Assembly: GCF_034092415.1 (NCBI RefSeq)
Contig: NZ_CP139304.1
Span: 914,001-978,000, forward strand
Direction of reading: 5' to 3'
Length of the DNA stretch: 64,000 nucleotides
Source of the DNA: Prochlorococcus sp. MIT 1341
GTDB lineage: Bacteria > Cyanobacteriota > Cyanobacteriia > PCC-6307 > Cyanobiaceae
The position numbers and the translations under genes are program-made. Below, piece by piece: positions 1 through 64,000 of the stretch. The notes beneath the pieces were generated by a model, which was given only the letters and a program-made list of their open reading frames with translations, was not told where the DNA came from and made no database searches. Numbering within the stretch: the first letter of the stretch is position 1; every line of letters begins with the position of its first letter.

Positions 1-1024
1 TAAATCGTTTTTTTTGTTTTTTTTCTACTAGCTTAAGCCTCACATATAACGGATCTGCCGTCTTACTGTTTCTTAAAGCAATCGCTTCCAATTGAACAAT
101 ATCATCCGATCTTTCCATAATCACTTGACCAAGCTCATTAAGTGAGTTCGAGTCATATCTTAATCCAGTTGCAAGTGACCCTCTTCTTTTAGCTTCTGCC
201 AATGCAGATGCTAAAAGAAGCTTTAAACGATTACGAACAGATGAAGAATTGCGCTCATTTGCCTTTGTTGTTGTTGTTGCCAAAACTTCGCCTTTTTCAA
301 CAACTTTTATATTCGGGCGAACTTCTGGAAAACCATATACCACATTTTCCCCTAGCAAAACATTAGCTGCGGAACGAAAGTTAACCACCCATGTCCCGTC
401 CTGACGTATTACTTTCTCAAGTAATTTAATATCATTTTTTGGGACTAATAATATCTGCCTATTGGCCTTTTCCCCTGGTCTAACAAGACTAAAGGCCTCA
501 GAGTTAGCCTGCTGCAATAGACGATCAATAACCCTCTTAGCTTGCTCAGGTTTTTGCAACCTAAGAGTTGCTGTTGCCAATGGTTGTCCACTACTTATAA
601 CTACGTTGCCACTTCTTAATGCAATCAAATTTGATTCAAGCTCTTTAAGTTCCTTTTCTCCAGCAATAATTCTTCTACGAACTCTACCTAATTCTAATTC
701 TGTGTTTTTCATATCTTCGTCTTTCTTCACCTGCGCTAGCCGACTTATCTTAAGAGCTTCTCTACTACTCTTAAGTCTTAATTCCAAGTCGCTAAGTTCA
801 AAAAGTCCTACACGCAATTGTCGGCTCACAAGCAACATGAAGCTAAAAGAAACCGCACTAATCAGACTTCCAGTTAATACTGTTATTAATACAGCAGTGC
901 TCCTAGGCCGCAAATTAAAAACGCTTAATCTTGCTTTGCCTACGCGGCTTCCCAAACGATCTCCAAGAGTGGACAGAACACCCCCAAGAATCAACAAAGA
1001 AAAAATCAGCAGCCAACCAGTCAC
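1..1024 (-). CDS. DUF3084-type membrane protein, 3' end outside window
   Basis: Reading down the minus strand from a GTG at 1024 gives an uninterrupted frame of 341 codons that runs off the left edge. The N-terminus has a membrane helix at about residues 2-22 (GWLLIFSLLILGGV) and a second at about 43-65, followed by a charged, probably coiled-coil stretch around residues 70-130 and a globular remainder. This layout and the position next to ntcA fit the cyanobacterial DUF3084 family, whose function is unknown. The ATG one base earlier is out of frame and followed at once by a stop, so GTG is the likely start. The family name is from recognition of the overall pattern, not a search. Confidence 0.75.
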   Translation of the reverse strand, partial: MTGWLLIFSLLILGGVLSTLGDRLGSRVGKARLSVFNLRPRSTAVLITVLTGSLISAVSFSFMLLVSRQLRVGLFELSDLELRLKSSREALKISRLAQVKKDEDMKNTELELGRVRRRIIAGEKELKELESNLIALRSGNVVISSGQPLATATLRLQKPEQAKRVIDRLLQQANSEAFSLVRPGEKANRQILLVPKNDIKLLEKVIRQDGTWVVNFRSAANVLLGENVVYGFPEVRPNIKVVEKGEVLATTTTKANERNSSSVRNRLKLLLASALAEAKRRGSLATGLRYDSNSLNELGQVIMERSDDIVQLEAIALRNSKTADPLYVRLKLVEKKQKKRF

Positions 1025-1084
1025 ATCAAAGGTAATTCAAAAAAGAAGGTTTTCTAGGCCTAATGAGTTGGTCCGGAGCAGGAC

Positions 1085-1819
1085 CTAGCTAAATCGCTTA
1101 GCAAGAGCAATTGGATCAAAAACAGTAATTTTCTTGCGCTCAATCTGCACTAGGCCAGAGCTCCTTAAATCTCCCAATAGACGAGTAATTGTGACCCTAG
1201 TGGAGCCTATCGCCTCAGCAATTGCTTGATGGGACAGTTTTAGGTCAATAGTTATGCCTTCCTTCTTTGGAACCCCAAAATCTCTGCATAAAACTAGTAA
1301 AAAGCTCACTAATCTCGAAGACATATCTCGATGAGTAAGAGTCTCGATCATAGTTTCGGTTTGTAATATCCGACTCGAAAGTCCCTGTAAAAGCAATAAT
1401 CCTACCTTCGGATCATTCTCCATGGCCTGCTTGACAGAGGTTGCTGGCGCTGTTGTCATCTCAACACGAGTAAAGGCTACTGCGTGATAAAAACGATCTG
1501 AACGATGGCCTGTTAGCAAAGACAGAACTCCAAAAAGACTGTTCTCTCTGAGCATTGCCACTGTAATTTCCTCCCCAGACTCATAAACCCTTGAAAGCTT
1601 TACTGCACCACGACGTATCAAATAAACCCTCTCGGCTGGATCACCTGGAAAAAAAATCGTCTTTGATCTAGCAACAATCTCAATAGATGCTCCATCTAAA
1701 CCACGGATTACCTGGTGAAGAGTTTTGTCTTCTGATGGAACTAAATTTCCCAACTTTAAAGCTTCTTTCCTAGAAGGATGAGGGGAGTAACGACTAAAGC
1801 CGGATGTAACGCCGGCCAT
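1085..1819 (-). CDS. ntcA: Global nitrogen regulator NtcA
   Basis: A 244-residue Crp/Fnr-family protein. Residues about 45-140 form the cyclic-nucleotide-type beta roll ([20 protein letters not shown]), followed by the dimer helix and a winged helix-turn-helix near 195-218 ([20 protein letters not shown]) that matches the NtcA DNA-recognition helix very closely. NtcA senses 2-oxoglutarate and activates nitrogen-assimilation genes by binding GTA-N8-TAC sites. Length is slightly above the usual 222-225 residues through an N-terminal extension; the ATG at 1819 is used. A probable NtcA site with a correctly spaced -10 element lies upstream, so autoregulation is likely. Gene order with the DUF3084 protein looks conserved in picocyanobacteria. 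Confidence 0.96.
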
Positions 1820-1840
1820 AAACGCAACGTATATTTGTTG

Positions 1841-1882
1841 AAATTAAGCAGCTTGAGAGAAATCTCATGTAGCAATAATCAC
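1841..1882 (-). promoter_or_regulatory. Probable NtcA-activated promoter of ntcA
   Basis: On the minus strand, 1882-1869 reads GTGATTATTGCTAC, i.e. GTG-N8-TAC, one base from the NtcA consensus GTA-N8-TAC. Exactly 22 bases further on is TAATTT (1846-1841), which fits the -10 pattern TAN3T at the distance typical of NtcA-activated promoters. It lies 22-63 bases before the ntcA start, consistent with autoactivation known for ntcA in other cyanobacteria. Confidence 0.6.
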
Positions 1883-1893
1883 TGTTTTCAGTC

Positions 1894-2622
1894 TTAATGC
1901 TCTAATGATGCTTTCTGGGAAGCAAACAAACTTTCCAGGCCCACTTCTGCCATATCTAACAAGCCATTTAGCTGAGGTCTAGTAAAGGAAGCTCTCTCAG
2001 CAGTTCCTTGACATTCCAGAAGGTGACCACCCGGGGACATAACTACATTGAAATCTACATCTGCATTTGCATCCTCAGAATAATTTAGATCCAAAAACCC
2101 TTCTCCATCCAACAAACCAACTGACACCGCTGCTACCTGTCTAACTACAGGGTTCCTTTGTAATACACCTTGCCGAGTCAAGATCTCACCAGCACGGTAT
2201 AAAGCCATCCAGGCACCAGTAATTGCAGTCGTTCGAGTCCCCGCATCAGCCTGTATCACATCACAATCAACCAACAAAGTCCTTTCCCCTAATACTTTCA
2301 TATCCAAAACAGATCGCAAACTTCTTCCTATAAGTCGCTGAATCTCTTGTGTTCTTCCTGACAACTTCAAAAACTCTCGGGTCTGCCTTTGGGGAGTTGA
2401 TCCGGGCAAGAGACGATATTCGGCACTTAACCATCCTTTTCCGTCCCCTTCTCTCCATTTTGGAATGTTCTCATTCAGGCTAATGCTGCAAATTACAGAG
2501 GTTTTACCTGATTGAACTATCAATGAGCTCAGAGCAAAGCCCATTGGTTCCCATGTCACTTTGAAAGGTCGCAAATCCGAAGGTGAACGACCATCCGATC
2601 TTTTGTCAGTAGTGATAGGCAT
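1894..2622 (-). CDS. rph: Ribonuclease PH
   Basis: About 242 residues of a phosphorolytic 3'-5' exoribonuclease of the RNase PH family, which trims tRNA 3' ends. Visible family features are the N-terminal RSDGRSPSDLRP, the catalytic/phosphate region QTREFLKLSGRTQEIQRLIG with its arginines, and DCDVIQADAGTRTTAITGAW containing the metal-binding aspartates. I chose ATG 2622 (MPITTDKRSDGR) as start; an in-frame GTG at 2649 exists but lies inside a 19-bp inverted repeat and adds residues not typical of the family. The gene stands alone, divergent from the next gene. Confidence 0.95.
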   Translation of the reverse strand: MPITTDKRSDGRSPSDLRPFKVTWEPMGFALSSLIVQSGKTSVICSISLNENIPKWREGDGKGWLSAEYRLLPGSTPQRQTREFLKLSGRTQEIQRLIGRSLRSVLDMKVLGERTLLVDCDVIQADAGTRTTAITGAWMALYRAGEILTRQGVLQRNPVVRQVAAVSVGLLDGEGFLDLNYSEDANADVDFNVVMSPGGHLLECQGTAERASFTRPQLNGLLDMAEVGLESLFASQKASLEH

Positions 2623-2640
2623 TTTTGATCTTAAAAGTTC

Positions 2641-2682
2641 AACAAGCACATCTACACTACCTATAGTGTAGATGTGCTTGTT
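2641..2682. repeat. 19-bp perfect inverted repeat, 4-nt loop
   Basis: Arms 2641-2659 and 2664-2682 are exact reverse complements around the loop CCTA. It lies between the start of rph (minus) and the start of the plus-strand gene at 2744, so it is in a divergent promoter region rather than at gene ends, and it has no T-run of a classical terminator. It could form a long hairpin in either 5' leader or be a dimeric operator. Confidence 0.8.
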
Positions 2683-2743
2683 ATAAACGATTACGCCGCT
2701 AGATTTCTTGTTAGTTCAATTACAGTGAATTCGCTCGCGATAA

Positions 2744-3367
2744 ATGTCCGCATGTCCCAATCTCAATGATGGTCTTCGTACACACCGACCAAGCCCTTCT
2801 CCAGCCCTGGAAAGTCTTGATCTTAAAAGCCATCAAGATAGATTCAAAGCAGTCCCCCTCCATCTAGTAAAACCAGAAGGACAACTTCACATCCACACAG
2901 CTCCATACCGAGGAAGCTTTTCGATGGTTCTAAGTACAGCAATAAGAACTGCAGGACTAGGGAGTCGCGTAATGATTGCCCAATTCTTAAAAGGTGGGGT
3001 CAACCAAGGCCCTGAAGGATCTATAGATCTTTGCGGAAAGCTCTCATGGATAAGGCCTGCAATCGAACGCTGTATCCCGATGCAATCCCCCACAAACAAA
3101 AGGCGAAGCCACTCCGAACCTGAGACGAAAGCAGTCCAAACAATATGGGAAATCTGCAGAAAACACTTATTAAAAGGCGATCTCGATCAACTGGTTCTGG
3201 ACGAAATCGGCCTAGCCATCTCGTTGGGGTATCTAAATAATGAGATTGTGATGGAAGCTCTAGAGCAACGTCCTAGAACGATGGATATCATCCTCACTGG
3301 ACCATCCATCCCTGAGCCAATCATGACGATGGCAGATCAAATTACCGAATTGCGCTTTGGAATCTAA
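2744..3367 (+). CDS. Corrinoid adenosyltransferase (BtuR/CobO)-like protein with degenerate P-loop
   Basis: A 207-residue protein resembling the BtuR/CobO/CobP adenosyltransferase fold: the strand-loop-helix at 46-75, RVMIAQFLKGG at 75-85, and LDQLVLDEIGLAISLGYL near 165-182, which corresponds to the Walker-B-like segment of CobO. Where CobO has a glycine/lysine-rich P-loop (GNGKGKTT type), this protein has HTAPYRGSFS at 51-60 with no lysine. ATP binding may therefore be altered or lost; the real function is uncertain. The stop codon overlaps the start of dcd by one base (TAATG), suggesting co-transcription with dcd and thyX downstream. Confidence 0.65.
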   Translation: MSACPNLNDGLRTHRPSPSPALESLDLKSHQDRFKAVPLHLVKPEGQLHIHTAPYRGSFSMVLSTAIRTAGLGSRVMIAQFLKGGVNQGPEGSIDLCGKLSWIRPAIERCIPMQSPTNKRRSHSEPETKAVQTIWEICRKHLLKGDLDQLVLDEIGLAISLGYLNNEIVMEALEQRPRTMDIILTGPSIPEPIMTMADQITELRFGI

Positions 3368-3960
3368 TGCTTAAAAACGACCGTTGGATTACTGAACAAG
3401 CAACCGCAGGAATGCTTGTTCCCTTTCAAAAAGGACTTGTTAGGCATCTAGAGCCGACTAAAAGCCAAAAACCTGTATTGAGCTTTGGTTGCTCTTCTTA
3501 TGGCTATGACCTTCGTCTTTCCTCAAAAGAATTCTTGATATTCCGACACGTACCTGGAACAGTTATGAACCCAAAAAGATTCAATCCCGCAAATCTGGAA
3601 TCAACTCCCCTGCAAACAGACGAAGACGGAGAATATTTCATACTTCCAGCACATTCCTATGGATTGGGCGTGGCTTTAGAAAAGATGAAAGTTCCATCTA
3701 ACATTACGGTTGTTTGCTTAGGTAAAAGTACATACGCGCGACTTGGAATCATTGTCAACACAACACCAGCTGAAGCCAGTTGGGAAGGGCACTTAACCCT
3801 AGAATTTAGTAATAGTTCAGGAGCAGACTGCAGGATCTACGCTAACGAAGGAATCTGCCAACTCCTCTTTTTTGAAGGCGACCCTTGCGAAACAACGTAT
3901 AGCGATAGGAAAGGCAAATATCAACATCAGCCTGAAAAGGTTACTCTTGCAAAGATCTAG
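3367..3960 (+). CDS. dcd: dCTP deaminase
   Basis: A 197-residue enzyme deaminating dCTP to dUTP. The family core is visible: LSFGCSSYGYDLRLS near 38-52, GKSTYARLGIIVNTTPAE at 119-136 and SWEGHLTLEFSN at 138-149, with Glu136 in the position of the catalytic glutamate. The enzyme is a cytosolic trimer. It starts at ATG 3367, overlapping the previous stop by one base. The next gene is thyX, so the pair forms a short route dCTP to dUTP (then dUMP) to dTMP. Confidence 0.95.
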   Translation: MLKNDRWITEQATAGMLVPFQKGLVRHLEPTKSQKPVLSFGCSSYGYDLRLSSKEFLIFRHVPGTVMNPKRFNPANLESTPLQTDEDGEYFILPAHSYGLGVALEKMKVPSNITVVCLGKSTYARLGIIVNTTPAEASWEGHLTLEFSNSSGADCRIYANEGICQLLFFEGDPCETTYSDRKGKYQHQPEKVTLAKI

Positions 3961-4091
3961 CCTGGGGGGCTATTTTTTCAAGCCCAATCGTTTAACTCAA
4001 AGGGGAAAGATCAATCACAACTTCGTACAAATAAAAAGTTGAATCTAGCAAAGAAAATTTCATGCTATAATTATTAAAAATTCTTGCCAAG

Positions 4092-4727
4092 ATGGCCCGC
4101 GTTGAACTTATAGCCATAACTCCAGACGCAGAAAAAACTATGGCATATATTGCCAGAGTTAGCAATCCCAAAAACCAAGAAAACAAAGATTATTCAGGAC
4201 TATTAAAATATTGCATAAAAAATGAACATTGGAGTGTTTTTGAGCAGGCTTATATGACAATCAAAATCGAAACAAGTAGAGGAATCGCAGCACAAGTCTT
4301 AAGGCATAGATCATTTACCTTTCAAGAGTTTTCTCAAAGATATGCTGACAGTACGCAGTTAGGTGAAATACCGATTCCTGATCTCCGCCGCCAAGATGTA
4401 AAGAATAGGCAAAACTCAACTGACGACCTATCTCTTGAGACAACTGAACTATTTAGAGAAAAAATAAAAACTCACTTTCAAAATTCACTTGAAATTTATG
4501 AAGCAATGCTTGCCGCTGGGGTAGCGAAAGAATGCGCTCGTTTTGTACTCCCCTTGGCGACTCCAACAAAAATATATATGTCTGGGTCATGTCGCTCTTG
4601 GATTCATTACATCAAATTACGTTCTGGGCATGGCACACAAAAAGAACATATGGATATTGCGAATGAATGTAAGAAGATTTTCTCGAGTAATTTTCCAACA
4701 GTATCAAAAGCTCTGGAATGGGTTTAA
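4092..4727 (+). CDS. thyX: Flavin-dependent thymidylate synthase
   Basis: A 211-residue ThyX protein, converting dUMP to dTMP with FAD, NADPH and methylenetetrahydrofolate. The diagnostic ThyX motif RHRSxxxxxxSxR is present at 71-83 (RHRSFTFQEFSQR). The C-terminal part contains SGSCRSWIHYIKLRSG, the substrate-binding region with the active-site serine/arginine area. The gene lies 131 bases after dcd on the same strand; the spacer is AT rich and may hold its own promoter. ThyX rather than ThyA is the usual choice in this group. Confidence 0.95.
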   Translation: MARVELIAITPDAEKTMAYIARVSNPKNQENKDYSGLLKYCIKNEHWSVFEQAYMTIKIETSRGIAAQVLRHRSFTFQEFSQRYADSTQLGEIPIPDLRRQDVKNRQNSTDDLSLETTELFREKIKTHFQNSLEIYEAMLAAGVAKECARFVLPLATPTKIYMSGSCRSWIHYIKLRSGHGTQKEHMDIANECKKIFSSNFPTVSKALEWV

Positions 4728-4741
4728 TTATCTCAGAAGGC

Positions 4742-5302
4742 TCATGAATGGCTCATAGGTTTAGAGCTATTCTCATTTGATCTTGAGGTAGCAAGCTCAA
4801 ATGAAGAGTGCTTCAACTCTTCTGAATTAAGCAGGTTTGGTAAAGTTTCTTCCATAATTAATGCTTTAGCTACGACTTTTAATTCAGAAAAAGATCTAAT
4901 TCCAATTGATGCTCCCAACAGTTTCCCTTCAGAGCTAAAGAAGTTTAACTGGGGTATGCCCTTAACATTATATTTTTCAATCAAATCGAGCCAGCGTGGA
5001 TTATCAACATTTAAAAGTACTAAATCTAGCTTGTTAAGATTCTGGGCCTCTAATTCAAGCATATCTGATGACATTTCTTGGCAAGCTTCACACCAATCAG
5101 CATAGAATTCAAAAATTGTAGGTCTACCATTCGACAAAGCCACCTCAGGGTCTAAAGACCGATCCGCTAGATTAGAAAGTGTCGCATCTGTGCTGACTTG
5201 TCCCTTTAGGAAGAACAAAAGAACTCCTAAAATTATCGCTACAGAGGCCAAGACAAATCTCTCCATAAGGCTCAGGTTGGTGGCGGTCTGATGAGACTTC
5301 AT
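4742..5302 (-). CDS. txlA: Membrane-anchored thioredoxin-like protein (TxlA/HCF164 type)
   Basis: A 186-residue protein with one N-terminal membrane helix (about 15-33, FVLASVAIILGVLLFF) and a thioredoxin domain carrying the redox motif WCEAC at 70-74 after FEFYAD. The cis-proline segment KGIPQLNFF is visible near 118-126. In cyanobacteria and chloroplasts this arrangement belongs to TxlA/HCF164, a lumen- or periplasm-facing reductant for cytochrome assembly. Convergent with thyX (14-base gap). Confidence 0.85.
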   Translation of the reverse strand: MKSHQTATNLSLMERFVLASVAIILGVLLFFLKGQVSTDATLSNLADRSLDPEVALSNGRPTIFEFYADWCEACQEMSSDMLELEAQNLNKLDLVLLNVDNPRWLDLIEKYNVKGIPQLNFFSSEGKLLGASIGIRSFSELKVVAKALIMEETLPNLLNSEELKHSSFELATSRSNENSSKPMSHS

Positions 5303-5416
5303 AAGCTGCCTTAATAAGATTCAATATTTCAACACATTTTATATTTTTAAACTAGAAAATTTATGTTTATGTATGAGGTCACTAAAAAAAGGAATACAAT
5401 ATTTAAACAATTCCAA

Positions 5417-7456
5417 TCAATCTACCTTTACCCGACAAGCTGTCCAGTCGGGGGTTAAATAACTCCATAAATTCCCGAGTACTTTCTTAGTATAAAAACG
5501 TGTTTCAGGGTATGGAATTCGTTCTACCCATAATTCCGGGTCCAAATATGCTTCCTCTGAAAGCCAACTGTATACGATCGATGAACCAGCGTTGTAACTT
5601 GCCAAAACAAGAAAGGGATTACCTTCCCAAATCTCAAGTAGAGCTGCCAAATGGTGACCTCCTATTTCAAGATTGATAGAAGGTTCAGCAAGATATTTGC
5701 CCTGGAAAGAGGAATCTATATATTTCTGAGCCGTTAAAGGCATTAATTGCATTAAGCCTATTGCTCCTTGTGATGACTCAACTCCAGGAGAGAATCGGGA
5801 CTCCTGGTTGGCAATAGCTAAAAGCAATTCGGGTCGAACCCCCGTTTGCTTAAAAGCATCACTGACTTCCTGCATAAACCTATAGGGATATTGACTTCTA
5901 TGAAAAATATTTCTTTGAAAACAATCCACAAAAGTTTTTTCAAAAGCCAACTCGGACAACATTGCCAAGCCCATCCAAGAATCACCAACAGCTATCCTCA
6001 ATCTGGCTTCTACAAGAGTTTCACTAAAGTCATGATTTAACTGATCAACTTCTGAAAAATATAAGGCACGCCAAGTTTCCCAAGCAGTCTTTTCGAGCCC
6101 AAGTCGCCAAAGAAGATTTACTAAATTATCTTTACTAAATAATGGAGTCCAAGAGATTGGTGAGAATAGATAATTAGAAGGCTCTATTTCTCTTAACTTT
6201 GGGAAAGTGATATGTCCGAGCCGTTGATGGGCTCTCCAGGTGTAATAACTGGGCGGATGGTTCTCAATTAATTCAACCCATATATTGTTCGCTAAAAAAG
6301 TTTTACCTTTTTTGAACTGAATTAGACCTTCCCAAAACTTAATTCTTACCAAAATTGTTTCTGGGAGGTTTTTATAGCGAAAACTTGACAGCAGAGACTG
6401 AGCTTTATCCCAGTCTTCTAATAGCAACGCCTGACGAGCTAATTCCCAGTGCAATTCCCATAATTCAGAGTCATCTCGCCAATCCTGAAAGCCTTCTAAT
6501 GGTTTTTTATCAATTGACAATCGATCATTCGCCATTGCAATGCTTTTAGCAGCATTCGTCAAGCCTGATGGCAACCCAGCCACCTCATCAACTGATAATC
6601 TTTTCAAGCGTAAAAGAAGCTTCAACCCAGCGATACTTTCTTTAGAATTTGGATGATTAACAAACAACTTCTTTAAAAGGGTCTTAGCTAACTCTTTATT
6701 CAATTCATCGCCCTGAACAAGACTTTTCGCTATCAGAAAAGTAATTGCTGGCTTACTAGGTGGTTCTTTCAGGCATTTCCATGCTGCCAATCCATCACCT
6801 AACTGAGCGAGAGCATTGGCTAATAATTCACGTTCCTTTTCTAAATGAAGTTTTCCTGAGAATTCATCACAAGTTTTCCTAAATAATTGTTCAGCGCCAT
6901 GCCAACGAACACCCCATCTCGCTAAATGTTTAACACCTTGATAAGGATTAGCAACCTGTCCTTTAAGTTCCAATGCAGCTGCCAATGAAGCAGGATGGGC
7001 TGGGTAGAGCTGCATTATTTTCTTACGAAAATCTATCTCATCCCGACCAAGAATGTAATAAGCATCAGCACTAATGGGCGACAAAGGAAATCTTCTAAAA
7101 AGTTCTAGCCAAAAAACCTTTGCCAAAGGTTCCCCACCAAGCTTTCTTGCAGTTTCTGCATGTTTTTTTAAAACAATAGCTGCCAAAGGATTCTTCCCCC
7201 ACCCTTGAGATTTCAAGAGTGTGTATTGCCTTTGTGGAGAATCTCCTGAAGCTGCAACCAGGAGTAATGCAGCATGTCTCCGCTGGGTAGGATCAAGGGA
7301 CCACCTATATTTCTCCCATAATTGAGAACTTGATAGATTAGGGTTTAACTTTTCCTGAAAAGATCTAACAAGAGCCTGACCTCCCAAGATGGTTAACAAA
7401 GTCAGAAAGACAATAGCTGCTAACGCTTTAAATGGATGTTCAAGAGGCCCTCTCAC
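5417..7456 (-). CDS. slt: Soluble lytic murein transglycosylase
   Basis: A 679-residue protein with an N-terminal membrane/signal helix (about 10-26), a long alpha-helical region with repeated leucine/tryptophan-rich helices resembling the superhelical ring of Slt70, and a C-terminal SLT domain from about 543. The catalytic glutamate is in ELLLAIANQESRFSP (Glu552), followed by QGAIGLMQLMP and ASYNAG, all family hallmarks. It cleaves the glycan chain of peptidoglycan in the periplasm, forming 1,6-anhydromuramic ends. Stand-alone gene, divergent from glmM. Confidence 0.92.
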   Translation of the reverse strand: MRGPLEHPFKALAAIVFLTLLTILGGQALVRSFQEKLNPNLSSSQLWEKYRWSLDPTQRRHAALLLVAASGDSPQRQYTLLKSQGWGKNPLAAIVLKKHAETARKLGGEPLAKVFWLELFRRFPLSPISADAYYILGRDEIDFRKKIMQLYPAHPASLAAALELKGQVANPYQGVKHLARWGVRWHGAEQLFRKTCDEFSGKLHLEKERELLANALAQLGDGLAAWKCLKEPPSKPAITFLIAKSLVQGDELNKELAKTLLKKLFVNHPNSKESIAGLKLLLRLKRLSVDEVAGLPSGLTNAAKSIAMANDRLSIDKKPLEGFQDWRDDSELWELHWELARQALLLEDWDKAQSLLSSFRYKNLPETILVRIKFWEGLIQFKKGKTFLANNIWVELIENHPPSYYTWRAHQRLGHITFPKLREIEPSNYLFSPISWTPLFSKDNLVNLLWRLGLEKTAWETWRALYFSEVDQLNHDFSETLVEARLRIAVGDSWMGLAMLSELAFEKTFVDCFQRNIFHRSQYPYRFMQEVSDAFKQTGVRPELLLAIANQESRFSPGVESSQGAIGLMQLMPLTAQKYIDSSFQGKYLAEPSINLEIGGHHLAALLEIWEGNPFLVLASYNAGSSIVYSWLSEEAYLDPELWVERIPYPETRFYTKKVLGNLWSYLTPDWTACRVKVD

Positions 7457-7525
7457 TCGATCAAAGTTTTGTTTTGAGTATGGTGAAAATAAAGATTGAT
7501 TTTAAAAATCTTTCAATTAGCCTAC

Positions 7526-7564
7526 CTCGCGACCCTTTCCTTCACTTTAAGAGAAGGTTGCGAG
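7526..7564. repeat. Hairpin in the slt/glmM divergent gap
   Basis: Arms 7526-7534 (CTCGCGACC) and 7556-7564 (GGTTGCGAG) pair over nine positions including one G-T, with an inner CCTTC/GAAGG that could extend it. The gap between the two divergent genes (7457-7728) contains no other recognisable element. Role unknown: leader hairpin, operator or small RNA part. Confidence 0.4.
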
Positions 7565-7728
7565 ATAACTTATAAACGTAAAATATCTAACGATCCCTAG
7601 AAGTCTTAACTTTATAGAAGTTTCTGTTTAGAAAAACTAATAAAGTCTTTTTAGAATTGTCTGTAATGAATCCCTTCTCGAGGAAAGATTGGCCTGAAAC
7701 ATTTTCCCTAAAGCTATAGCGACAATAT

Positions 7729-9165
7729 ATGATTAGCCCCTACTCCTTCGTTTTCCTTTTTAACTTCATGGACGAAGCTGACAACTATCCCTTGAAACCA
7801 AAGCAAGGGAAAATAAATATCAGCTTCGGTACCGATGGTATAAGGGGTCCCATAGGGACTGTATTAACTCCGTCTCTAGCACTTGAGCTTGGTTTCCTTA
7901 CTGGGGAAGTTCTCAATGGAGATGCTCCCATACTGATTGGGATGGACTCTCGAACGAGTGGACCTATGCTTGCATCAGCACTTGCAGCAGGAATAATTGC
8001 TTCAGGTAAGGACGTTTGGGAGATAGGTCTATGCACAACACCTGCGATCCCTTGCCTAATTAAGAAATTTGGGCTTTCAGGAGGGTTGATGATTTCAGCT
8101 AGTCATAATCCACCTGGAGACAATGGGATCAAAATATTTGGTTGCGACGGAAACAAACTTGACTACAGCAGTCAAAAAATTATTGAGAATGGGATAAATA
8201 CTGAATATAAGAATTCTTCTGGCTCTAACTACCGGAAATCAGGCAAAACAACTAAGCGTCCTGAGCTAGTTCAAAGCTATTGCCAAACACTATTAAATTT
8301 GTTTGAGCCATACAGGCTCGATGGAATCCGAATTGTGCTTGACCTCTGTTGGGGGTCAGCAACATCATGTGCCCTAGAACTATTTCAAAATCTAGGTGCT
8401 GATGTAACTGTTATTAATGGTGAGCCCAATGGAGAGCTCATCAATGTTGATTGTGGTTCTACAAATCTTGCACAACTTCGAGCTGCTGTACTGAAAGAAA
8501 ACGCTGCAATGGGTTTTGCTTTTGATGGGGATGCAGACAGGATGCTTGCATTAGATGAAAGAGGAAGGTTGATAGATGGCGATCATATCCTCTACTTATG
8601 GGGCTCTGAATTAAAAAAACAGCGCAAGCTTCCTGGCAACAAACTTGTCGCAACAGTAATGTCAAACTTAGCTTTTGAACAAGCATGGAAAACAAACGGA
8701 GGAGTACTCGAGCGCACACCAGTAGGGGATCAACATGTCCATAAAGCAATGATTCAAAACGGAGCAGGATTAGGTGGTGAGCAATCAGGCCACATCCTCT
8801 GTACAGAGAATGGGCTCTCAGGTGACGGTCTCTTCTCTGCTCTCAAAATGGCAACGCTTAGTGTTAAAAGAGGACTATCACTAGCAGATTGGCGTGATGA
8901 AAGTTTCAAACCTTTCCCTCAGAAGCTTGTGAACATTCATATACAGAACAGTTGTGTTCGCAAGAGTTGGAATAATTGTGAACCCTTAAATGAGGCGATA
9001 TCAAATGCAGAAGAACAAATGGGTGCTGATGGAAGAGTATTAGTAAGAGCTAGCGGTACAGAACCCTTACTTAGGTTAATGGTTGAAGCATCTAATCAAG
9101 ATACTGTTGATTCCTGGACATCTGAACTTGCAGATCTTGCAGACCAACATCTAAATGCCGCCTAA
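7729..9165 (+). CDS. glmM: Phosphoglucosamine mutase
   Basis: A 478-residue alpha-D-phosphohexomutase converting glucosamine-6-phosphate to glucosamine-1-phosphate for UDP-GlcNAc synthesis. Motifs in order: FGTDGIRG at 33-40, the phosphoserine loop ISASHNPPGDNG (Ser125) , the magnesium loop DGDADR at 266-271, GGEQSGHI in the sugar-binding domain, and RASGTEPLLRLM at the C-terminus. The family usually starts only about 5-10 residues before FGTDG, so the in-frame ATG at 7768 (MDEADNYP) is an equally likely start; no clear ribosome site separates them. Confidence 0.95.
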   Translation: MISPYSFVFLFNFMDEADNYPLKPKQGKINISFGTDGIRGPIGTVLTPSLALELGFLTGEVLNGDAPILIGMDSRTSGPMLASALAAGIIASGKDVWEIGLCTTPAIPCLIKKFGLSGGLMISASHNPPGDNGIKIFGCDGNKLDYSSQKIIENGINTEYKNSSGSNYRKSGKTTKRPELVQSYCQTLLNLFEPYRLDGIRIVLDLCWGSATSCALELFQNLGADVTVINGEPNGELINVDCGSTNLAQLRAAVLKENAAMGFAFDGDADRMLALDERGRLIDGDHILYLWGSELKKQRKLPGNKLVATVMSNLAFEQAWKTNGGVLERTPVGDQHVHKAMIQNGAGLGGEQSGHILCTENGLSGDGLFSALKMATLSVKRGLSLADWRDESFKPFPQKLVNIHIQNSCVRKSWNNCEPLNEAISNAEEQMGADGRVLVRASGTEPLLRLMVEASNQDTVDSWTSELADLADQHLNAA

Positions 9166-9185
9166 AGTGGATGTTCTTGCAATAT

Positions 9186-10496
9186 CTACTCCTTAGTTTC
9201 AACCGAATCAGGCAAATCTAAACTAAAAGTAGCCAAACAGAAAAAAACAACAATTTGTACTGCTGGTCTAAAGAAAACAGTATCAGTAAATCCCATAACT
9301 ATTAACCCAACAATGGACGAAAGTGCACCTAAGCAAGGCAATGCCCAAGAAGAAAATAGCATCTTATTTAGACATTCCTTAAAAGCAGAAGTAACTATCT
9401 GCAAAATTGCACAGAATCCTAGGAAACCATTCTCAACAAGTATCTCTAATGGAACAGAGTAAGCACTTAATGCATTAAAAGTTGCCTTCTGGTAGGAGGT
9501 ATATACGCTAATAAATGCAGAGTTTCCTGGTCCTATTCCCAGTAAAGGCCTATCTCTTATCATCTCAATCACAACTGACCATACGTTTATCCTGAAATTA
9601 TTTGAACTATCATCACGACCTGCGATGATACTAAGAAGTCTAAATCTTATAGGCTCAATATAGTGATGCAGAAAAACTAATGAAGTGGCAACTATAAATA
9701 CAAACAAGATAGACAATATACGTTTGTTATTCAAAGTAAAAGCAATAGGCCGACAAAAAAACAAACCAGCAAGGAAGACAAATAAAGCTGCAAACGATCC
9801 CAACCAACCCCCTCTGCTGTAGGTAAAGATTATAGAAAAAATTCCTAATATGAATGAGACAAATGCAAACAATTTACCTCCGACTCCAGTCCACCTAAAT
9901 ATTGCGACTATAGACAAAGGTAATACTGGGACCAAGTACCCCGCGAATAAGTTCGGATTCCCAAATGATCCATAAATTCGAAAGGCTCCCTCTGATAAAA
10001 AAGCCTGATCAGACCAAGAGTTTATCTGCTGAAGTGGGTTATAAATCTGACGCAAACCAACTACACATGCAAAGATTTCTCCGAAAAGCAGTGCCGCAAG
10101 AAGCCTGTCCCACCAGCGGCTTTCCAAGTGAAAAAGCTTCCTAAATAGGGAATAGATAATCAAATAAGCAAGCAACTTAATCAAACCTTTAGAGGCAAGA
10201 AAAGGTACAGGAGAAAAACATACTGAGAGTAAAGAAAGTACTAGAAAAATAAAAATCCAACTATCAGTTTTACCTATTTTTTTAGGAGGAGACAGGCGCA
10301 ACCATACGATCCAAATTAACCCTATAAGAACCATCATTATTCCAAAACCTGCCCTTGCCAAGAAAGGCAGGCTAGATAGTAATAAAATGAGCGAAAAGCC
10401 AGCCCAAAACTTTAGCTTTTCTTCTTTATCTATCAAGAGTTCCTTTAAGCCTTGATACCTAAAAAGAAATGACTTTTTACTTCTTCCTTGAGTCAT
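9186..10496 (-). CDS. ictB: IctB/O-antigen-ligase family membrane protein
   Basis: A 436-residue polytopic protein with about ten hydrophobic helices and, in the middle, the O-antigen ligase/polymerase (Wzy_C) signature region GSFGNPNLFAGYLVPVLPLS and RDRPLLGIGPGNSAF. In cyanobacterial genomes this orthologue is annotated as the IctB family, once proposed to be an inorganic carbon transporter though the domain is of glycan-ligase type. It ends 4 bases after the next gene's stop region and starts 3 bases after trmB ends, so trmB and this gene are probably co-transcribed. Confidence 0.75.
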   Translation of the reverse strand: MTQGRSKKSFLFRYQGLKELLIDKEEKLKFWAGFSLILLLSSLPFLARAGFGIMMVLIGLIWIVWLRLSPPKKIGKTDSWIFIFLVLSLLSVCFSPVPFLASKGLIKLLAYLIIYSLFRKLFHLESRWWDRLLAALLFGEIFACVVGLRQIYNPLQQINSWSDQAFLSEGAFRIYGSFGNPNLFAGYLVPVLPLSIVAIFRWTGVGGKLFAFVSFILGIFSIIFTYSRGGWLGSFAALFVFLAGLFFCRPIAFTLNNKRILSILFVFIVATSLVFLHHYIEPIRFRLLSIIAGRDDSSNNFRINVWSVVIEMIRDRPLLGIGPGNSAFISVYTSYQKATFNALSAYSVPLEILVENGFLGFCAILQIVTSAFKECLNKMLFSSWALPCLGALSSIVGLIVMGFTDTVFFRPAVQIVVFFCLATFSLDLPDSVETKE

Positions 10497-10499
10497 TAT

Positions 10500-11201
10500 T
10501 TATTCGCCAAGTATTGATTTAGATCTAGTCATTTGCCAACTCTCCTCCAATACTGACAAAGGTGGTACCTTCTTATTATTTCTTTGATAAATCAGACAGT
10601 AAACAGGAAGTTTTTTCTTGATCGCATAAGTTTCTCTCTCTGTCGGAACACTCATCACACCACTTAAATTCTCTTGGGAAGAGGTCTCTACTCTTAAGGT
10701 GTAGCAATCACTTAATTCTATAAGCTCTGCCATAGAGTCAATTAACTCAGAAATATCACTCTTAATAAATAGCTCTCTCCCTTCATTAAGTACAGATGAT
10801 AGAGCAATTAAAAGTGAAGGCTGTAATACTCTTCGTTTATAATGTCGTCTCTTAAACCAAGGGTCAGGGAACTGAATAGATACTCTTTGGATCAAGTCTG
10901 TAGGCAGCTGATATAGCCACTCATCCAAGTTAACGTTTGCATTACAAAAAAAGAAATTCAGGTTCTTTATTCCTAAAGCTTCAGAATCACGTTTTGCCAA
11001 ATCTACAAGTTTTTGGCGAATCTCAACTCCTAAAAAATTCCAATTATCGTGCAAAGGTGCCAGGCCTAACAAGTACTGCCCTCTTGCCGAGCCTATATCA
11101 AGGTGAAGGGGCAGTGTGGGGTCAGCAAACAATTGATTAACCGCTGGAAAAACCCTAGAGACTTGAAAAAAACGGCTTAGTGGGTTGACATGTTGACGCA
11201 C
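10500..11201 (-). CDS. trmB: tRNA (guanine-N7)-methyltransferase
   Basis: A 233-residue SAM-dependent methyltransferase forming m7G46 in tRNA. The SAM-binding glycine loop LDIGSARGQYLL is near 34-45 and the TrmB signature IQFPDPWFKRRHYKRR near 109-124. The start is a GTG at 11201. The gene is directly followed by the IctB-like gene on the same strand. Confidence 0.95.
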   Translation of the reverse strand: MRQHVNPLSRFFQVSRVFPAVNQLFADPTLPLHLDIGSARGQYLLGLAPLHDNWNFLGVEIRQKLVDLAKRDSEALGIKNLNFFFCNANVNLDEWLYQLPTDLIQRVSIQFPDPWFKRRHYKRRVLQPSLLIALSSVLNEGRELFIKSDISELIDSMAELIELSDCYTLRVETSSQENLSGVMSVPTERETYAIKKKLPVYCLIYQRNNKKVPPLSVLEESWQMTRSKSILGE

Positions 11202-11661
11202 TATCTCTTGGTTGCAAAATTAATCCCCCTCGCCTCTTAGCTTAGAAGCAGCTAGAAGACACAATTACCACTTGTACTAAAACGCCCTAATAATCGCACC
11301 TAGCAAGATCAAACAGGCAACCCTTGGCTGAAGGATGCGCAAGCTTTCCAGTTTTACTCCATCCTCCTGTTCATATAAAACTACTCTTGAAGGGCTAACT
11401 CAATGCTTAGCCCTAAGAAATCTCCTTAAAGAAGCATTACTCAACAAGCGGCATTTCTTAATAGATCCACGCACGAAAGAATCCAAGGGTCAAGAAGGCC
11501 TGTACCTTAAAAACGATTCCTTTACTTCTTTCCGTAGTGTCTCATTCAAACACACTTGATGAACATTAACAATATGAGAGCAAGCTCACAAATTTTTCCT
11601 TATCAACATTCCAAAGTGGGCTAAATACATTGATAATGGCCACTTCTAGAGTTATCACTTC
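11202..11661. other. Gene-poor gap, 460 bp
   Basis: Between the start of trmB (minus) and the DUF3177 gene (plus). It contains a 74-codon plus-strand frame at 11335-11559 with low-complexity, unconvincing composition, and no recognisable RNA or clear repeat. It must contain the two divergent promoters; I could not pick them out with confidence. Confidence 0.5.
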
Positions 11662-12273
11662 GTGGAGAATCTCAGTTACAGCATTTTTGTAAACCTCACA
11701 TATCACCTTGCTGCTTACTTTGCCGTAGGACTTCCGTGCGTTCTAATGATCTGGTCTTATGCCCAAAAAGAAGCTTCGATGATCAGATTGATGTCAATCT
11801 ATTGGAAGGTATCTAGCCTTCTTGCAATAAGCATGCTCTTACTAACGAACCAACGGCCAATTGGCTATTTGATAACCTTTCTGGCCCCAATACTAATGGT
11901 CCTATCAGTATGGTTCTGGGTGGATTTGAACGAGGAACTTGCTGATCTACCACCTTGGAGAGCATTACCCTTAACTGTACGCATTTGGCGATGGGCACTT
12001 ACTGGTTTTGGACTGATTGCCACCTTAGTTAGTGCAATGAGTCTTTCATGCATGCATGCAACATCCCTACCACGTTGCATGGCCTGGGTTCATGGCCCCC
12101 AAGGCCTCCATCAACTATTAGCAAAAGTTTTTGCCTTCCTGTTTGGAGGAAGCTGGACAGAGCCAGTGGCAGCTTTTATTGGATATCTAGCCCTAATCGC
12201 ATATACGGTTGGCTTGTTGCAATGGCTACTAGTACGACTACCCAAGCAAGGGAGAATCGCCGGAGAATTCTGA
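11662..12273 (+). CDS. DUF3177-type integral membrane protein
   Basis: A 203-residue protein starting at GTG 11662 with about five membrane helices (around 10-30, 45-62, 66-86, 108-128, 172-192). The loop after helix three carries WVDLNEELADLPPWRALPL and a later segment has a cysteine-containing SLSCMHATSLPRCMAWVHGP. The pattern matches what I recall of the cyanobacterial family DUF3177, of unknown function. No neighbours on the same strand; it is convergent with ileS. Confidence 0.6.
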   Translation: MENLSYSIFVNLTYHLAAYFAVGLPCVLMIWSYAQKEASMIRLMSIYWKVSSLLAISMLLLTNQRPIGYLITFLAPILMVLSVWFWVDLNEELADLPPWRALPLTVRIWRWALTGFGLIATLVSAMSLSCMHATSLPRCMAWVHGPQGLHQLLAKVFAFLFGGSWTEPVAAFIGYLALIAYTVGLLQWLLVRLPKQGRIAGEF

Positions 12274-12394
12274 GCTCCCAAAGGGGTAATAAATTCAACT
12301 TACGCTGAAACACAACCATAAACTTGGCAATCGCAATCAACAACATAAAAGTCTTAGGACAAACTCATCTTCTTAAGAACTTATCAACCAAAAT

Positions 12395-15301
12395 CTAAAT
12401 TCGTTCTAAAATATTTATACACCTGCCACATAAATCGGGATGAGTATTACTAGACCCTATATCTAATTCATAGTGCCAACATCTATTACATTTCTTTCCT
12501 CTAGCTCTTGCTACCTCAATCAATGCAATCTGATCTGATTGACTAGAAATTAATTCAGCCCATGGCTCCCCGCCTAGCTGCAATTGTGACACCAAAAACC
12601 AATCCCTTAAAACATCAGTTTCAGAATCCCCATTTGTATTCAACCAGTTAATTGCATCTATCAAGTTCTGACTTTTAAGTTCTACTCTAACTGCCGAATC
12701 TAGTGCAGACCCTAATTGTTGTTTGGACCTGCAATCCTCTAAGACCCTATTAATTAATCCTCTTAATTCACGCAACTGAAGCACATGGACATTCAATGTA
12801 GAGTCTCTCCATGAATCCGGGGGAACAGGCCAAGCTCTTAGGAATACAGACTCTTCATTAACTGCATAAGGAAGGTTCTGCCAAATATCTTCTGCCATAT
12901 GGCATAGCACTGGAGATATAAGCCCCGCCAGACTTTCTATCACTAATGAAAGAACTGTTTGACAAGTCCTTCTACGCCGGTCAGATGGGGCACTAACATA
13001 TAACCTATCTTTAGATATATCTAAATAAAAACTGGAGAGATCAGAAACACAGAAACTCTGGAGTATCTGAAAAAACCTTGAGAAATCATACTTGTCAAAA
13101 GCATCACTAACTTCATCAATAATCTGGGACGTTCTGTGCAACATCCAACGATCAATTAACGGCAACTCTTCCAGAGAGATAGCATCACTCGCTGGATTAA
13201 AGTCGTGAAGATTTCCCAATAGATAACGCGCAGTATTTCTTACTTTTCGATAAACATCACTAAGTTGTCTAAGAATACTTTCCCCAATTGGTACATCTAC
13301 AGAATAATCAACTGAACTCACCCACAGTCTTAGAACATCAGCTCCATATGGTGGGTTTTTCTTCTGGTTGCTACCACCTTCAATAATTACTTCTGGATCG
13401 ACAATGTTGCCAAGAGATTTGCTCATCTTTCTACCTTTATCGTCCAACGCAAATCCATGAGTCAAGACTCTTCGATATGGAGCTCTCCCTAATACGGCGA
13501 CTGAGGTAAGCAAAGAAGATTGAAACCAGCCACGATGCTGATCTGAGCCTTCTAAATAAAGATCAGCAGGGCAATGAAGGTCACTCATTTTTTGAGTAAC
13601 GGATGCCCAACTTGATCCAGAATCAAACCAAACATCCATAGTATCGGTTCCCTTACGCCAACGATTAGCTTCAGAGGCATACCTTTCTGGAAGGAGTTCC
13701 GACTCTTCTTTCTCCCACCAAATATCTGCGCCATGAACCTCTATCAAGTCCTTGACATGTGAAATAACCTCAGAGTTCAGAAGCACCTGATCCCCATCTC
13801 TCTCATAAAACACAGGGATTGGGACTCCCCAAGTCCTTTGCCGTGAAATACACCAATCCCCTCTTTCACGAACCATTGATTCAATTCGATTTCGGCCTGA
13901 AGAAGGTAACCATTCAACAGCCTTAATTGACTTCAAAACATCAGCTCGAAAACCTTCTACGGAAGCAAACCATTGTTCAGTTGCTCTGAAAATTGTTGGC
14001 TTTTTAGTTCTCCAATCATATGGATATCTATGTTCGTAAGGTACATGCCTTAAAAGAGCTTTTTCATTCTGGAGCGCCTTAATAATCTCTTGATTAGCCT
14101 CTCCTAAAACATTTAAACCAGCAAACTTTCCTGCTTCCGCTGTAAGTGTCCCAGTTTCATCAACAGGGCAAAGAACTGGCAAGCCATACTTCTTTCCTGT
14201 ATTGAAATCATCAAGACCATGACCAGGAGCAGTATGCACAAGACCCGTTCCAGATTCAGTAGTTATATAGTCACCTCCTATTACGACTGGACTTTTTCTG
14301 TTAGCAATAGGATTGTTATAGAGAATTCCCTGCAGAAGATGACCTTTAACATTGGCAAGTAACTTTAATGAGGAGGAAATTGTCTCACTTAGTTCTTCCA
14401 TAAGTTTTGCCGCAAGTATAAGAATCCTCCCGTCACTATCCTCAGCAAATGCATAATCAAGATTCTGATTAATAGAAATGGCAAGGTTTGCTGGAAGAGT
14501 CCATGGAGTAGTAGTCCAAATTGCCAATTTCACCTTTTTTGCAATCTCGGAAGCCTCCTTGGGTAACTCAACTCCCTGAGTGAGAAGTATTGCTCTCAGG
14601 TTTTCTGGGAGCTCTATTACTGGAAAAGCAACATAAATGCTTGGGCTAACATGACCATCTGGATATTCAAGCTCTGCCTCTGCAAGGGCTGTCTGAGAGC
14701 TAGGACTCCAATGTACCGGTTTCAAACCACGGTAAATATGGCCCTTCAAAGCCATTGTTCCAAAGAGTTCGATTTGTGCAGCTTCATATTCCCTATTAAG
14801 AGTTAAGTAAGGGTTCTCCCAATCAGCCCAAACCCCCCATCTACGAAAACCTTTCATTTGCTGTTGAACCTGCTTCCTGGCATATCCAGCAGCTTTTTTT
14901 CTTAGTTTTAAAGGAGTTAATGATTTACGTTGCTGCTCATCTAGGCCTTGCAAAACCTTAAGTTCTATAGGAAGACCATGGCAATCCCAACCAGGAATAA
15001 AACGAACCTTCCTACCTCTGAGAATCTGATATTTATTAATTATGTCCTTAAGAACTTTATTTAAGGCATGCCCCATATGCAGAGAACCATTGGCATATGG
15101 AGGCCCATCATGAAGAGTAAATATTGGCCCCTTATTAGAAAGTCCAAGATTTAAATCGACTCCTTTTTTCTTCCAAAACTCCTGAATTTCAGGTTCTCGC
15201 ACAATTGCGTTAGCACGCATTCCAAACCCTGTCTTTAAAAGATTCAAGGTTTCCTTGTATGTGGATTGGGCTTTGGAGCCCTGAGCTTTCTTCTCAGTCA
15301 C
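12395..15301 (-). CDS. ileS: Isoleucyl-tRNA synthetase
   Basis: A 968-residue class I aminoacyl-tRNA synthetase charging tRNA-Ile. The HIGH-type motif is HMGH at 75-78 within [16 protein letters not shown], the editing domain contains [13 protein letters not shown] and [12 protein letters not shown], and the KMSKS loop appears as [10 protein letters not shown] in the second half. The C-terminus has a zinc finger, CNRCWHY and CGRCI, as in bacterial IleS. It starts at a GTG (15301). Confidence 0.97.
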
Positions 15302-15726
15302 AATGGTGCTATAGCAAAGGAATTAGGAGCCTTATGGCTTCTCTTCAGTTGATTCAGCTTCAATTCCAATACTGACTCTATTAACTTGATGAGCAACACG
15401 CAAAGGTTTAACAGCCAAGTTCGAAAAAGATAAGAAGAGATCCCCAAATAACAACGCAGAGGCGACTCGGTTGAGGAAGAACTAGGGAAGAGCAACATCA
15501 GTCCCAAACTACACACAGCAAGCAAAAATCTCCCACTACCATCGTGAGCATATGTCTTTAAATAGGCCTGTTTCCATAGCTAAGAGCTCTAAATAGAAAA
15601 ATCCCCAAAGGGATCTCAAATAATTTCCAGGCTAAATTGGTCTACAGATCTACTCATTAATCATTCTCAAGGAACTAACGCAATGATAGGGTGAATTTAG
15701 GTCTTCGCAGTCGCTGAGATCCATTG

Positions 15727-15808
15727 GCCCATCTGGCGGAATTGGTAGACGCGCTGGTTTTAGGTACCAGTGGCTTCGGTCGTGGGGGTTCAAGTCCCCC
15801 GGTGGGCA
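15727..15808 (+). tRNA. tRNA-Leu (anticodon UAG)
   Basis: An 82-nt class II tRNA. The acceptor strands GCCCATC and GGTGGGC pair (one G-T), the D arm has GGTAGACGCGC, the anticodon loop TTTTAGGT gives UAG, there is a short variable arm (TGGCTTCGGTCG) typical of tRNA-Leu, and the T arm is GGGGGTTCAAGTCCCCC. CCA is not encoded. It lies 47 bases before crtR. Confidence 0.96.
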
Positions 15809-15854
15809 TTAGTTTTAGCTTGATTTGGTATTGCTTTTCCATTAATCAAATGCA

Positions 15855-16904
15855 ATGACAAAAACAATATCTAATGAACTTGTGACCGATGAGCCAGAGC
15901 AGCATTTGCATTCCTCTTTTAACTGGCAAAAAGCTCTTAATAAATATGTAGATCCACCAAATCAATGGAATCCAACTCTAGGGCTATTTCTAGGAGGCTA
16001 TGCCTTAGCAGCAATAACTATTTGGCAGTGGTACCAAGGGAATTGGCCACTACCACTGCTTGTTGGCTTTGCATTCCTTTCTCTTCACATGGAAGGGACC
16101 GTTATTCACGATGCATGCCATAACGCTGCACACCCAAATCGATGGGTCAATCAAGCCATGGGGCATGGTGCTGCCATATTGCTTGGTTTTAGCTTTCCTG
16201 TATTTACGAGAGTTCATCTTCAGCACCATTCTCATGTAAATGATCCCAAAAACGATCCTGATCACATCGTCAGTACTTTTGGGCCGGTTTGGTTAATTGC
16301 ACCAAGATTTTTTTATCATGAATACTTTTTCTTCAAACGTCGCCTCTGGCGTCGTTATGAGCTTCTTCAATGGGGTCTAGAAAGAGGTCTATTTATTACA
16401 ATTATCCTTGCTGGTATTCACTACAATTTCATGAATGTTATATACAATTTATGGTTTGGACCTGCACTTATGGTGGGGGTTACATTAGGAATATTTTTCG
16501 ACTACCTTCCTCACAGGCCTTTTCTTTCTAAGAGTCGCTGGAAAAATGCAAGAGTATATCCAAGTAGAGTAATGAATTTATTAATAATGGGACAAAACTA
16601 TCATCTAGTTCACCATCTTTGGCCTTCAATACCCTGGTTTGAGTATCAACCTGCCTATAATGCAACGAAGAAGTTACTTGACCAGAAAGGGTCCCCTCAA
16701 AGAATGGGTATATTTGAAACTAAGGAAGATGCTATGAATTTCATTTATGACGTATTTATTGGCATACGAAGTCATAAAAAGCGCAGAAGCAAAATGAGGC
16801 CGTTAGCAAAACTACTACCAACATTAGGATTACAAAGAAAGTGGATTAAACTTTTAAGACGAACTGCAGTTGCTCCTAATTACAATAGAAATTACTATAA
16901 TTAG
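15855..16904 (+). CDS. crtR: Beta-carotene hydroxylase
   Basis: A 349-residue membrane di-iron enzyme of the fatty-acid-desaturase superfamily that hydroxylates beta-carotene towards zeaxanthin, the main accessory xanthophyll of Prochlorococcus. The histidine boxes are HDACHNAAH from 85, [10 protein letters not shown] from 121 and [15 protein letters not shown] around 243. Hydrophobic helices surround them (about 44-60, 63-80, 104-118). The extended C-terminal basic tail is typical of marine CrtR. The stop overlaps the gatC stop by four bases on the other strand. Confidence 0.92.
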
Positions 16905-17194
16905 TCAGAAAGTATTTTAGGAACCCGAAAGAATTCACCCTCACGCTGAGGTCCTAAATCTAAAAGTTTATCTCTTATATTGGTAATCTTTGAAGTGTCA
17001 TCTCTAGTAACATTGGTAACTTCTACAGCCCTGGTTGTTGCAGGCACATCTTGGGTGTCAATTTGCTGTAGTTGAGCTACGTATCCAAGTATCTTTTCAA
17101 GTTGCTCAGTATAAGATGAAATCTCTTCTTCCTTAAGCGCAAGTCGTGCAAGGATTGCGACTTTCTTTACATCTTCTTTTGTGATGTTACTCAT
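16901..17194 (-). CDS. gatC: Asp/Glu-tRNA amidotransferase subunit C
   Basis: A 97-residue GatC, the small subunit that stabilises the GatA-GatB transamidase correcting Glu-tRNA-Gln (and Asp-tRNA-Asn). Typical sequence: [21 protein letters not shown] at the N-terminus and [17 protein letters not shown] in the middle. It overlaps the upstream creatininase gene by 8 bases on the same strand, so the two are translationally linked. Confidence 0.94.
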
Positions 17195-17984
17195 GATAAA
17201 TAAGAAATTGCTTTAGATCCTCAGTTAGAGAAGTGGCTGCAGTGCTAAGCAATGAAGAGCCATGTTCTGGCTTAGCTAAAAACGGATCTGAACCCATCCG
17301 ACCATCAGGATATCTTTGACGAAAATCCTTAAAGCCATTAATAGGTCCAACAGGGGATGGATCGTCTAGCTTGCGTTGTTTTTGAATTAGCCTAGGTTTC
17401 AAGTGAAGTGTAAGGGATATTTCACTTGGAGTTGCATGCTGACCTTCCTTATCTCCATAAAGCTCCCTAGCCAGCGAAAAAACCGGGGCCACCAAAAACC
17501 AGCTTGCCAATTTACAACGCAATCGTGGAGCAACTAAAAGCCCGCGGTCAACTGCGGTCCCATAGGCTTGGGCAAATGCAGCCTTTGCTGTAGCAATATT
17601 CCCTCCATGGCCATTAATGACAAAAATCCTTTCAAATCCATGCCTGGCCAACGAAATAACCAAGTCATGAACAACTGTCATCAATGTTTCCGGCTTTAAA
17701 CTCATTGTGCCTGGAAAACCTAGATGATGTTCTGCCATTCCATAAGGAAGAGCGGGAGCCACTAGGACTCCCGTGCGCCTCCCAACCTCTATCGCTACGG
17801 CCTCCGCTGTAAGTAAATCTGTACCGATAGCGCCTGTGGGGCCATGCTGTTCTGTTGACCCAATTGGCAAGATAATTCCCTTGCATTCCTCTAAATAAGC
17901 CTGTACCTCCGGCCATGTAAGCAAGTCAAGACGAATTAGATCGGGATCTTCCACTGGCCCTGGAACCTTAATGGTCAATGTCAT
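17187..17984 (-). CDS. Creatininase-family amidohydrolase
   Basis: A 265-residue protein of the creatininase family. Metal-binding motifs: [11 protein letters not shown] near 40-50, [11 protein letters not shown], and [15 protein letters not shown] near 121-135. The precise substrate in picocyanobacteria is unknown; the name creatininase should not be taken literally. Upstream of and overlapping gatC. The start is ATG 17984. Confidence 0.88.
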
Positions 17985-18138
17985 TTCTATCTCTTGACCG
18001 ATAAATCCAATTTAGTTCCAACTCCTATTACAGCAAGAGTCTTTCAAAAATCAAGTAAAAAACAGTTGCTGAAACTGCTTAGTGGAATAGTTTAGGGAAA
18101 GGGAAGTCCTGCTAATCGCAGTTCAAATAAGCAAGAAA

Positions 18139-18795
18139 ATGAGTGCTAATCCGAAAACCCTAGAAGAGAGACTAAAGGTTGATAATGTGATACCCCTCTC
18201 TTTTTTTTCAAGACCTGCCGAAATAGTTGCTCCGGATTTAATCGGATGCAAATTAGTGAAGCGACAAAGCAATGGTGAAATCCTTTGGGGAGTCATTGTC
18301 GAGACAGAAGCATATTGTCAATCTGAACCTTCCTGTCATGGCTTCAATCGTAGAAGCGCTAGTAACGAAACACTATTTGGTCTACCTGGTCACTTGTACA
18401 TATATCTAACTTATGGGATCTATCACTGCGTAAATGTAGTAACCGATAAACCGAATTGGGCTAGTGGCGTGCTTCTACGTGCGCTTGCATTGCCAAACGA
18501 AGACGAAAGGATTGCTTCTGGCCCTGGCCTACTTGCAAAACGCTTTGAATTAAATAGATCACATGACAATTTGCCTCTATTAAGTGAAAATAATATATGG
18601 ATAGCATTTCAATCCCTAACTAATGAAAAAAATACTATTGTGAGAACAACAAGAATCGGAATTTCTAAAGCCGAATCGTTACCTTACCGTTGGTATCTAA
18701 AAGAAAGTCGGAGTGTTAGCAAACGTGCAAAGGGTGATCATTGTCCTAACAAATCTATTTCATGGAAACCTAGTCTAGGAATATCTCATGACTAA
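18139..18795 (+). CDS. 3-methyladenine DNA glycosylase (AAG/MPG family)
   Basis: A 218-residue protein matching the AAG/Pur_DNA_glyco family of base-excision enzymes removing alkylated purines. Visible: [39 protein letters not shown] (with the catalytic glutamate in ETEAY), [20 protein letters not shown] and NVVTDKP. Its stop overlaps the pyrB start by 8 bases. The C-terminal 40 residues are basic and appear to be an addition. Confidence 0.9.
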
Positions 18796-19795
18796 TTGGA
18801 GACATAGACACGTAATTGATTTAGCCAGCTTCTCCTTAGAGGATTACCGAGAAGTCTTAGCATTAGCTGACCGATTTAGGGAAACGCCATCCACTGGAGC
18901 AAGAAGATTACCTGCATTGCAAGGACACTTAATTACAACTTTGTTCTTTGAGCCAAGCACAAGAACAAAAAGTAGTTTTGAACTAGCTGCAAGGCGTCTT
19001 TCTGCAGATGTTCAAAGTTTCACACCAACAAGTAGCTCTCTTGGTAAAGGGGAAAGCTTGTTAGATACTTCTCTTACATATGTTGCAATGGGAGCAGATG
19101 TACTTGTGGTCAGACATAAGGCAACTAATGTAGCAGCACAATTAGCACATGATCTTGAAAAAGCTGGTGAAAATACAGGGGTTCTAAATGCAGGAGATGG
19201 CCTACATAGTCATCCAAGTCAAGGGCTTCTTGATCTTTATACTTTGGCAAAGTATTTCAACCAAAAGAAACCAGAACCTGAAGTTCTTAAAGGAAAAACA
19301 ATTGCGATTGTAGGCGATATTCTTCATTCTCGAGTTGCACGTTCTAATCTCTGGGCCTTAACAGCCTGTGGTGCAAATGTAATTCTTTGTGGTCCACCAA
19401 GTCTTCTTCCGGAAGAATTTCAAGATTTTGTAAAAGAGCCTCCTCCAGGGCAAGTATCTGATCCTGTGCTAAATCGTGGTGAAATATCTGTAACCAGAAA
19501 ACTTTCGGACGCCTTGGCACCAGCAGATGCTGTAATGGCATTAAGACTACAAAAAGAAAGAATGCGTGAGAACCTGCTTTCGAGTCTTGATAGATTTCAT
19601 CGTGATTATGGATTAACTCATGAGTGTCTTAAATTATGTAAAAGACCCATTCCTGTACTACATCCTGGCCCAGTTAATAGAGGCGTGGAAATTAGCAGCC
19701 AACTTCTTAATGATAAATCAATTTGTCTTGTAGAAGAACAGGTGCGTAATGGCATACCAATTAGGATGGCCTTGCTATACCTAATCTCGACGTAA
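18788..19795 (+). CDS. pyrB: Aspartate carbamoyltransferase catalytic subunit
   Basis: A 335-residue ATCase catalysing carbamoyl phosphate plus aspartate to carbamoylaspartate, the committed step of pyrimidine synthesis. The carbamoyl-phosphate loop [19 protein letters not shown] is at about 53-71, [14 protein letters not shown] lies in the middle and [14 protein letters not shown] near the C-terminus. No regulatory subunit gene is adjacent. Overlaps the glycosylase gene. Confidence 0.96.
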
Positions 19796-19908
19796 GAAAG
19801 TATTAAGTACTACTTTATTCTTTTAATAAATTAAAAATGCCTCTAAGGTTTTCCTTATTATTCGACGGTTAAGTGTAATATATAAGGTTCTTCAAACAAG
19901 TACAGAAA

Positions 19909-20250
19909 CTACAGAAGCTTAAAGCCTTCTAGTAAAAGTCCGTAAAGCAAACCAATACGCGCAACGTCAATTAACTGTCCCGAAATTCTCCCTCGTTTCT
20001 CAAAGATCCAAACTCCACGGGCTCTAACCATTATTTCCAAAATCAATACTGTAAAAAATGCTCCTATTGGATCCATTAAGGCCAAGACGCCATTGATCAT
20101 TCCGATTGAACTGCCTATTAGAAAAGCTGAAAATAATACTATTAATAGTAACGAGAATCTCCTCCATGGATTAATAGTCCAACTTTCTAAGCGATCAATG
20201 GCCATACCAATGTTTCTATATAAACCGGTGTCCTGTAGTTTCCTGACCAT
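19909..20250 (-). CDS. ycf20: Ycf20/DUF565 membrane protein
   Basis: A 113-residue protein with the Ycf20 pattern: an amphipathic start, NPWRRFSLLLIVLFSAFLIGSSIG at about 27-50, a second helix near 57-76 with LMDPIGAFFTVLILEIMVRAR, and a short C-terminal hydrophobic segment. Ycf20 is conserved from cyanobacteria to chloroplasts and in plants has been linked to photoprotection; its molecular role is unknown. Confidence 0.75.
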   Translation of the reverse strand: MVRKLQDTGLYRNIGMAIDRLESWTINPWRRFSLLLIVLFSAFLIGSSIGMINGVLALMDPIGAFFTVLILEIMVRARGVWIFEKRGRISGQLIDVARIGLLYGLLLEGFKLL

Positions 20251-20386
20251 CAGCTTTTATATCCAAAAATAAACGACTTAATCAACAGTGAATTAAACAA
20301 GTGGAAATAATTAGGATTTATACATCATCTGGAAAGTTTTTCAAAAAAGTTCTTCTTGTAAGTTCAATTTCAGAAGAAAGATTCTT

Positions 20387-20587
20387 TTAACCAGCTTTGG
20401 CATCTGCCTTTTTAGCTAACTTACCCTCTAGCAACTCAAGTAATGCCTCCATTTGCGCCATTACACCTCTTATTTCTCCAGCTTCAGGCAACATCCCTTC
20501 TTCTAAAACACCTTGGTGCATCTCACGAAGCTCCTGACGGATATACCTAAGGTGGCTCACCACCTGCTCACGCTTCGACTGAGACAT
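20387..20587 (-). CDS. Small helical protein, function unknown
   Basis: A 66-residue, strongly charged, helical protein (REQVVSHLRYIRQELREMHQ, EIRGVMAQMEALLELLEGKL) probably forming a coiled-coil dimer. It has no signal or membrane helix. Codon use and the clean start ATG at 20587 support it as a real gene; I do not recognise the family. The next minus-strand gene upstream ends 9 bases before this start. Confidence 0.7.
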   Translation of the reverse strand: MSQSKREQVVSHLRYIRQELREMHQGVLEEGMLPEAGEIRGVMAQMEALLELLEGKLAKKADAKAG

Positions 20588-20596
20588 AACAATTGA

Positions 20597-20794
20597 TCAA
20601 ACAGCTCTTGAATCCCATATCAACGAAGTGGGATAACCTTTTGGGCTAGGAAGAGTAAGTATCCCTGCCAAGGCAATAAAGCCAAATGTAAGAAGGGAAC
20701 TTGGGCGTTGAACAACGCACAAGAATACAGTGGCTCCTAGACCAATCAATAGTGGAATCCTGTTAGATATTTTTAGCAGTGTTGAGCCTCTCAT
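20597..20794 (-). CDS. Small membrane protein, function unknown
   Basis: About 65 residues with two hydrophobic segments (RIPLLIGLGATVFLCVV and LLTFGFIALAGILTL) and a polar tail. The ATG at 20794 (MRGSTLLK) fits better than the longer frame from 20821. It sits 9 bases before the 66-residue gene and the two may be co-transcribed. Family not recognised. Confidence 0.55.
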   Translation of the reverse strand: MRGSTLLKISNRIPLLIGLGATVFLCVVQRPSSLLTFGFIALAGILTLPSPKGYPTSLIWDSRAV

Positions 20795-20925
20795 AAACTT
20801 ATTGTGCCAAGGTTCACACATAGAGCAAGATAGTTAAGTAGGTTCTTAATCTCATTTGCTATTCAGAAACAACTGGTTTTTTTTTAAGCTAGTGATATAA
20901 AACAAGCACATCAAGTTAACAGTTA

Positions 20926-20998
20926 TGGAGAATAGGGGATTCGAACCCCTGGCCTCTGCGGTGCGATCACAGCGCTCTACCAACTGAGCTAATTCCCC
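20926..20998 (-). tRNA. tRNA-Ala (anticodon CGC)
   Basis: A 73-nt tRNA on the minus strand. The acceptor strands GGGGAAT and ATTCTCC pair (one G-T), the D arm is GCTCAGTTGGTAGAGC, the anticodon arm CTGTG-ATCGCAC-CGCAG gives CGC (alanine, GCG codons), and the T arm is AGGGGTTCGAATCCCCT. CCA is not encoded. Confidence 0.93.
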
Positions 20999-21059
20999 AT
21001 CTTCCAGAAGCCTAACTTTCAAGGCAAAATGAGATTGATGAGAATGATAAACGAGTTCC

Positions 21060-21299
21060 ATGGAGAATCCCAAAGGATTATTGGGGAAGGCCTCAAAACT
21101 GATCATCACAGAAGATCTTCAAGAGTTTGATGAAGAATCAGTGGCTCTTCTTGCCAAGCGATTAGAAGATGATGACTATCCAACCCCTTTTGACGGTTTA
21201 AACGATTGGCATCTGCTAAGGGCTATAGCCATCCATCACCCAGAACTTGCGGAGCCTTATCTGCATCTTTTAGACCAGGAACTTTTCGATGAGGAGTAA
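21060..21299 (+). CDS. DUF2555-type small protein
   Basis: A 79-residue acidic protein (ALLAKRLEDDDYPTPFDGLN, DWHLLRAIAIHHPELAEPYL) matching the cyanobacteria-specific DUF2555 pattern; function unknown. Its end overlaps the coaBC start by 11 bases, so translational coupling is likely. Confidence 0.75.
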   Translation: MENPKGLLGKASKLIITEDLQEFDEESVALLAKRLEDDDYPTPFDGLNDWHLLRAIAIHHPELAEPYLHLLDQELFDEE

Positions 21300-22563
21300 A
21301 TCAACGAATCTTCTAAAGGGACGAAAGATACTTGTTGCAGCTAGTGGAAGTATTGCAGCTGTAAAAACCCCACTGCTAGTTAGCTCCCTAATTAAATCAG
21401 GTGCAGAAGTTAGATGTTTAATTACGCCGAGCGCGGCGCGACTTGTCAGTCCGCTATCCCTTGCAAGCCTTAGCAGAAACAAATGTTTTCAAGAAGAGGA
21501 TCAGTGGAGTCCACAACAAGCAAAACCTTTGCATATTGCCCTTGCTGAATGGGCTGATCTAATAGTTGTAGCGCCACTTAGTGCATCTTCACTTGCAAGA
21601 TGGTCGCAAGGCCTAGCAGAAGGTCTTTTGGCTAGTGTTTTGCTGGCCTTTGAAAAGCCAATTGTGGCAGCTGCCGCAATGAATACAGGTATGTGGGGCA
21701 ATCAAGCGATTAAGGGTAACTGGGAAAGGCTAAAAACATTCAACAATCTCCTTTGCCTAGAACCTTCAGAAGGCTTGCTCGCTTGTGACCGGGTAGGTGA
21801 AGGTCGAATGGTTTCAAATGAACTGATTCAACTTGCAATAGAGAGTGCCTTTTTGCAAGCAAGCTCTGAAGGCAAAATCACGAAAGATTGGACTGGACTA
21901 AGACTATTAACAACTTCCGGTCCCACAGTTGAACCTTTAGATCCAGCAAGGCTACTAACTAATCGAAGCAGCGGAAAGATGGGTGTACTCCTAGCTCAAG
22001 CAGCCAAGCTAAGAGGAGCAAAAGTAGACCTGATACATGGTCCGCTACAAACACCAGAAGGCTTTTTAGAAGGTTTAACCACTTATCCGATAACAAATGC
22101 AAATCAAATGAAAGAGCTGCTGAATGAGCTCCAGAGAAGCGCCAATGCAGTCGTAATGGCTGCAGCAGTTGCGGATTTACGACTTCAGAGAGGTCAAAAT
22201 AATAAAAAAGTCAGAAAAGAAGAGCTTCTTTCAACTATTCAAGAAGATTTAGAGCAAGTTCCAGACCTTTTAAAAGAGATGGCGACAAAACGCCTACCTG
22301 GACAAGTTCTACTAGGTTTTGCAGCCCTTTCCGGTGAAGACAGCGAGATTCAAAAACTTGGAGAGATGAAACGAGCGCAAAAAGATTGCGACCTATTAAT
22401 GGCAAATCCAATCGATCGTGATGGGCAAGGATTTGAGGTCGATACAAACGGAGGGTGGTTACTAGGAAAAAATGGGTTGGTTCAATTGATGCCCGTTCAA
22501 CCCAAACTTCAGCTTGCACATAAATTGTTAGATGCGTTATTGCTTTCCGGATTAAAAAATTAA
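21289..22563 (+). CDS. coaBC: Bifunctional phosphopantothenoylcysteine decarboxylase/synthetase
   Basis: A 424-residue fusion acting in coenzyme A synthesis. The N-terminal flavoprotein domain (about 1-190) has ILVAASGSIAAVKTP, VAAAMNTGMW and the active-site loop LLACDRVGEGRM with its cysteine. The C-terminal ligase domain starts at LRLLTTSGPTVEPLDPARLL with NRSSGKMG and later VLLGFAALSGE and LLMANPIDRDGQGF. Both reactions are therefore probably intact. Confidence 0.94.
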   Translation: MRSKSTNLLKGRKILVAASGSIAAVKTPLLVSSLIKSGAEVRCLITPSAARLVSPLSLASLSRNKCFQEEDQWSPQQAKPLHIALAEWADLIVVAPLSASSLARWSQGLAEGLLASVLLAFEKPIVAAAAMNTGMWGNQAIKGNWERLKTFNNLLCLEPSEGLLACDRVGEGRMVSNELIQLAIESAFLQASSEGKITKDWTGLRLLTTSGPTVEPLDPARLLTNRSSGKMGVLLAQAAKLRGAKVDLIHGPLQTPEGFLEGLTTYPITNANQMKELLNELQRSANAVVMAAAVADLRLQRGQNNKKVRKEELLSTIQEDLEQVPDLLKEMATKRLPGQVLLGFAALSGEDSEIQKLGEMKRAQKDCDLLMANPIDRDGQGFEVDTNGGWLLGKNGLVQLMPVQPKLQLAHKLLDALLLSGLKN

Positions 22564-22985
22564 AGGGATCAGGACCTCATCTTTTCGCAAATTCCCAAAG
22601 ATCACAAAATTAACTACATAAGAACCCCCATTTCAAGCATTGGTTCGTTCCAACCTAAAAGAGAAAGAGAATCTAAGAACAGAAAAAAATCGATTTCGGC
22701 GGGCCTAAAAGCCAAAATCAAAACCCTAGATCCCTTGATTTATAAAATTAAGTTTCTAGAGCATCGAGACTCTCTTGCCAGACTCTTAGCTGTTCAAAAC
22801 GGCCATTAATCAAGTATTAGAAGGCCTTGAGCTTAGTTTGAGAGGGTCATTATTACCCCTTTTACTAAGCGACGGGTTGTTGAGAGCTACAAAGGTCATT
22901 ACCTAACTGTCATTTGACCCCTGTAAGATCCCAAAGACCCATTGGGTGGTAATACCCGCAGTAATCTGCCATCAGGCTTTCTCCC
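22564..22985. other. psbO upstream region, 422 bp without genes
   Basis: An unusually long gap for this genome. No frame looks coding. Short imperfect repeats of GGGTCATT/GGTCATTACC occur around 22849-22917, and a GGTT/AACC mini-hairpin near 22643. It must carry the psbO promoter and leader; an uncharacterised small RNA is possible. I could not define elements further. Confidence 0.4.
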
Positions 22986-23786
22986 ATGCTGTTTCGTCCC
23001 ATGCTGGCCTTGGTGCTGGCTTTCTGTCTAACCTTTATAACTGCTCCTAGCAGTGCCTCAGCCGCATTCGTTCTAGGGAACGAAAGAGGTAATGCTCAAT
23101 TTGGCAAAGTTGTAAATTCGGGCCAAGCTAATTCATGTAAAAGCATCAGTTCTGGCTCTACAGGTTCCATCAGCGCAGATGGAGGCTTTACAGATCTTTG
23201 CCTTCAACCAACTGAGATCTTTGTAAAGGTTGCTTCAAGCAAGCGCAAAAAAGCTGATTTTGTTCCTGCCAAAATCATCAGCCCAGCAAACAACACAGCA
23301 ATTGATCAGGTTTATGGTGACCTGTCAGGCGGGAAATTCGCAGCAAAGGGTGGAATTGACTTCGCCCTCATAACTGTTCTCGCTCCAAGTGGAGTGGAAT
23401 ACCCGTTGGTCTTCTCTGTAAAAGACATGGTTGCTAGTGGCGATAAATCAATCGCTTCTGGAGCAGATTTTTCAGGTACAACACTGACTCCTAGTTATCG
23501 GACTGGTGACTTCCTTGATCCAAAAAGCCGAGCTAAAGATACCGGTGTTGAATATGCACAGGGCCTAATAGCTCTAGGTGGTGATGATGAAGATCTTGAA
23601 AGAGAAAACATCAAAAGAGACCTCACCGGCAATGGAGAAATAACTCTTTCAATCGAAAGCGTTGATTCATCAACAAATGAATTTGCTGGCTCCTTCGTTG
23701 CCATTCAACCCTCAGACAATGACCTTGGATCAAGAGATCCGGTAGACGTCAAGATCACCGGAACCCTCTACGGCCGTAAAGCTTGA
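22986..23786 (+). CDS. psbO: Photosystem II manganese-stabilising protein PsbO
   Basis: A 266-residue lumenal extrinsic subunit of photosystem II that stabilises the Mn4CaO5 cluster. A signal peptide (about 1-27, ending SSASAA) directs it to the thylakoid lumen. The conserved cysteine pair is at about C51 and C72 (LCLQPTEIFVK), and IDQVYGDLSG, KGGIDFALITVLAPSG, EYPLVFSVKDMVA, DPKSRA and SKNTG-equivalent regions follow. The mature N-terminus lacks the LTYD-type start common in PsbO. A 27-bp hairpin terminator follows the stop. Confidence 0.95.
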   Translation: MLFRPMLALVLAFCLTFITAPSSASAAFVLGNERGNAQFGKVVNSGQANSCKSISSGSTGSISADGGFTDLCLQPTEIFVKVASSKRKKADFVPAKIISPANNTAIDQVYGDLSGGKFAAKGGIDFALITVLAPSGVEYPLVFSVKDMVASGDKSIASGADFSGTTLTPSYRTGDFLDPKSRAKDTGVEYAQGLIALGGDDEDLERENIKRDLTGNGEITLSIESVDSSTNEFAGSFVAIQPSDNDLGSRDPVDVKITGTLYGRKA

Positions 23787-23822
23787 TCAGAACAAGCTAA
23801 CCAGCCAGAAATTCAATAGATC

Positions 23823-23880
23823 CATCTAATCTGCATTAAAAAAGGGGGGCCAACCCCCCTTTTTTAATGCAGATTAGATG
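23823..23880. terminator. 27-bp perfect hairpin downstream of psbO
   Basis: Arms 23823-23849 and 23854-23880 are exact reverse complements around CCAA. The inner stem is six G-C pairs followed by six T on the plus strand, a strong intrinsic terminator for psbO, but the pairing continues 15 further base pairs beyond the T-run, which a simple terminator does not need. It lies 50 bases before the likely sat start. Confidence 0.85.
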
Positions 23881-23929
23881 CTTTATTGCACCCGATCTGG
23901 GAGAATTTTGTCGCAATCCAAACACCAAA

Positions 23930-25102
23930 ATGGGCGACCAAACAAATAAATCAAATCTGTCTAACGAAATAATTACTCCTTATGGAGGAAAACTGGTTGA
24001 TTTAATGGTCCCTGAAGATCAGAAAGAAGCATTAAAAGACTCTGCAACAAAGACATTGGAATGCTCGGACCGAAATGCATGTGATGTGGAACTACTGGTA
24101 ATAGGAGGATTCTCTCCAGAAAGAGGTTTCATGCTCAAAGCTGACTATGAAGCCGTCGTTAAAACAAATCGCACTACATCTGGATATTTATTTGGTTTAC
24201 CTGTAGTCATGGATACAGACCGCGAAGACCTATTGGTAGGTGACAAGGTACTGCTTACTTATAAAGAGCAAAACATTGCAGTTCTAACTGTTGAAGAAAA
24301 ATGGGAGCCTGACAAAGTAGTTGAGGCTAAAGGTTGTTATGGCACTACATCCTTAGAACATCCTGCTGTGAGAATGATTGCGTCAGAACGCAAGAGGTTT
24401 TACTTAGGAGGAGGTTTGCAAGGTCTGGAACTACCAAAAAGAGTTTTTCCCTGTAAAACCCCTAAAGAAGTTAGGAATGAGCTTCCTCTCGGCGAAGATG
24501 TAGTCGCCTTTCAATGTCGCAATCCTATTCATCGTGCCCACTACGAACTATTCACTAGGGCCCTTAATGCGAGCAACGTAAGTAAAAACGCTGTTGTTCT
24601 AGTTCACCCAACCTGTGGGCCTACACAGCAGGACGATATCCCTGGGTCTATCAGATTCCAAACCTATGAACGATTAGCCGCAGAAGTAAATAATTCTCGA
24701 ATTCGATGGGCTTACCTGCCATATGCGATGCATATGGCAGGTCCTAGAGAAGCCTTGCAGCATATGATCATCCGACGAAACTATGGTTGCACTCATTTCA
24801 TAATTGGCCGAGACATGGCTGGCTGCAAATCCTCTCTAAGTGGGGAAGACTTCTATGGAGCATATGATGCTCAAAATTTCGCCAGAGATTTTGCTCCAGA
24901 ACTAGCCATGGAAACTGTTCCCTCCTTAAATCTAGTTTTTACAGAGGAGGAAGGTTATGTAACAGCCGAACATGCCGAAGCACGGGGGCTTCATGTAAAG
25001 AAACTGAGTGGAACACAATTCCGAAAAATGCTTAGGAGTGGTGAAGAAATACCAGAATGGTTTGCATTCAGGAGTGTGGTGGAAGTACTCAGAAACGCGT
25101 AA
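23930..25102 (+). CDS. sat: Sulfate adenylyltransferase (ATP sulfurylase)
   Basis: About 390 residues of a homo-oligomeric ATP sulfurylase making adenosine 5'-phosphosulfate from sulfate and ATP, the first step of sulfate assimilation. Motifs: GGFSPERGFM, FQCRNPIHRAHYEL with QxRN and HxxH, VHPTCGPTQQDD, GRDMAGC and FRKMLRSGEEIPEWF. I chose ATG 23930 (MGDQTNKSN); a longer in-frame ATG at 23867 lies inside the terminator hairpin and is unlikely. Confidence 0.95.
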   Translation: MGDQTNKSNLSNEIITPYGGKLVDLMVPEDQKEALKDSATKTLECSDRNACDVELLVIGGFSPERGFMLKADYEAVVKTNRTTSGYLFGLPVVMDTDREDLLVGDKVLLTYKEQNIAVLTVEEKWEPDKVVEAKGCYGTTSLEHPAVRMIASERKRFYLGGGLQGLELPKRVFPCKTPKEVRNELPLGEDVVAFQCRNPIHRAHYELFTRALNASNVSKNAVVLVHPTCGPTQQDDIPGSIRFQTYERLAAEVNNSRIRWAYLPYAMHMAGPREALQHMIIRRNYGCTHFIIGRDMAGCKSSLSGEDFYGAYDAQNFARDFAPELAMETVPSLNLVFTEEEGYVTAEHAEARGLHVKKLSGTQFRKMLRSGEEIPEWFAFRSVVEVLRNA

Positions 25103-25148
25103 AGAGGGGTAGCCCTATTAACATTCAGTAATTAGCAGCAGAAGAACC

Positions 25149-26996
25149 TTGAACAAACGATGGCGCAATGTAGGCATTTATGTGCTGCTGGTAGTGTCTG
25201 TAATCTTTGTGGGAACTGCTTTCCTAGACAAACCAACAGCCTCCAATGCATCTCGATTATTGCGTTATAGCGATTTCATTGAAGCTGTAGAAGAGAACCA
25301 AATCAGTCGAGTTTTACTTTCTCCAGATCAAGGGACTGCTCAAATCGTAGAAAATGATGGTCAACGTTCAGAAGTAAATCTGGCACCTGATCAGGACCTC
25401 TTGAAACTCTTAAGTGAACATGATGTTGATATTGCAGTTCAACCAACAAGGCAGCCCAGTCCCTGGCAACAAGCAGCTAGCAGCTTGTTCTTTCCAATTT
25501 TGCTCTTAGGAGGACTTTTCTTCTTATTCCGTCGCGCCCAAGGAGGTAGTGGAGGGAATCCAGCAATGAATTTTGGCAAGAGCAAAGCAAGGCTCCAAAT
25601 GGAACCTTCCACTCAAGTCACATTTGGAGATGTAGCCGGCATTGAAGGGGCAAAACTTGAGTTAACCGAAGTTGTGGACTTCCTTAAAAGTCCAGATCGT
25701 TTTACAGCTGTTGGAGCAAAAATCCCAAAAGGAGTTCTTTTGGTTGGACCTCCTGGGACTGGAAAAACTCTTTTAGCAAAGGCTGTTGCTGGAGAAGCTG
25801 ATGTACCTTTTTTCTCAATCTCTGGATCCGAATTTGTAGAAATGTTTGTGGGTGTTGGCGCAAGCAGAGTGAGAGATTTGTTTGAACAAGCAAAAAAGAA
25901 CTCACCATGCATTGTCTTCATTGATGAAATCGATGCTGTTGGCAGACAAAGAGGAGCAGGACTAGGAGGCGGGAATGATGAAAGAGAGCAAACGCTAAAT
26001 CAACTGCTCACAGAAATGGATGGATTCGAAAGTAATACCGGGATAATTATTGTTGCCGCAACGAATAGACCTGATGTTCTTGATGCAGCTCTAATGCGTC
26101 CAGGTCGCTTTGACAGGCAAGTTGTTGTTGACCGTCCTGACTACCTTGGCAGATTGCAAATCCTGAAGGTACATGCTCGCGATAAAACCCTTTCAAAAGA
26201 TGTTGACTTGGACAAGGTTGCAAGAAGAACTCCTGGTTTCACAGGTGCAGATCTTGCCAACTTGCTTAATGAAGCGGCCATCCTTGCCGCAAGGAGAGAA
26301 TTAACTGAAGTTAGCAATGACGAAATCAGCGACGCAATTGAAAGGGTTATGGCAGGGCCTGAGAAAAAAGATCGTGTAATTAGTGATCGCCGAAAACGTC
26401 TCGTGGCCTACCACGAAGCCGGTCATGCACTAGTAGGAGCACTCATGCCTGACTATGATCCTGTTCAAAAGATATCTATTATTCCTCGAGGTCAAGCTGG
26501 TGGCCTTACATTTTTCACTCCTAGTGAGGAAAGAATGGAATCAGGTCTTTATTCCAGATCCTATTTGCAAAACCAAATGGCAGTTGCACTAGGAGGTCGT
26601 GTGGCTGAGGAAATCGTATATGGAGAAGATGAAGTAACCACTGGTGCATCAAATGACCTTCAACAAGTGGCTCAGGTTGCTCGGCAAATGATCACACGTT
26701 TTGGTATGAGTGACAAACTTGGGCCAGTAGCACTAGGGCGCTCGCAGGGGGGAATGTTTTTAGGAAGAGATATCGCAGCAGAACGTGATTTTTCAGAAGA
26801 CACTGCAGCAACAATCGATGCTGAAGTCTCAGAACTTGTTGAGATAGCGTATTCTCGTGCTACCAAAGTATTGACGGATAATCGTTCTATTCTCGATGAA
26901 TTAGCTGAAATGCTTGTTGAACAAGAAACAGTTGATTCGGAAGGACTACAAGAACTTCTAATTCGTCGTGATGTAAAGGTTGCAGAGTACGTCTAA
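25149..26996 (+). CDS. ftsH: ATP-dependent zinc metalloprotease FtsH
   Basis: A 615-residue thylakoid/plasma-membrane AAA protease. Two N-terminal membrane helices (about 8-24 and 112-127), Walker A GPPGTGKT at 200-207, Walker [12 protein letters not shown], the arginine-finger region [20 protein letters not shown] and the zinc site HEAGH near 424. Cyanobacterial FtsH complexes degrade damaged D1 during photosystem II repair. The start is a TTG at 25149, 46 bases after sat. Confidence 0.96.
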
Positions 26997-27017
26997 TTCA
27001 CACAAAAAAATAATCAC

Positions 27018-27668
27018 TTGAAGGCTAAAGAAGACACCTTTTTATCCTCACTAAGAAAGCTACCTATTGTAGTGATAATAAGACCTCGAAAAGAAGATCT
27101 AGAAGCCATTAGTTCCTACAGGCCATTTTTTGATCTAATCAAACAACTTGTTGATATCGATATACAACATATAGAAATAGCCTGGTCCGAACATCCCGGT
27201 TGGGCCAACCTAATAAAAGATATCCAGAAATCTTTCCCGGAAATAATATTAGGAGCTGCGTCAATTACTAATCCAGTGGCTCTTGAAACTGTTTCGGAAC
27301 TTGGCCTTAACTATGCAATGTCACCTTTTTGGAATCCAACTCTCCAAAAAAACGCAGAAGAATTAAACCAACTGTTAATCCCAGGTGCTTTCAGCCCTAG
27401 TGAAATCTGCGATGCCTATACCTTTGGTTGTAAGTTAATTAAACTTTTCCCTGCGACTACACTAGGGTTTTCTTATTGGTCTCAAATTAAAACAACCTTC
27501 ACATCTCCACCATTTGTAATTGCAGCTGGCGGGATAAAAGTTGAAGATATAACCCTATGGTTATCAAAAGGGTATGATGCAATTGTTATAGGAAGAAATC
27601 TAATTGATAATGGAAAAATTGAGCCAAACTTTAAGCAGGTTGTCAAACAAATAAAATGCTTAGCCTGA
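27018..27668 (+). CDS. eda: KDPG/KHG aldolase
   Basis: A 216-residue class I aldolase of the Eda family. The Schiff-base lysine is in CKLIKLFPATTLG (about residue 136), with QHIEIAW providing the catalytic glutamate strand and VIAAGGIKVEDITLWL the phosphate-binding end. It cleaves 2-keto-3-deoxy-6-phosphogluconate to pyruvate and glyceraldehyde-3-phosphate (Entner-Doudoroff route). TTG start at 27018, 21 bases after ftsH; probably read through from it. Confidence 0.85.
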   Translation: MKAKEDTFLSSLRKLPIVVIIRPRKEDLEAISSYRPFFDLIKQLVDIDIQHIEIAWSEHPGWANLIKDIQKSFPEIILGAASITNPVALETVSELGLNYAMSPFWNPTLQKNAEELNQLLIPGAFSPSEICDAYTFGCKLIKLFPATTLGFSYWSQIKTTFTSPPFVIAAGGIKVEDITLWLSKGYDAIVIGRNLIDNGKIEPNFKQVVKQIKCLA

Positions 27669-27795
27669 TCTCACAATTTAAGAAGGATGACAATCAAATT
27701 TGTTAACAGATAAAGAGAGGAAATGAAATCGCGAATATAAAAATAGAACGGCAAAATAATAACTAATTCTAGTGTCAAACCTTATTACCACTTGT

Positions 27796-28884
27796 CTACC
27801 ATAGTGAACACTGTCCGCGTTGACGCAAAAGATGGTCAGCAAGCGTGATTGCAACCATTGCTTCCACCATTGGCACTGCTCTAGGCAACACACAAGGATC
27901 ATGACGTCCTTTACTTTTTAAAACGGTTGGATTCCCTAAGGAATCAACCGTAGATTGCTCTTTGCGTATTGTCGCTGTTGGCTTAAAGGCCACTCTTATA
28001 ACAATCGGTTCTCCGTTACTAATACCTCCCTGGATTCCACCTGAATTATTAGTCGCCGTTCTAAATCGGTCGCCTTCGCTTGGCAAAAAAGCATCATTAT
28101 GTTCACTCCCTTTAGCAAAGGTACCTGCGAATCCAGATCCAACTTCAAATCCCTTACTGGCAGGTAACGACATTACAGCCTTAGCCAAGTCAGCCTCCAA
28201 CTTGTCAAATACAGGCATACCAAGCCCAACAGGAGGATTCGTAACAACACACTCGATAACACCTCCACATGAATCTCCTTCTCGATTTATCTCTTCTATA
28301 TGTTTAATCATTTGCTGAGCGACCTCACTATTGGGACAGCGAACAATATTTGCCTCAACATCTTCTAAGGAGACATGGTTTGGGTCTATTTCAGCTTCAA
28401 TAGTATGAATCCTTTTTACCCAAGCCAATATATTTGTACAATTAACCTTTTTCAGCAATTGCTTAGCAATTGCTCCAGCCGCTACACGTCCGATTGTCTC
28501 TCTCGCCGAAGCTCTTCCCCCACCACTGCTAGCCTGAATTCCATACTTAATTTGATAAGTTGCATCAGCATGTGAGGGTCTAAAAGCATTGTTAATGTCC
28601 TTATAGTCTGCTGGTCGTTGATCCTTATTCCTAACCATCATTGCAATTGGAGTACCTAGAGTCGTGTTCTCTATTAACCCGCTCAAAATCTCTACATAAT
28701 CATCTTCTTTCCTAGGAGTAGTGATTTTACTTTGCCCAGGTTTACGCCTATCAAGTTCAGCTTGAATCTTCTGTAGATCAAGCTCTAACCTAGGAGGACA
28801 ACCTTCTATAACAACCCCAACAGCCCCTCCATGTGACTCGCCAAAGGTGCTTATTCGAAACATCTCGCCAAAAGTACTGCCCAT
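27796..28884 (-). CDS. aroC: Chorismate synthase
   Basis: A 362-residue FMN-dependent enzyme forming chorismate from EPSP, the last common step of aromatic synthesis. Signatures: [55 protein letters not shown] and [17 protein letters not shown]. It is alone on its strand. Confidence 0.97.
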
Positions 28885-28989
28885 AAATCAATCTGTAATG
28901 CCTAAAAGAATAAAGAATCAGCCGACCTTTATCTTGCCCTTCAACCCAACATTTAACCCCAATTAGCTGTTCGCATTGACAAACGCCAT

Positions 28990-29215
28990 CTCAAAAAACC
29001 ACCGTAAAAGCGGAGGTTTTGAGCAATTATCCTGTTGTGCTAGTTAATTTTAGCCCAAGGCAATGCATTGAAATGGAGCGAATGACTTGAAGAACTAGAG
29101 CAAAAAGCATTGCCAAGGAAAAGTTAGGACTGCGGGCTTTGTGAAAGAATCCTATTTGCAGTTCAGCCGACCAAACCTAACCGTGAGCACCCTCAATGGT
29201 GCAGGTTTCCTCGTC
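28990..29215 (-). ncRNA. Candidate structured RNA upstream of aroC
   Basis: No protein frame fits here, but three nested structures do. On the minus strand a hairpin at 29023-28990 (stem ACCTCCG/CGGTGGT) is followed by six T, as an intrinsic terminator. Upstream of it are a stem pairing 29059-29066 with 29107-29114 (GGCAATGC/GCATTGCC), enclosed by 29052-29056 with 29134-29138, and a hairpin at 29173-29208 (AAACCT/AGGTTT outside GCACC/GGTGC). Together they look like a minus-strand RNA of about 200 nt. It could alternatively be an aroC leader with attenuator. Strand, ends and identity are inference. Confidence 0.3.
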
Positions 29216-29270
29216 GTCGTAAAACTGATACCCATAGTTGATAACTCAATTCAAATAGTCTGATGAATTC

Positions 29271-29563
29271 ATGAAGAAATCATCAAAAACCATAGAACCA
29301 GGATTCACAACTTTGGGGTTAAAAGCAATGAAAAACGCCTTAACCAAAAGCCACCCCAAAAGACACTAGACTTAAAGGCTAAGAAAGCCTTAAGATTTCG
29401 TGGCATCTCTTCAGCGCTAACTTTGGTATTAATTCGTTGGTTATACGCAGGGCAGCACTTACAAGAAACCGTGCCTATTGCAATGGCGAAATATCGCCGC
29501 AATGAACTTGAAGCCCAGGGGGCTGTCATTTACTGGAGCGAAAGAGTGTTACCTTCCGAATAA
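29271..29563 (+). CDS. Small protein, apparent frameshift near start
   Basis: From 29267 to a TAA at 29561-29563 one frame is open for 98 codons with convincing composition (LRFRGISSALTLVLIRWLYA, IAMAKYRRNELEAQGAVIYW), including one short hydrophobic segment, but it has no ATG, GTG or TTG until 29423. An ATG at 29271 is in another frame; a single extra A in the run at 29285-29289 would join it to this frame (start MKKSSK). So the gene may use an unusual start (ATT 29267 or ATC 29279), slippage on the A-run, or be newly frameshifted. Family not recognised. Confidence 0.45.
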
Positions 29564-29594
29564 GGCAAAGCTTTTAAGAGACTCCTTATCTCCT

Positions 29595-29936
29595 ATGAAC
29601 AGGTCTGTATCGAAGCTGATTAAATCCTTAGCCATTGGTATAGTTTTTTTTAATGCAAATGGATGTTCCCAAAAGGAGTCCGCTTCAAAAATAGAATTAA
29701 GCACGAGCTCTAGGGCTATAACCGAGTTAGATAAACGTATCTCCAAGCTGGAATCTCAGCTTGGGAAAAGCATCAATAAGCATGAAGCCTCTCAAAGTAA
29801 AGCTCCTGCAGGACCAATAACATCAATGACCTTTAGGCTAGGTACCAAGGATGATCGGCTAAGGATTTACTGGGCCGATGGTTCTAACAGTGACTTGCCC
29901 TGCACAAAAGAACAATCTATTTGGGTCTGTGGATGA
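29595..29936 (+). CDS. Small lipoprotein, function unknown
   Basis: A 113-residue protein starting at ATG 29595 with a basic start, a hydrophobic segment (SLAIGIVFFNANGC) ending in a lipobox-like ANGC, a coiled-coil stretch (ITELDKRISKLESQLGK) and a C-terminal domain TFRLGTKDDRLRIYWADGSN ending CG. It is probably a membrane-anchored periplasmic protein. The frame extends upstream to 29478 but the signal-like N-terminus fixes the start. I do not recognise the family. Confidence 0.6.
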   Translation: MNRSVSKLIKSLAIGIVFFNANGCSQKESASKIELSTSSRAITELDKRISKLESQLGKSINKHEASQSKAPAGPITSMTFRLGTKDDRLRIYWADGSNSDLPCTKEQSIWVCG

Positions 29937-29948
29937 TCAAATAGATTG
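29913..29948. terminator. Hairpin between convergent genes
   Basis: Arms 29913-29923 (CAATCTATTTG) and 29938-29948 are exact reverse complements with a 14-nt loop. It covers the stop of the lipoprotein gene and abuts the end of the aspartoacylase gene, so it may serve both strands. No long T-run. Confidence 0.45.
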
Positions 29949-30866
29949 CTAACCCGAAAGCAGAGACTGAAGGGATCTCTTCCAGGGTTCTTTAATATCC
30001 CAAGATTCTTTTCGTGTAAGGCTCATAGATATTCTTTTCTCCGCATATGCTGCTTCATTAATAAATACTGGAACAACAGTTTCGTCATCGGAAAATCTCT
30101 CCACAAAACCATCTGAATGCAAAAACAAAGGAGTACCTTTCTTAATTGGTCGCCAATCATTACCGTGCAAACATTCATGCAAGCATGCAGTTGGAGATCC
30201 TTCAGAATCTCTTGGTAGATCTAAGCTTCCTAAATGGCGATGAACAACAATTTGGTCAGGAAAAGTTTCTTGACCAGATAGATTCTTTGAAATTTCCTCT
30301 AGACAAACTTCCAAAGCTAGAATTGTTTGCTTAATAATTAGTGGGTCCAAAAGATTCTGAGCAACTGGTCCAATCTCAAGGACTAAGCCACATGGCCAGC
30401 TCTCGACTAAAAACCCTTGTTGAGAAGAGTCATCTTCATGCAAGTAAATAGGGAGACCAAGACGAAACTGAATCAGTGACGCTAATGCCAAATCAGAAGG
30501 CCTCCGCCCATAAACAACCAAGCTGGTTCCCATAGAAGCAGTAGTGCTATGGCAATCAAGAACTAACTGACAAGGATTCACTCCATCTTTTCCATAGAGG
30601 TGTAAAAGTTCATTTGCCCGCCGAACCTCAATGTCTTTGCACTGAGAATCACTCAACAGGTCTTGAGAAAAGCTACGATTCAGATCACGATCTAAATATC
30701 TTTTCCCCTTCTGACAGGCAATTGGATTGCCAAGAACTTTTACGGTCCTAAGACCAAATACATCGATCAGGTCTGGTCTTTTTAACCACTGTTCAAAAAG
30801 CCACGGAGCATTAATTTCATTGCCATGGGTACCCGCCACCAAAAGCACCTGAAGGCTTGACATCAT
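29949..30866 (-). CDS. Aspartoacylase-family zinc carboxypeptidase
   Basis: A 305-residue member of the AspA/AstE family (zinc-dependent deacylation of N-acyl amino acids). Zinc and substrate motifs: VAGTHGNEINAPWLFEQW near 10-27 (H and E zinc ligands), YLDRDLNRSFS near 57-67 and LVLDCHSTTASMG near 102-114. The usual arginine and catalytic glutamate (GLVLEIGPV) are present. The physiological substrate in Prochlorococcus is unknown. Confidence 0.85.
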   Translation of the reverse strand: MMSSLQVLLVAGTHGNEINAPWLFEQWLKRPDLIDVFGLRTVKVLGNPIACQKGKRYLDRDLNRSFSQDLLSDSQCKDIEVRRANELLHLYGKDGVNPCQLVLDCHSTTASMGTSLVVYGRRPSDLALASLIQFRLGLPIYLHEDDSSQQGFLVESWPCGLVLEIGPVAQNLLDPLIIKQTILALEVCLEEISKNLSGQETFPDQIVVHRHLGSLDLPRDSEGSPTACLHECLHGNDWRPIKKGTPLFLHSDGFVERFSDDETVVPVFINEAAYAEKRISMSLTRKESWDIKEPWKRSLQSLLSG

Positions 30867-30922
30867 TTTTAAATAGCTATCTTCAGATTGGCGGAAATTT
30901 GCTTTAAAAGGAAGGCCTCACC

Positions 30923-31915
30923 ATGTCAATTCCACCAGTTGTAGTAGCAACAGCCCGCATGGGATGGAATTGGCAATGGAATCAACTAATGAATGGGCTG
31001 GCACCAGCCGATGTAGAAGGAAATTATCAGCGTCCTCAAAGTCAGCATCGCAAAGCAAAGTTAACTGAAGTTTGCGAGCTAGAACAAAGGTCCTCTGAGC
31101 TTCTCCCAAGACTGCTAATTGGCAGAAGCTGCCCTTGGGCGCATAGGACTTGGTTAGTCCATCAACTTAGAGACCTTAAAGATACCCTCACTATTCAACT
31201 TGTATATGCGAACCATTCGGCTGGGAGATGGGAACTTGAAACTCCTTGGATGGGATGCGAATCACTTCTAGATATCTACAAACGCTGTGGAAGCCCTCCT
31301 AGCCATAGAGCAACAGTTCCTGCACTTGTTGACCCAGGTAAAAATCAAGAGGAAAACCCCTCTTTAATTGGCAATGAGAGCACTCAACTGATCAAGGTAC
31401 TAAACCAATGGCCTACTTCAAAAAAGTCAGATGACCTTGCCCCAGCAAAACTAAAAGATGAAATAAACAATTGGGACAGAAAGCTGAAACATTCCGTTAA
31501 TGATGGAGTGTATAGGTGTGGTTTTGCGCGCAATCAAGCTGCATACAACAAAGCATCCCAAGAACTCTTCTCTTCTTTAGAGATGGTGGATAAAAGTCTT
31601 TCCCGCAAAGGACCATGGCTATGCGGCAAAAAAATTACCCTTGCAGATATTCGTCTTTTCCCAACACTTATCAGATGGGAAATGATCTATATGCCACTAT
31701 TTGGATGCAGCCAACGACCACTCTGGTCATTCAGGAATATCTGGCAATGGAGACAGCGCTTCATGGCCCTCCAATCTGTCTCAAGCACATGCGATGCACA
31801 AGCATGGCGTAATGACTACTTTGGAGCGCTATTTCCCTTGAATCCAAGCAACATTGTCCCAGCAGGTCCTGATCTAATGCAAATTATTAATGTATCGGCT
31901 CCCCATCTCCAATGA
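30923..31915 (+). CDS. Glutathionyl-hydroquinone reductase (Xi-class GST)
   Basis: A 330-residue GST-fold protein. The catalytic cysteine is in GRSCPWAHRTW (Cys70), the CPWAHR signature of Xi-class enzymes that reduce glutathionyl-hydroquinones, and the C-terminal helical domain has ITLADIRLFPTLIRWEM. Acts in the cytosol. Its stop overlaps the start of the next gene by four bases (ATGA). Confidence 0.85.
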   Translation: MSIPPVVVATARMGWNWQWNQLMNGLAPADVEGNYQRPQSQHRKAKLTEVCELEQRSSELLPRLLIGRSCPWAHRTWLVHQLRDLKDTLTIQLVYANHSAGRWELETPWMGCESLLDIYKRCGSPPSHRATVPALVDPGKNQEENPSLIGNESTQLIKVLNQWPTSKKSDDLAPAKLKDEINNWDRKLKHSVNDGVYRCGFARNQAAYNKASQELFSSLEMVDKSLSRKGPWLCGKKITLADIRLFPTLIRWEMIYMPLFGCSQRPLWSFRNIWQWRQRFMALQSVSSTCDAQAWRNDYFGALFPLNPSNIVPAGPDLMQIINVSAPHLQ

Positions 31916-32586
31916 AAGAAAACTCACAAGCCTTGAACACCAAAAACCCAGATTTTGAGGAGAAAGAGCTTGAAGGTGTTTATGGAAGTTATCGAATTAC
32001 TCTCCAAGATGCAATTGAGGTCAAATATTATCGCCTAGCATTACTAACTTGTGGGATTTCTCTTGTTGCAGGTCTTGTTCAATGGCTGCTCCTTCATTCT
32101 AATTGGGCTGTTCTTTGGATGATTCCTCTATCAATCAGCTTAGGGCTAGCCTTGAATTGGATTCATATTTATCTAGAACCACTTCATAGATTACTTCAGG
32201 CCTTATGGCTAACTGGAACAATTGGAATTATATGGTTATCTATAAAAGTTGGAGTAACTAACCTGCTACCTAGCCTTGAGGTTCAACCACTTTTAATTTT
32301 AGTTATAGGGCCTTTTTTTGCAGCACTAACAGGAGTAGGTTTTAAAGAATTCTTTTGCTTTCGAAGACCTGAGGCAATTGGGTTAACCCTTTTAATACCA
32401 ATGGCCTTAATAGGTCATCTCAGCCAATTTCTAAATCATTCATTAACTTCAGGAATGTTGTTTACAGCAGCCCTTCTTTTACTCATCTTATCTATAAGAA
32501 AATTTGGAATGGATGCTGCTTCTGACATCGGAGATAAAAGCATTTTCGACTATCTAGCCCAAAGAAAATCTGCAAACGCTTCATAA
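31912..32586 (+). CDS. DUF2301-type membrane protein
   Basis: A 224-residue protein with a soluble N-terminal segment (GVYGSYRITLQDAIEVKYYR) and about six membrane helices from residue 42 onward, ending in a polar tail. The combination matches the DUF2301 family as I recall it; function unknown. Overlaps the GST gene by four bases, so the two are one operon. Confidence 0.65.
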   Translation: MKENSQALNTKNPDFEEKELEGVYGSYRITLQDAIEVKYYRLALLTCGISLVAGLVQWLLLHSNWAVLWMIPLSISLGLALNWIHIYLEPLHRLLQALWLTGTIGIIWLSIKVGVTNLLPSLEVQPLLILVIGPFFAALTGVGFKEFFCFRRPEAIGLTLLIPMALIGHLSQFLNHSLTSGMLFTAALLLLILSIRKFGMDAASDIGDKSIFDYLAQRKSANAS

Positions 32587-33268
32587 GGACAATTTCTTTC
32601 AGGCGAATATAAAGTTGAAATTACCAACAACCTTTTCAAAGGCAAACTATTCATATATGCTAAATACCAACTAATTTACCATTCTAAAAGTTACATTAGA
32701 AAGAGAAAGTTAGGTCCTACCCAAAAGATTTTATTTTTCCTAAAACATAATCATACCTTTTATTAAAAGGGACCTTTCTAATTTTTTCAAAGCTAATTCC
32801 ATCGCAATGAAAGGCAGCCCTTAGGAACCGATGAATTTCCATCTGATCAGCTTATTGTCAAAGGCAAACCCCATTAGCCCTCAAAGACAAAAATCGCACT
32901 CTAAAAACTGGCGAGGCGAAGACTTGTCAATCTTTATCTAACAAGAGCAGAACAACTTATTCATGCTCTTCAAGGGTCTAAGCGTTCCAATACCGATGCG
33001 CCTTGGATTGAATCTGCAAAATAAAGTTTCTTCGTAGATCCCACAACTAAAAACACTTTGGATCCATCCCAAAAATATCCGACATACCTTTATTGCATTG
33101 CCCCATAAAGAGACCTATCTCGCTTTTTGCAGCCAGTAGCAACCGATACCCATTCTTGGGAATGGTGTTGTAACGCAAACCAAATGACATTTACCCCCAT
33201 GGCATCATCGGTCAAGGGCACTAAAGTATTTGTGTCGAACAAGACCTTAGAGGTCACTAGCAAGCTTC
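32587..33268. other. 682-bp gap with a gene relic
   Basis: Between the DUF2301 gene and the CP12-like gene. No complete gene. It holds a short plausible coding relic at 32905-33024 (separate entry), AT-rich sequence before it, and a small CCCATTC/GAATGG hairpin near 33150-33168. It should also contain the CP12-like gene's promoter; none is obvious. Confidence 0.5.
32905..33024 (+). pseudogene. Short coding relic
   Basis: Between stops, one frame reads ARRRLVNLYLTRAEQLIHAL then QGSKRSNTDAPWIESAK and a TAA at 33022. The composition is protein-like, but there is no ATG/GTG/TTG start (only CTG at 32908), and nothing joins it upstream. It is either a remnant of a small gene or one with an atypical start. 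Confidence 0.3.
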
Positions 33269-33487
33269 ATGAACTCCATCGACGAACACATTAAAAAGGA
33301 TCAATCAGAGATCCAGTCAGCAAAAGCCCAAGGGGACCAAGCCAAAGTGCGTCACCTTACAGATGAGCTTCATTCTCTTGAGGAATACAAAGAACATCAT
33401 CCAGATGACAAGCATGACCCTAATGCCCTGGAATTGTTTTGTGATGCAAATCCTGATGAGCCAGAGTGTCTCGTTTACGACGATTAA
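33269..33487 (+). CDS. CP12-like Calvin-cycle regulatory peptide
   Basis: A 72-residue acidic, probably disordered protein. Its C-terminus ELFCDANPDEPECLVYDD matches the C-terminal CP12 loop, with the cysteine pair at about 58 and 67 and the terminal YDD that inserts into the GAPDH active site. The N-terminal cysteine pair of plant-type CP12 is absent. CP12 binds GAPDH and phosphoribulokinase in the dark; this short form probably makes only the GAPDH contact redox-dependent. Start ATG 33269; a 24-bp hairpin follows the stop. Confidence 0.8.
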   Translation: MNSIDEHIKKDQSEIQSAKAQGDQAKVRHLTDELHSLEEYKEHHPDDKHDPNALELFCDANPDEPECLVYDD

Positions 33488-33505
33488 TCAAGGGCAAGCA
33501 ATCTC

Positions 33506-33563
33506 TAACCAATAAATGACATGATTAGGCTCGAAGAAACCTAATCATGTCATTTATTGGTTA
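33506..33563. terminator. 24-bp perfect hairpin between convergent genes
   Basis: Arms 33506-33529 and 33540-33563 are exact reverse complements with a 10-nt loop. It sits between the stops of the CP12-like gene (plus) and the small gene at 33583 (minus), so a bidirectional terminator is the simplest reading, although the stem is AT rich and lacks a T-run. Confidence 0.75.
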
Positions 33564-33582
33564 TTAAATTATGACAAAGACT

Positions 33583-33765
33583 TCAAATATCTTCTTTAAA
33601 GTCGCAAGGGCTACTGGTTAAAGAACAAACAACTGCTTCTTCTTGCTTCATAGCCCTTACTTGAGCTATAGGTCTGCCCATACTGCGCAAGACTTCTATT
33701 TCCTGAGATGTTTGACATCGGGCTATTACCTTCCCCTTTTTGTCAAAGCAGCTGTAAAACTCCAT
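33583..33765 (-). CDS. Small conserved-looking protein, function unknown
   Basis: About 60 residues from ATG 33765: MEFYSCFDKKGKVIARCQTS, then EIEVLRSMGRPIAQVRAMKQ. It resembles a small beta-rich domain with four cysteines (C6, C17, C48, C54). An upstream extension to 33825 is possible but less natural. I do not recognise the family. It is 8 bases... downstream of and on the same strand as obgE's stop-to-start side, and could be a leader gene independent of obgE. Confidence 0.5.
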   Translation of the reverse strand: MEFYSCFDKKGKVIARCQTSQEIEVLRSMGRPIAQVRAMKQEEAVVCSLTSSPCDFKEDI

Positions 33766-33834
33766 GTTTGTTCTAACTCTCCACCATTTATGACTAATAA
33801 ATGGCAAATGGACAAGTCCCCGCAAATATAGTCA

Positions 33835-34824
33835 TTAAATGCCTAGCTCTTCCCAAATCCGATCCAAAAGGTTCTGAAGACCAACTGACATTGCAGCAGA
33901 AATCAGAAATACTTCCCTACCAGTTTGAATTCGAAATTCATCTAAAAGCTGCTTCTGTTTTTCTTTCCCAATTAACTCTTGTTTATTAATCACCACTAAT
34001 CTCGGACGTTCAATTAATCCATGGCCATATGAAATAAGCTCATTTTGAACAACACTTAGGTCTTTCAAAGGATCATCTGAACCTCCGTCAATCAAATGGA
34101 TTAATAATTTTGTGCGCTCTATGTGCCTTAAGAACTCGTGGCCTAATCCTGCCCCTTGCGCTGCACCAGCTATCAAACCAGGAATATCAGCAAAGACTGT
34201 TCCATCCCCAGTAGGTCTACGTACTACTCCTAAATTCGGGATAAGAGTAGTAAATGGATAATCTGCGATCTTTGGACGAGCTTCAGAAAGAACAGCTATC
34301 AAAGTACTCTTACCAGCATTAGGCAATCCAATGATTCCTACCTCAGCAAGCAATTTCAGTTCTAATTGCAATTTCCATTCCTCACCGTCACGCCCTTCGG
34401 TGAATTTTTCAGGAGCCCGATTCCTATTACTTAAATAATGAGCATTACCCAAACCACCTCTTCCACCATATGCGGCTATTAGAGTCTGTCCGGGGTTAGT
34501 CAAATCTCCTAGCAAAATACCAGTATTAAAATGTCTCACTTCTGTTCCACAGGGAACTTTAACTACTAAATCTTTCCCTGTAGCACCAGTTGATCGATTT
34601 GGACCTCCACGGCGTCCATCCTGTGCAATAAAAGACCTTTTATATTTAAAATCCAAAAGGGTCTGAAGATTGGCATCAGCCTGAAACAAAACTCTGCCAC
34701 CGTGTCCACCATCCCCTCCCGATGGGCCACCAGCAGGCACATACTTCTCCCTTCGAAAGGCAACTATACCGTCACCTCCACGACCTCCAAAAACACTTAT
34801 AGATGCATGATCAATGAACTGCAC
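33835..34824 (-). CDS. obgE: GTPase Obg
   Basis: A 329-residue Obg/CgtA GTPase associated with the large ribosomal subunit. The glycine-rich Obg fold is at 1-158 ([27 protein letters not shown]) and the G domain follows with [10 protein letters not shown] (G1), [11 protein letters not shown] (G2), DIPGLI (G3), NKQEL (G4) and SAAM (G5). No C-terminal extension. ATG start at 34824. Confidence 0.97.
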
Positions 34825-34972
34825 AGTCGCAACTATCTTTGATCAATACACAGACTAGGCCTTAACCCTTAATTAACTAACCCAACCCTTTAAAAAATAT
34901 CTCTAAAGTAATGGCAACTTGCAAAAGGTAAATGGCTTTACCTCAAAAACATAACTAGCAATTACGTCTCAA

Positions 34973-37375
34973 TTATTTTGGCCAAACGATACTGCAAGCT
35001 CCTCCTCCATCCTCCTTGGAAGCATCAGTAACTCTCTCAACATAAGGAACTGAATCTAGCCAATGTCTTAATCCATGCTTTAGTTTCCCACTACCAATGC
35101 CATGCATGATCCATATTGGTCCAGTGCTTTTACGCATAAATTCTTCTACGACAACCTCTGCCTCGTGAACTCGCAAACCTCTGACATCAACAGTATTTTT
35201 AGACGTCTTAATTTCATTAGCTCTAGAAAGAGTTAAAGGCGTCTTTACTACTACAACTTGTTCGGTCAAATTTGGCTTTCGGCCATCAAGGCTTTCCACC
35301 GCATGCAAGTTGACTTTGCTCCTCAAAACACCACAACGCACTGTCAAATGCAGTCCATCCTCAGAGATATCTAAAATTTCTCCTGGTTTACCAAGTGCAA
35401 GTAGCCTTATGCGTTCACCAATCTCTGGTCTCCAACCAGGGGAAATTTTCTCGTTAACCTTCTCAACATGTTCAGCCTCAATGCGACGAAGGCGTTGTCC
35501 AACAACCCTGGCTGTTTCACCACTAGCATCAGTATTTCTTAGCTGCCTAATTAATCTGCGGACCTCCTGTTGTCCTTTTTGTATTGAAGCTGATAACTTT
35601 CGGCGCTCATTTTCCTTAATCTCAGCACTTTTCTTGGACTGCTTCTGCCAGTGGTTTAGCAACTGCTCATGAAGCAATTCAGTACGTGCTAAAAGCAAAG
35701 CAGCATTTTCAGCCGCTTCGTGCTGACGCTTTCGTTGTTCCTCTAGTCCTTTAATAACAATATTCACCTCTCCTTCGCTCTTAGAATTTAAAAGCTCTTG
35801 AGCGTGAGTGATAACCTCAGCTGGGCAACCAAGGCGAGAAGCAATATTTAAAGCATTACTTCTCCCGGGGATGCCCCATTGCAACTGATAAGTAGGGGTC
35901 AAAGTCTCTCCATTAAATGCCACAGAAGCATTTTCGAAGCGCGCATCAAAATACTTAAGAGCTTTAAGCTCACCAAAATGAGTTGTTGCAATAGTTAAAC
36001 GTGCTTTATCTGCCAAGGTGCGTAACAACGACATTGCCAGTGCACTCCCTTCACTAGGATCAGTACCTGCTCCAATCTCATCCAGAAGAACTAAAAAAAT
36101 CCCAGGTTGATGAGACAAAATCTGGAGAATGCGACAGATTCGCCTTATATGTCCACTGAAGGTAGACAAATTCTGCTGAAGAGACTGATCATCTCCAATA
36201 TCAGCGAAAACACTTGTAAAGCAGGGCAAGATCGGAGGCCCTTTACACGGTAGGAAAAGACCTGAGCGTGCCATAAGAACCGCTAAGCCTATAGACTTCA
36301 GCGTAACTGTCTTCCCTCCTGTATTTGGGCCAGTTATAGCAACTACTCTCAAGTTAGAAGAAACATCTACAGTTATAGGTACAACAGGTTGGGCCTCTTC
36401 TCGCTTTTGTTTCCAAATCAAAAGTGGATGCCTAAACCCCCTCAAAACAAAAGGAGCTTCTGCATTCTCTTTAAGGTCTGGGGGTAAACCTCCTAAAAAT
36501 CTGCTGTAACGTGCGCGGGCTAAAGCAACATCAAATTGCATAAAGATCTCAATAAGATCTTCGAGTGAATCGGCATTATTAGCAATCTCTCTACTCCATA
36601 GGCCTAAAAGGCGCTGCTCCTCTTTGAAAGTTCGTACCTCTAATTCACTTATCTCATTGGTAAGTTGGATAGTTCCCTTGGGCTCCATGAACAAAGTGTT
36701 TCCAGAAGAGGAACTATCCAAAACCAACCCTGGAAATTGTGCTGCCGCCCCAATCTTTACTGCTACAACAGGTCTACCATTACGCTCTGAAACCACATTA
36801 TCGTTTAAAAGGTTGCCATAGCTCTTTAATAACTCACTAATCAAATCACTTCTTTCCTTTCTCAAGCATTGAATTTGCTTTCTAAAAGCAGCTAAATCAC
36901 TACTTGCTTGATCAGAAACACGACCCCCATGTTCTAAACCACGCTTAAGAGTTCTTTCTAGTTGAGGGTGTGTAACTAAATTAATTAAGCGATCAGTCAA
37001 CGTCGGTCTTAACTCTGCATTATCAATCTGTCGACGTAGATTTCTTACGGATCCAAGAGTCTCTGCAATTGCTAACAACTCCTCACCAGAAGCAATCCCG
37101 CCCTTTCTACATAAAGCTAAAACATGGCTAATATCATGAACACCATGAAATGAAAGACCGCCTTCAATGTCTTGATCTAAAAAATCTATCTCTTTGGTTT
37201 CCTCTAAAAGCAACCTACATGTAGATATATTGCTTAGGACCGGTAAAGATAGGCAATAATTACGACCTTTAACAGTGCTAGCAAAACTTGATAGGTGTTT
37301 ACAAAGAATATGCCATTCCAATAATTCAAGTGTTTCCTCATGAGCTTCAATGGCTAATTTCTCCATTGAGGTCAT
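34973..37375 (-). CDS. mutS2: MutS2 ATPase/endonuclease
   Basis: An 800-residue MutS2. The ATPase core has Walker A GPNTGGKT, VFADIGDDQSLQQNLSTFSG and LLDEIGAGTDPSEG (Walker B region), followed by IATTHFGELK. A coiled coil with many charged residues follows, then a C-terminal Smr domain beginning VDVRGLRVHEAEVVVEEF and containing IMHGIGSGKLKHGLRHWL. MutS2 acts in recombination suppression or ribosome rescue rather than mismatch repair. Confidence 0.96.
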   Translation of the reverse strand: MTSMEKLAIEAHEETLELLEWHILCKHLSSFASTVKGRNYCLSLPVLSNISTCRLLLEETKEIDFLDQDIEGGLSFHGVHDISHVLALCRKGGIASGEELLAIAETLGSVRNLRRQIDNAELRPTLTDRLINLVTHPQLERTLKRGLEHGGRVSDQASSDLAAFRKQIQCLRKERSDLISELLKSYGNLLNDNVVSERNGRPVVAVKIGAAAQFPGLVLDSSSSGNTLFMEPKGTIQLTNEISELEVRTFKEEQRLLGLWSREIANNADSLEDLIEIFMQFDVALARARYSRFLGGLPPDLKENAEAPFVLRGFRHPLLIWKQKREEAQPVVPITVDVSSNLRVVAITGPNTGGKTVTLKSIGLAVLMARSGLFLPCKGPPILPCFTSVFADIGDDQSLQQNLSTFSGHIRRICRILQILSHQPGIFLVLLDEIGAGTDPSEGSALAMSLLRTLADKARLTIATTHFGELKALKYFDARFENASVAFNGETLTPTYQLQWGIPGRSNALNIASRLGCPAEVITHAQELLNSKSEGEVNIVIKGLEEQRKRQHEAAENAALLLARTELLHEQLLNHWQKQSKKSAEIKENERRKLSASIQKGQQEVRRLIRQLRNTDASGETARVVGQRLRRIEAEHVEKVNEKISPGWRPEIGERIRLLALGKPGEILDISEDGLHLTVRCGVLRSKVNLHAVESLDGRKPNLTEQVVVVKTPLTLSRANEIKTSKNTVDVRGLRVHEAEVVVEEFMRKSTGPIWIMHGIGSGKLKHGLRHWLDSVPYVERVTDASKEDGGGACSIVWPK

Positions 37376-37398
37376 CGGGCTTTCTCCTACGGGAATGA

Positions 37399-37785
37399 TT
37401 ATTGAAACTCCTGTTGATTTTTAGGAATCCCTCCTGGAGGCTGATAAAGCATCTCTAGCCAGTTACCTTCTGGGTCCTTTAGATAGAAAGATGCCGTTCC
37501 ATCGCGATGATCATGTACTTCTCCCACTTGCACACCTTCCGCCTGTAATCGTGAATGGAAAGCATCTACTTCTGATCGCCTGTTGAAATGGAATGCAAAA
37601 TGAGGCCCTGCTGAGGTATACCCAGGCCCTAATAAAGCAAGTCCATCTTCACCTGATCTGGTCTCTAAATAGCACCAATCCTCAGCCTCCCATACCATTT
37701 TCATGCCAAGACCAACATAAAAGCACTTAGCCCTGGCCATGTCTTTAACACGAATAGCTACGTGGCCTAGCTTTTGAACATCCAA
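37399..37785 (-). CDS. Glyoxalase/VOC-family protein
   Basis: About 129 residues from TTG 37785 (LDVQKLGHVAIRVKDMARA). VOC metal-site pattern: H in LGHVAIRV, E in WCYLETR, H in PHFAFHF and E in WLEMLYQ, arranged as two beta-alpha-beta-beta-beta units, as in glyoxalase I and dioxygenases. Glyoxalase I (methylglyoxal detoxification) is plausible but not proven. A further TTG at 37863 would add 26 residues that look non-homologous. Confidence 0.75.
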   Translation of the reverse strand: MDVQKLGHVAIRVKDMARAKCFYVGLGMKMVWEAEDWCYLETRSGEDGLALLGPGYTSAGPHFAFHFNRRSEVDAFHSRLQAEGVQVGEVHDHRDGTASFYLKDPEGNWLEMLYQPPGGIPKNQQEFQ

Positions 37786-37909
37786 GATTCTAGTTATGAA
37801 ACTATTAGACCATTTTGCGATGAAATCAGTGAAGATCTGAGTCTTTACTTCAATCTCAAGCAAACTGGAATATCACTCTCAATAAATTCTAATCGAACAA
37901 TTCCACTCA

Positions 37910-38917
37910 CTAATCCAGTTGATTCCTCAACCAACCTGCTGCATCACAGGCATGGTATGTGAGTATCAAATCGGCTCCGGCTCGCTTAAAGCTCAATAAA
38001 GTTTCAAGGACCACTGAACGTTCATCAATCCAACCTTTTTGTGCTGCCGCCTTCACCATTGCATATTCTCCGCTTACGTTATATGCCGCTATGGGTAGTT
38101 CAGACTCTTCCCGCAGGCGATAAATAATATCCAAATATGCGAGCCCAGGTTTAACCATCAAGATATCTGCTCCCTCTTGCTCATCCAGCTGAGCCTCAAT
38201 AATCGCTTCACGAGAATTCGCTGGGTCCATCTGATAAGTACTTTTATCTTTAGGGATGACCTTGCGAGTGTCTAAACGGGGGGCCGAATCAAGAGCTTCT
38301 CTAAAGGGTCCGTAATACGCAGATGAATACTTTGCTGTATAGCTAATGATTCCTACAGGAGCAAAACCTTCATCATCTAACGCTTCACGAATGGCACCAA
38401 CACGACCATCCATCATGTCGCTAGGTCCAATTAAATCTGCTCCAGCCTGTGCTTGAACAACAGCCTGCCGACATAGCTGTTCAATTGTTTCATCATTTAA
38501 AACGATCCCTTCTTTACTGACTATTCCATCATGGCCATCACATGAATAAGGGTCTAAGGCTACGTCAGTCATAACAGTCATATCTGGCAACTCCTTTTTA
38601 ATAAGGCTTATGGCCCGGGGTATGAGTCCATTCTCGTTAAAGCATTCAGAACCATCCTCAGATTTTAAATCTTCAGAGATCTTTGGGAAAAGAACTATGC
38701 AGCGAATACCTAACCCCCAAGCTCTGTGCACCTCATTCAAAACATTGTCCAAGCTCCAACGCTTTGCACCAGGCATGGCACCTATTTCCTCTTCTTGAGA
38801 GCCTTGATGAACAAATAATGGATATATAAAGTCTGAAGGACTTAGTAAGTTCTCTCTAACCATTGCTCGCAGGGAATGTGTCCTACGAAGACGACGAGGG
38901 CGATAAGTTAAATCCAT
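37910..38917 (-). CDS. hemB: Delta-aminolevulinic acid dehydratase (porphobilinogen synthase)
   Basis: A 335-residue HemB condensing two aminolevulinate molecules for haem, chlorophyll and cobalamin synthesis. Visible: RRTHSLRAMVRENLL near the N-terminus, the first lysine in IISYTAKYSSAYYGPFREA, and the Schiff-base lysine in DILMVKPGLAYLDII. The metal site has DVALDPYSCDGHDG rather than the three-cysteine zinc site, so it is the magnesium type as usual in cyanobacteria. Confidence 0.97.
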   Translation of the reverse strand: MDLTYRPRRLRRTHSLRAMVRENLLSPSDFIYPLFVHQGSQEEEIGAMPGAKRWSLDNVLNEVHRAWGLGIRCIVLFPKISEDLKSEDGSECFNENGLIPRAISLIKKELPDMTVMTDVALDPYSCDGHDGIVSKEGIVLNDETIEQLCRQAVVQAQAGADLIGPSDMMDGRVGAIREALDDEGFAPVGIISYTAKYSSAYYGPFREALDSAPRLDTRKVIPKDKSTYQMDPANSREAIIEAQLDEQEGADILMVKPGLAYLDIIYRLREESELPIAAYNVSGEYAMVKAAAQKGWIDERSVVLETLLSFKRAGADLILTYHACDAAGWLRNQLD

Positions 38918-38952
38918 CTAAATTAAATTTGTTGGTCTAATCGTAATCCCGC

Positions 38953-39906
38953 TCATAAACAAGCATCAACAAGCCAAGATGCTCGAGGATCCTCTTTACG
39001 TAGAGATTTTATCTCTTGGAGCAATTCAAGCTCCTTTTCCGTCCATGAAGAAGGTAATTTAAGCGCAGTTTTAAGGAGTAAATCACCATAGCCATTAGCA
39101 GAAGGCCATCCCTTCCCCTTTAATCGAAAGCTTTTTCCCAATGCAGTTCTAGCCGGAATAGTTAATTCAACCTCCCCATCCGGAGTGATGACTGTAACGA
39201 CTGCGCCAAGAACCAATTCTTCCAAAGAAACAGGGAATTCAGCACATAATTGATCTCCATCCAAATGCCAAATTGGATGAGTTTCTACTTTAAGTTTTAA
39301 ATAAAGATCTCCTCTTCTTCCAGTTCCAGGCTGAGAGTTACCCTTACCTTTCAGTCGCAATCGAGAACCTGTTTTGATCCCTTTTGGTATAACCACCTGA
39401 ACACGTTCTTCATTTACTGAAAGAGTTCTTTGCGCACCTCGAAAAGCCTCCTTAAAGGAAATTTTTACAACTACTTCTGCATCAAGATTCGCTGGTGATC
39501 TTGCCTGTGACCGTGGAAACCCTCCAGAACCAGAAAACCCTCCAGGGAAGCCTGTTGACGCTGCCTGAGCGCCACCAAATCGTCCCAACAGTTCATTTAT
39601 GAAATCATCAAAATTTCCATATCTTCCAAAATCAACATCAAAACCAGTGCCATTTCCTGGCATTACACCTGCTTGATTCCAATACTGGCCAAACTGTTCA
39701 TATTTTCGCCGTTTAGCAGGGTCAGATAAGACTTCATATGCCTCATTGACTTCTTTAAAATTTTCTTCTGCCATTGGATCATCAGAATTCAAATCAGGAT
39801 GAAACTTCCTTGCTAACTTCCTAAAAGCATCCTTCACATCTGCGGTGCTTGCATCCCTTTGAAGCCCAAGCACATTGAAATAATCTTTGTACCCACTCGC
39901 ACCCAT
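38953..39906 (-). CDS. DnaJ/CbpA-type co-chaperone
   Basis: A 317-residue J-domain protein. The J domain occupies 8-72 with HPD at 36-38, followed by a glycine/phenylalanine-rich linker (about 95-130) and two C-terminal substrate-binding beta domains (VVKISFKEAFRGAQRTL, LYLKLKVETHPIW). There is no CXXCXGXG zinc finger, so it is type II (CbpA-like), working with a DnaK. Divergent from bicA. Confidence 0.92.
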   Translation of the reverse strand: MGASGYKDYFNVLGLQRDASTADVKDAFRKLARKFHPDLNSDDPMAEENFKEVNEAYEVLSDPAKRRKYEQFGQYWNQAGVMPGNGTGFDVDFGRYGNFDDFINELLGRFGGAQAASTGFPGGFSGSGGFPRSQARSPANLDAEVVVKISFKEAFRGAQRTLSVNEERVQVVIPKGIKTGSRLRLKGKGNSQPGTGRRGDLYLKLKVETHPIWHLDGDQLCAEFPVSLEELVLGAVVTVITPDGEVELTIPARTALGKSFRLKGKGWPSANGYGDLLLKTALKLPSSWTEKELELLQEIKSLRKEDPRASWLVDACL

Positions 39907-40025
39907 TGACTCAAAAATAGGCTTAAAGCCTTCGTTAAGGTTAGTTTCCCAGTAGAACTGCTTTCATGGGCTAAAAAAAATGTAGTGAAGCCCGAACGCA
40001 ACAATTAAGTAAGAGTTTTTTGCAA

Positions 40026-40074
40026 AACAACTTCAACTTGGGCTATTCAGAAGATAGGCTTTTCTGAAGTTGTT
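40026..40074. promoter_or_regulatory. Inverted repeat upstream of bicA
   Basis: Arms 40026-40035 (AACAACTTCA) and 40065-40074 (TGAAGTTGTT) are exact reverse complements separated by 29 bases that themselves contain a CAGAA/TTCTG hairpin. It lies 19 bases before the bicA start, in the divergent dnaJ-bicA gap. It could be a leader hairpin or a paired operator. No known regulator can be named from the sequence alone. Confidence 0.4.
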
Positions 40075-40092
40075 CTGAACAGGAGAAGAGAC

Positions 40093-41784
40093 TTGGCATT
40101 AATTCATGGATTGCACCTAAAGAATCTAAGAGGTGACTTATTAGGTGGATTAACCGCTGCTGTAGTTGCACTCCCTTTAGCCCTTGCCTTCGGAAATGCA
40201 GCTTTAGGCCCAGGAGGGGCAATTTATGGCCTTTATGGAGCAGTTGTAGTTGGCTTTATAGCTGCTTTATTTGGCGGGACACCCTCACAAGTCAGTGGTC
40301 CAACGGGGCCTATGAGCGTGACTGTCGCTGGGGTAGTAGCTAGTTTGGCATCTGTAGGAGTATCTAGAGATCTAGCAGCAGGGGAAATCCTCCCTCTTGT
40401 AATGGCTGCGGTAGTAATTGGCGGACTATTTCAGGTTTTATTTGGAATCCTGAAGCTTGGTAAATATATAACTTTAGTTCCCTATTCGGTCGTATCTGGT
40501 TTCATGTCCGGGATCGGGGTAATTATCCTTGCTCTCCAACTTGGACCATTAATAGGCATAACAACTAGAGGGGGTGTTATTGATTCATTACATGGCTTGG
40601 CAAGCAATTTTGAACCCAATGGAGCAGCAATTGCCGTTGCTGTAATGACTCTGGCAATTGTCTTCCTAACTCCTCGTCGCATAAGCCAGTGGATTCCATC
40701 CCCTCTTCTTGCCCTTCTAATAGTTACTCCATTGTCTGTAATCCTATTTGGGGACGCGAACTTAGAAGCTCGAGGGATAGAACCCTTACCAAGAATTGGA
40801 ACAATCCCTGAAGGTGGACTCACATTCAGCATGCCCAACTGGAATGAACATTTTCCAGTTATTTTTAAAGCTGGTTTAGTCCTAGCTGTTTTAGGTGCAA
40901 TAGATTCTCTACTAACTTCATTAGTCGCAGACAATATCTCACAAACTCGTCATGATTCTGATAGAGAGTTAATAGGTCAAGGGCTAGGAAATAGCTTGGC
41001 AGGACTAGTAACTGGCTTACCAGGTGCAGGCGCAACAATGCGCACAGTAATTAACATCAAATCAGGTGGGAGTACGCCAATATCTGGAATGGTTCATTCT
41101 CTTGTTCTTTTAATTGTTCTACTAGGAGCTGGCCCACTTGCTGCAGAAATCCCAACTGCACTTTTAGCTGGAATTCTTATAAAAGTTGGTCTAGATATTA
41201 TTGACTGGGGATTTCTCTTAAGAGCACATAAACTTTCAGCAAAGACAGCCTCAGTAATGTATGGCGTACTACTAATGACAGTTTTCTGGGACCTTATTTG
41301 GGCTGTTCTAGTTGGGGTCTTTGTAGCCAATATGCTCACCATTGACTCCATCACTGAAACACAGCTTGAGGGAATGGAAGCTGACAATCCAATTAATGGT
41401 GAAAGCAACATTATTGGCCCTGACTCCACCTCATTGCCTTCTGATGAACAACTCCTAATGGACAAGTGCAAAGGTGAGGTTATGCTTTTCAGATTAAAAG
41501 GTCCTCTCAGTTTTGGAGCAGCTAAAGGTATTTCCGAGAGAATGATGCTCGTAAGAAATTACAAGGTTCTCATTCTTGATATAACAGAAGTTCCCCGCCT
41601 AGGAGTCACTGCAACCCTAGCCCTTGAGGACATGGTCCAGGAAGCAAAAACGAATGCAAGAAAAGCCTATGTAGCAAGTTCAAGTGAAAAAGTAAGAGAA
41701 AGACTGTCGAAGTTTGGGGTAGAAGAAGTTGTAGGCAGTCGCAAAGAGGCTCTTGAGAAAGCAGTGGAGGATTTAAAAAACTAA
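40093..41784 (+). CDS. bicA: SulP-family transporter, BicA-like bicarbonate transporter
   Basis: A 563-residue SulP protein with about 12-14 membrane segments over residues 10-425 and a C-terminal STAS domain (about 445-560, EVMLFRLKGPLSFGAAKGIS). The N-terminus DLLGGLTAAVVALPLALAFG and GGTPSQVSGPTGPM are the SulP substrate-binding helices. Adjacent sbtA and sbtB make sodium-dependent bicarbonate uptake (BicA type) the best reading over sulfate. Start is TTG 40093 with AGGAGA 8 bases upstream. Confidence 0.85.
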   Translation: MALIHGLHLKNLRGDLLGGLTAAVVALPLALAFGNAALGPGGAIYGLYGAVVVGFIAALFGGTPSQVSGPTGPMSVTVAGVVASLASVGVSRDLAAGEILPLVMAAVVIGGLFQVLFGILKLGKYITLVPYSVVSGFMSGIGVIILALQLGPLIGITTRGGVIDSLHGLASNFEPNGAAIAVAVMTLAIVFLTPRRISQWIPSPLLALLIVTPLSVILFGDANLEARGIEPLPRIGTIPEGGLTFSMPNWNEHFPVIFKAGLVLAVLGAIDSLLTSLVADNISQTRHDSDRELIGQGLGNSLAGLVTGLPGAGATMRTVINIKSGGSTPISGMVHSLVLLIVLLGAGPLAAEIPTALLAGILIKVGLDIIDWGFLLRAHKLSAKTASVMYGVLLMTVFWDLIWAVLVGVFVANMLTIDSITETQLEGMEADNPINGESNIIGPDSTSLPSDEQLLMDKCKGEVMLFRLKGPLSFGAAKGISERMMLVRNYKVLILDITEVPRLGVTATLALEDMVQEAKTNARKAYVASSSEKVRERLSKFGVEEVVGSRKEALEKAVEDLKN

Positions 41785-41932
41785 AGTTCGTTCGAGAGAC
41801 CCTTAACAAGGTCTAGGGAAAATGAAAATACCAAACAAAATAAAAACAAAGCCTTACAAAACTAGTCGTCCTATGGTTAGGATATGAAGGTAAAAAACCC
41901 GACAAAAGAATCCTAATTTTACATAATATTTT

Positions 41933-42928
41933 ATGGACACTAGCCTTGTTCTGCAAAATGTCTTAACCCCCCCAGTTCTATTCTTTTTCCTGGGAACAAT
42001 TGCAGTTGTCTTGCGCTCTGATCTCGAGATACCTGCGCCACTGCCAAAACTTTTTTCCTTCTACTTGCTTTTAGCAATTGGATTTAAAGGAGGTTTAGAG
42101 CTTGAGGGGAGTGGCTTTGGCATACAAGTTGTTCAGACTGTTGGCGCAGCAGTATTAATGTCTCTGGTTTTACCAATAATTTGCTTCTTGATACTTAGGA
42201 TAAAACTTGATGTATTCAATTCTGCTGCAATTGCAGCAGCCTATGGTTCAATTAGCGCAGTAACATTTATCACTGCGGAAAGTTTTTTAGAAAACCTGAA
42301 TCTTCATTTTGATGGATTTATGGTTGCTGCACTTGCATTGATGGAATCCCCTGCAATTATCGTTGGTCTCCTACTAGTCAAAATTTGCGCTCCAAAACCA
42401 AGAGCTAATGCAAAAAAAATTCGTTGGAAGTCAATCTTGCATGAGGCAATGTTAAATGGTTCGGTATATTTACTGATTGGCAGCCTACTTATTGGTTACT
42501 TAACAGCAGCCCATAATCCATCTGGTGTTGCAAAGATGCAGCCTTTCACAGGAAATCTTTTTTATGGTGCTGAATGCTTCTTTTTACTTGATATGGGTAT
42601 TGTTGCGGCCAAAAGGCTCCCAAGACTTTTAAAAGCTGGCTCTTTTCTCATTGGATTCGCAATCGCGATGCCATTATTAAATGCCTTTTTAGGGGTACAA
42701 GTTGCCAGACTTCTTGCGTTATCCACAGGAAACGCACTGTTATTCGTTGTCTTATGTGCAAGCGCATCTTATATAGCTGTACCTGCTGCAATGCGCATGA
42801 CAGTTCCTGAAGCGAAATCAAGTTATTACATATCGACTGCTCTTGGACTTACCTTCCCATTTAATATAGTTTTTGGAATACCTTTATATATGGGGATGGT
42901 TAACAAGTTCATCCCTCTAGCTTCCTAG
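41933..42928 (+). CDS. sbtA: Sodium-dependent bicarbonate transporter SbtA
   Basis: A 331-residue protein with about ten membrane helices in two inverted halves, matching SbtA: LPKLFSFYLLLAIGFKGGLE, AAAYGSISAVTFITAESFL and MVAALALMESPAIIVGLLLV in the first half, and CASASYIAVPAAMRMTVPEA in the second, the pair of conserved sodium/bicarbonate-binding regions. The central cytosolic loop is short, as in picocyanobacteria. Followed 2 bases later by sbtB. The 148-bp gap from bicA suggests its own promoter or a linked operon. Confidence 0.93.
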   Translation: MDTSLVLQNVLTPPVLFFFLGTIAVVLRSDLEIPAPLPKLFSFYLLLAIGFKGGLELEGSGFGIQVVQTVGAAVLMSLVLPIICFLILRIKLDVFNSAAIAAAYGSISAVTFITAESFLENLNLHFDGFMVAALALMESPAIIVGLLLVKICAPKPRANAKKIRWKSILHEAMLNGSVYLLIGSLLIGYLTAAHNPSGVAKMQPFTGNLFYGAECFFLLDMGIVAAKRLPRLLKAGSFLIGFAIAMPLLNAFLGVQVARLLALSTGNALLFVVLCASASYIAVPAAMRMTVPEAKSSYYISTALGLTFPFNIVFGIPLYMGMVNKFIPLAS

Positions 42929-42930
42929 AA

Positions 42931-43212
42931 ATGAAAAGACTAGATCTAATTTTCAGTGATCGCGAACTCGATACTATGCTCAATGCCCTTGACGAAGGTG
43001 GAGCCCCTGGTTACACAATTACTAAACATGTAACGGGTAAAGGTCCTCAAGGGGCAGTTTCAGAGGATATGGAATTCACTGATCTAGGAGCTAATGCACA
43101 TTTAATTGTGTTTTGTGATGAGACAACGCTAGCCAGTCTGAAAGAAAAAATAAAGCCAATTCTTAACTATTACGGAGGGATTGGGTATGTTTCAGATGCT
43201 ATACCATTATAA
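42931..43212 (+). CDS. sbtB: PII-like regulator SbtB
   Basis: A 93-residue ferredoxin-like PII fold protein directly after sbtA. It has the strand MKRLDLIFSDREL, a T-loop-like stretch at about 27-45 (TITKHVTGKGPQGAVS) and a second beta-alpha-beta ending GGIGYVSDAIPL. SbtB binds adenyl nucleotides including cAMP and controls SbtA. It ends at PL and has no C-terminal cysteine motif found in some SbtB proteins, which implies no redox-dependent apyrase switch here. Confidence 0.88.
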   Translation: MKRLDLIFSDRELDTMLNALDEGGAPGYTITKHVTGKGPQGAVSEDMEFTDLGANAHLIVFCDETTLASLKEKIKPILNYYGGIGYVSDAIPL

Positions 43213-43266
43213 ACGGGGAAATTTTAACTAGCTTATTTCAGCTTTGCATATACACCAGTAAATCCA

Positions 43267-44223
43267 TCAAGAATGGACCCAATCAACCCTAATTATCTTC
43301 CTACTATTTAAAAATCTATCAATTGCCATTGCAGCTATACAACCATCAGATGCAGCAACCACTGCCTGTTTAAAAGGGGTGTTTCTAATATCACCTATTG
43401 CCCAAACACCCTCTACAGTAGTTGACATAAAATCATCCACGAGAACTCCTCCATCTTCTCTAAATGCAACTTGATCTCCTAAAAAATCAGTAATAGGTTT
43501 TGACCCGCTCATATACACAAAAACTCCTTCTAAAGGAATATTCTGCGAGTGTTCCGCTCCTCTAGATTTAATTTCTATTCCAGTAACTCCACCTTCATTA
43601 CCTTCTATAGAAAGAAGACGAGTTTTACTCCAATGCTTAATGTTTGATTGTTGAAGTAAAGACTGCGCATGATGGTCATCTCCCTTCGGGTCATTAGATG
43701 TAATCCAATGCACCGTTTCTGCGAACTTTGTCAAAACCTGAGCTTCTTCTACAGCCTCTTGATTTACTCCTACTACGGCAACTTGACGGCCTTTGTAAAA
43801 AGCCCCATCACAAGTAGCGCAATAACTCACCCCTCGCCCAAGGAAATCAGCTTCTCCTTCAAATGATGCGGGCCGACCCATAGCTCCAGTAGCCAAAACA
43901 AGAGCCTTTGCCTTAAAAGTCCCCTCAGGGGTATAAACGGTCTTGAAATCCTCGGCTATATCAACACTAAAAACCTGTGCCCGTCTGTAGTCAGTTCCAT
44001 ATTGAATACATTGATTGCGCATCAAAGTCAAAAGATCATCACCGCTAATCTCGCTGGAAACGCCTGGATAATTAGCAATCTGATGAGTAATAGCCAATGC
44101 TCCAACTGACGGGTTTTTATCAAGAATCACTGTTTTCAGATCAGCCCGAGAGGTATAAAGGGCACAGGTACAACCTGCTGGGCCTCCTCCGACTATGACT
44201 ACATCAGCTTCGATTAATTCCAA
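43267..44223 (-). CDS. Thioredoxin-reductase-like flavoprotein
   Basis: A 318-residue FAD disulfide oxidoreductase. FAD-binding GGGPAG at 12-17, ATGAMGRPA, the redox pair CATC at 135-138 and the C-terminal GVWAIGDI are all as in TrxB. The second nucleotide-binding site is not: GVNQEAVEEAQ at 153-163 lacks the GxGxxA glycines and the HRRDxxR that contacts NADPH is replaced by TSNDPKG. It therefore resembles the atypical cyanobacterial groups (deeply rooted DTR, DDOR or ferredoxin-type) rather than an NADPH enzyme. Electron donor unknown. Confidence 0.8.
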   Translation of the reverse strand: MELIEADVVIVGGGPAGCTCALYTSRADLKTVILDKNPSVGALAITHQIANYPGVSSEISGDDLLTLMRNQCIQYGTDYRRAQVFSVDIAEDFKTVYTPEGTFKAKALVLATGAMGRPASFEGEADFLGRGVSYCATCDGAFYKGRQVAVVGVNQEAVEEAQVLTKFAETVHWITSNDPKGDDHHAQSLLQQSNIKHWSKTRLLSIEGNEGGVTGIEIKSRGAEHSQNIPLEGVFVYMSGSKPITDFLGDQVAFREDGGVLVDDFMSTTVEGVWAIGDIRNTPFKQAVVAASDGCIAAMAIDRFLNSRKIIRVDWVHS

Positions 44224-44552
44224 CTGGTTACCTTCTCCTTAATAAATAGGGTTGCAAAGCAATATTGAGATGCAAGCTCTGGCGATTTCATAGCCTTAGC
44301 AAAGCACCGTTTTCATAGACACCATACTGAATTCAATAAGCTTATGAGCGAATATTCTCCTGATCTGATAGCGAGCAGAAACATTAGGTTAAGTATTTGC
44401 ACTAAGAGGGACTGTACCTATCCCTTGTTCAGGTCTCAATTAGCTGATTCATTTCAGGTATTTGAAATCTCCCTAATAAGGGTAAAAGCTTGTTGGGATA
44501 TGAATTTTGCTAGTACCTCTAAAGGGTGTCATCATAGTTTGTTGAATTAATC
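44224..44552. other. Gap between flavoprotein gene and small membrane protein gene
   Basis: Contains a 68-codon plus-strand frame (44344-44550) with many serines and cysteines that I do not consider coding with confidence. No RNA gene, long repeat or terminator was recognised. It holds the start region of the flavoprotein gene. Confidence 0.4.
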
Positions 44553-44696
44553 TCAATGAGAAGGCAAGGGAGTGCCACCCTTCTCTTCCCGAGCAGAATC
44601 CCTGGGAACACTAAATAGTGCCAGTGCAGCAATAACCGCAACAAAACCAACTTGAGCAATTGAAAGATAAACCAATAGGGTGACTAATGGGGGCAT
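44553..44696 (-). CDS. Small single-helix membrane protein
   Basis: A 47-residue protein: MPPLVTLLVYLSIAQVGFVA, VIAALALFSVPRD, then a charged tail (SAREEKGGTPLPSH). One membrane helix covers about 5-30. A strong ribosome-binding site, GGGAGGTGG, ends 4 bases before the ATG at 44696, which is unusual in this window and supports it as real. It resembles in size the small photosystem, cytochrome b6f or NDH subunits, but I cannot match it to a named one. Confidence 0.65.
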   Translation of the reverse strand: MPPLVTLLVYLSIAQVGFVAVIAALALFSVPRDSAREEKGGTPLPSH

Positions 44697-45125
44697 CGCC
44701 CACCTCCCTCATCTCTTTCTCTAGAACTAGCCACTAGCTACTTACCCTGGCAACTGGAAAAACGCTTAAATAGAGTTTAAAAAGTCTGCGCAATCGCAAA
44801 AGTACTGCGGTGCAAGGCTTTTAATGATATTAGAAATTATTATGAGCCAAGAGTGTAACCAGCATATTGAAAGCGTCCCATGCTTGGCTGGGGAAAACCA
44901 AGTGAAAAGGCCTATGGAATGGTGATGTAATTAAAAAATTAGAGACTGTATTTGAACATTATTGAGTTCTTCCAACTAAACCAAATTTAAATTTACCAAA
45001 AGACTCTATATATTTCAACTAATCAAAAATCAATTTTTAAATACTTATAAAAAAGAATATACAAGCGCCTCTGAAGCGGAATTATAAAGAGAAACACGAA
45101 TTAACTTTATAACGTAACATTTGCA
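44697..45125. other. 429-bp AT-rich gap at the left edge of the accessory region
   Basis: No convincing gene. A 27-codon frame beginning ATG AGC CAA near 44840 is too short to call. The sequence becomes clearly AT richer from about 44930, coinciding with the start of the accessory region. Confidence 0.5.
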
Positions 45126-46181
45126 GTGCTTCAAAAAGAATCATTAGTTAAGTTTAAGGAAACAAGGCAATCAAGAGTGGGTACTGACTTAAATTACTTC
45201 TTGAGCACTCTAGTAAGACATGCAGATGGAAGCGTCTATCTCCTACCGGAAGAAGTAATTAGCGATATAAAAGTAAAAGAAAACATCAATGTTATCTTCG
45301 AAAATTTAAATTCCATTATTGAATGGATTCAGGTAGAAAGAACGTTTCTTAAAGGTTGGTATTCAGGCTTAGATCTAAGTATTGACCTGGATGTCCCAAT
45401 TGCAATAGGTATATTGATATTTTCTGGGTTGGCTATTTATATCCTCAAAAAAATATTAGCTAAAAAGAATGCAAGCACTAATGTCAAAGAAATAGAAAAA
45501 GCTGTTGAGTTAGAAAAAGCTGTTGAGTTAGAAAAAGCTGTTGAGTTAGAAAAGGCTGTTGAGTTAGAAAAGGCTGTTGAAATAGAAAATGCTGAGGTAA
45601 TTCAGCCCTTATCTTCAATTCTCAAAAGTAAGAAAAAAGCAATTACCATACCTGACGAAAAGAATCCTCCTCGAAGAGAAAAGAATTCTGTGAATAATAA
45701 AGGATTATCAAATGAGCTGATTGATCTGTACAAACTAACAATAATAAACACCGACACTATAATCATACATGTAATACTCGTTGGACTTTTTCTCTCAGAC
45801 TTAGTACAGCATATCTATGGCTTAATTTTGCAAGTGATGGAATCATATTCACCAAAGCAGTACATAAAAAAACAACAACCTCCAAAAAAAGACATAACAA
45901 TTGGTACAAGTGAATCATCAACACTAAACGGCTCTAATGGATACAAAGGAGGTATCAATTTTATTGAAGATCATGCAACATTAAATTCACTAAATAGTGA
46001 TGTTTATAAGGAAAGGAGAAGGAAGCTAATGAAGCTTACAAATAATCAGCTAAGGAATAAACTGAATGGGGTAAAGCGAATCTCAAGGCTGAGAAAATCC
46101 GAATTAGTGGACCTGATCCTAAAAAGAGAGTTTAGGTATGTGAAAGATTACTCAATTACTATACCGGTAAGAATTAAATAG
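45126..46181 (+). CDS. Membrane protein with EKAVEL repeats, function unknown
   Basis: A 351-residue protein of no family I recognise, starting at GTG 45126. Hydrophobic helices at about 91-108 (DVPIAIGILIFSGLAIYILK) and 208-228, between them five tandem copies of EKAVEL (residues about 124-153) probably forming a charged coiled coil, then a basic linker. The last 50 residues (LMKLTNNQLRNKLNGVKRIS, LRKSELVDLILKREF) look like a SAP/LEM-like or Rho-N nucleic-acid-binding helix-turn-helix. This would be a membrane-tethered DNA- or RNA-binding protein. It opens the accessory region. Confidence 0.6.
   Translation: MLQKESLVKFKETRQSRVGTDLNYFLSTLVRHADGSVYLLPEEVISDIKVKENINVIFENLNSIIEWIQVERTFLKGWYSGLDLSIDLDVPIAIGILIFSGLAIYILKKILAKKNASTNVKEIEKAVELEKAVELEKAVELEKAVELEKAVEIENAEVIQPLSSILKSKKKAITIPDEKNPPRREKNSVNNKGLSNELIDLYKLTIINTDTIIIHVILVGLFLSDLVQHIYGLILQVMESYSPKQYIKKQQPPKKDITIGTSESSTLNGSNGYKGGINFIEDHATLNSLNSDVYKERRRKLMKLTNNQLRNKLNGVKRISRLRKSELVDLILKREFRYVKDYSITIPVRIK
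45495..45584 (+). repeat. 18-bp in-frame tandem repeat, five copies
   Basis: Five consecutive 18-base units, GAAAAAGCTGTTGAGTTA with A-to-G in copies four and five and a diverged end, followed by a partial sixth. All units keep the reading frame, so gain or loss changes the coiled-coil length by six residues per unit. Confidence 0.95.
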
Positions 46182-46187
46182 TTTTAT

Positions 46188-46934
46188 TCAAGGGCATAAC
46201 ATTCCTAAAGCTCCTAATCGATCTTGAAGGGCTCGCCAATTAAATGATCGAGGGTCGATTCTCTCTCCTGATCTATCTACTATCTTGTGAGTAGTTATTT
46301 GATAATAGGGGATATGATACTTTTTCATCCAATCGGTTAAAATCAAGGAAAGTGAATCATATTGTTTTGAACTGTATCCACTGTGAGTAGGGTCATTATC
46401 CTCGCCGTCTAATGGTGTCTCCAAACTAATATGTAGTGCAAAGTTGTTAACAGAAGGTGGCAATCTTAAATTAGTTTGAACAGAATTACCTCTAAAAGAA
46501 GAGTTCCCTGCTCCAAAAGCCCTTTTGAGGGGATCGAGAATCTTAATAATCCTTCCATCCTCTGCAATCAAAACATGGTAACTTGCTTGCTTTAATAGGT
46601 CGGTATGTTTAGTCTTAAATGTTGCTAAGGCTGAGCCAACACCATAAACAGTTTCATGCAGGACGATAAGGGAAGGAAGAGGTTCTAAAGGGTTTCCAAA
46701 AACGTCTTTTGTTGAGCGTGTATCATAATTAGTAGGATGTATATCCTCATATAAAACAAATTTACTCATTCTTCTGTTAAGCCTATTGAGCCTATTTGTC
46801 AAGTGCTTACTAGGAATATTACACTGCCTGTTTAAAAGGTTGGTTCTAGTATTAGCAGCAGGGCTACTCAAATGAAAAGGGAGGAAACTGAGAAAAAGAG
46901 TAATTAGAAGGTTTCTAATGAAAAGTTCGTTCAT
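46188..46934 (-). CDS. Secreted N-acetylmuramoyl-L-alanine amidase (Amidase_2)
   Basis: A 248-residue protein with a signal sequence (about 1-27, LLITLFLSFLPFHLSSPAA) and an Amidase_2 fold. Zinc/catalytic motifs: IVLHETVYG near 88-96, ASYHVLIAEDGRI near 116-128, NNFALHISLETP near 163-174 and TTHKIVDRSGERIDP near 219-233. It cleaves the amide between muramic acid and stem peptide in the periplasm. It sits beside surface-polysaccharide genes and ends 7 bases from the preceding plus-strand gene. Confidence 0.82.
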   Translation of the reverse strand: MNELFIRNLLITLFLSFLPFHLSSPAANTRTNLLNRQCNIPSKHLTNRLNRLNRRMSKFVLYEDIHPTNYDTRSTKDVFGNPLEPLPSLIVLHETVYGVGSALATFKTKHTDLLKQASYHVLIAEDGRIIKILDPLKRAFGAGNSSFRGNSVQTNLRLPPSVNNFALHISLETPLDGEDNDPTHSGYSSKQYDSLSLILTDWMKKYHIPYYQITTHKIVDRSGERIDPRSFNWRALQDRLGALGMLCP

Positions 46935-47100
46935 AAATCAAGAGATAATTAAGTATTTTCTGAGAAAAAGGTATTCATTATCAAATAGTATATTAGAGGA
47001 TAAATTAAAGCAACAGATTTAACATCCTGATTCTAAGTTCTCAAGATTTTCGTCTTACCTTACACCTTGATATCTGTCAATAATTTATAGGAGTTCGAGT

Positions 47101-48198
47101 CTACCGAATCCTAGGCTTGGTTTTATATTTGGATATTAAATTCCGATCTATTGTAGAAATAATAAAAGCAAATGTTTTAACTAGATCTAAACTAATGCTA
47201 ATCAATAATGTGAGGAAAAAAGGAATAAAACCATTCCTAATTATCGGAACTCCTTTGTTCTTTGGTAATAAGATCCCTCTTAGAATAAAGTAGATGGTAA
47301 GTAATGTAAAGACTGTAATTTTGGAGACATGAGGAATATAAAGAACCGCATCTGTATCCCAGCCTGCAAAGCTCGGGTTCCAGCAAGAAGCAAGCCCAAG
47401 CGATAGAACAGCAAAGAATATTATATATATATATCTTTGCTTTTGGTAAATGAGCAAATCACCATAGCTTGCTAAATAATAGTTTGTAAACCATTTTTTA
47501 CATAGCTCTGGGAAATTTCGGCCTATGAGATTTCGGTATTTTAGAGGTGAAGCAGAAGCAACCTTTATTGAACGTTGAAAATATAATGCTCTATTAATCC
47601 ACTCACCATCTTCTCCACATCTAGCTGATGGGATAAAATAGCCTATCTCATTTAACAATGATCTACTGATTAGCGTTCCTGGAACTGTATAAAGTGGGTT
47701 TGAACCATATGTAGAAGCTATAAATGATTTCTCAAATATAGTTTCCCCAATGTATCTGGTTCTACCTAATATACCCTGGTTATCCGACTTATCTAAATGA
47801 GTAAGTGCTATCTCCAACCAATCAACTTCTGGCACTGTATTAACATCAAGAAAAGCAATATAAGAACATTTGGATAACTTAACTCCAATATTTCTAGCTT
47901 CACCAGGCAGTATAATGCTCTCAAAGAAAAGCATATTAGTGGGAGTGTCTATAAGTTTCTCCAATTCGGATGCCTTGTGCAAATATTTCTTCGAGAGATT
48001 ACTTACCACACACACTATCTCTTTGATATATTTTCGGTTGTCTTTAAGGCCAAGCATTAAAGAACGACATTTATCCAGATCATCTGCCAAGCATCCAATT
48101 ACAAGTGATATTCGAGAGCCATAGATTGAATCACCGCTATAGGAGCTAGGTATCAAAGAGTCAAGACTTCGTTTATCGTCTTTAGAAAAAAAAGTCAT
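47101..48198 (-). CDS. Family 2 glycosyltransferase with membrane tail
   Basis: A 365-residue protein. Residues about 25-235 are a GT-A domain (RISLVIGCLADDLDKCRSLM, IAFLDVNTVPEVDWLE with a DxN metal site, GEDGEWINRALYF with the ED acceptor-activating pair), then two or three hydrophobic segments at 265-345. The donor sugar is unknown. The GEAR[N] motif (LPGEARNIGVKLS) is typical of polysaccharide transferases. Confidence 0.8.
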   Translation of the reverse strand: MTFFSKDDKRSLDSLIPSSYSGDSIYGSRISLVIGCLADDLDKCRSLMLGLKDNRKYIKEIVCVVSNLSKKYLHKASELEKLIDTPTNMLFFESIILPGEARNIGVKLSKCSYIAFLDVNTVPEVDWLEIALTHLDKSDNQGILGRTRYIGETIFEKSFIASTYGSNPLYTVPGTLISRSLLNEIGYFIPSARCGEDGEWINRALYFQRSIKVASASPLKYRNLIGRNFPELCKKWFTNYYLASYGDLLIYQKQRYIYIIFFAVLSLGLASCWNPSFAGWDTDAVLYIPHVSKITVFTLLTIYFILRGILLPKNKGVPIIRNGFIPFFLTLLISISLDLVKTFAFIISTIDRNLISKYKTKPRIR

Positions 48199-48346
48199 AA
48201 GTTATATCCTTTCAGCGAAATAAAGTAAAATCTAACAATCAATAATTCTAGCAGCATTTATGCCAGAGCAGACAAGCCGAATCATTCTTTAACCCTATCA
48301 GCTGCTAAAGATATAGAATAAATGCAGTGTTTCATGAGAATAATCA

Positions 48347-49453
48347 GTGAATCGGGAAACCTCATTAAGCCAATTTAAATCTTCAAGGGTACTGATAACT
48401 GGTCATACAGGATTCAAAGGTTCATGGCTTTCACTTTGGCTCTCTGAACTAGGTGCTGAAGTCTATGGACTATCTAATGGGATACCTAGCAGGCCTTCAC
48501 ACTATGAATGCTCGAGTATCAACGAAAGAGTAAATGATATACGAATAGACATAAGAAATCTACCTTCCATTGAGTCACATATCAAAAAAGTTAGGCCAGA
48601 TTTTGTATTTCATCTAGCCGCACAACCTTTAGTGCTCGCCTCCTACAAGAACCCAATTTACACATTTGAAACTAATACCTTAGGAACTATTAATCTCCTT
48701 GAGGCGCTTCGCCAAATTGACTCAAAATGTGTTGCTGTAATTATCACTAGTGATAAATGTTATGAGAATCAGGAGTGGATATGGGGATACAAAGAAACAG
48801 ATCGGTTAGGAGGAGCAGATCCATATAGCGCCTCCAAAGCTGCGGCAGAGATTGCTATAAATTGTTATACCAAGTCCTTCTTATCCAAAGAAGGACCTTT
48901 AAGGTTGGGAATAGCAAGAGCGGGAAATGTCATTGGAGGAGGTGACTGGGGAGAAAATAGACTGGTGCCTGATTGCATGCGTGCTGCCGCAAAAAAAGAA
49001 TTAATTACTCTAAGAAATCCTCATTCAACACGACCCTGGCAGCATGTCTTAGAGCCCTTAAGCGGCTATATCAATCTCGCATTGTCACTGAAAAAGAGTA
49101 ACCAACATCATGGAGAGGCTTTTAACTTTGCGGCAATGCAAATTAATAACTATACTGTTGAAGAGCTCGTTGAAAACATGTCAAATTCATGGCAAGATAT
49201 AAAATGGAATGAAAAAAAATCTTCCCTTCCTTCTCCACACGAATTTCAGAACTTACAATTAAATTGTGAAAAAGCAAGGAGTTTATTGCATTGGGATTCA
49301 GTTTGGGACCTCAAAAATACAATCAGCAATACAGTTAATTGGTATCGACATTTTTATGAAGGAAGGTCTAACGGAATGGAAAGTTTCTCAATAAAACAAA
49401 TCTCGGATTATGTCAATTGCGCGAAGCAAAAATCCTTAACATGGGCATTATGA
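48347..49453 (+). CDS. rfbG: CDP-glucose 4,6-dehydratase
   Basis: A 368-residue short-chain dehydrogenase-fold enzyme converting CDP-glucose to CDP-4-keto-6-deoxyglucose. NAD-binding GHTGFKGSWLS at 18-28, FHLAAQPLVLASYKNP, TSDKCYEN, the YSASKAAAEIA catalytic YxxxK and ARAGNVIGGGDW are the RfbG signatures. It starts at GTG 48347. Its stop overlaps the next gene's start (ATGA), and rfbF is two genes on, so the whole set is one operon. Confidence 0.92.
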   Translation: MNRETSLSQFKSSRVLITGHTGFKGSWLSLWLSELGAEVYGLSNGIPSRPSHYECSSINERVNDIRIDIRNLPSIESHIKKVRPDFVFHLAAQPLVLASYKNPIYTFETNTLGTINLLEALRQIDSKCVAVIITSDKCYENQEWIWGYKETDRLGGADPYSASKAAAEIAINCYTKSFLSKEGPLRLGIARAGNVIGGGDWGENRLVPDCMRAAAKKELITLRNPHSTRPWQHVLEPLSGYINLALSLKKSNQHHGEAFNFAAMQINNYTVEELVENMSNSWQDIKWNEKKSSLPSPHEFQNLQLNCEKARSLLHWDSVWDLKNTISNTVNWYRHFYEGRSNGMESFSIKQISDYVNCAKQKSLTWAL

Positions 49454-49872
49454 GCAGGATAATCAAACAGTCAACGTTGACTTGCATTCGCAATCCTCAA
49501 GGAGACATATTTCATGCTCTCAAGTCAACCGATCGTGAATTCCAAGGGTTTGGGGAAGTTTATTTTTCTCAAATTAATTATGGCTGCATCAAAGCTTGGA
49601 AAAGACACCTGAAAATGACCCTTAATTTAGTATGCCCAGTAGGCAAAGTAAAATTTGCCTTCTTTACAGATAAATTAGGTTATGAGTCTGCAATTATAGG
49701 TAAAGAAAATTATAAGAGGTTAACAGTGCCGCCAGGGGTCTGGTTTGGTTTTCAAGGAATGGAAAGGCCCTTCAGTCTAATCATGAATGTTGCAGATATA
49801 TTGCATGACCCAAAAGAAATAGAGCGAAAGAAACTTGATTCTATGTCATTTCCTACTGAGAGGTTGTCGTGA
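49450..49872 (+). CDS. RmlC-like dTDP-sugar epimerase homologue
   Basis: About 140 residues of cupin-type fold starting at ATG 49450 (ATGA overlap with rfbG; an ATG at 49441 is also possible). It resembles dTDP-4-dehydrorhamnose 3,5-epimerase: RNPQGDIFHALKSTDREFQGFG, INYGCIKAWKRHLKMTLNLV and VPPGVWFGFQG. The catalytic His would be in RHLKM. In CDP-sugar operons such proteins act as 3-, 5- or 3,5-epimerases. The end overlaps rfbF by four bases. Confidence 0.72.
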   Translation: MSRIIKQSTLTCIRNPQGDIFHALKSTDREFQGFGEVYFSQINYGCIKAWKRHLKMTLNLVCPVGKVKFAFFTDKLGYESAIIGKENYKRLTVPPGVWFGFQGMERPFSLIMNVADILHDPKEIERKKLDSMSFPTERLS

Positions 49873-50633
49873 ATGTTGTTCTACTAGCTGGCGGATCAGG
49901 AACCAGACTTTCTGAATACACAAATAATATACCTAAACCAATGATACCCATCGGTAATAGGCCCATCTTATGGCATATTATGCGCCGTTATGCACACTTT
50001 GGCCATAATGAATTCATTGTGGCACTAGGCTATAAATCTGAAATAATTAAAGAGTATTTTGTTAACTATAGAGCATTAAATGCAGATTTTACGATTGACT
50101 TATCAACTGGAGAGTTAGAGGGACACGGATATGATAACAATAACTGGAAAGTAACATTATTAGATACAGGTTTAGATACCATGACGGGTGGTCGACTTAA
50201 AAGGACAAAAAAGTTTCTAAAAAATAAACCATTTATGTTGACATATGGGGATGGCTTATCAGACCTGGATATCAACAAATTGCTTAAGTTTCATACTTCC
50301 CATGGACGCATGGTTACAGTTACTGCAGTAAGGCCAATTGCAAGATTTGGTGAGCTGGAGATAGAGAAAGGGGAAGTCCGAAAATTTCAAGAAAAGCCTC
50401 AAATGAAGGCAGGTTGGATCAATGGTGGTTATTTTATAATTGAGCCCGAATTTCTAGATCTAATAAAAGGTGACAATACAGTTTTAGAAAAAGAGCCCCT
50501 AGAAAAAGCTTGCGAATTGGGAGAATTAATGGCTTATACTCATGATGGATTTTGGCAGTGTATAGACACTAAACGTGATCTTGATTTGTTAACGAACTTA
50601 TGGAAAATTAACCAAGCGCCCTGGATAATTTAA
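49869..50633 (+). CDS. rfbF: Glucose-1-phosphate cytidylyltransferase
   Basis: A 254-residue nucleotidyltransferase making CDP-glucose from glucose-1-phosphate and CTP. The loop LLAGGSGTRLSEYTNNIPKP at 5-24, GNRPILWHIMRRYAHFG, FMLTYGDGLSDLDINKLL (metal DGxxD) and FQEKPQMKAGWINGGYF match RfbF. Starts at GTG 49869, overlapping the previous stop (GTGA); the next start overlaps its stop. Confidence 0.95.
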   Translation: MNVVLLAGGSGTRLSEYTNNIPKPMIPIGNRPILWHIMRRYAHFGHNEFIVALGYKSEIIKEYFVNYRALNADFTIDLSTGELEGHGYDNNNWKVTLLDTGLDTMTGGRLKRTKKFLKNKPFMLTYGDGLSDLDINKLLKFHTSHGRMVTVTAVRPIARFGELEIEKGEVRKFQEKPQMKAGWINGGYFIIEPEFLDLIKGDNTVLEKEPLEKACELGELMAYTHDGFWQCIDTKRDLDLLTNLWKINQAPWII

Positions 50634-51757
50634 TGCAAAAAGAAACAATAAGGCTTTCTAAGCCAATTATTGGTATTGAAGAGAAAAATGCTGTCTTGGA
50701 TGTTCTCTCAACAGAGAGATTAGGGATGGGAGATGTAGTAGAGAAATTTGAAAATCAACTGGGTAAATTGCTAAAAAGGGAGGTTACATGCTGTGTAAAT
50801 GGGACATCTGGCTTGCACCTAGCATTACAAGCTTGTGGAATAGGAGTAGGCGACGAGGTTCTAGTACAATCTATGACCTATGTTGCTAGCTTCCAAGCAA
50901 TATCTGCATGTGGGGCCACACCAATCCCTTGTGATGTAAAAGCGAATTCACTCACGTTGGATGTTGAAGATGTTAAAAGGAAGCTTAATCCAAAATCAAA
51001 AGCAATAATGCCTGTCCATTTCGCAGGAGATGTAGGAGAACTAGATGCAGTTTATGAGTTAGCAAAAGCCAACTCTTTAAGAGTGATAGAAGATGGGGCT
51101 CATGCATTTGGGAGCTCATATAAGAATAAAAAGGTAGGATCTTTTGGGGATATATGTTGTTTCAGTTTTGATGGGATCAAAAACATAACAAGTGGAGAAG
51201 GAGGGTGCGTGGTTTCAAATGACAAAAAGGTTATTAGTCTCATACAAAATGCCAGACTTCTTGGAATTAAAAATGATACTGAAAAACGATTTGGTAACAC
51301 AAGGTCGTGGCATTTTGACGTTAGTAATCAAGGCTGGAGGTATCATATGAGTGACATAATGGCCGCAATAGGTATAGAGCAATTAAAGAAATTGGATTAT
51401 TTCATCAAGAGAAGACGTAAGCTGGCTCGTTTATATGATGCTATCTTTTTGCAAAATGATAAAGTGACTGCCTTTAATAGAAATTATCATGAAGTAGTGC
51501 CACATATATATTCAATACTACTACCAAAAGAAATGAACAGGGACCATCTAAGAAATAAGCTCCTTGATATAGGAATCGAAACGGGAGTACATTATATGCC
51601 AAATCACAAGCTAAGCCTTTATAAAACAAATGAAATCTCTAGCTTAAAAAATACTGAGGAGATCTACCCTAGGCTCATCTCATTACCGCTACATCCAGGA
51701 CTGGAAGAATGTCACATAGAATATATTACATCTGAAGTTAATAAACTCTTAGGATAA
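50633..51757 (+). CDS. DegT/DnrJ/EryC1/StrS sugar aminotransferase
   Basis: A 374-residue PLP enzyme. N-terminal substrate loop LSKPIIGIEEKNAVLDVLST, CCVNGTSGLHLALQACGIG, DEVLVQSMTYVAS, VIEDGAHAFGSSYKNKKVGSF (PLP aspartate) and CFSFDGIKNITSGEGGCVVS with the Schiff-base lysine of DGIK. Together with rfbF and rfbG it would transaminate a CDP-keto-deoxysugar. The lysine argues against an RfbH-type dehydrase, which has histidine there. Confidence 0.88.
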   Translation: MQKETIRLSKPIIGIEEKNAVLDVLSTERLGMGDVVEKFENQLGKLLKREVTCCVNGTSGLHLALQACGIGVGDEVLVQSMTYVASFQAISACGATPIPCDVKANSLTLDVEDVKRKLNPKSKAIMPVHFAGDVGELDAVYELAKANSLRVIEDGAHAFGSSYKNKKVGSFGDICCFSFDGIKNITSGEGGCVVSNDKKVISLIQNARLLGIKNDTEKRFGNTRSWHFDVSNQGWRYHMSDIMAAIGIEQLKKLDYFIKRRRKLARLYDAIFLQNDKVTAFNRNYHEVVPHIYSILLPKEMNRDHLRNKLLDIGIETGVHYMPNHKLSLYKTNEISSLKNTEEIYPRLISLPLHPGLEECHIEYITSEVNKLLG

Positions 51758-51833
51758 GAAAGAACCTCTTGAATGGTCGACTAATTAAGCCTATAAGGCT
51801 CAACTTAGTTTGAAGAGATTCGTTGAAAAGTGA

Positions 51834-53162
51834 TCAGGCAATATCCTGTTCCAAAAGAATCAGTGGATTATAAGATTTAAATTCAATATTAGGAAACTTT
51901 TTAAATTTCAAAAACTGCTTAAGTTTAGTGATGCCAGACGATTCATCTAATACTTCAATGTACTTATTGAATTGGTAAAATATATTCGGACATAAATAGC
52001 AGGAATTTCTATAAATGATAAGCCTATCAACTCCTGAAGTGCATAGTTCTATCGAGGAGCTACTTGAAGAAGGGGATAATATGATTCCGTAAGGATAGTT
52101 CATTAACTTATCAATTATCTGAATTTTAATTTCAATTGAGAGAGTTTCCGAGAGGGTCTCTAAAGTTTTAAGGGATAGGGAGGGGTGAGGCTTATAAAAT
52201 ATTTCCGTATAATTAAAATATTTTATAATCTTACTAACTATTTCAAATGCTGCACTATCTTCCTGTGGCAAATAACTACCTAATATTAGAATCGACTTCT
52301 TATTTTTGTCTGAAAGAAGAGATGACTTTGCAAGTTCAGATATGCTTGTAGAATTTGGTCGTTTCCGAAGAGACCTTATATTTAGCCTATTTAATGGCCA
52401 CTTCATAAATTTATATAGAAAATCATATTGATATTGATTTAAAACTATGAGTTGATTTGGAGAATAGGAGGAGGAGAATTTTATACGCTTATTTTCTGGT
52501 GTCGTAATATTTAAGGCATGTATAAAGCCTTTAGTTGTGATATTATAATCAGATGAGACTCTTATTAAGAGTTTTTCCCATAGCTGCCCTTCATAAGGAA
52601 AGACTATATAAGTTGGATTTATATAAGATAACACCAAAGAATACAAGTTGGTTTGTAGCTCATATTGGCTCCTCAATAAAGAAAAAGGGTTGAAATTCTT
52701 TAAAAGCCATAAAACAGATTTAAGCGGAAAAGTGGAGCTTAAATCTGCAAAATTAATTTCCGAGATTAATTTGTGGTCTCCTTCTTTGAAGAGATAAAGG
52801 CTTATATGATATTTATCAAGCATGGCTAAATAATAAGAAGTTGAATGTTGATAGGAACCAAAATATTTATCAACAATTTTAGAAGGACTATTTGAGATAT
52901 ACGTCAGGCTTATAGGATAAGTAGCTATGAGAGGTAATCTGGGCAATTCACTAACTGAAAATAATTTTTTTGTTCGAAATAAGCTATATAAAAACTTCAG
53001 ATTTAATTGGCAATAAATACCAAGCTTCCTTTGAAGACTTTTCAGGTGCAGGAAATCTTGATTTCGTATCTTTTTAATTGGAACACCCCATTCATAAGAA
53101 GACATACTTACAAGGTTTGTAAGCTCAATTTTCGTAAGTTTGATATAGTCAATTAAACTCAT
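51834..53162 (-). CDS. Probable surface-polysaccharide transferase
   Basis: A 442-residue protein of no family I can name securely. It has no signal peptide, KPHPSLSLKTLETLSETL and the serine-rich ILSPSSSSSSIELCTSG, the arrangement seen at the nucleotide-sugar site of GT-B capsule transferases. KSILILGSYLP may be the start of the second Rossmann domain. Codon use is AT rich. Its first seven codons lie inside the direct repeat that also holds the 3' end of the cyclase gene, so it was once directly downstream of that gene. Confidence 0.55.
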   Translation of the reverse strand: MSLIDYIKLTKIELTNLVSMSSYEWGVPIKKIRNQDFLHLKSLQRKLGIYCQLNLKFLYSLFRTKKLFSVSELPRLPLIATYPISLTYISNSPSKIVDKYFGSYQHSTSYYLAMLDKYHISLYLFKEGDHKLISEINFADLSSTFPLKSVLWLLKNFNPFSLLRSQYELQTNLYSLVLSYINPTYIVFPYEGQLWEKLLIRVSSDYNITTKGFIHALNITTPENKRIKFSSSYSPNQLIVLNQYQYDFLYKFMKWPLNRLNIRSLRKRPNSTSISELAKSSLLSDKNKKSILILGSYLPQEDSAAFEIVSKIIKYFNYTEIFYKPHPSLSLKTLETLSETLSIEIKIQIIDKLMNYPYGIILSPSSSSSSIELCTSGVDRLIIYRNSCYLCPNIFYQFNKYIEVLDESSGITKLKQFLKFKKFPNIEFKSYNPLILLEQDIA

Positions 53163-53695
53163 AGCGTCTCAGTTTGAATAACTAGGGATCATCAAGTAAT
53201 CTATTAAAAGCAGACCGAATAAGCTCTCGATCATCTATAGTATATATACTTGGTTTAAACAAATCACTTAATAATATAATCCTTAGTAATCTATTCTGCC
53301 CTTTCTTGTCAAGCAATGCTTTCTTCACCAGATTCTCTAGCAAATAATCCTTTGATTTGTAAGAAAGTTCTTCGATAAATTTTGGGCTAATACGAATTGG
53401 TAAATTAGAGGAAGAAAGAATATTTGTTATTTCTTCCTCTAATTGAGTCCCATAAATAATGTCGCCCATAAAAGCGGAAGCAATCAAACCCAAAGATACA
53501 GCTTCTCCGTGTCTAAAATACTCTTCATTAGTGAGGTCTTGAAGACTCTCTATTGAATGAGCAGAAGTATGGCCAAGGTTCAAAAATAGGCGTTTTGACT
53601 TCTCGGTAATATCGTCTTTAGTGAAATGTAGTTTGTAGATAATTGAATCTTCAATGATTTGTTCAACCAACTCCTCTTCGTATTTCAAATTAGGA
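53142..53695. repeat. 554-bp direct repeat, copy A
   Basis: Copy A is identical to 55737-56290 (offset 2595) except for about three substitutions, near 53238, 53410 and 53562. It contains the last 171 codons of the cyclase gene, the 20-bp gap and the first seven codons of the transferase gene (minus strand). It ends abruptly at both sides. Confidence 0.97.
53182..53695 (-). pseudogene. Truncated dehydroquinate-synthase-like fragment
   Basis: The fragment is open for 171 codons from 53695 but holds only the C-terminal part of the cyclase at 55777-56931, without the NAD-binding N-terminus. The three base differences change GHTF to GHTS in the metal-binding motif, SSYN to SSSN and YTTD to YTID, so it is both incomplete and drifting. 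A TTG at 53688 is only 15 bases after the TAA of the methyltransferase gene upstream, so a non-functional peptide could still be made. Confidence 0.9.
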
Positions 53696-53703
53696 TCTAA
53701 TAA

Positions 53704-54498
53704 TTATAAAGTATCTTTTGTTCTCAATGAATACATTGGATCTGATAGTGTATTTTTTATATTGAAACTAAATATCGTTTTTGAACCTAATGATATTGGA
53801 GACTCAATCAGAAAACCTCGAGTATTAGACAAAGAATTATATTCAATTATTGCTTTTTGCTCTCCTAGTTCCGGGTGGTTTCCTGTAGCCCAGATGTCAT
53901 CAAAAATATAAGTTGACATTGGCAAAGCAATCTTATCTAGCCATTTTAAAATTTGAATTGTACTAGAGTATAAATCTGCATCTATAAAAATAATTGAAGG
54001 AGGAAACCTACTCATTTCTATTGCTAATTCTTCCGTAAGAGATTCGGAGTAAAAGCCTTTTATATACTTGGCCTTAATACGGTACGAACTAACATTCTTC
54101 TTTACTTCTTCTAAACTCCCAAAAAACTGACCTTTTTGCCAAACAGGATCATTATGATCAAGCTCACTCTTAGGCAATCCTTCGAATGAATCAAATGAGA
54201 ATAATGCTAGACTATCTAGCTCTGGGTAAATAATAGAAAAGAATCTCTTTAGATTCCCCATCGTTATTAATGAGTTACCTTTAAAAGTTCCAAATTCATA
54301 GTAGTTTCCAAGTTCTCGAATTCTATTTTTCTTCCTAGCTATATTTGCTTGAAGTGTTAATGCATTACGAAAATACCACAGTTGAGATATTGCATGAAAA
54401 CTTCTATTCAACTGGAACGTTGGGAATGGGAACCAGAATGAAGGTGAAATAAGTTGCTTAAAAACTGCTAGAAATATTTTGACATTGGTTACAATCAC
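53704..54498 (-). CDS. TylF/MycF-family O-methyltransferase
   Basis: A 264-residue SAM-dependent methyltransferase. Features: ELGNYYEFGTFKGNSLITM (SAM loop), FSFDSFEGLP, FIDADLYSSTIQIL and YIFDDIWATG (metal aspartates), typical of the macrocin/TylF family that methylates sugar hydroxyls or related acceptors. The N-terminal 25 residues are hydrophobic. It lies in the cassette between the 554-bp repeats, in opposite orientation to the oxygenase. Confidence 0.8.
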   Translation of the reverse strand: MIVTNVKIFLAVFKQLISPSFWFPFPTFQLNRSFHAISQLWYFRNALTLQANIARKKNRIRELGNYYEFGTFKGNSLITMGNLKRFFSIIYPELDSLALFSFDSFEGLPKSELDHNDPVWQKGQFFGSLEEVKKNVSSYRIKAKYIKGFYSESLTEELAIEMSRFPPSIIFIDADLYSSTIQILKWLDKIALPMSTYIFDDIWATGNHPELGEQKAIIEYNSLSNTRGFLIESPISLGSKTIFSFNIKNTLSDPMYSLRTKDTL

Positions 54499-54820
54499 AA
54501 CAGATTAGGAAATCTACCTCAGCACCATACACTTAAGAACTAGTTCATTCAAGTTAGGTAAGAGCAAGTTGAAATATAGTTATTTATTTTTGTGGTTAGT
54601 TTTGAATATATATTCTTCTTAGCCGAGAAACATGTTATAATATTTCGATGGCTCAGTCATTATAAATTAATCATAAGCCTTTTTTGATACTAGATTTTAA
54701 TGGTCTAATTACCTAGCTACTCTATATGAAATCCACTTACATGTGCTGTCAAGTATTGCATGTTTAGCATGAAGCGTAAGTTTTCTATATATTCTATGAG
54801 TTTAAAACCTATCCTCTCTA
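54499..54820. other. Divergent promoter region inside the cassette
   Basis: A 322-bp very AT-rich gap between the methyltransferase and oxygenase starts. TGTTATAAT at 54633-54641 is a good extended -10 on the plus strand, pointing to the oxygenase gene. No coding frame or RNA was recognised otherwise. Confidence 0.45.
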
Positions 54821-55702
54821 TTGTACATAATGGAATCGTTACAGCCGATAAAAATGCTGAAAGATAACTGGTCAATTGATCCTTTTCCGTATGCTATAAT
54901 TGATAATTTCCTACCATCAGATGAATTTGAATCATTAAATTATGAATTAAATCAAACTAGCAATCTAATACAACGTCAATTTGAGACTCCTTTAGAACGC
55001 AAAGCAATATATACAAATATTTTAAGCAAAGAAAATGCCCAAGGGTTAATATACAGAATGGCTTCCGATCAGATTAAAGATATAATTTCTCAACAAATTG
55101 GTTTACTAGATATAGTCTCAATGGGTGAAAAACTTAATTTTGCAGGTTACTCCCCTTATCATATAACTAGGAACGAAGGCTATTTAGGTTCACATGTTGA
55201 TCACTCAAGTATTGAGAACGGTAAACTTAGACATATAGCAAATACCATTTACTATGTAAGCAGTAAATGGGAAAAAGGCTGGGGTGGCCAAACTATTCTA
55301 TTTTCCCGAAATGGTTTTTGTGAAAAAGTACTAATAGATCCAATTCCGAATAGACTGATAGTCTTTATACATACAGCAAATTCATTTCACGGTGTTAGGA
55401 AGTATTACTCACCTGAGAATATAGAAAGACGAACTTTTTATCATGATTACTACGTAAAAGAATCAAAAATCAATTTAGTCATGCAAAATATAAATATAAA
55501 TATAAATTCAAAACTAGTTCACTCCCTTCACCCTACAACTTTTATTCCTTTCTTCCCCTTCGGGATATTTCACCTAAACTACAAAGCGGTTTTTAGCTTT
55601 AAAAATCTAAATTATATACCAACTTATATTGTTTACTTGGTGAATCGTTATTTTGGAACCCGTATTAGTTCAATTAGAAAAATGCTAAATATATTTGGGT
55701 AG
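54821..55702 (+). CDS. 2-oxoglutarate/Fe(II)-dependent oxygenase (prolyl-4-hydroxylase type)
   Basis: A 293-residue protein. The iron triad is readable as HVDHSSIENGKLRH (His-x-Asp) around 127 and NSFHGVRKYYSPENIERRTF with the second histidine and the oxoglutarate arginine around 188. WGGQTILF fits the P4Hc fold between them. The C-terminal 70 residues, with two hydrophobic stretches, are additional. It could hydroxylate a sugar or lipid precursor. In the cassette, opposite to the methyltransferase. Confidence 0.8.
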   Translation: MYIMESLQPIKMLKDNWSIDPFPYAIIDNFLPSDEFESLNYELNQTSNLIQRQFETPLERKAIYTNILSKENAQGLIYRMASDQIKDIISQQIGLLDIVSMGEKLNFAGYSPYHITRNEGYLGSHVDHSSIENGKLRHIANTIYYVSSKWEKGWGGQTILFSRNGFCEKVLIDPIPNRLIVFIHTANSFHGVRKYYSPENIERRTFYHDYYVKESKINLVMQNINININSKLVHSLHPTTFIPFFPFGIFHLNYKAVFSFKNLNYIPTYIVYLVNRYFGTRISSIRKMLNIFG

Positions 55703-55736
55703 AAGATTTATATGGTATCTATCAACTGCTTCACTA

Positions 55737-56290
55737 GATATAGTCAATTAAACTCATAGCGTCTCAGTTTGAATAACTAGGGATCATCAAGTAATCTATT
55801 AAAAGCAGACCGAATAAGCTCTCGATCATCTGTAGTATATATACTTGGTTTAAACAAATCACTTAATAATATAATCCTTAGTAATCTATTCTGCCCTTTC
55901 TTGTCAAGCAATGCTTTCTTCACCAGATTCTCTAGCAAATAATCCTTTGATTTGTAAGAAAGTTCTTCGATAAATTTTGGGCTAATACGAATTGGTAAAT
56001 TATAGGAAGAAAGAATATTTGTTATTTCTTCCTCTAATTGAGTCCCATAAATAATGTCGCCCATAAAAGCGGAAGCAATCAAACCCAAAGATACAGCTTC
56101 TCCGTGTCTAAAATACTCTTCATTAGTGAGGTCTTGAAGACTCTCTATTGAATGAGCAAAAGTATGGCCAAGGTTCAAAAATAGGCGTTTTGACTTCTCG
56201 GTAATATCGTCTTTAGTGAAATGTAGTTTGTAGATAATTGAATCTTCAATGATTTGTTCAACCAACTCCTCTTCGTATTTCAAATTAGGA
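55737..56290. repeat. 554-bp direct repeat, copy B
   Basis: Same unit as 53142-53695. Here the left end leaves a seven-codon remnant of the transferase gene (MSLIDYI followed at once by a stop), while the right end continues into the intact cyclase gene. This fixes the original order as cyclase then transferase. Confidence 0.97.
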
Positions 56291-56931
56291 CCATAATTTT
56301 GAGATTCAATTATGCGTTTAAGTAGAGGTCCTTCCTTCAGTAATGAAATTTTTATAACTTCAGCAAAACCTGCAAAAAAATCTCTTGCATGAAGGGTGGA
56401 AAGAAATTTAGTAAAAATAAAAGTGCCTTCTGGATGTTTGTAGGTACCACATGAATTTATATGCTTGGTCGTATTTACGGCTGTTTTACCCCCAATAGAA
56501 GAGTCCGTCATAGCCAAAAGATTAGTAGGAAAATGACAAAGTGAAACTCCACGAAAATAAATTGTTGAGAGGAAGCCGACTATATCTCCGGTTACACCAC
56601 CACCAACTGCAATAAATAAAGTATCGCGTTGAACATTATGATGAACTAACCAATTAAGTAAATGATCAATAGTCAAAAGATTTTTTGAATGTTTACCTGG
56701 CTCCATAACCTTCTTCAGAAGAGGTATTGAATACTTCTCTGAAAGTTGAATAAATAAATCCTTAAGGTTAGAAAACGCCTTAGTGTTAAGAACATAGGAG
56801 TCTATAAATAGAACAATAGATGATCTTTTAAGGATTAATGCTTCCAATCGTTCAGTAAAATCATTTAGATCCTTAGATACGAAAATATCATATTGATCTA
56901 TTGTATTTTCGTAGGCTTTTATCACTCTCAT
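55777..56931 (-). CDS. Dehydroquinate-synthase-like sugar phosphate cyclase
   Basis: A 384-residue protein of the AroB/sugar phosphate cyclase superfamily. It has GGGVTGDIVGFLSTIYFRGV and FPTNLLAMTDSSIGGKTAVN around 107-148, AGFAEVIKISLLKEGPLLKR (metal glutamate and lysine), LNLGHTFAHSIESL and RHGEAVSLGLIASA (zinc histidines). The metal set is intact. It is unlikely to be the housekeeping AroB, since it sits in a surface operon between a KdsB-like gene (4-base overlap) and a transferase; a cyclitol precursor from a seven-carbon sugar phosphate is an inference. Confidence 0.8.
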   Translation of the reverse strand: MRVIKAYENTIDQYDIFVSKDLNDFTERLEALILKRSSIVLFIDSYVLNTKAFSNLKDLFIQLSEKYSIPLLKKVMEPGKHSKNLLTIDHLLNWLVHHNVQRDTLFIAVGGGVTGDIVGFLSTIYFRGVSLCHFPTNLLAMTDSSIGGKTAVNTTKHINSCGTYKHPEGTFIFTKFLSTLHARDFFAGFAEVIKISLLKEGPLLKRIIESQNYGPNLKYEEELVEQIIEDSIIYKLHFTKDDITEKSKRLFLNLGHTFAHSIESLQDLTNEEYFRHGEAVSLGLIASAFMGDIIYGTQLEEEITNILSSYNLPIRISPKFIEELSYKSKDYLLENLVKKALLDKKGQNRLLRIILLSDLFKPSIYTTDDRELIRSAFNRLLDDP

Positions 56932-57722
56932 GGTATAGAAGACTCTGTATTTAAAATTGTTTTCGCCATCTCAAAGTCTTCTAAAGTGTCAATAGAGAAC
57001 GTAGAAGTTGGTGAATAGGGAGATAAAATATGTATATCTGCTTCTATAGCTCTCATAAGCTCAATATCTTCTAATTTCTCTAGATGTGACTGAGGTGACT
57101 GAGAATAGTAGATGAGGGCAGAACGATTAAATCCTATTACTGATAGATGTTTTTTGTAAGAGCTTGGGACTAAATCAGGTGATGGTTTATGAATGTAAGG
57201 TATAGGATATCTGCTCATATATAAAACTCTGCCCTCTTTGTCAGTAACTATCTTAACTGTACTTTCTCTAGAGGCTTCATCTTCACCAATAATTTGATGA
57301 GGAACAACTATAACTGGATCGGATTTATGCTTATCCATAAGTTCTTCAAGACTATTCAAAACCAGCTTAATCATGCTCGAAGACACAAAAGGTTCATCCC
57401 CCTGAACATCTATTATAAATTTTGCATTAATTTCATATCGGTCAAGACATTCACTAATCCTTTCTGTGCCATTCTTATGGCCCTCACTTGTAAGTAAACA
57501 TGGTATGTTCAGATTATTTAGGTGTCTTTGAATTTCCAGGGAATCAGTACAAACAAAAATAGAAGAACTATCTATTCTCAAATCAGAAAGGGCTTTATAA
57601 GTATTTTCATATACCATTTGAATTAATGTCTTATCACCACTCAATACTCGTAAAGCTTTTTTAGAAAGTCGCCTTGAATTTAATCTACAAGGTATAAGAA
57701 CCACAAGCTCTTTTCTATCCAT
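56928..57722 (-). CDS. KdsB-like CMP-sugar cytidylyltransferase
   Basis: About 265 residues from ATG 57722 (MDRKELVVLIPC), with an SD GGAGG ten bases upstream and an 8-base overlap with the SDR gene. CTP-transferase signatures: LIPCRLNSRRLSKKALRVLS, VCTDSLEIQRHL, DVQGDEPFVSSSMI and YMSRYPIPYI. This is the CMP-Kdo synthetase fold; the substrate need not be Kdo. It overlaps the cyclase start by four bases (ATGA). Confidence 0.82.
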   Translation of the reverse strand: MDRKELVVLIPCRLNSRRLSKKALRVLSGDKTLIQMVYENTYKALSDLRIDSSSIFVCTDSLEIQRHLNNLNIPCLLTSEGHKNGTERISECLDRYEINAKFIIDVQGDEPFVSSSMIKLVLNSLEELMDKHKSDPVIVVPHQIIGEDEASRESTVKIVTDKEGRVLYMSRYPIPYIHKPSPDLVPSSYKKHLSVIGFNRSALIYYSQSPQSHLEKLEDIELMRAIEADIHILSPYSPTSTFSIDTLEDFEMAKTILNTESSIP

Positions 57723-58446
57723 TGGCTGTCCAACCTCCATCCACTGTGAACACTTGAGCTTGAATATATGATGCATCCTCACTCAAAAGAAACTTAATCA
57801 CTTTGGATATTTCAGAACACTCTGCCCATCTAGCTGATGGGATTCTACTTAAAGTCCAATCATATAGTTGATGATTATCCTTCTTAAATTTTTCCTCATA
57901 TGATGAGCGTGTAAATCCTGGTGAGATTGCATTAAATCTACTTTCTGGAAATCTTAGAGAAATAGATCTGATAAGTGATTCAGAAGCAGATTTAGTCGCC
58001 CCATAGTCGTCAAGATCGATAAAACCTGTAGAAGCTACAATAGAAGAAACATAAACAAGAGATATCCCTTTAATGATATTTTTATCAATCAGTACTTTTA
58101 TAAGAGTTCTTAATGCAAAGTAATTAACTTTCCAAAGATAAGATAGTCGTTCAGCCTTGATCCTTTCAAGGTTCTCACGACAGCGAACTCCTGCATTTAT
58201 TACAAACTTATTAGGGTATGAATAGAATTTCTTATAGCTTAAACTAATTGCTGAAGTGAGAACTTTCTCTTCTGAGCTATCTCCTTTTATTAATAATAAC
58301 CTATCAGCAAAGGGTTCTAACTTTTCAAAGTCCTGTATATCAGAGCGATATATTCCGACAATGCTACTTCCTGGTTCACAAAGAAGAACATCGATTAGAT
58401 TTCTCCCAATTCCCTTGCCAATACCAGTTACAAAAAATATTGTCAT
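57715..58446 (-). CDS. Short-chain dehydrogenase/reductase
   Basis: A 243-residue SDR. GIGKGIGRNLIDVLL at the N-terminus binds NAD(P), INAGVR equals the NNAG motif, YVSSIVASTGFIDLDDYGATKS contains the catalytic Ser and YxxxK-type Tyr-Lys (YGATK), and INSPG-like AISPGFTRSS follows. C-terminus INKV..VDGGW. Overlaps the epimerase gene by four bases and the KdsB-like gene by 8. Confidence 0.85.
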   Translation of the reverse strand: MTIFFVTGIGKGIGRNLIDVLLCEPGSSIVGIYRSDIQDFEKLEPFADRLLLIKGDSSEEKVLTSAISLSYKKFYSYPNKFVINAGVRCRENLERIKAERLSYLWKVNYFALRTLIKVLIDKNIIKGISLVYVSSIVASTGFIDLDDYGATKSASESLIRSISLRFPESRFNAISPGFTRSSYEEKFKKDNHQLYDWTLSRIPSARWAECSEISKVIKFLLSEDASYIQAQVFTVDGGWTANG

Positions 58447-59420
58447 CGGCAGCTATAATACTCGTTGCTTGCAATTGATTCGATCATAGTTTTTATACCA
58501 TACTTAAGATCTATTTCTGCTTCTATACTTGTAATGCTAATTAGTTTAGAGGCATCCCCTAACATATTGTCAATATCTCCAGGTGTACCCTTTTTTGTCT
58601 CATAGGTAATGTGATTACCTAATAACATTTGAATATTTTGAATTACCTCTAAGACTGTATATTTTCTGCCAGTACAAATATTTAATACCTCACCAAAAGT
58701 CTTGGGATTCCCCTCAATGGCCCTCAAAAATCTAAGTACATCATAAATATGAACAAAATCTCTACTCCTATCAAGACTCCCTTTGATAATAATATGTTCT
58801 TTTTCTAAAGCCTGCGCAAGGTATATAGAAAGCATTCCTTGGCTTAAGTTTGATAGATTTTGTCCTGGACCATATATATTAAATAAACGTAAGCTAGTGG
58901 TCTTGACTCCAAGCTTATGAAATTCCTTGAGATAATCTTCACTAGCTTTTTTCCCAATTGCATAAAAATTAGATCCATCCCTATTTGAATTCTCTGATTT
59001 AGGCATGGGTGGGTTCCCACCATAAACAGACATAGAACTTGCATATATCAAATGGGAGTCTGAATTTATACACTTTTCCAATATTCTAACTGTAGATTCA
59101 GTGTTAGTCCTTAGATCATATAAAGGATCTTTATATGATATCTCAACAGAACTTTGTCCGGCAAAATGATATATCAGATCATAAGGTTCATCAAATAGAA
59201 AACCTATATCATCTTTACCACAATCGAGTTGATGAAATTCTGCCGAGTCAGGGATATTTCTCAGGTCACCGGTTTTCAGGTTATCTACAACACTAACGGA
59301 AAATCCCCTAGACAAAAGATCTCTCACTATATGGCCTCCGATAAAACCGGCACCCCCCGTAACTAGAGCTCGCGATATTGCCACCAATAAAATGTTAACT
59401 GGATAGAAATTATAAAACAT
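58443..59420 (-). CDS. NAD-dependent sugar-nucleotide epimerase/dehydratase
   Basis: A 325-residue extended SDR. NAD-binding VTGGAGFIGGHIV around 20-32, YHFAGQSSVEISYKDPL, YASSMSVYGG and YAIGKKASEDYL (YxxxK) then LRLFNIYGPGQNLSNL match UDP-glucose 4-epimerase-type enzymes. The first codons to about residue 12 are unusual and a TTG at 59387 or GTG at 59384 are alternative starts. It is the first gene of the minus-strand surface operon. Confidence 0.85.
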   Translation of the reverse strand: MFYNFYPVNILLVAISRALVTGGAGFIGGHIVRDLLSRGFSVSVVDNLKTGDLRNIPDSAEFHQLDCGKDDIGFLFDEPYDLIYHFAGQSSVEISYKDPLYDLRTNTESTVRILEKCINSDSHLIYASSMSVYGGNPPMPKSENSNRDGSNFYAIGKKASEDYLKEFHKLGVKTTSLRLFNIYGPGQNLSNLSQGMLSIYLAQALEKEHIIIKGSLDRSRDFVHIYDVLRFLRAIEGNPKTFGEVLNICTGRKYTVLEVIQNIQMLLGNHITYETKKGTPGDIDNMLGDASKLISITSIEAEIDLKYGIKTMIESIASNEYYSCR

Positions 59421-59819
59421 TACGCATTTTCGATGCCTTATTAAGACATCTTGTTCTCATTTAACATCAATCCAACCGTTGAATCATGAAACTGAACTGC
59501 CAAAATCTTCATTGATTCAACCTTTTATCCTAAATTGACTTAAATGTATAAGTGACTCCTATAAAACTCTTATCTAATCTTATTTTAGTTCAATATTGTA
59601 CTCTAAAAATTGGAATCAAACTGATCTAGATTTGGCTTGTGATGAACTGATTCCTCTACTGCTCCTACAAGCTCATAAGGAACTAAATGAATAGTTTGAT
59701 ATTGTTTGCTGAGTCTTATGCCATGTCTCCTAGCAGAGTCAAAGGAGCAATTCAAAAACTTGGTGTACTAATAGAACAACATCAGATATTTGCGGATAAA
59801 ACTCATGCTAAATAGTCGA
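59421..59819. other. Gap between surface operon and ssrA, with a short coding relic
   Basis: The first 200 bases are AT rich with no coding signal. Two overlapping short frames follow: one ending ACDELIPLLLLQAHKELNE at about 59695 and a 42-codon one from ATG 59687 (separate entry). The promoter of the epimerase gene must lie near 59421-59500. Confidence 0.5.
59687..59815 (+). CDS. 42-residue frame next to ssrA, probably a relic
   Basis: Starts MNSLILFAESYAMSPSRVKG and ends at TAG 59813-59815, just where the tmRNA coding piece ends on the other strand. Composition is protein-like and helical, but it is short, overlaps the preceding fragment by an ATGAATAG and has no recognised family. A fragment of a mobile-element or phage gene is possible. 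Confidence 0.3.
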   Translation: MNSLILFAESYAMSPSRVKGAIQKLGVLIEQHQIFADKTHAK

Positions 59820-60134
59820 GCACGGCCTGAACATCCAAATCCAAGTGAGTTTGAGGGGCCTCACAGCCCCCATGGATCATTTGGGTGATAAGGCTGATCT
59901 AACCCCATCTCCCCTAAGGGTCAGGCAGCAACAGGGGCTGACTGACGGGAGAAACGAACGATGTTGTTCGCTGTTACGTATTTGCCCTAACCGAGCAGGC
60001 TTCAGTCACCCTCCTGATACCCCGTCGAAACCATTACAGCCCCAAAAAAATTTATGGAGCTGAGCGGAATCGAACCGCTGTCCGAGATATTGGTGTGAAT
60101 CACCTAGTTCATCAAATGATGAACTAGGTGATTC
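59820..60134 (-). ncRNA. ssrA: Circularly permuted two-piece tmRNA
   Basis: On the minus strand the acceptor piece comes first: hairpin, then T arm ACAGCGGTTCGATTCCGCT and acceptor strand CAGCTCCA ending at 60055 (CCA not encoded). After an 11-base spacer of mostly T, the coding piece starts at 60043 with GGGGCTGTAATGGTTTCGAC, whose first seven bases pair with CAGCTCC. GGGGTAT can pair with ATATCTC of the acceptor piece (helix P2). The tag frame at 59971-59921 encodes ANNIVRFSRQSAPVAA then a stop. Ends at 59820 and 60134 are approximate. tmRNA with SmpB rescues stalled ribosomes. Confidence 0.92.
60097..60134 (-). repeat. 18-bp hairpin at the 5' edge of the tmRNA acceptor piece
   Basis: Arms 60097-60114 and 60117-60134 are exact reverse complements around a two-base loop. 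In the transcript it precedes the P2 strand ATATCTC directly, so it may protect or define the 5' end of the acceptor RNA, or act as a terminator for transcription coming from the other side. Confidence 0.75.
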
Positions 60135-60214
60135 TGGCAGGTTAGTGATTGTTTTGCTCTAGTTTGCTCAGATACAAATTCGGCAAAAGCAGTGGATCTG
60201 CTTTAGTGGACTGC

Positions 60215-61339
60215 ATGAGAGCATTAGCAGTACTCCCACAGGGATTAGAAGCGCTTGGTGCCGAAGAACTCCAATTATTAGGGGCCAAAAATGTTAATCA
60301 ATTAAGAAGGAGTGTCTCATTTACAGCAGACCCAGCCTGCTTATACAAAATTTACTTGCGTGCTCGCTTACCATTCAGAATTTTAAGAGAAATTGCTCGC
60401 TTTAATTGCAATAGTCCCAATACTCTGTATCACAAAATACAAACAGTTTTTGATTGGGAAAAATGGCTACATCCTTCTCTAAGCTTCAGAGTGGATGTTT
60501 CAGGCAAAAACAAAGGACTCAATCATACTCACTACACAGCATTGCAAGTTAAAAATGCTCTGGTTGACCTCCAACGAAAGATGTGGGGTGAGCGATCATT
60601 AATCAATACACAATCGCCTGACCTTTGTCTTCATCTTCACTTGGGAGAAATTGATTCAATCCTCAGTCTAGATGGATCACAACATAGTCTTCATAAACGA
60701 GGTTATAGGTCTGCCATGGGAGTTGCGCCAATTAAAGAGAACTTAGCTGCAGGATTAATCAAATTAAGTGAATGGAATAATTCAACGCCATTAATTGATC
60801 CAATGTGTGGGTCAGGAACTCTGCTAATTGAAGCAGTTTCCATGGCAATTGATTTAGCTCCAGGTATCTCTCGTAACTTGATAGTAAAAAAATGGGCTGA
60901 TTTCAACTTGAAAATATGGGAAGAAGAAAAAATGAAAGTTTTGGTTAAAAAATATCCCCAACCATCCTTAGCAAAGGTTATTGGTATTGAAAAGAACCCA
61001 GAGATAGCACTTCAAGCAAAAGCAAATATAAAGGCAGCAGGCCTAGAGAAATATATAACCATTATAAATAAGGATTTTGACCAGATTAATCTTCCTGATT
61101 CTGCAGGTTTAATTGTATGCAATCCACCCTATGGGAAAAGAACTGGACAAAATGAAGATCTATCTATTCTATATAAAAAACTTGGATGCTTTCTTAAACA
61201 AAAAGCATCCGGCTGGCAATTTTGGCTGCTTTGTGGTGACCGTTCTCTAAGCAGTTTCTTAAAGCTTAAGTGCTCCAGGCGTATACCCATTAACAATGGA
61301 GGCATTGATTGTCGTTGGCTTAAATACGAGATCAAGTAG
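60215..61339 (+). CDS. RlmL-like THUMP-domain RNA methyltransferase
   Basis: About 374 residues from ATG 60215 (MRALAVLPQGLEALGAEEL). An N-terminal ferredoxin-like/THUMP region (RARLPFRILREIARF, about 60-150) and a Rossmann domain with DPMCGSGTLLIEA and the NPPY motif (IVCNPPYGKRTG) as in N2-guanine RNA methyltransferases (RlmL/K, TrmN types). The likely target is 23S rRNA G2445. The 80-bp gap from ssrA is where both promoters must lie. Confidence 0.85.
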   Translation: MRALAVLPQGLEALGAEELQLLGAKNVNQLRRSVSFTADPACLYKIYLRARLPFRILREIARFNCNSPNTLYHKIQTVFDWEKWLHPSLSFRVDVSGKNKGLNHTHYTALQVKNALVDLQRKMWGERSLINTQSPDLCLHLHLGEIDSILSLDGSQHSLHKRGYRSAMGVAPIKENLAAGLIKLSEWNNSTPLIDPMCGSGTLLIEAVSMAIDLAPGISRNLIVKKWADFNLKIWEEEKMKVLVKKYPQPSLAKVIGIEKNPEIALQAKANIKAAGLEKYITIINKDFDQINLPDSAGLIVCNPPYGKRTGQNEDLSILYKKLGCFLKQKASGWQFWLLCGDRSLSSFLKLKCSRRIPINNGGIDCRWLKYEIK

Positions 61340-61340
61340 C

Positions 61341-61727
61341 TCAAGGACGTCCCATTACGGCCTTTGTCGTACGAGACAAGCCTTCAAGAGTTTCTGGCAG
61401 ATAAGGTCCCTTAGCAAGATTGCCACCAATTCTCAAGCTCACACCAGCAAAAAAAACATCAGCAAGTGCAACAAGTGACAATGAAGAAACCCAATTCCAA
61501 CCAAAAGTAGCTTGCATCCAAATTACAAGCGCCACTTCTAAAGCAAATAAAGCCAATAACATTAAAAATCCACCCATTGCCAGAAAAACGCCACCACTAA
61601 TTAATCGACGCTTCTCTCTATCGACTTCTTGCAGTGCAATACGCACATGTAAATCCATCACAGACCCAGCCAAGGCTGTGACACGAGCAGCTGCACCTAA
61701 TCCACTTGGACGATTGGGATTACTCAT
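61341..61727 (-). CDS. Holin superfamily III-like (Holin-X) membrane protein
   Basis: A 128-residue protein with two membrane helices (about 48-68, LAMGGFLMLLALFALEVALVI, and 78-96) and a polar N-terminal amphipathic helix, matching the PF07332 type found widely in cyanobacteria outside phage context. Its start codon overlaps the preceding gene's stop by one base; the two clearly form a unit. Not likely to be a lysis holin here. Confidence 0.6.
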   Translation of the reverse strand: MSNPNRPSGLGAAARVTALAGSVMDLHVRIALQEVDREKRRLISGGVFLAMGGFLMLLALFALEVALVIWMQATFGWNWVSSLSLVALADVFFAGVSLRIGGNLAKGPYLPETLEGLSRTTKAVMGRP

Positions 61728-62215
61728 TAGCTTCTACGACCTCCAGAAAGAATTATTCCTGCGAATAACCCAATTCCACATGCAACACATAAAGCAAGCA
61801 GAGGTCGAGCACGAACAGGCCTTTCTATTCGAGGCCGAAGGGTAGTGTTTAAGTCATCGAGAAGCTCTTCTAAACGCTTTTCAAGAGGTTCTAGGCTGTC
61901 TGCGAAGTCACGAGTCCTTTCCCCTGCAGTTTCAATTAACTCTTCAAGCTGCTCTCGGACCCTGTTAGTTGAGCTATTTGATGATTGGTCAGATAAGACT
62001 CGAACCATCTCGTCAAAGCTGCCTCTAGTAGCCTCAAGAGTCTGCTTGGCTACATCCGGCCAACGTTCTTGAATCCTTGGCAAGAGGCTTTCGAAACGAT
62101 CAGCAAATGACTGTTCAGAAAAACTTGTCTTTGGCGATGGAGCCGCCTCTACTGAGGCCTGAGGATCTAGCGGTGAGGAATTCGTAGATTCCATTTGATC
62201 CATTTGATTATTCAA
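61727..62215 (-). CDS. Membrane-anchored coiled-coil protein (DUF883/YqjD-like)
   Basis: A 162-residue protein: a long amphipathic coiled coil (about 45-130, RVREQLEELIETAGERTRDF, LEKRLEELLDDLNTTL) and a C-terminal membrane helix RPLLALCVACGIGLFAGIIL. This is the architecture of the YqjD/ElaB (DUF883) membrane-anchored ribosome-binding proteins, but the coiled coil is much longer, so the relation is tentative. It is the upstream partner of the holin-like gene, as yqjD is of yqjE. Confidence 0.55.
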   Translation of the reverse strand: MNNQMDQMESTNSSPLDPQASVEAAPSPKTSFSEQSFADRFESLLPRIQERWPDVAKQTLEATRGSFDEMVRVLSDQSSNSSTNRVREQLEELIETAGERTRDFADSLEPLEKRLEELLDDLNTTLRPRIERPVRARPLLALCVACGIGLFAGIILSGGRRS

Positions 62216-62349
62216 AGCCTAGAGAGATATTTGCAACAAAGAAACCCCTTGCTTTCGTTTTGCTTCCAAGACAAAACAATAGTTCTTGACTCAAATAGAG
62301 GCGTTAAGTTCCCCTAAGAATCAAGTCCATGGGCTACCGATGAAACTAA

Positions 62350-62571
62350 GTGAAAAGTTCATTTATCTTCAAGCTTATCGCCAAAGAAATACCTCTAGTG
62401 CTAAAAGTTTGCAGAACTAACCCAATTTCACTCATGGAAGTCGGATTGTCTGCACTGTTTTTTGCTTCAAGCATGCTGCCTAACACGAATCAACAGATGG
62501 GGGTCGCTTTTGCTGGTGCTGCAGGACTTCTAGCTATTGCATTGTGGTTTACCAGGCCCTCGAAAACCTAA
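62350..62571 (+). CDS. Small membrane protein, function unknown
   Basis: A 73-residue protein from GTG 62350 with two hydrophobic helices (SLMEVGLSALFFASSML and GVAFAGAAGLLAIALWF) joined by a short polar loop. No family recognised. Lies between the membrane pair and the AT-rich gap, without close neighbours. Confidence 0.5.
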   Translation: MKSSFIFKLIAKEIPLVLKVCRTNPISLMEVGLSALFFASSMLPNTNQQMGVAFAGAAGLLAIALWFTRPSKT

Positions 62572-63197
62572 GGGGAACGCATTAAATCAACTTCTAAGAA
62601 TTAAGCCAGAGCTGTCTTTATTTTTATCAAGGACCTCCGCACGAGGTTGTTGATTAAATTTTTATATTTACTTGTCTCACTCACCTAGGTTTTAGGTGAA
62701 ATTTTTTAAATTCTCTTACTTGCTTAAAAGAGCTCTTCCATTGTCTATTAATTGTGAGAATAAATTACCCCATAGACCCATTGCTTAATGTCGCCTTGAA
62801 AGTGAAAAAGCTTATAACAACAATTCAAGTATATGAAGACATATTTACACTAAGCGCATTGGCTCAAGGGCTATTGCAATTACATTAACAAAAAAGCGTC
62901 ATGTTCCAATGGAAGCAATAGAGAAAAGCGGAAGCTGAAGTAATTTTCATCACCAAATCTATTGGCTTAGAATAACCATTATGACGTATTGACTTTAGCT
63001 TAATCAAGAAGCTAATCTACAAGATAAATCACCTTTTCTTGATTACTTAACTCCTCTAATTACCCCTTTAAGCTTGCAATAGTAAAAACAATGCGTTTTC
63101 TTTTAGCAAATTAACCTTACAAGGTTAATTACAAAAGGAAAGGAAATCTTATATATTTGAATCAATATATTGAAAAATTTATTTCCGCAAATTCCTA
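62572..63197. other. 626-bp AT-rich gap without a convincing gene
   Basis: Several short open stretches but none with convincing length or composition. Small inverted repeats are visible: TCACCTA/TAGGTGA near 62685-62700 and AATTAACCTT/AAGGTTAATT at 63109-63130 (10-bp arms, 2-base loop), the latter about 70 bases before the next gene start and a possible operator. Confidence 0.45.
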
Positions 63198-63584
63198 ATG
63201 ATTATCAAATCAAATAGATGGGTGATTCTAGAGCACCTGGAAGATCCCAATGATCCAATTGGAAGACACTTTGATCTTCTCCTCGAAGATGGCACAAGTT
63301 GTCGCAGTTGGCGACTGAAAACCCTCCCTTCAAAAGAATCTCAGTACGTTCAATGCACTCTTCTGCCATCCCATAATCTCAAGTGGCTAGACATAGATGA
63401 AAGTGTGGTTTCAGGAGGTCGAGGGAAAGCAAAACGATTCCTTACAGGTATTTACAAGGGATTTCTGCCAAATGATAGATCTAAGCCTCTCAGGATTCAT
63501 CTGGAAGGCAAGGAATGGCAAGGGTTTCTGGAAATTGACAAAATAATTAGTCGCCTATCAACCACAACACAAGGTCTCCCCTAA
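63198..63584 (+). CDS. LigD 3'-phosphoesterase-domain-like protein
   Basis: A 128-residue protein starting at ATG 63198. RWVILEHLEDPNDPIGRHFD followed by LLLEDGTSCRSWRLK strongly resembles the H..H.D.RLE metal site of the LigD phosphoesterase domain (PF13298 type), which trims 3'-phosphates and ribonucleotides in end joining. Free-standing short versions occur in several bacteria. Family by pattern recognition only. It is just upstream of smc. Confidence 0.5.
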   Translation: MIIKSNRWVILEHLEDPNDPIGRHFDLLLEDGTSCRSWRLKTLPSKESQYVQCTLLPSHNLKWLDIDESVVSGGRGKAKRFLTGIYKGFLPNDRSKPLRIHLEGKEWQGFLEIDKIISRLSTTTQGLP

Positions 63585-63652
63585 CAACAATGATCAGTCT
63601 TGAGTTTCTCGAAAAGTTCGCTAATCTTCGACAGCTCACAGGCTGAGTCCTG

Positions 63653-64000
63653 TTGGTTTACATAAATCAAGTCGGGCTAACGAATTTCAAATCCTTCGGG
63701 GGGTCAATGACCATACCCCTCGAGGAAAATTTCACTGTGGTTACTGGTCCGAATGGATCAGGTAAAAGCAATATTCTTGATGGAGTCCTCTTCTGCCTTG
63801 GGTTAGCAACAAGCAGAGGAATGAGAGCCGATAGACTGCCTGACCTTGTCAATAGCAATGTTTTACGTGATGGCAAATCGGCAGAAACCCTGGTAAGTGT
63901 TCGATTTGATCTCACTGATTGGCAGCCAGATTTAGCCGAAGAAGGATTAGAGGCTCCTAAGGATGGGCCTTGGATTAAAAAGGGACAGAAAGAATGGACT
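63653..64000 (+). CDS. smc: Chromosome partition protein Smc (N-terminal part)
   Basis: A frame from TTG 63653 ([17 protein letters not shown]) continuing past the right edge. It has the SMC N-terminal FKSFGG, the Walker [21 protein letters not shown] and [12 protein letters not shown] proteins form the condensin ring with ScpA/ScpB for chromosome segregation. Only about 116 residues are visible; the ABC signature and hinge lie outside. Confidence 0.9.

Follow-up and report, generated by a model that had tools for sequence, protein, structure and literature searches.

We propose that a surface-glycan operon of Prochlorococcus sp. MIT 1341 was probably split by a one-time insertion of a cassette encoding a methyltransferase and an oxygenase, which duplicated 554 bp of its target. 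The structure is a real, well-preserved and fairly ordinary insertion scar in a variable surface island whose type is already known. Positions below are those of the window, the whole stretch of 64,000 nucleotides that was analysed.

Two near-identical repeats enclose a methyltransferase/oxygenase cassette

The direct repeat consists of copy 1 (53142-53695) and copy 2 (55737-56290), 554 bp each at an offset of 2,595 and both read on the minus strand. A preliminary description of this DNA had counted about three differences between them, and direct comparison over the 554 bp gives exactly three (copy 1/copy 2: 53237 A/G, 53408 G/T and 53564 G/A). Identity collapses beyond both ends, where a gapped search adds about 10 bp, to 53705/56298, with a 2-bp gap. 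The 64-kb window and the 20 kb to its left and right contain no further direct repeat of at least 60 bp, and no second copy of the repeat or of the cassette exists elsewhere in the genome (a 1.94-Mb single contig, 99.98% complete). Thus, the 554-bp repeat is far beyond chance.

As described previously, each copy contains the 3' part of a cyclase gene, an intergenic gap and transferase codons 1-7 (MSLIDYI); the gap, given earlier as 20 bp, measures 19 bp (53163-53181). In copy 2, the 3' part of the intact cyclase gene (55777-56931, minus strand) is followed by the gap and the seven transferase codons, and the very next codon is TAG. In copy 1, an orphan cyclase 3' end (53182-53697, minus strand), a probable pseudogene, precedes the gap and the start of the intact transferase gene (51834-53162, minus strand). 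The complete cyclase thus lies upstream of the cassette, and the truncated cyclase end and the complete transferase lie downstream. The cassette itself (53696-55736) comprises 2,041 bp with 31% GC and, in agreement with the earlier annotation, encodes a methyltransferase and an oxygenase, with matches to Pfam PF05711 and PF13640. The full minus-strand order is epimerase, SDR, KdsB-like cytidylyltransferase, intact AroB-like cyclase, seven transferase codons with TAG, oxygenase (on the opposite strand), methyltransferase, truncated cyclase end and intact transferase.

Genes of the operon and of the cassette

The intact cyclase is an AroB-like sugar-phosphate cyclase of 384 aa that matches PF01761 and PF24621, and TIGR01357 and TIGR04425 below their cut-offs; relatives with 48-49% identity occur in two genomes. 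Upstream of it, the operon continues on the minus strand (56928-59420) with genes for a KdsB-like cytidylyltransferase (56928-57782), an SDR (57715-58446) and an epimerase (58443-59420). The presence of these three genes beside an AroB-like cyclase suggests a CMP-activated cyclitol or unusual sugar.

The transferase-like surface-carbohydrate protein (442 aa) has a weak match to TIGR04326 (2.1e-4, far below the cut-off), no relative at E<=1e-6 among 400 family genomes (one genome per species) and no PDB relative by sequence. Its single-sequence fold prediction was useless (mean pLDDT 34), and a scan of genome contigs returned one distant match, from Campylobacteraceae.

Of the two cassette genes, the first encodes a TylF-type methyltransferase of 264 aa (53704-54498, minus strand; PF05711, 2.8e-8). 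It has no relatives at E<=1e-20 in the 400 family genomes; relatives with 30-37% identity occur in other cyanobacteria of the class, and the short loci around these distant relatives show no linked oxygenase of the cassette kind. The second encodes a 2OG-Fe(II) oxygenase of 293 aa (54821-55702, plus strand; PF13640, 1.2e-9), with relatives at 55-57% identity in two genomes from two other genera and at 43% in a third. The 55-57% relatives sit among sugar-biosynthesis genes.

Judging from gene orientation, the 322 bp between the two divergent genes (54499-54820) probably form the promoter region for both; promoter-like sites there are fewer than in shuffled sequences, not above chance. Since the methyltransferase gene now precedes the transferase gene, which an oppositely oriented gene separates from its old operon, the transferase would probably be transcribed from this divergent region of the cassette.

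The operon lies in an island that matches the replacement type

Phycobiliprotein genes number only two in the host genome, which also has nine genes of the PsbB/PsbC/Pcb type. Few phycobiliprotein genes together with an expanded Pcb-type family is what we take to be the low-light Prochlorococcus pattern, and the host looks like a member of that group.

The operon occupies part of a low-GC surface-glycan island (46188-59829), bounded by an SAP-like gene (45126-46181) and, at the right edge, by a permuted cyanobacterial tmRNA gene (59830-60144, minus strand). GC content falls to 31-38% over about 44-60 kb of the window. In three genus mates, the SAP-like gene and tmRNA/RlmL enclose about 5-15 kb of largely different genes. 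One of these genomes, G003, shares the left half of the island at 59-79% identity, including genes for a GT2, a CDP-glucose dehydratase, a small isomerase-like protein, a cytidylyltransferase and an aminotransferase, and has a different right half. The variable glycan region as a whole spans 45126-61339, and its left-flank SAP-like gene is poorly conserved. At the left edge of the island, a gene that by eye resembles an amidase gene (46188-46934) has a 55% match in G001 only among the three genus mates.

No recombinase or transposase was detected by Pfam and NCBIfam scans of the proteins at 47.1-59.4 kb, both cassette genes included (the ORFs at 46188-46934 and 49417-49872 lay outside the scan). 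Neither is there a partial copy of the tmRNA end at the far border, the best match to the tmRNA region elsewhere in the window being 14 bp. With no recombinase in the scanned proteins and no tmRNA attachment duplicate, we rejected a tycheposon or another tyrosine-recombinase element.

The island matches the replacement flexible genomic islands described for surface glycans in aquatic bacteria (PMC4033161), which likewise hold different glycan genes of similar function at the same position among relatives, with low GC and, here, no recombinase among the scanned proteins. It differs in that we compared species within one genus rather than strains, and in having the internal insertion-duplication as an extra feature. 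In Methylophilaceae, such islands lie beside tRNA/tmRNA genes (PMC10872708).

A probable single insertion at the cyclase-transferase boundary

When the outer flanks are joined through one repeat, the product is an intact 384-codon cyclase gene, 19 bp, and an intact 442-codon transferase gene. Restoration of both reading frames supports the view that the two genes were formerly adjacent, and the proposal of the preliminary description that the operon once ran directly from cyclase to transferase stands. No remnant of the cyclase 5' or transferase 3' part is recognisable within the cassette. Consequently, with restored genes and a remnant-free cassette, the simplest history is one insertion that duplicated 554 bp of its target. 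Our model suggests that an operon of epimerase, SDR, CMP-Kdo-synthetase-like, AroB-like cyclase and transferase genes received the 2-kb cassette at the cyclase-transferase boundary, and that the 554-bp duplication would have split the operon while leaving both cyclase and transferase whole.

The likeliest routes would be a single crossover between the target and a circular or concatemeric donor that had the 554 bp, or template switching. Integration of a circle by a single crossover is possible and compatible with the structure; the same outcome would be expected of template switching or of a staggered break whose long overhangs were filled in. A weak AATTAT match adjoins the methyltransferase end and hints at microhomology, although in DNA this rich in AT the hint counts for little. 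In Campbell-type insertion-duplication, known from plasmid-integration mutants, the donor enters by a single crossover, and recombination between the copies can in principle reverse the event. The present structure resembles that type in that a direct copy of the target lies at each end of the insert, with one intact neighbouring gene attached to each copy, and differs in that no circular donor, vector or replication gene is seen. A composite transposon or IS insertion was rejected, as there is no transposase among the scanned proteins, both cassette genes are enzymes of other families, and the target duplication is 554 bp, not short.

Searches of phage and viral collections did not reveal a donor of the cassette. 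Viral contigs held no relatives of any of the four proteins, and phage records gave weak matches only, for the methyltransferase and the oxygenase. The uninterrupted cyclase-transferase pair that the preliminary description had suggested seeking in relatives was likewise not found among the family genomes, in which the transferase has no relative. The four-gene order ending in the cyclase recurs at a different genomic place in one genome (G390, locus L017; 48-59% identity), where the operon stops at the cyclase and is followed by neither this transferase nor the cassette.

An alternative that we consider unlikely, yet the most credible of those weighed here, is that the arrangement was imported ready-made by homologous island exchange from another clone, the insertion-duplication having occurred there earlier. 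Islands of the replacement type have been proposed to be exchanged between clones by homologous recombination (PMC4033161), and the different right half in G003 is in keeping with this. However, import would shift the event elsewhere and leave its nature unchanged, and no result here separates it from a local event. We regard as improbable a larger tandem duplication, comprising the repeat, the transferase and a downstream cassette, that was later reduced by deletions. This history would likewise yield two repeat copies with the cassette between them, but it requires about three events; moreover, the genome has no second cassette copy, and the cassette retains no transferase 3' or cyclase 5' sequence. 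Thus, we retain a one-time insertion-duplication as the best reading.

The truncated cyclase copy looks like a decaying remnant

All three differences between the repeats are missense (F258S, Y310S and T367I), and F258S falls in an otherwise invariant GHTF motif. The two nearest homologues carry F, F and T at residues 258, 310 and 367. From this comparison, the intact cyclase appears to keep the ancestral state (an aromatic residue at 310), and all three changes would have arisen in the truncated copy, that is, in copy 1. The probability that three of three changes are missense is 0.02-0.08 under purifying selection (omega 0.1-0.2), versus 0.49 without selection. With all three missense changes on its side, the truncated copy looks like a decaying remnant, which fits better than two functional alleles brought together, although three events are few. 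It also does not appear to have been kept identical to its partner, an impression of absent homogenisation that rests on the same three differences.

One of these changes may have a mechanistic signature. Within its cyclase part, copy 1 contains a perfect palindrome at 53403-53444 with 15-bp arms and a 12-nt loop, whose counterpart in copy 2 (55998-56039) has one mismatch. This is the only quasipalindrome in the repeat with arms of at least 12 bp, and only two single substitutions would make its arms perfect, of which the change at 53408 is one. The chance that three random substitutions would do so is about 6 in 1,662, or 0.004, reckoned post hoc. The change fits the pattern of quasipalindrome (template-switch) correction. 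As in quasipalindrome-associated template-switch mutation (PMC7202029), a one-base change turns an imperfect inverted repeat into a perfect one; in contrast to that system, the process here would be read from one substitution seen in evolution, with no assay. The palindrome was rejected as a recombination site, since it lies in the middle of the repeat and not at a junction.

Reversible switching is very improbable

The preliminary description predicted reversible, recombination-driven switching of the surface genes, in which excision and reintegration of a circle through the 554-bp repeats would toggle the methyltransferase and oxygenase and reconnect the transferase. The repeats are indeed long, direct and near-identical, excision would give back an intact operon, and the locus sits in a surface-glycan island. 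However, the three uncorrected differences, all in the truncated copy, speak against frequent exchange, the scanned island proteins include no recombinase, and no replication gene occurs among the cassette ORFs. Since no replication gene is evident on it, a 2.6-kb circle, once excised, would disappear as cells divide, and recombination is therefore expected to give mostly one-way loss. In addition, seven island-bearing loci from relatives show no comparable repeat save one 100-bp, 87% identical pair. We therefore do not uphold the prediction and consider such a switch very improbable. The pair in question, at 1199-1298 and 3158-3254 of locus L018, is a direct repeat in the surface island of another family genome.

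A little more doubtful still is that the repeats act as a standing RecA-dependent excision switch, which would produce, within each population, a minority of cells changed in surface glycan and phage sensitivity, selection keeping both states. The arrangement also recalls the 3'-end cassettes of meningococcal tpsA/tpsC, where 5'-truncated gene copies lie near an intact gene, recombination by circle or sister-chromosome exchange was proposed, and many cassettes have decayed (PMC3848433). Unlike those cassettes, the truncated copy here carries no alternative 3' end, and recombination would yield no variants beyond the three missense changes. Least probable of all, an assembly artefact that duplicated one repeat, although long repeats are able to mislead short-read assembly, is opposed by the three differing sites, the distinct unique flanks and the assembly of the genome as a single contig that is 99.98% complete.

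Age and meaning of the insertion-duplication

A mutation rate of 3.5e-10 per site per generation is available for HLII, another Prochlorococcus clade (PMC10837832). At that rate, the three changes would take about 1.5e7 generations to accumulate in 554 bp free of constraint, with wide error, and the estimate falls if the copies already differed on arrival. Laboratory bacteria commonly lose direct repeats of such length through recombination, at rates that can be measured. Through homologous recombination between the two copies, the cassette could be lost and the operon rejoined, a change that would mostly be irreversible. Long persistence despite the 554-bp repeats would thus suggest either that the cassette is under selection or that repeats recombine rarely in this lineage.

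At this locus, a surface-glycan island has been caught gaining genes while both junctions are still preserved, which shows that a part can be acquired with no obvious integrase. The frequency of recombination between direct repeats in Prochlorococcus could also be gauged here by a natural experiment: stability of the cassette between its 554-bp repeats would mean either that such recombination is rare or that selection maintains the cassette.
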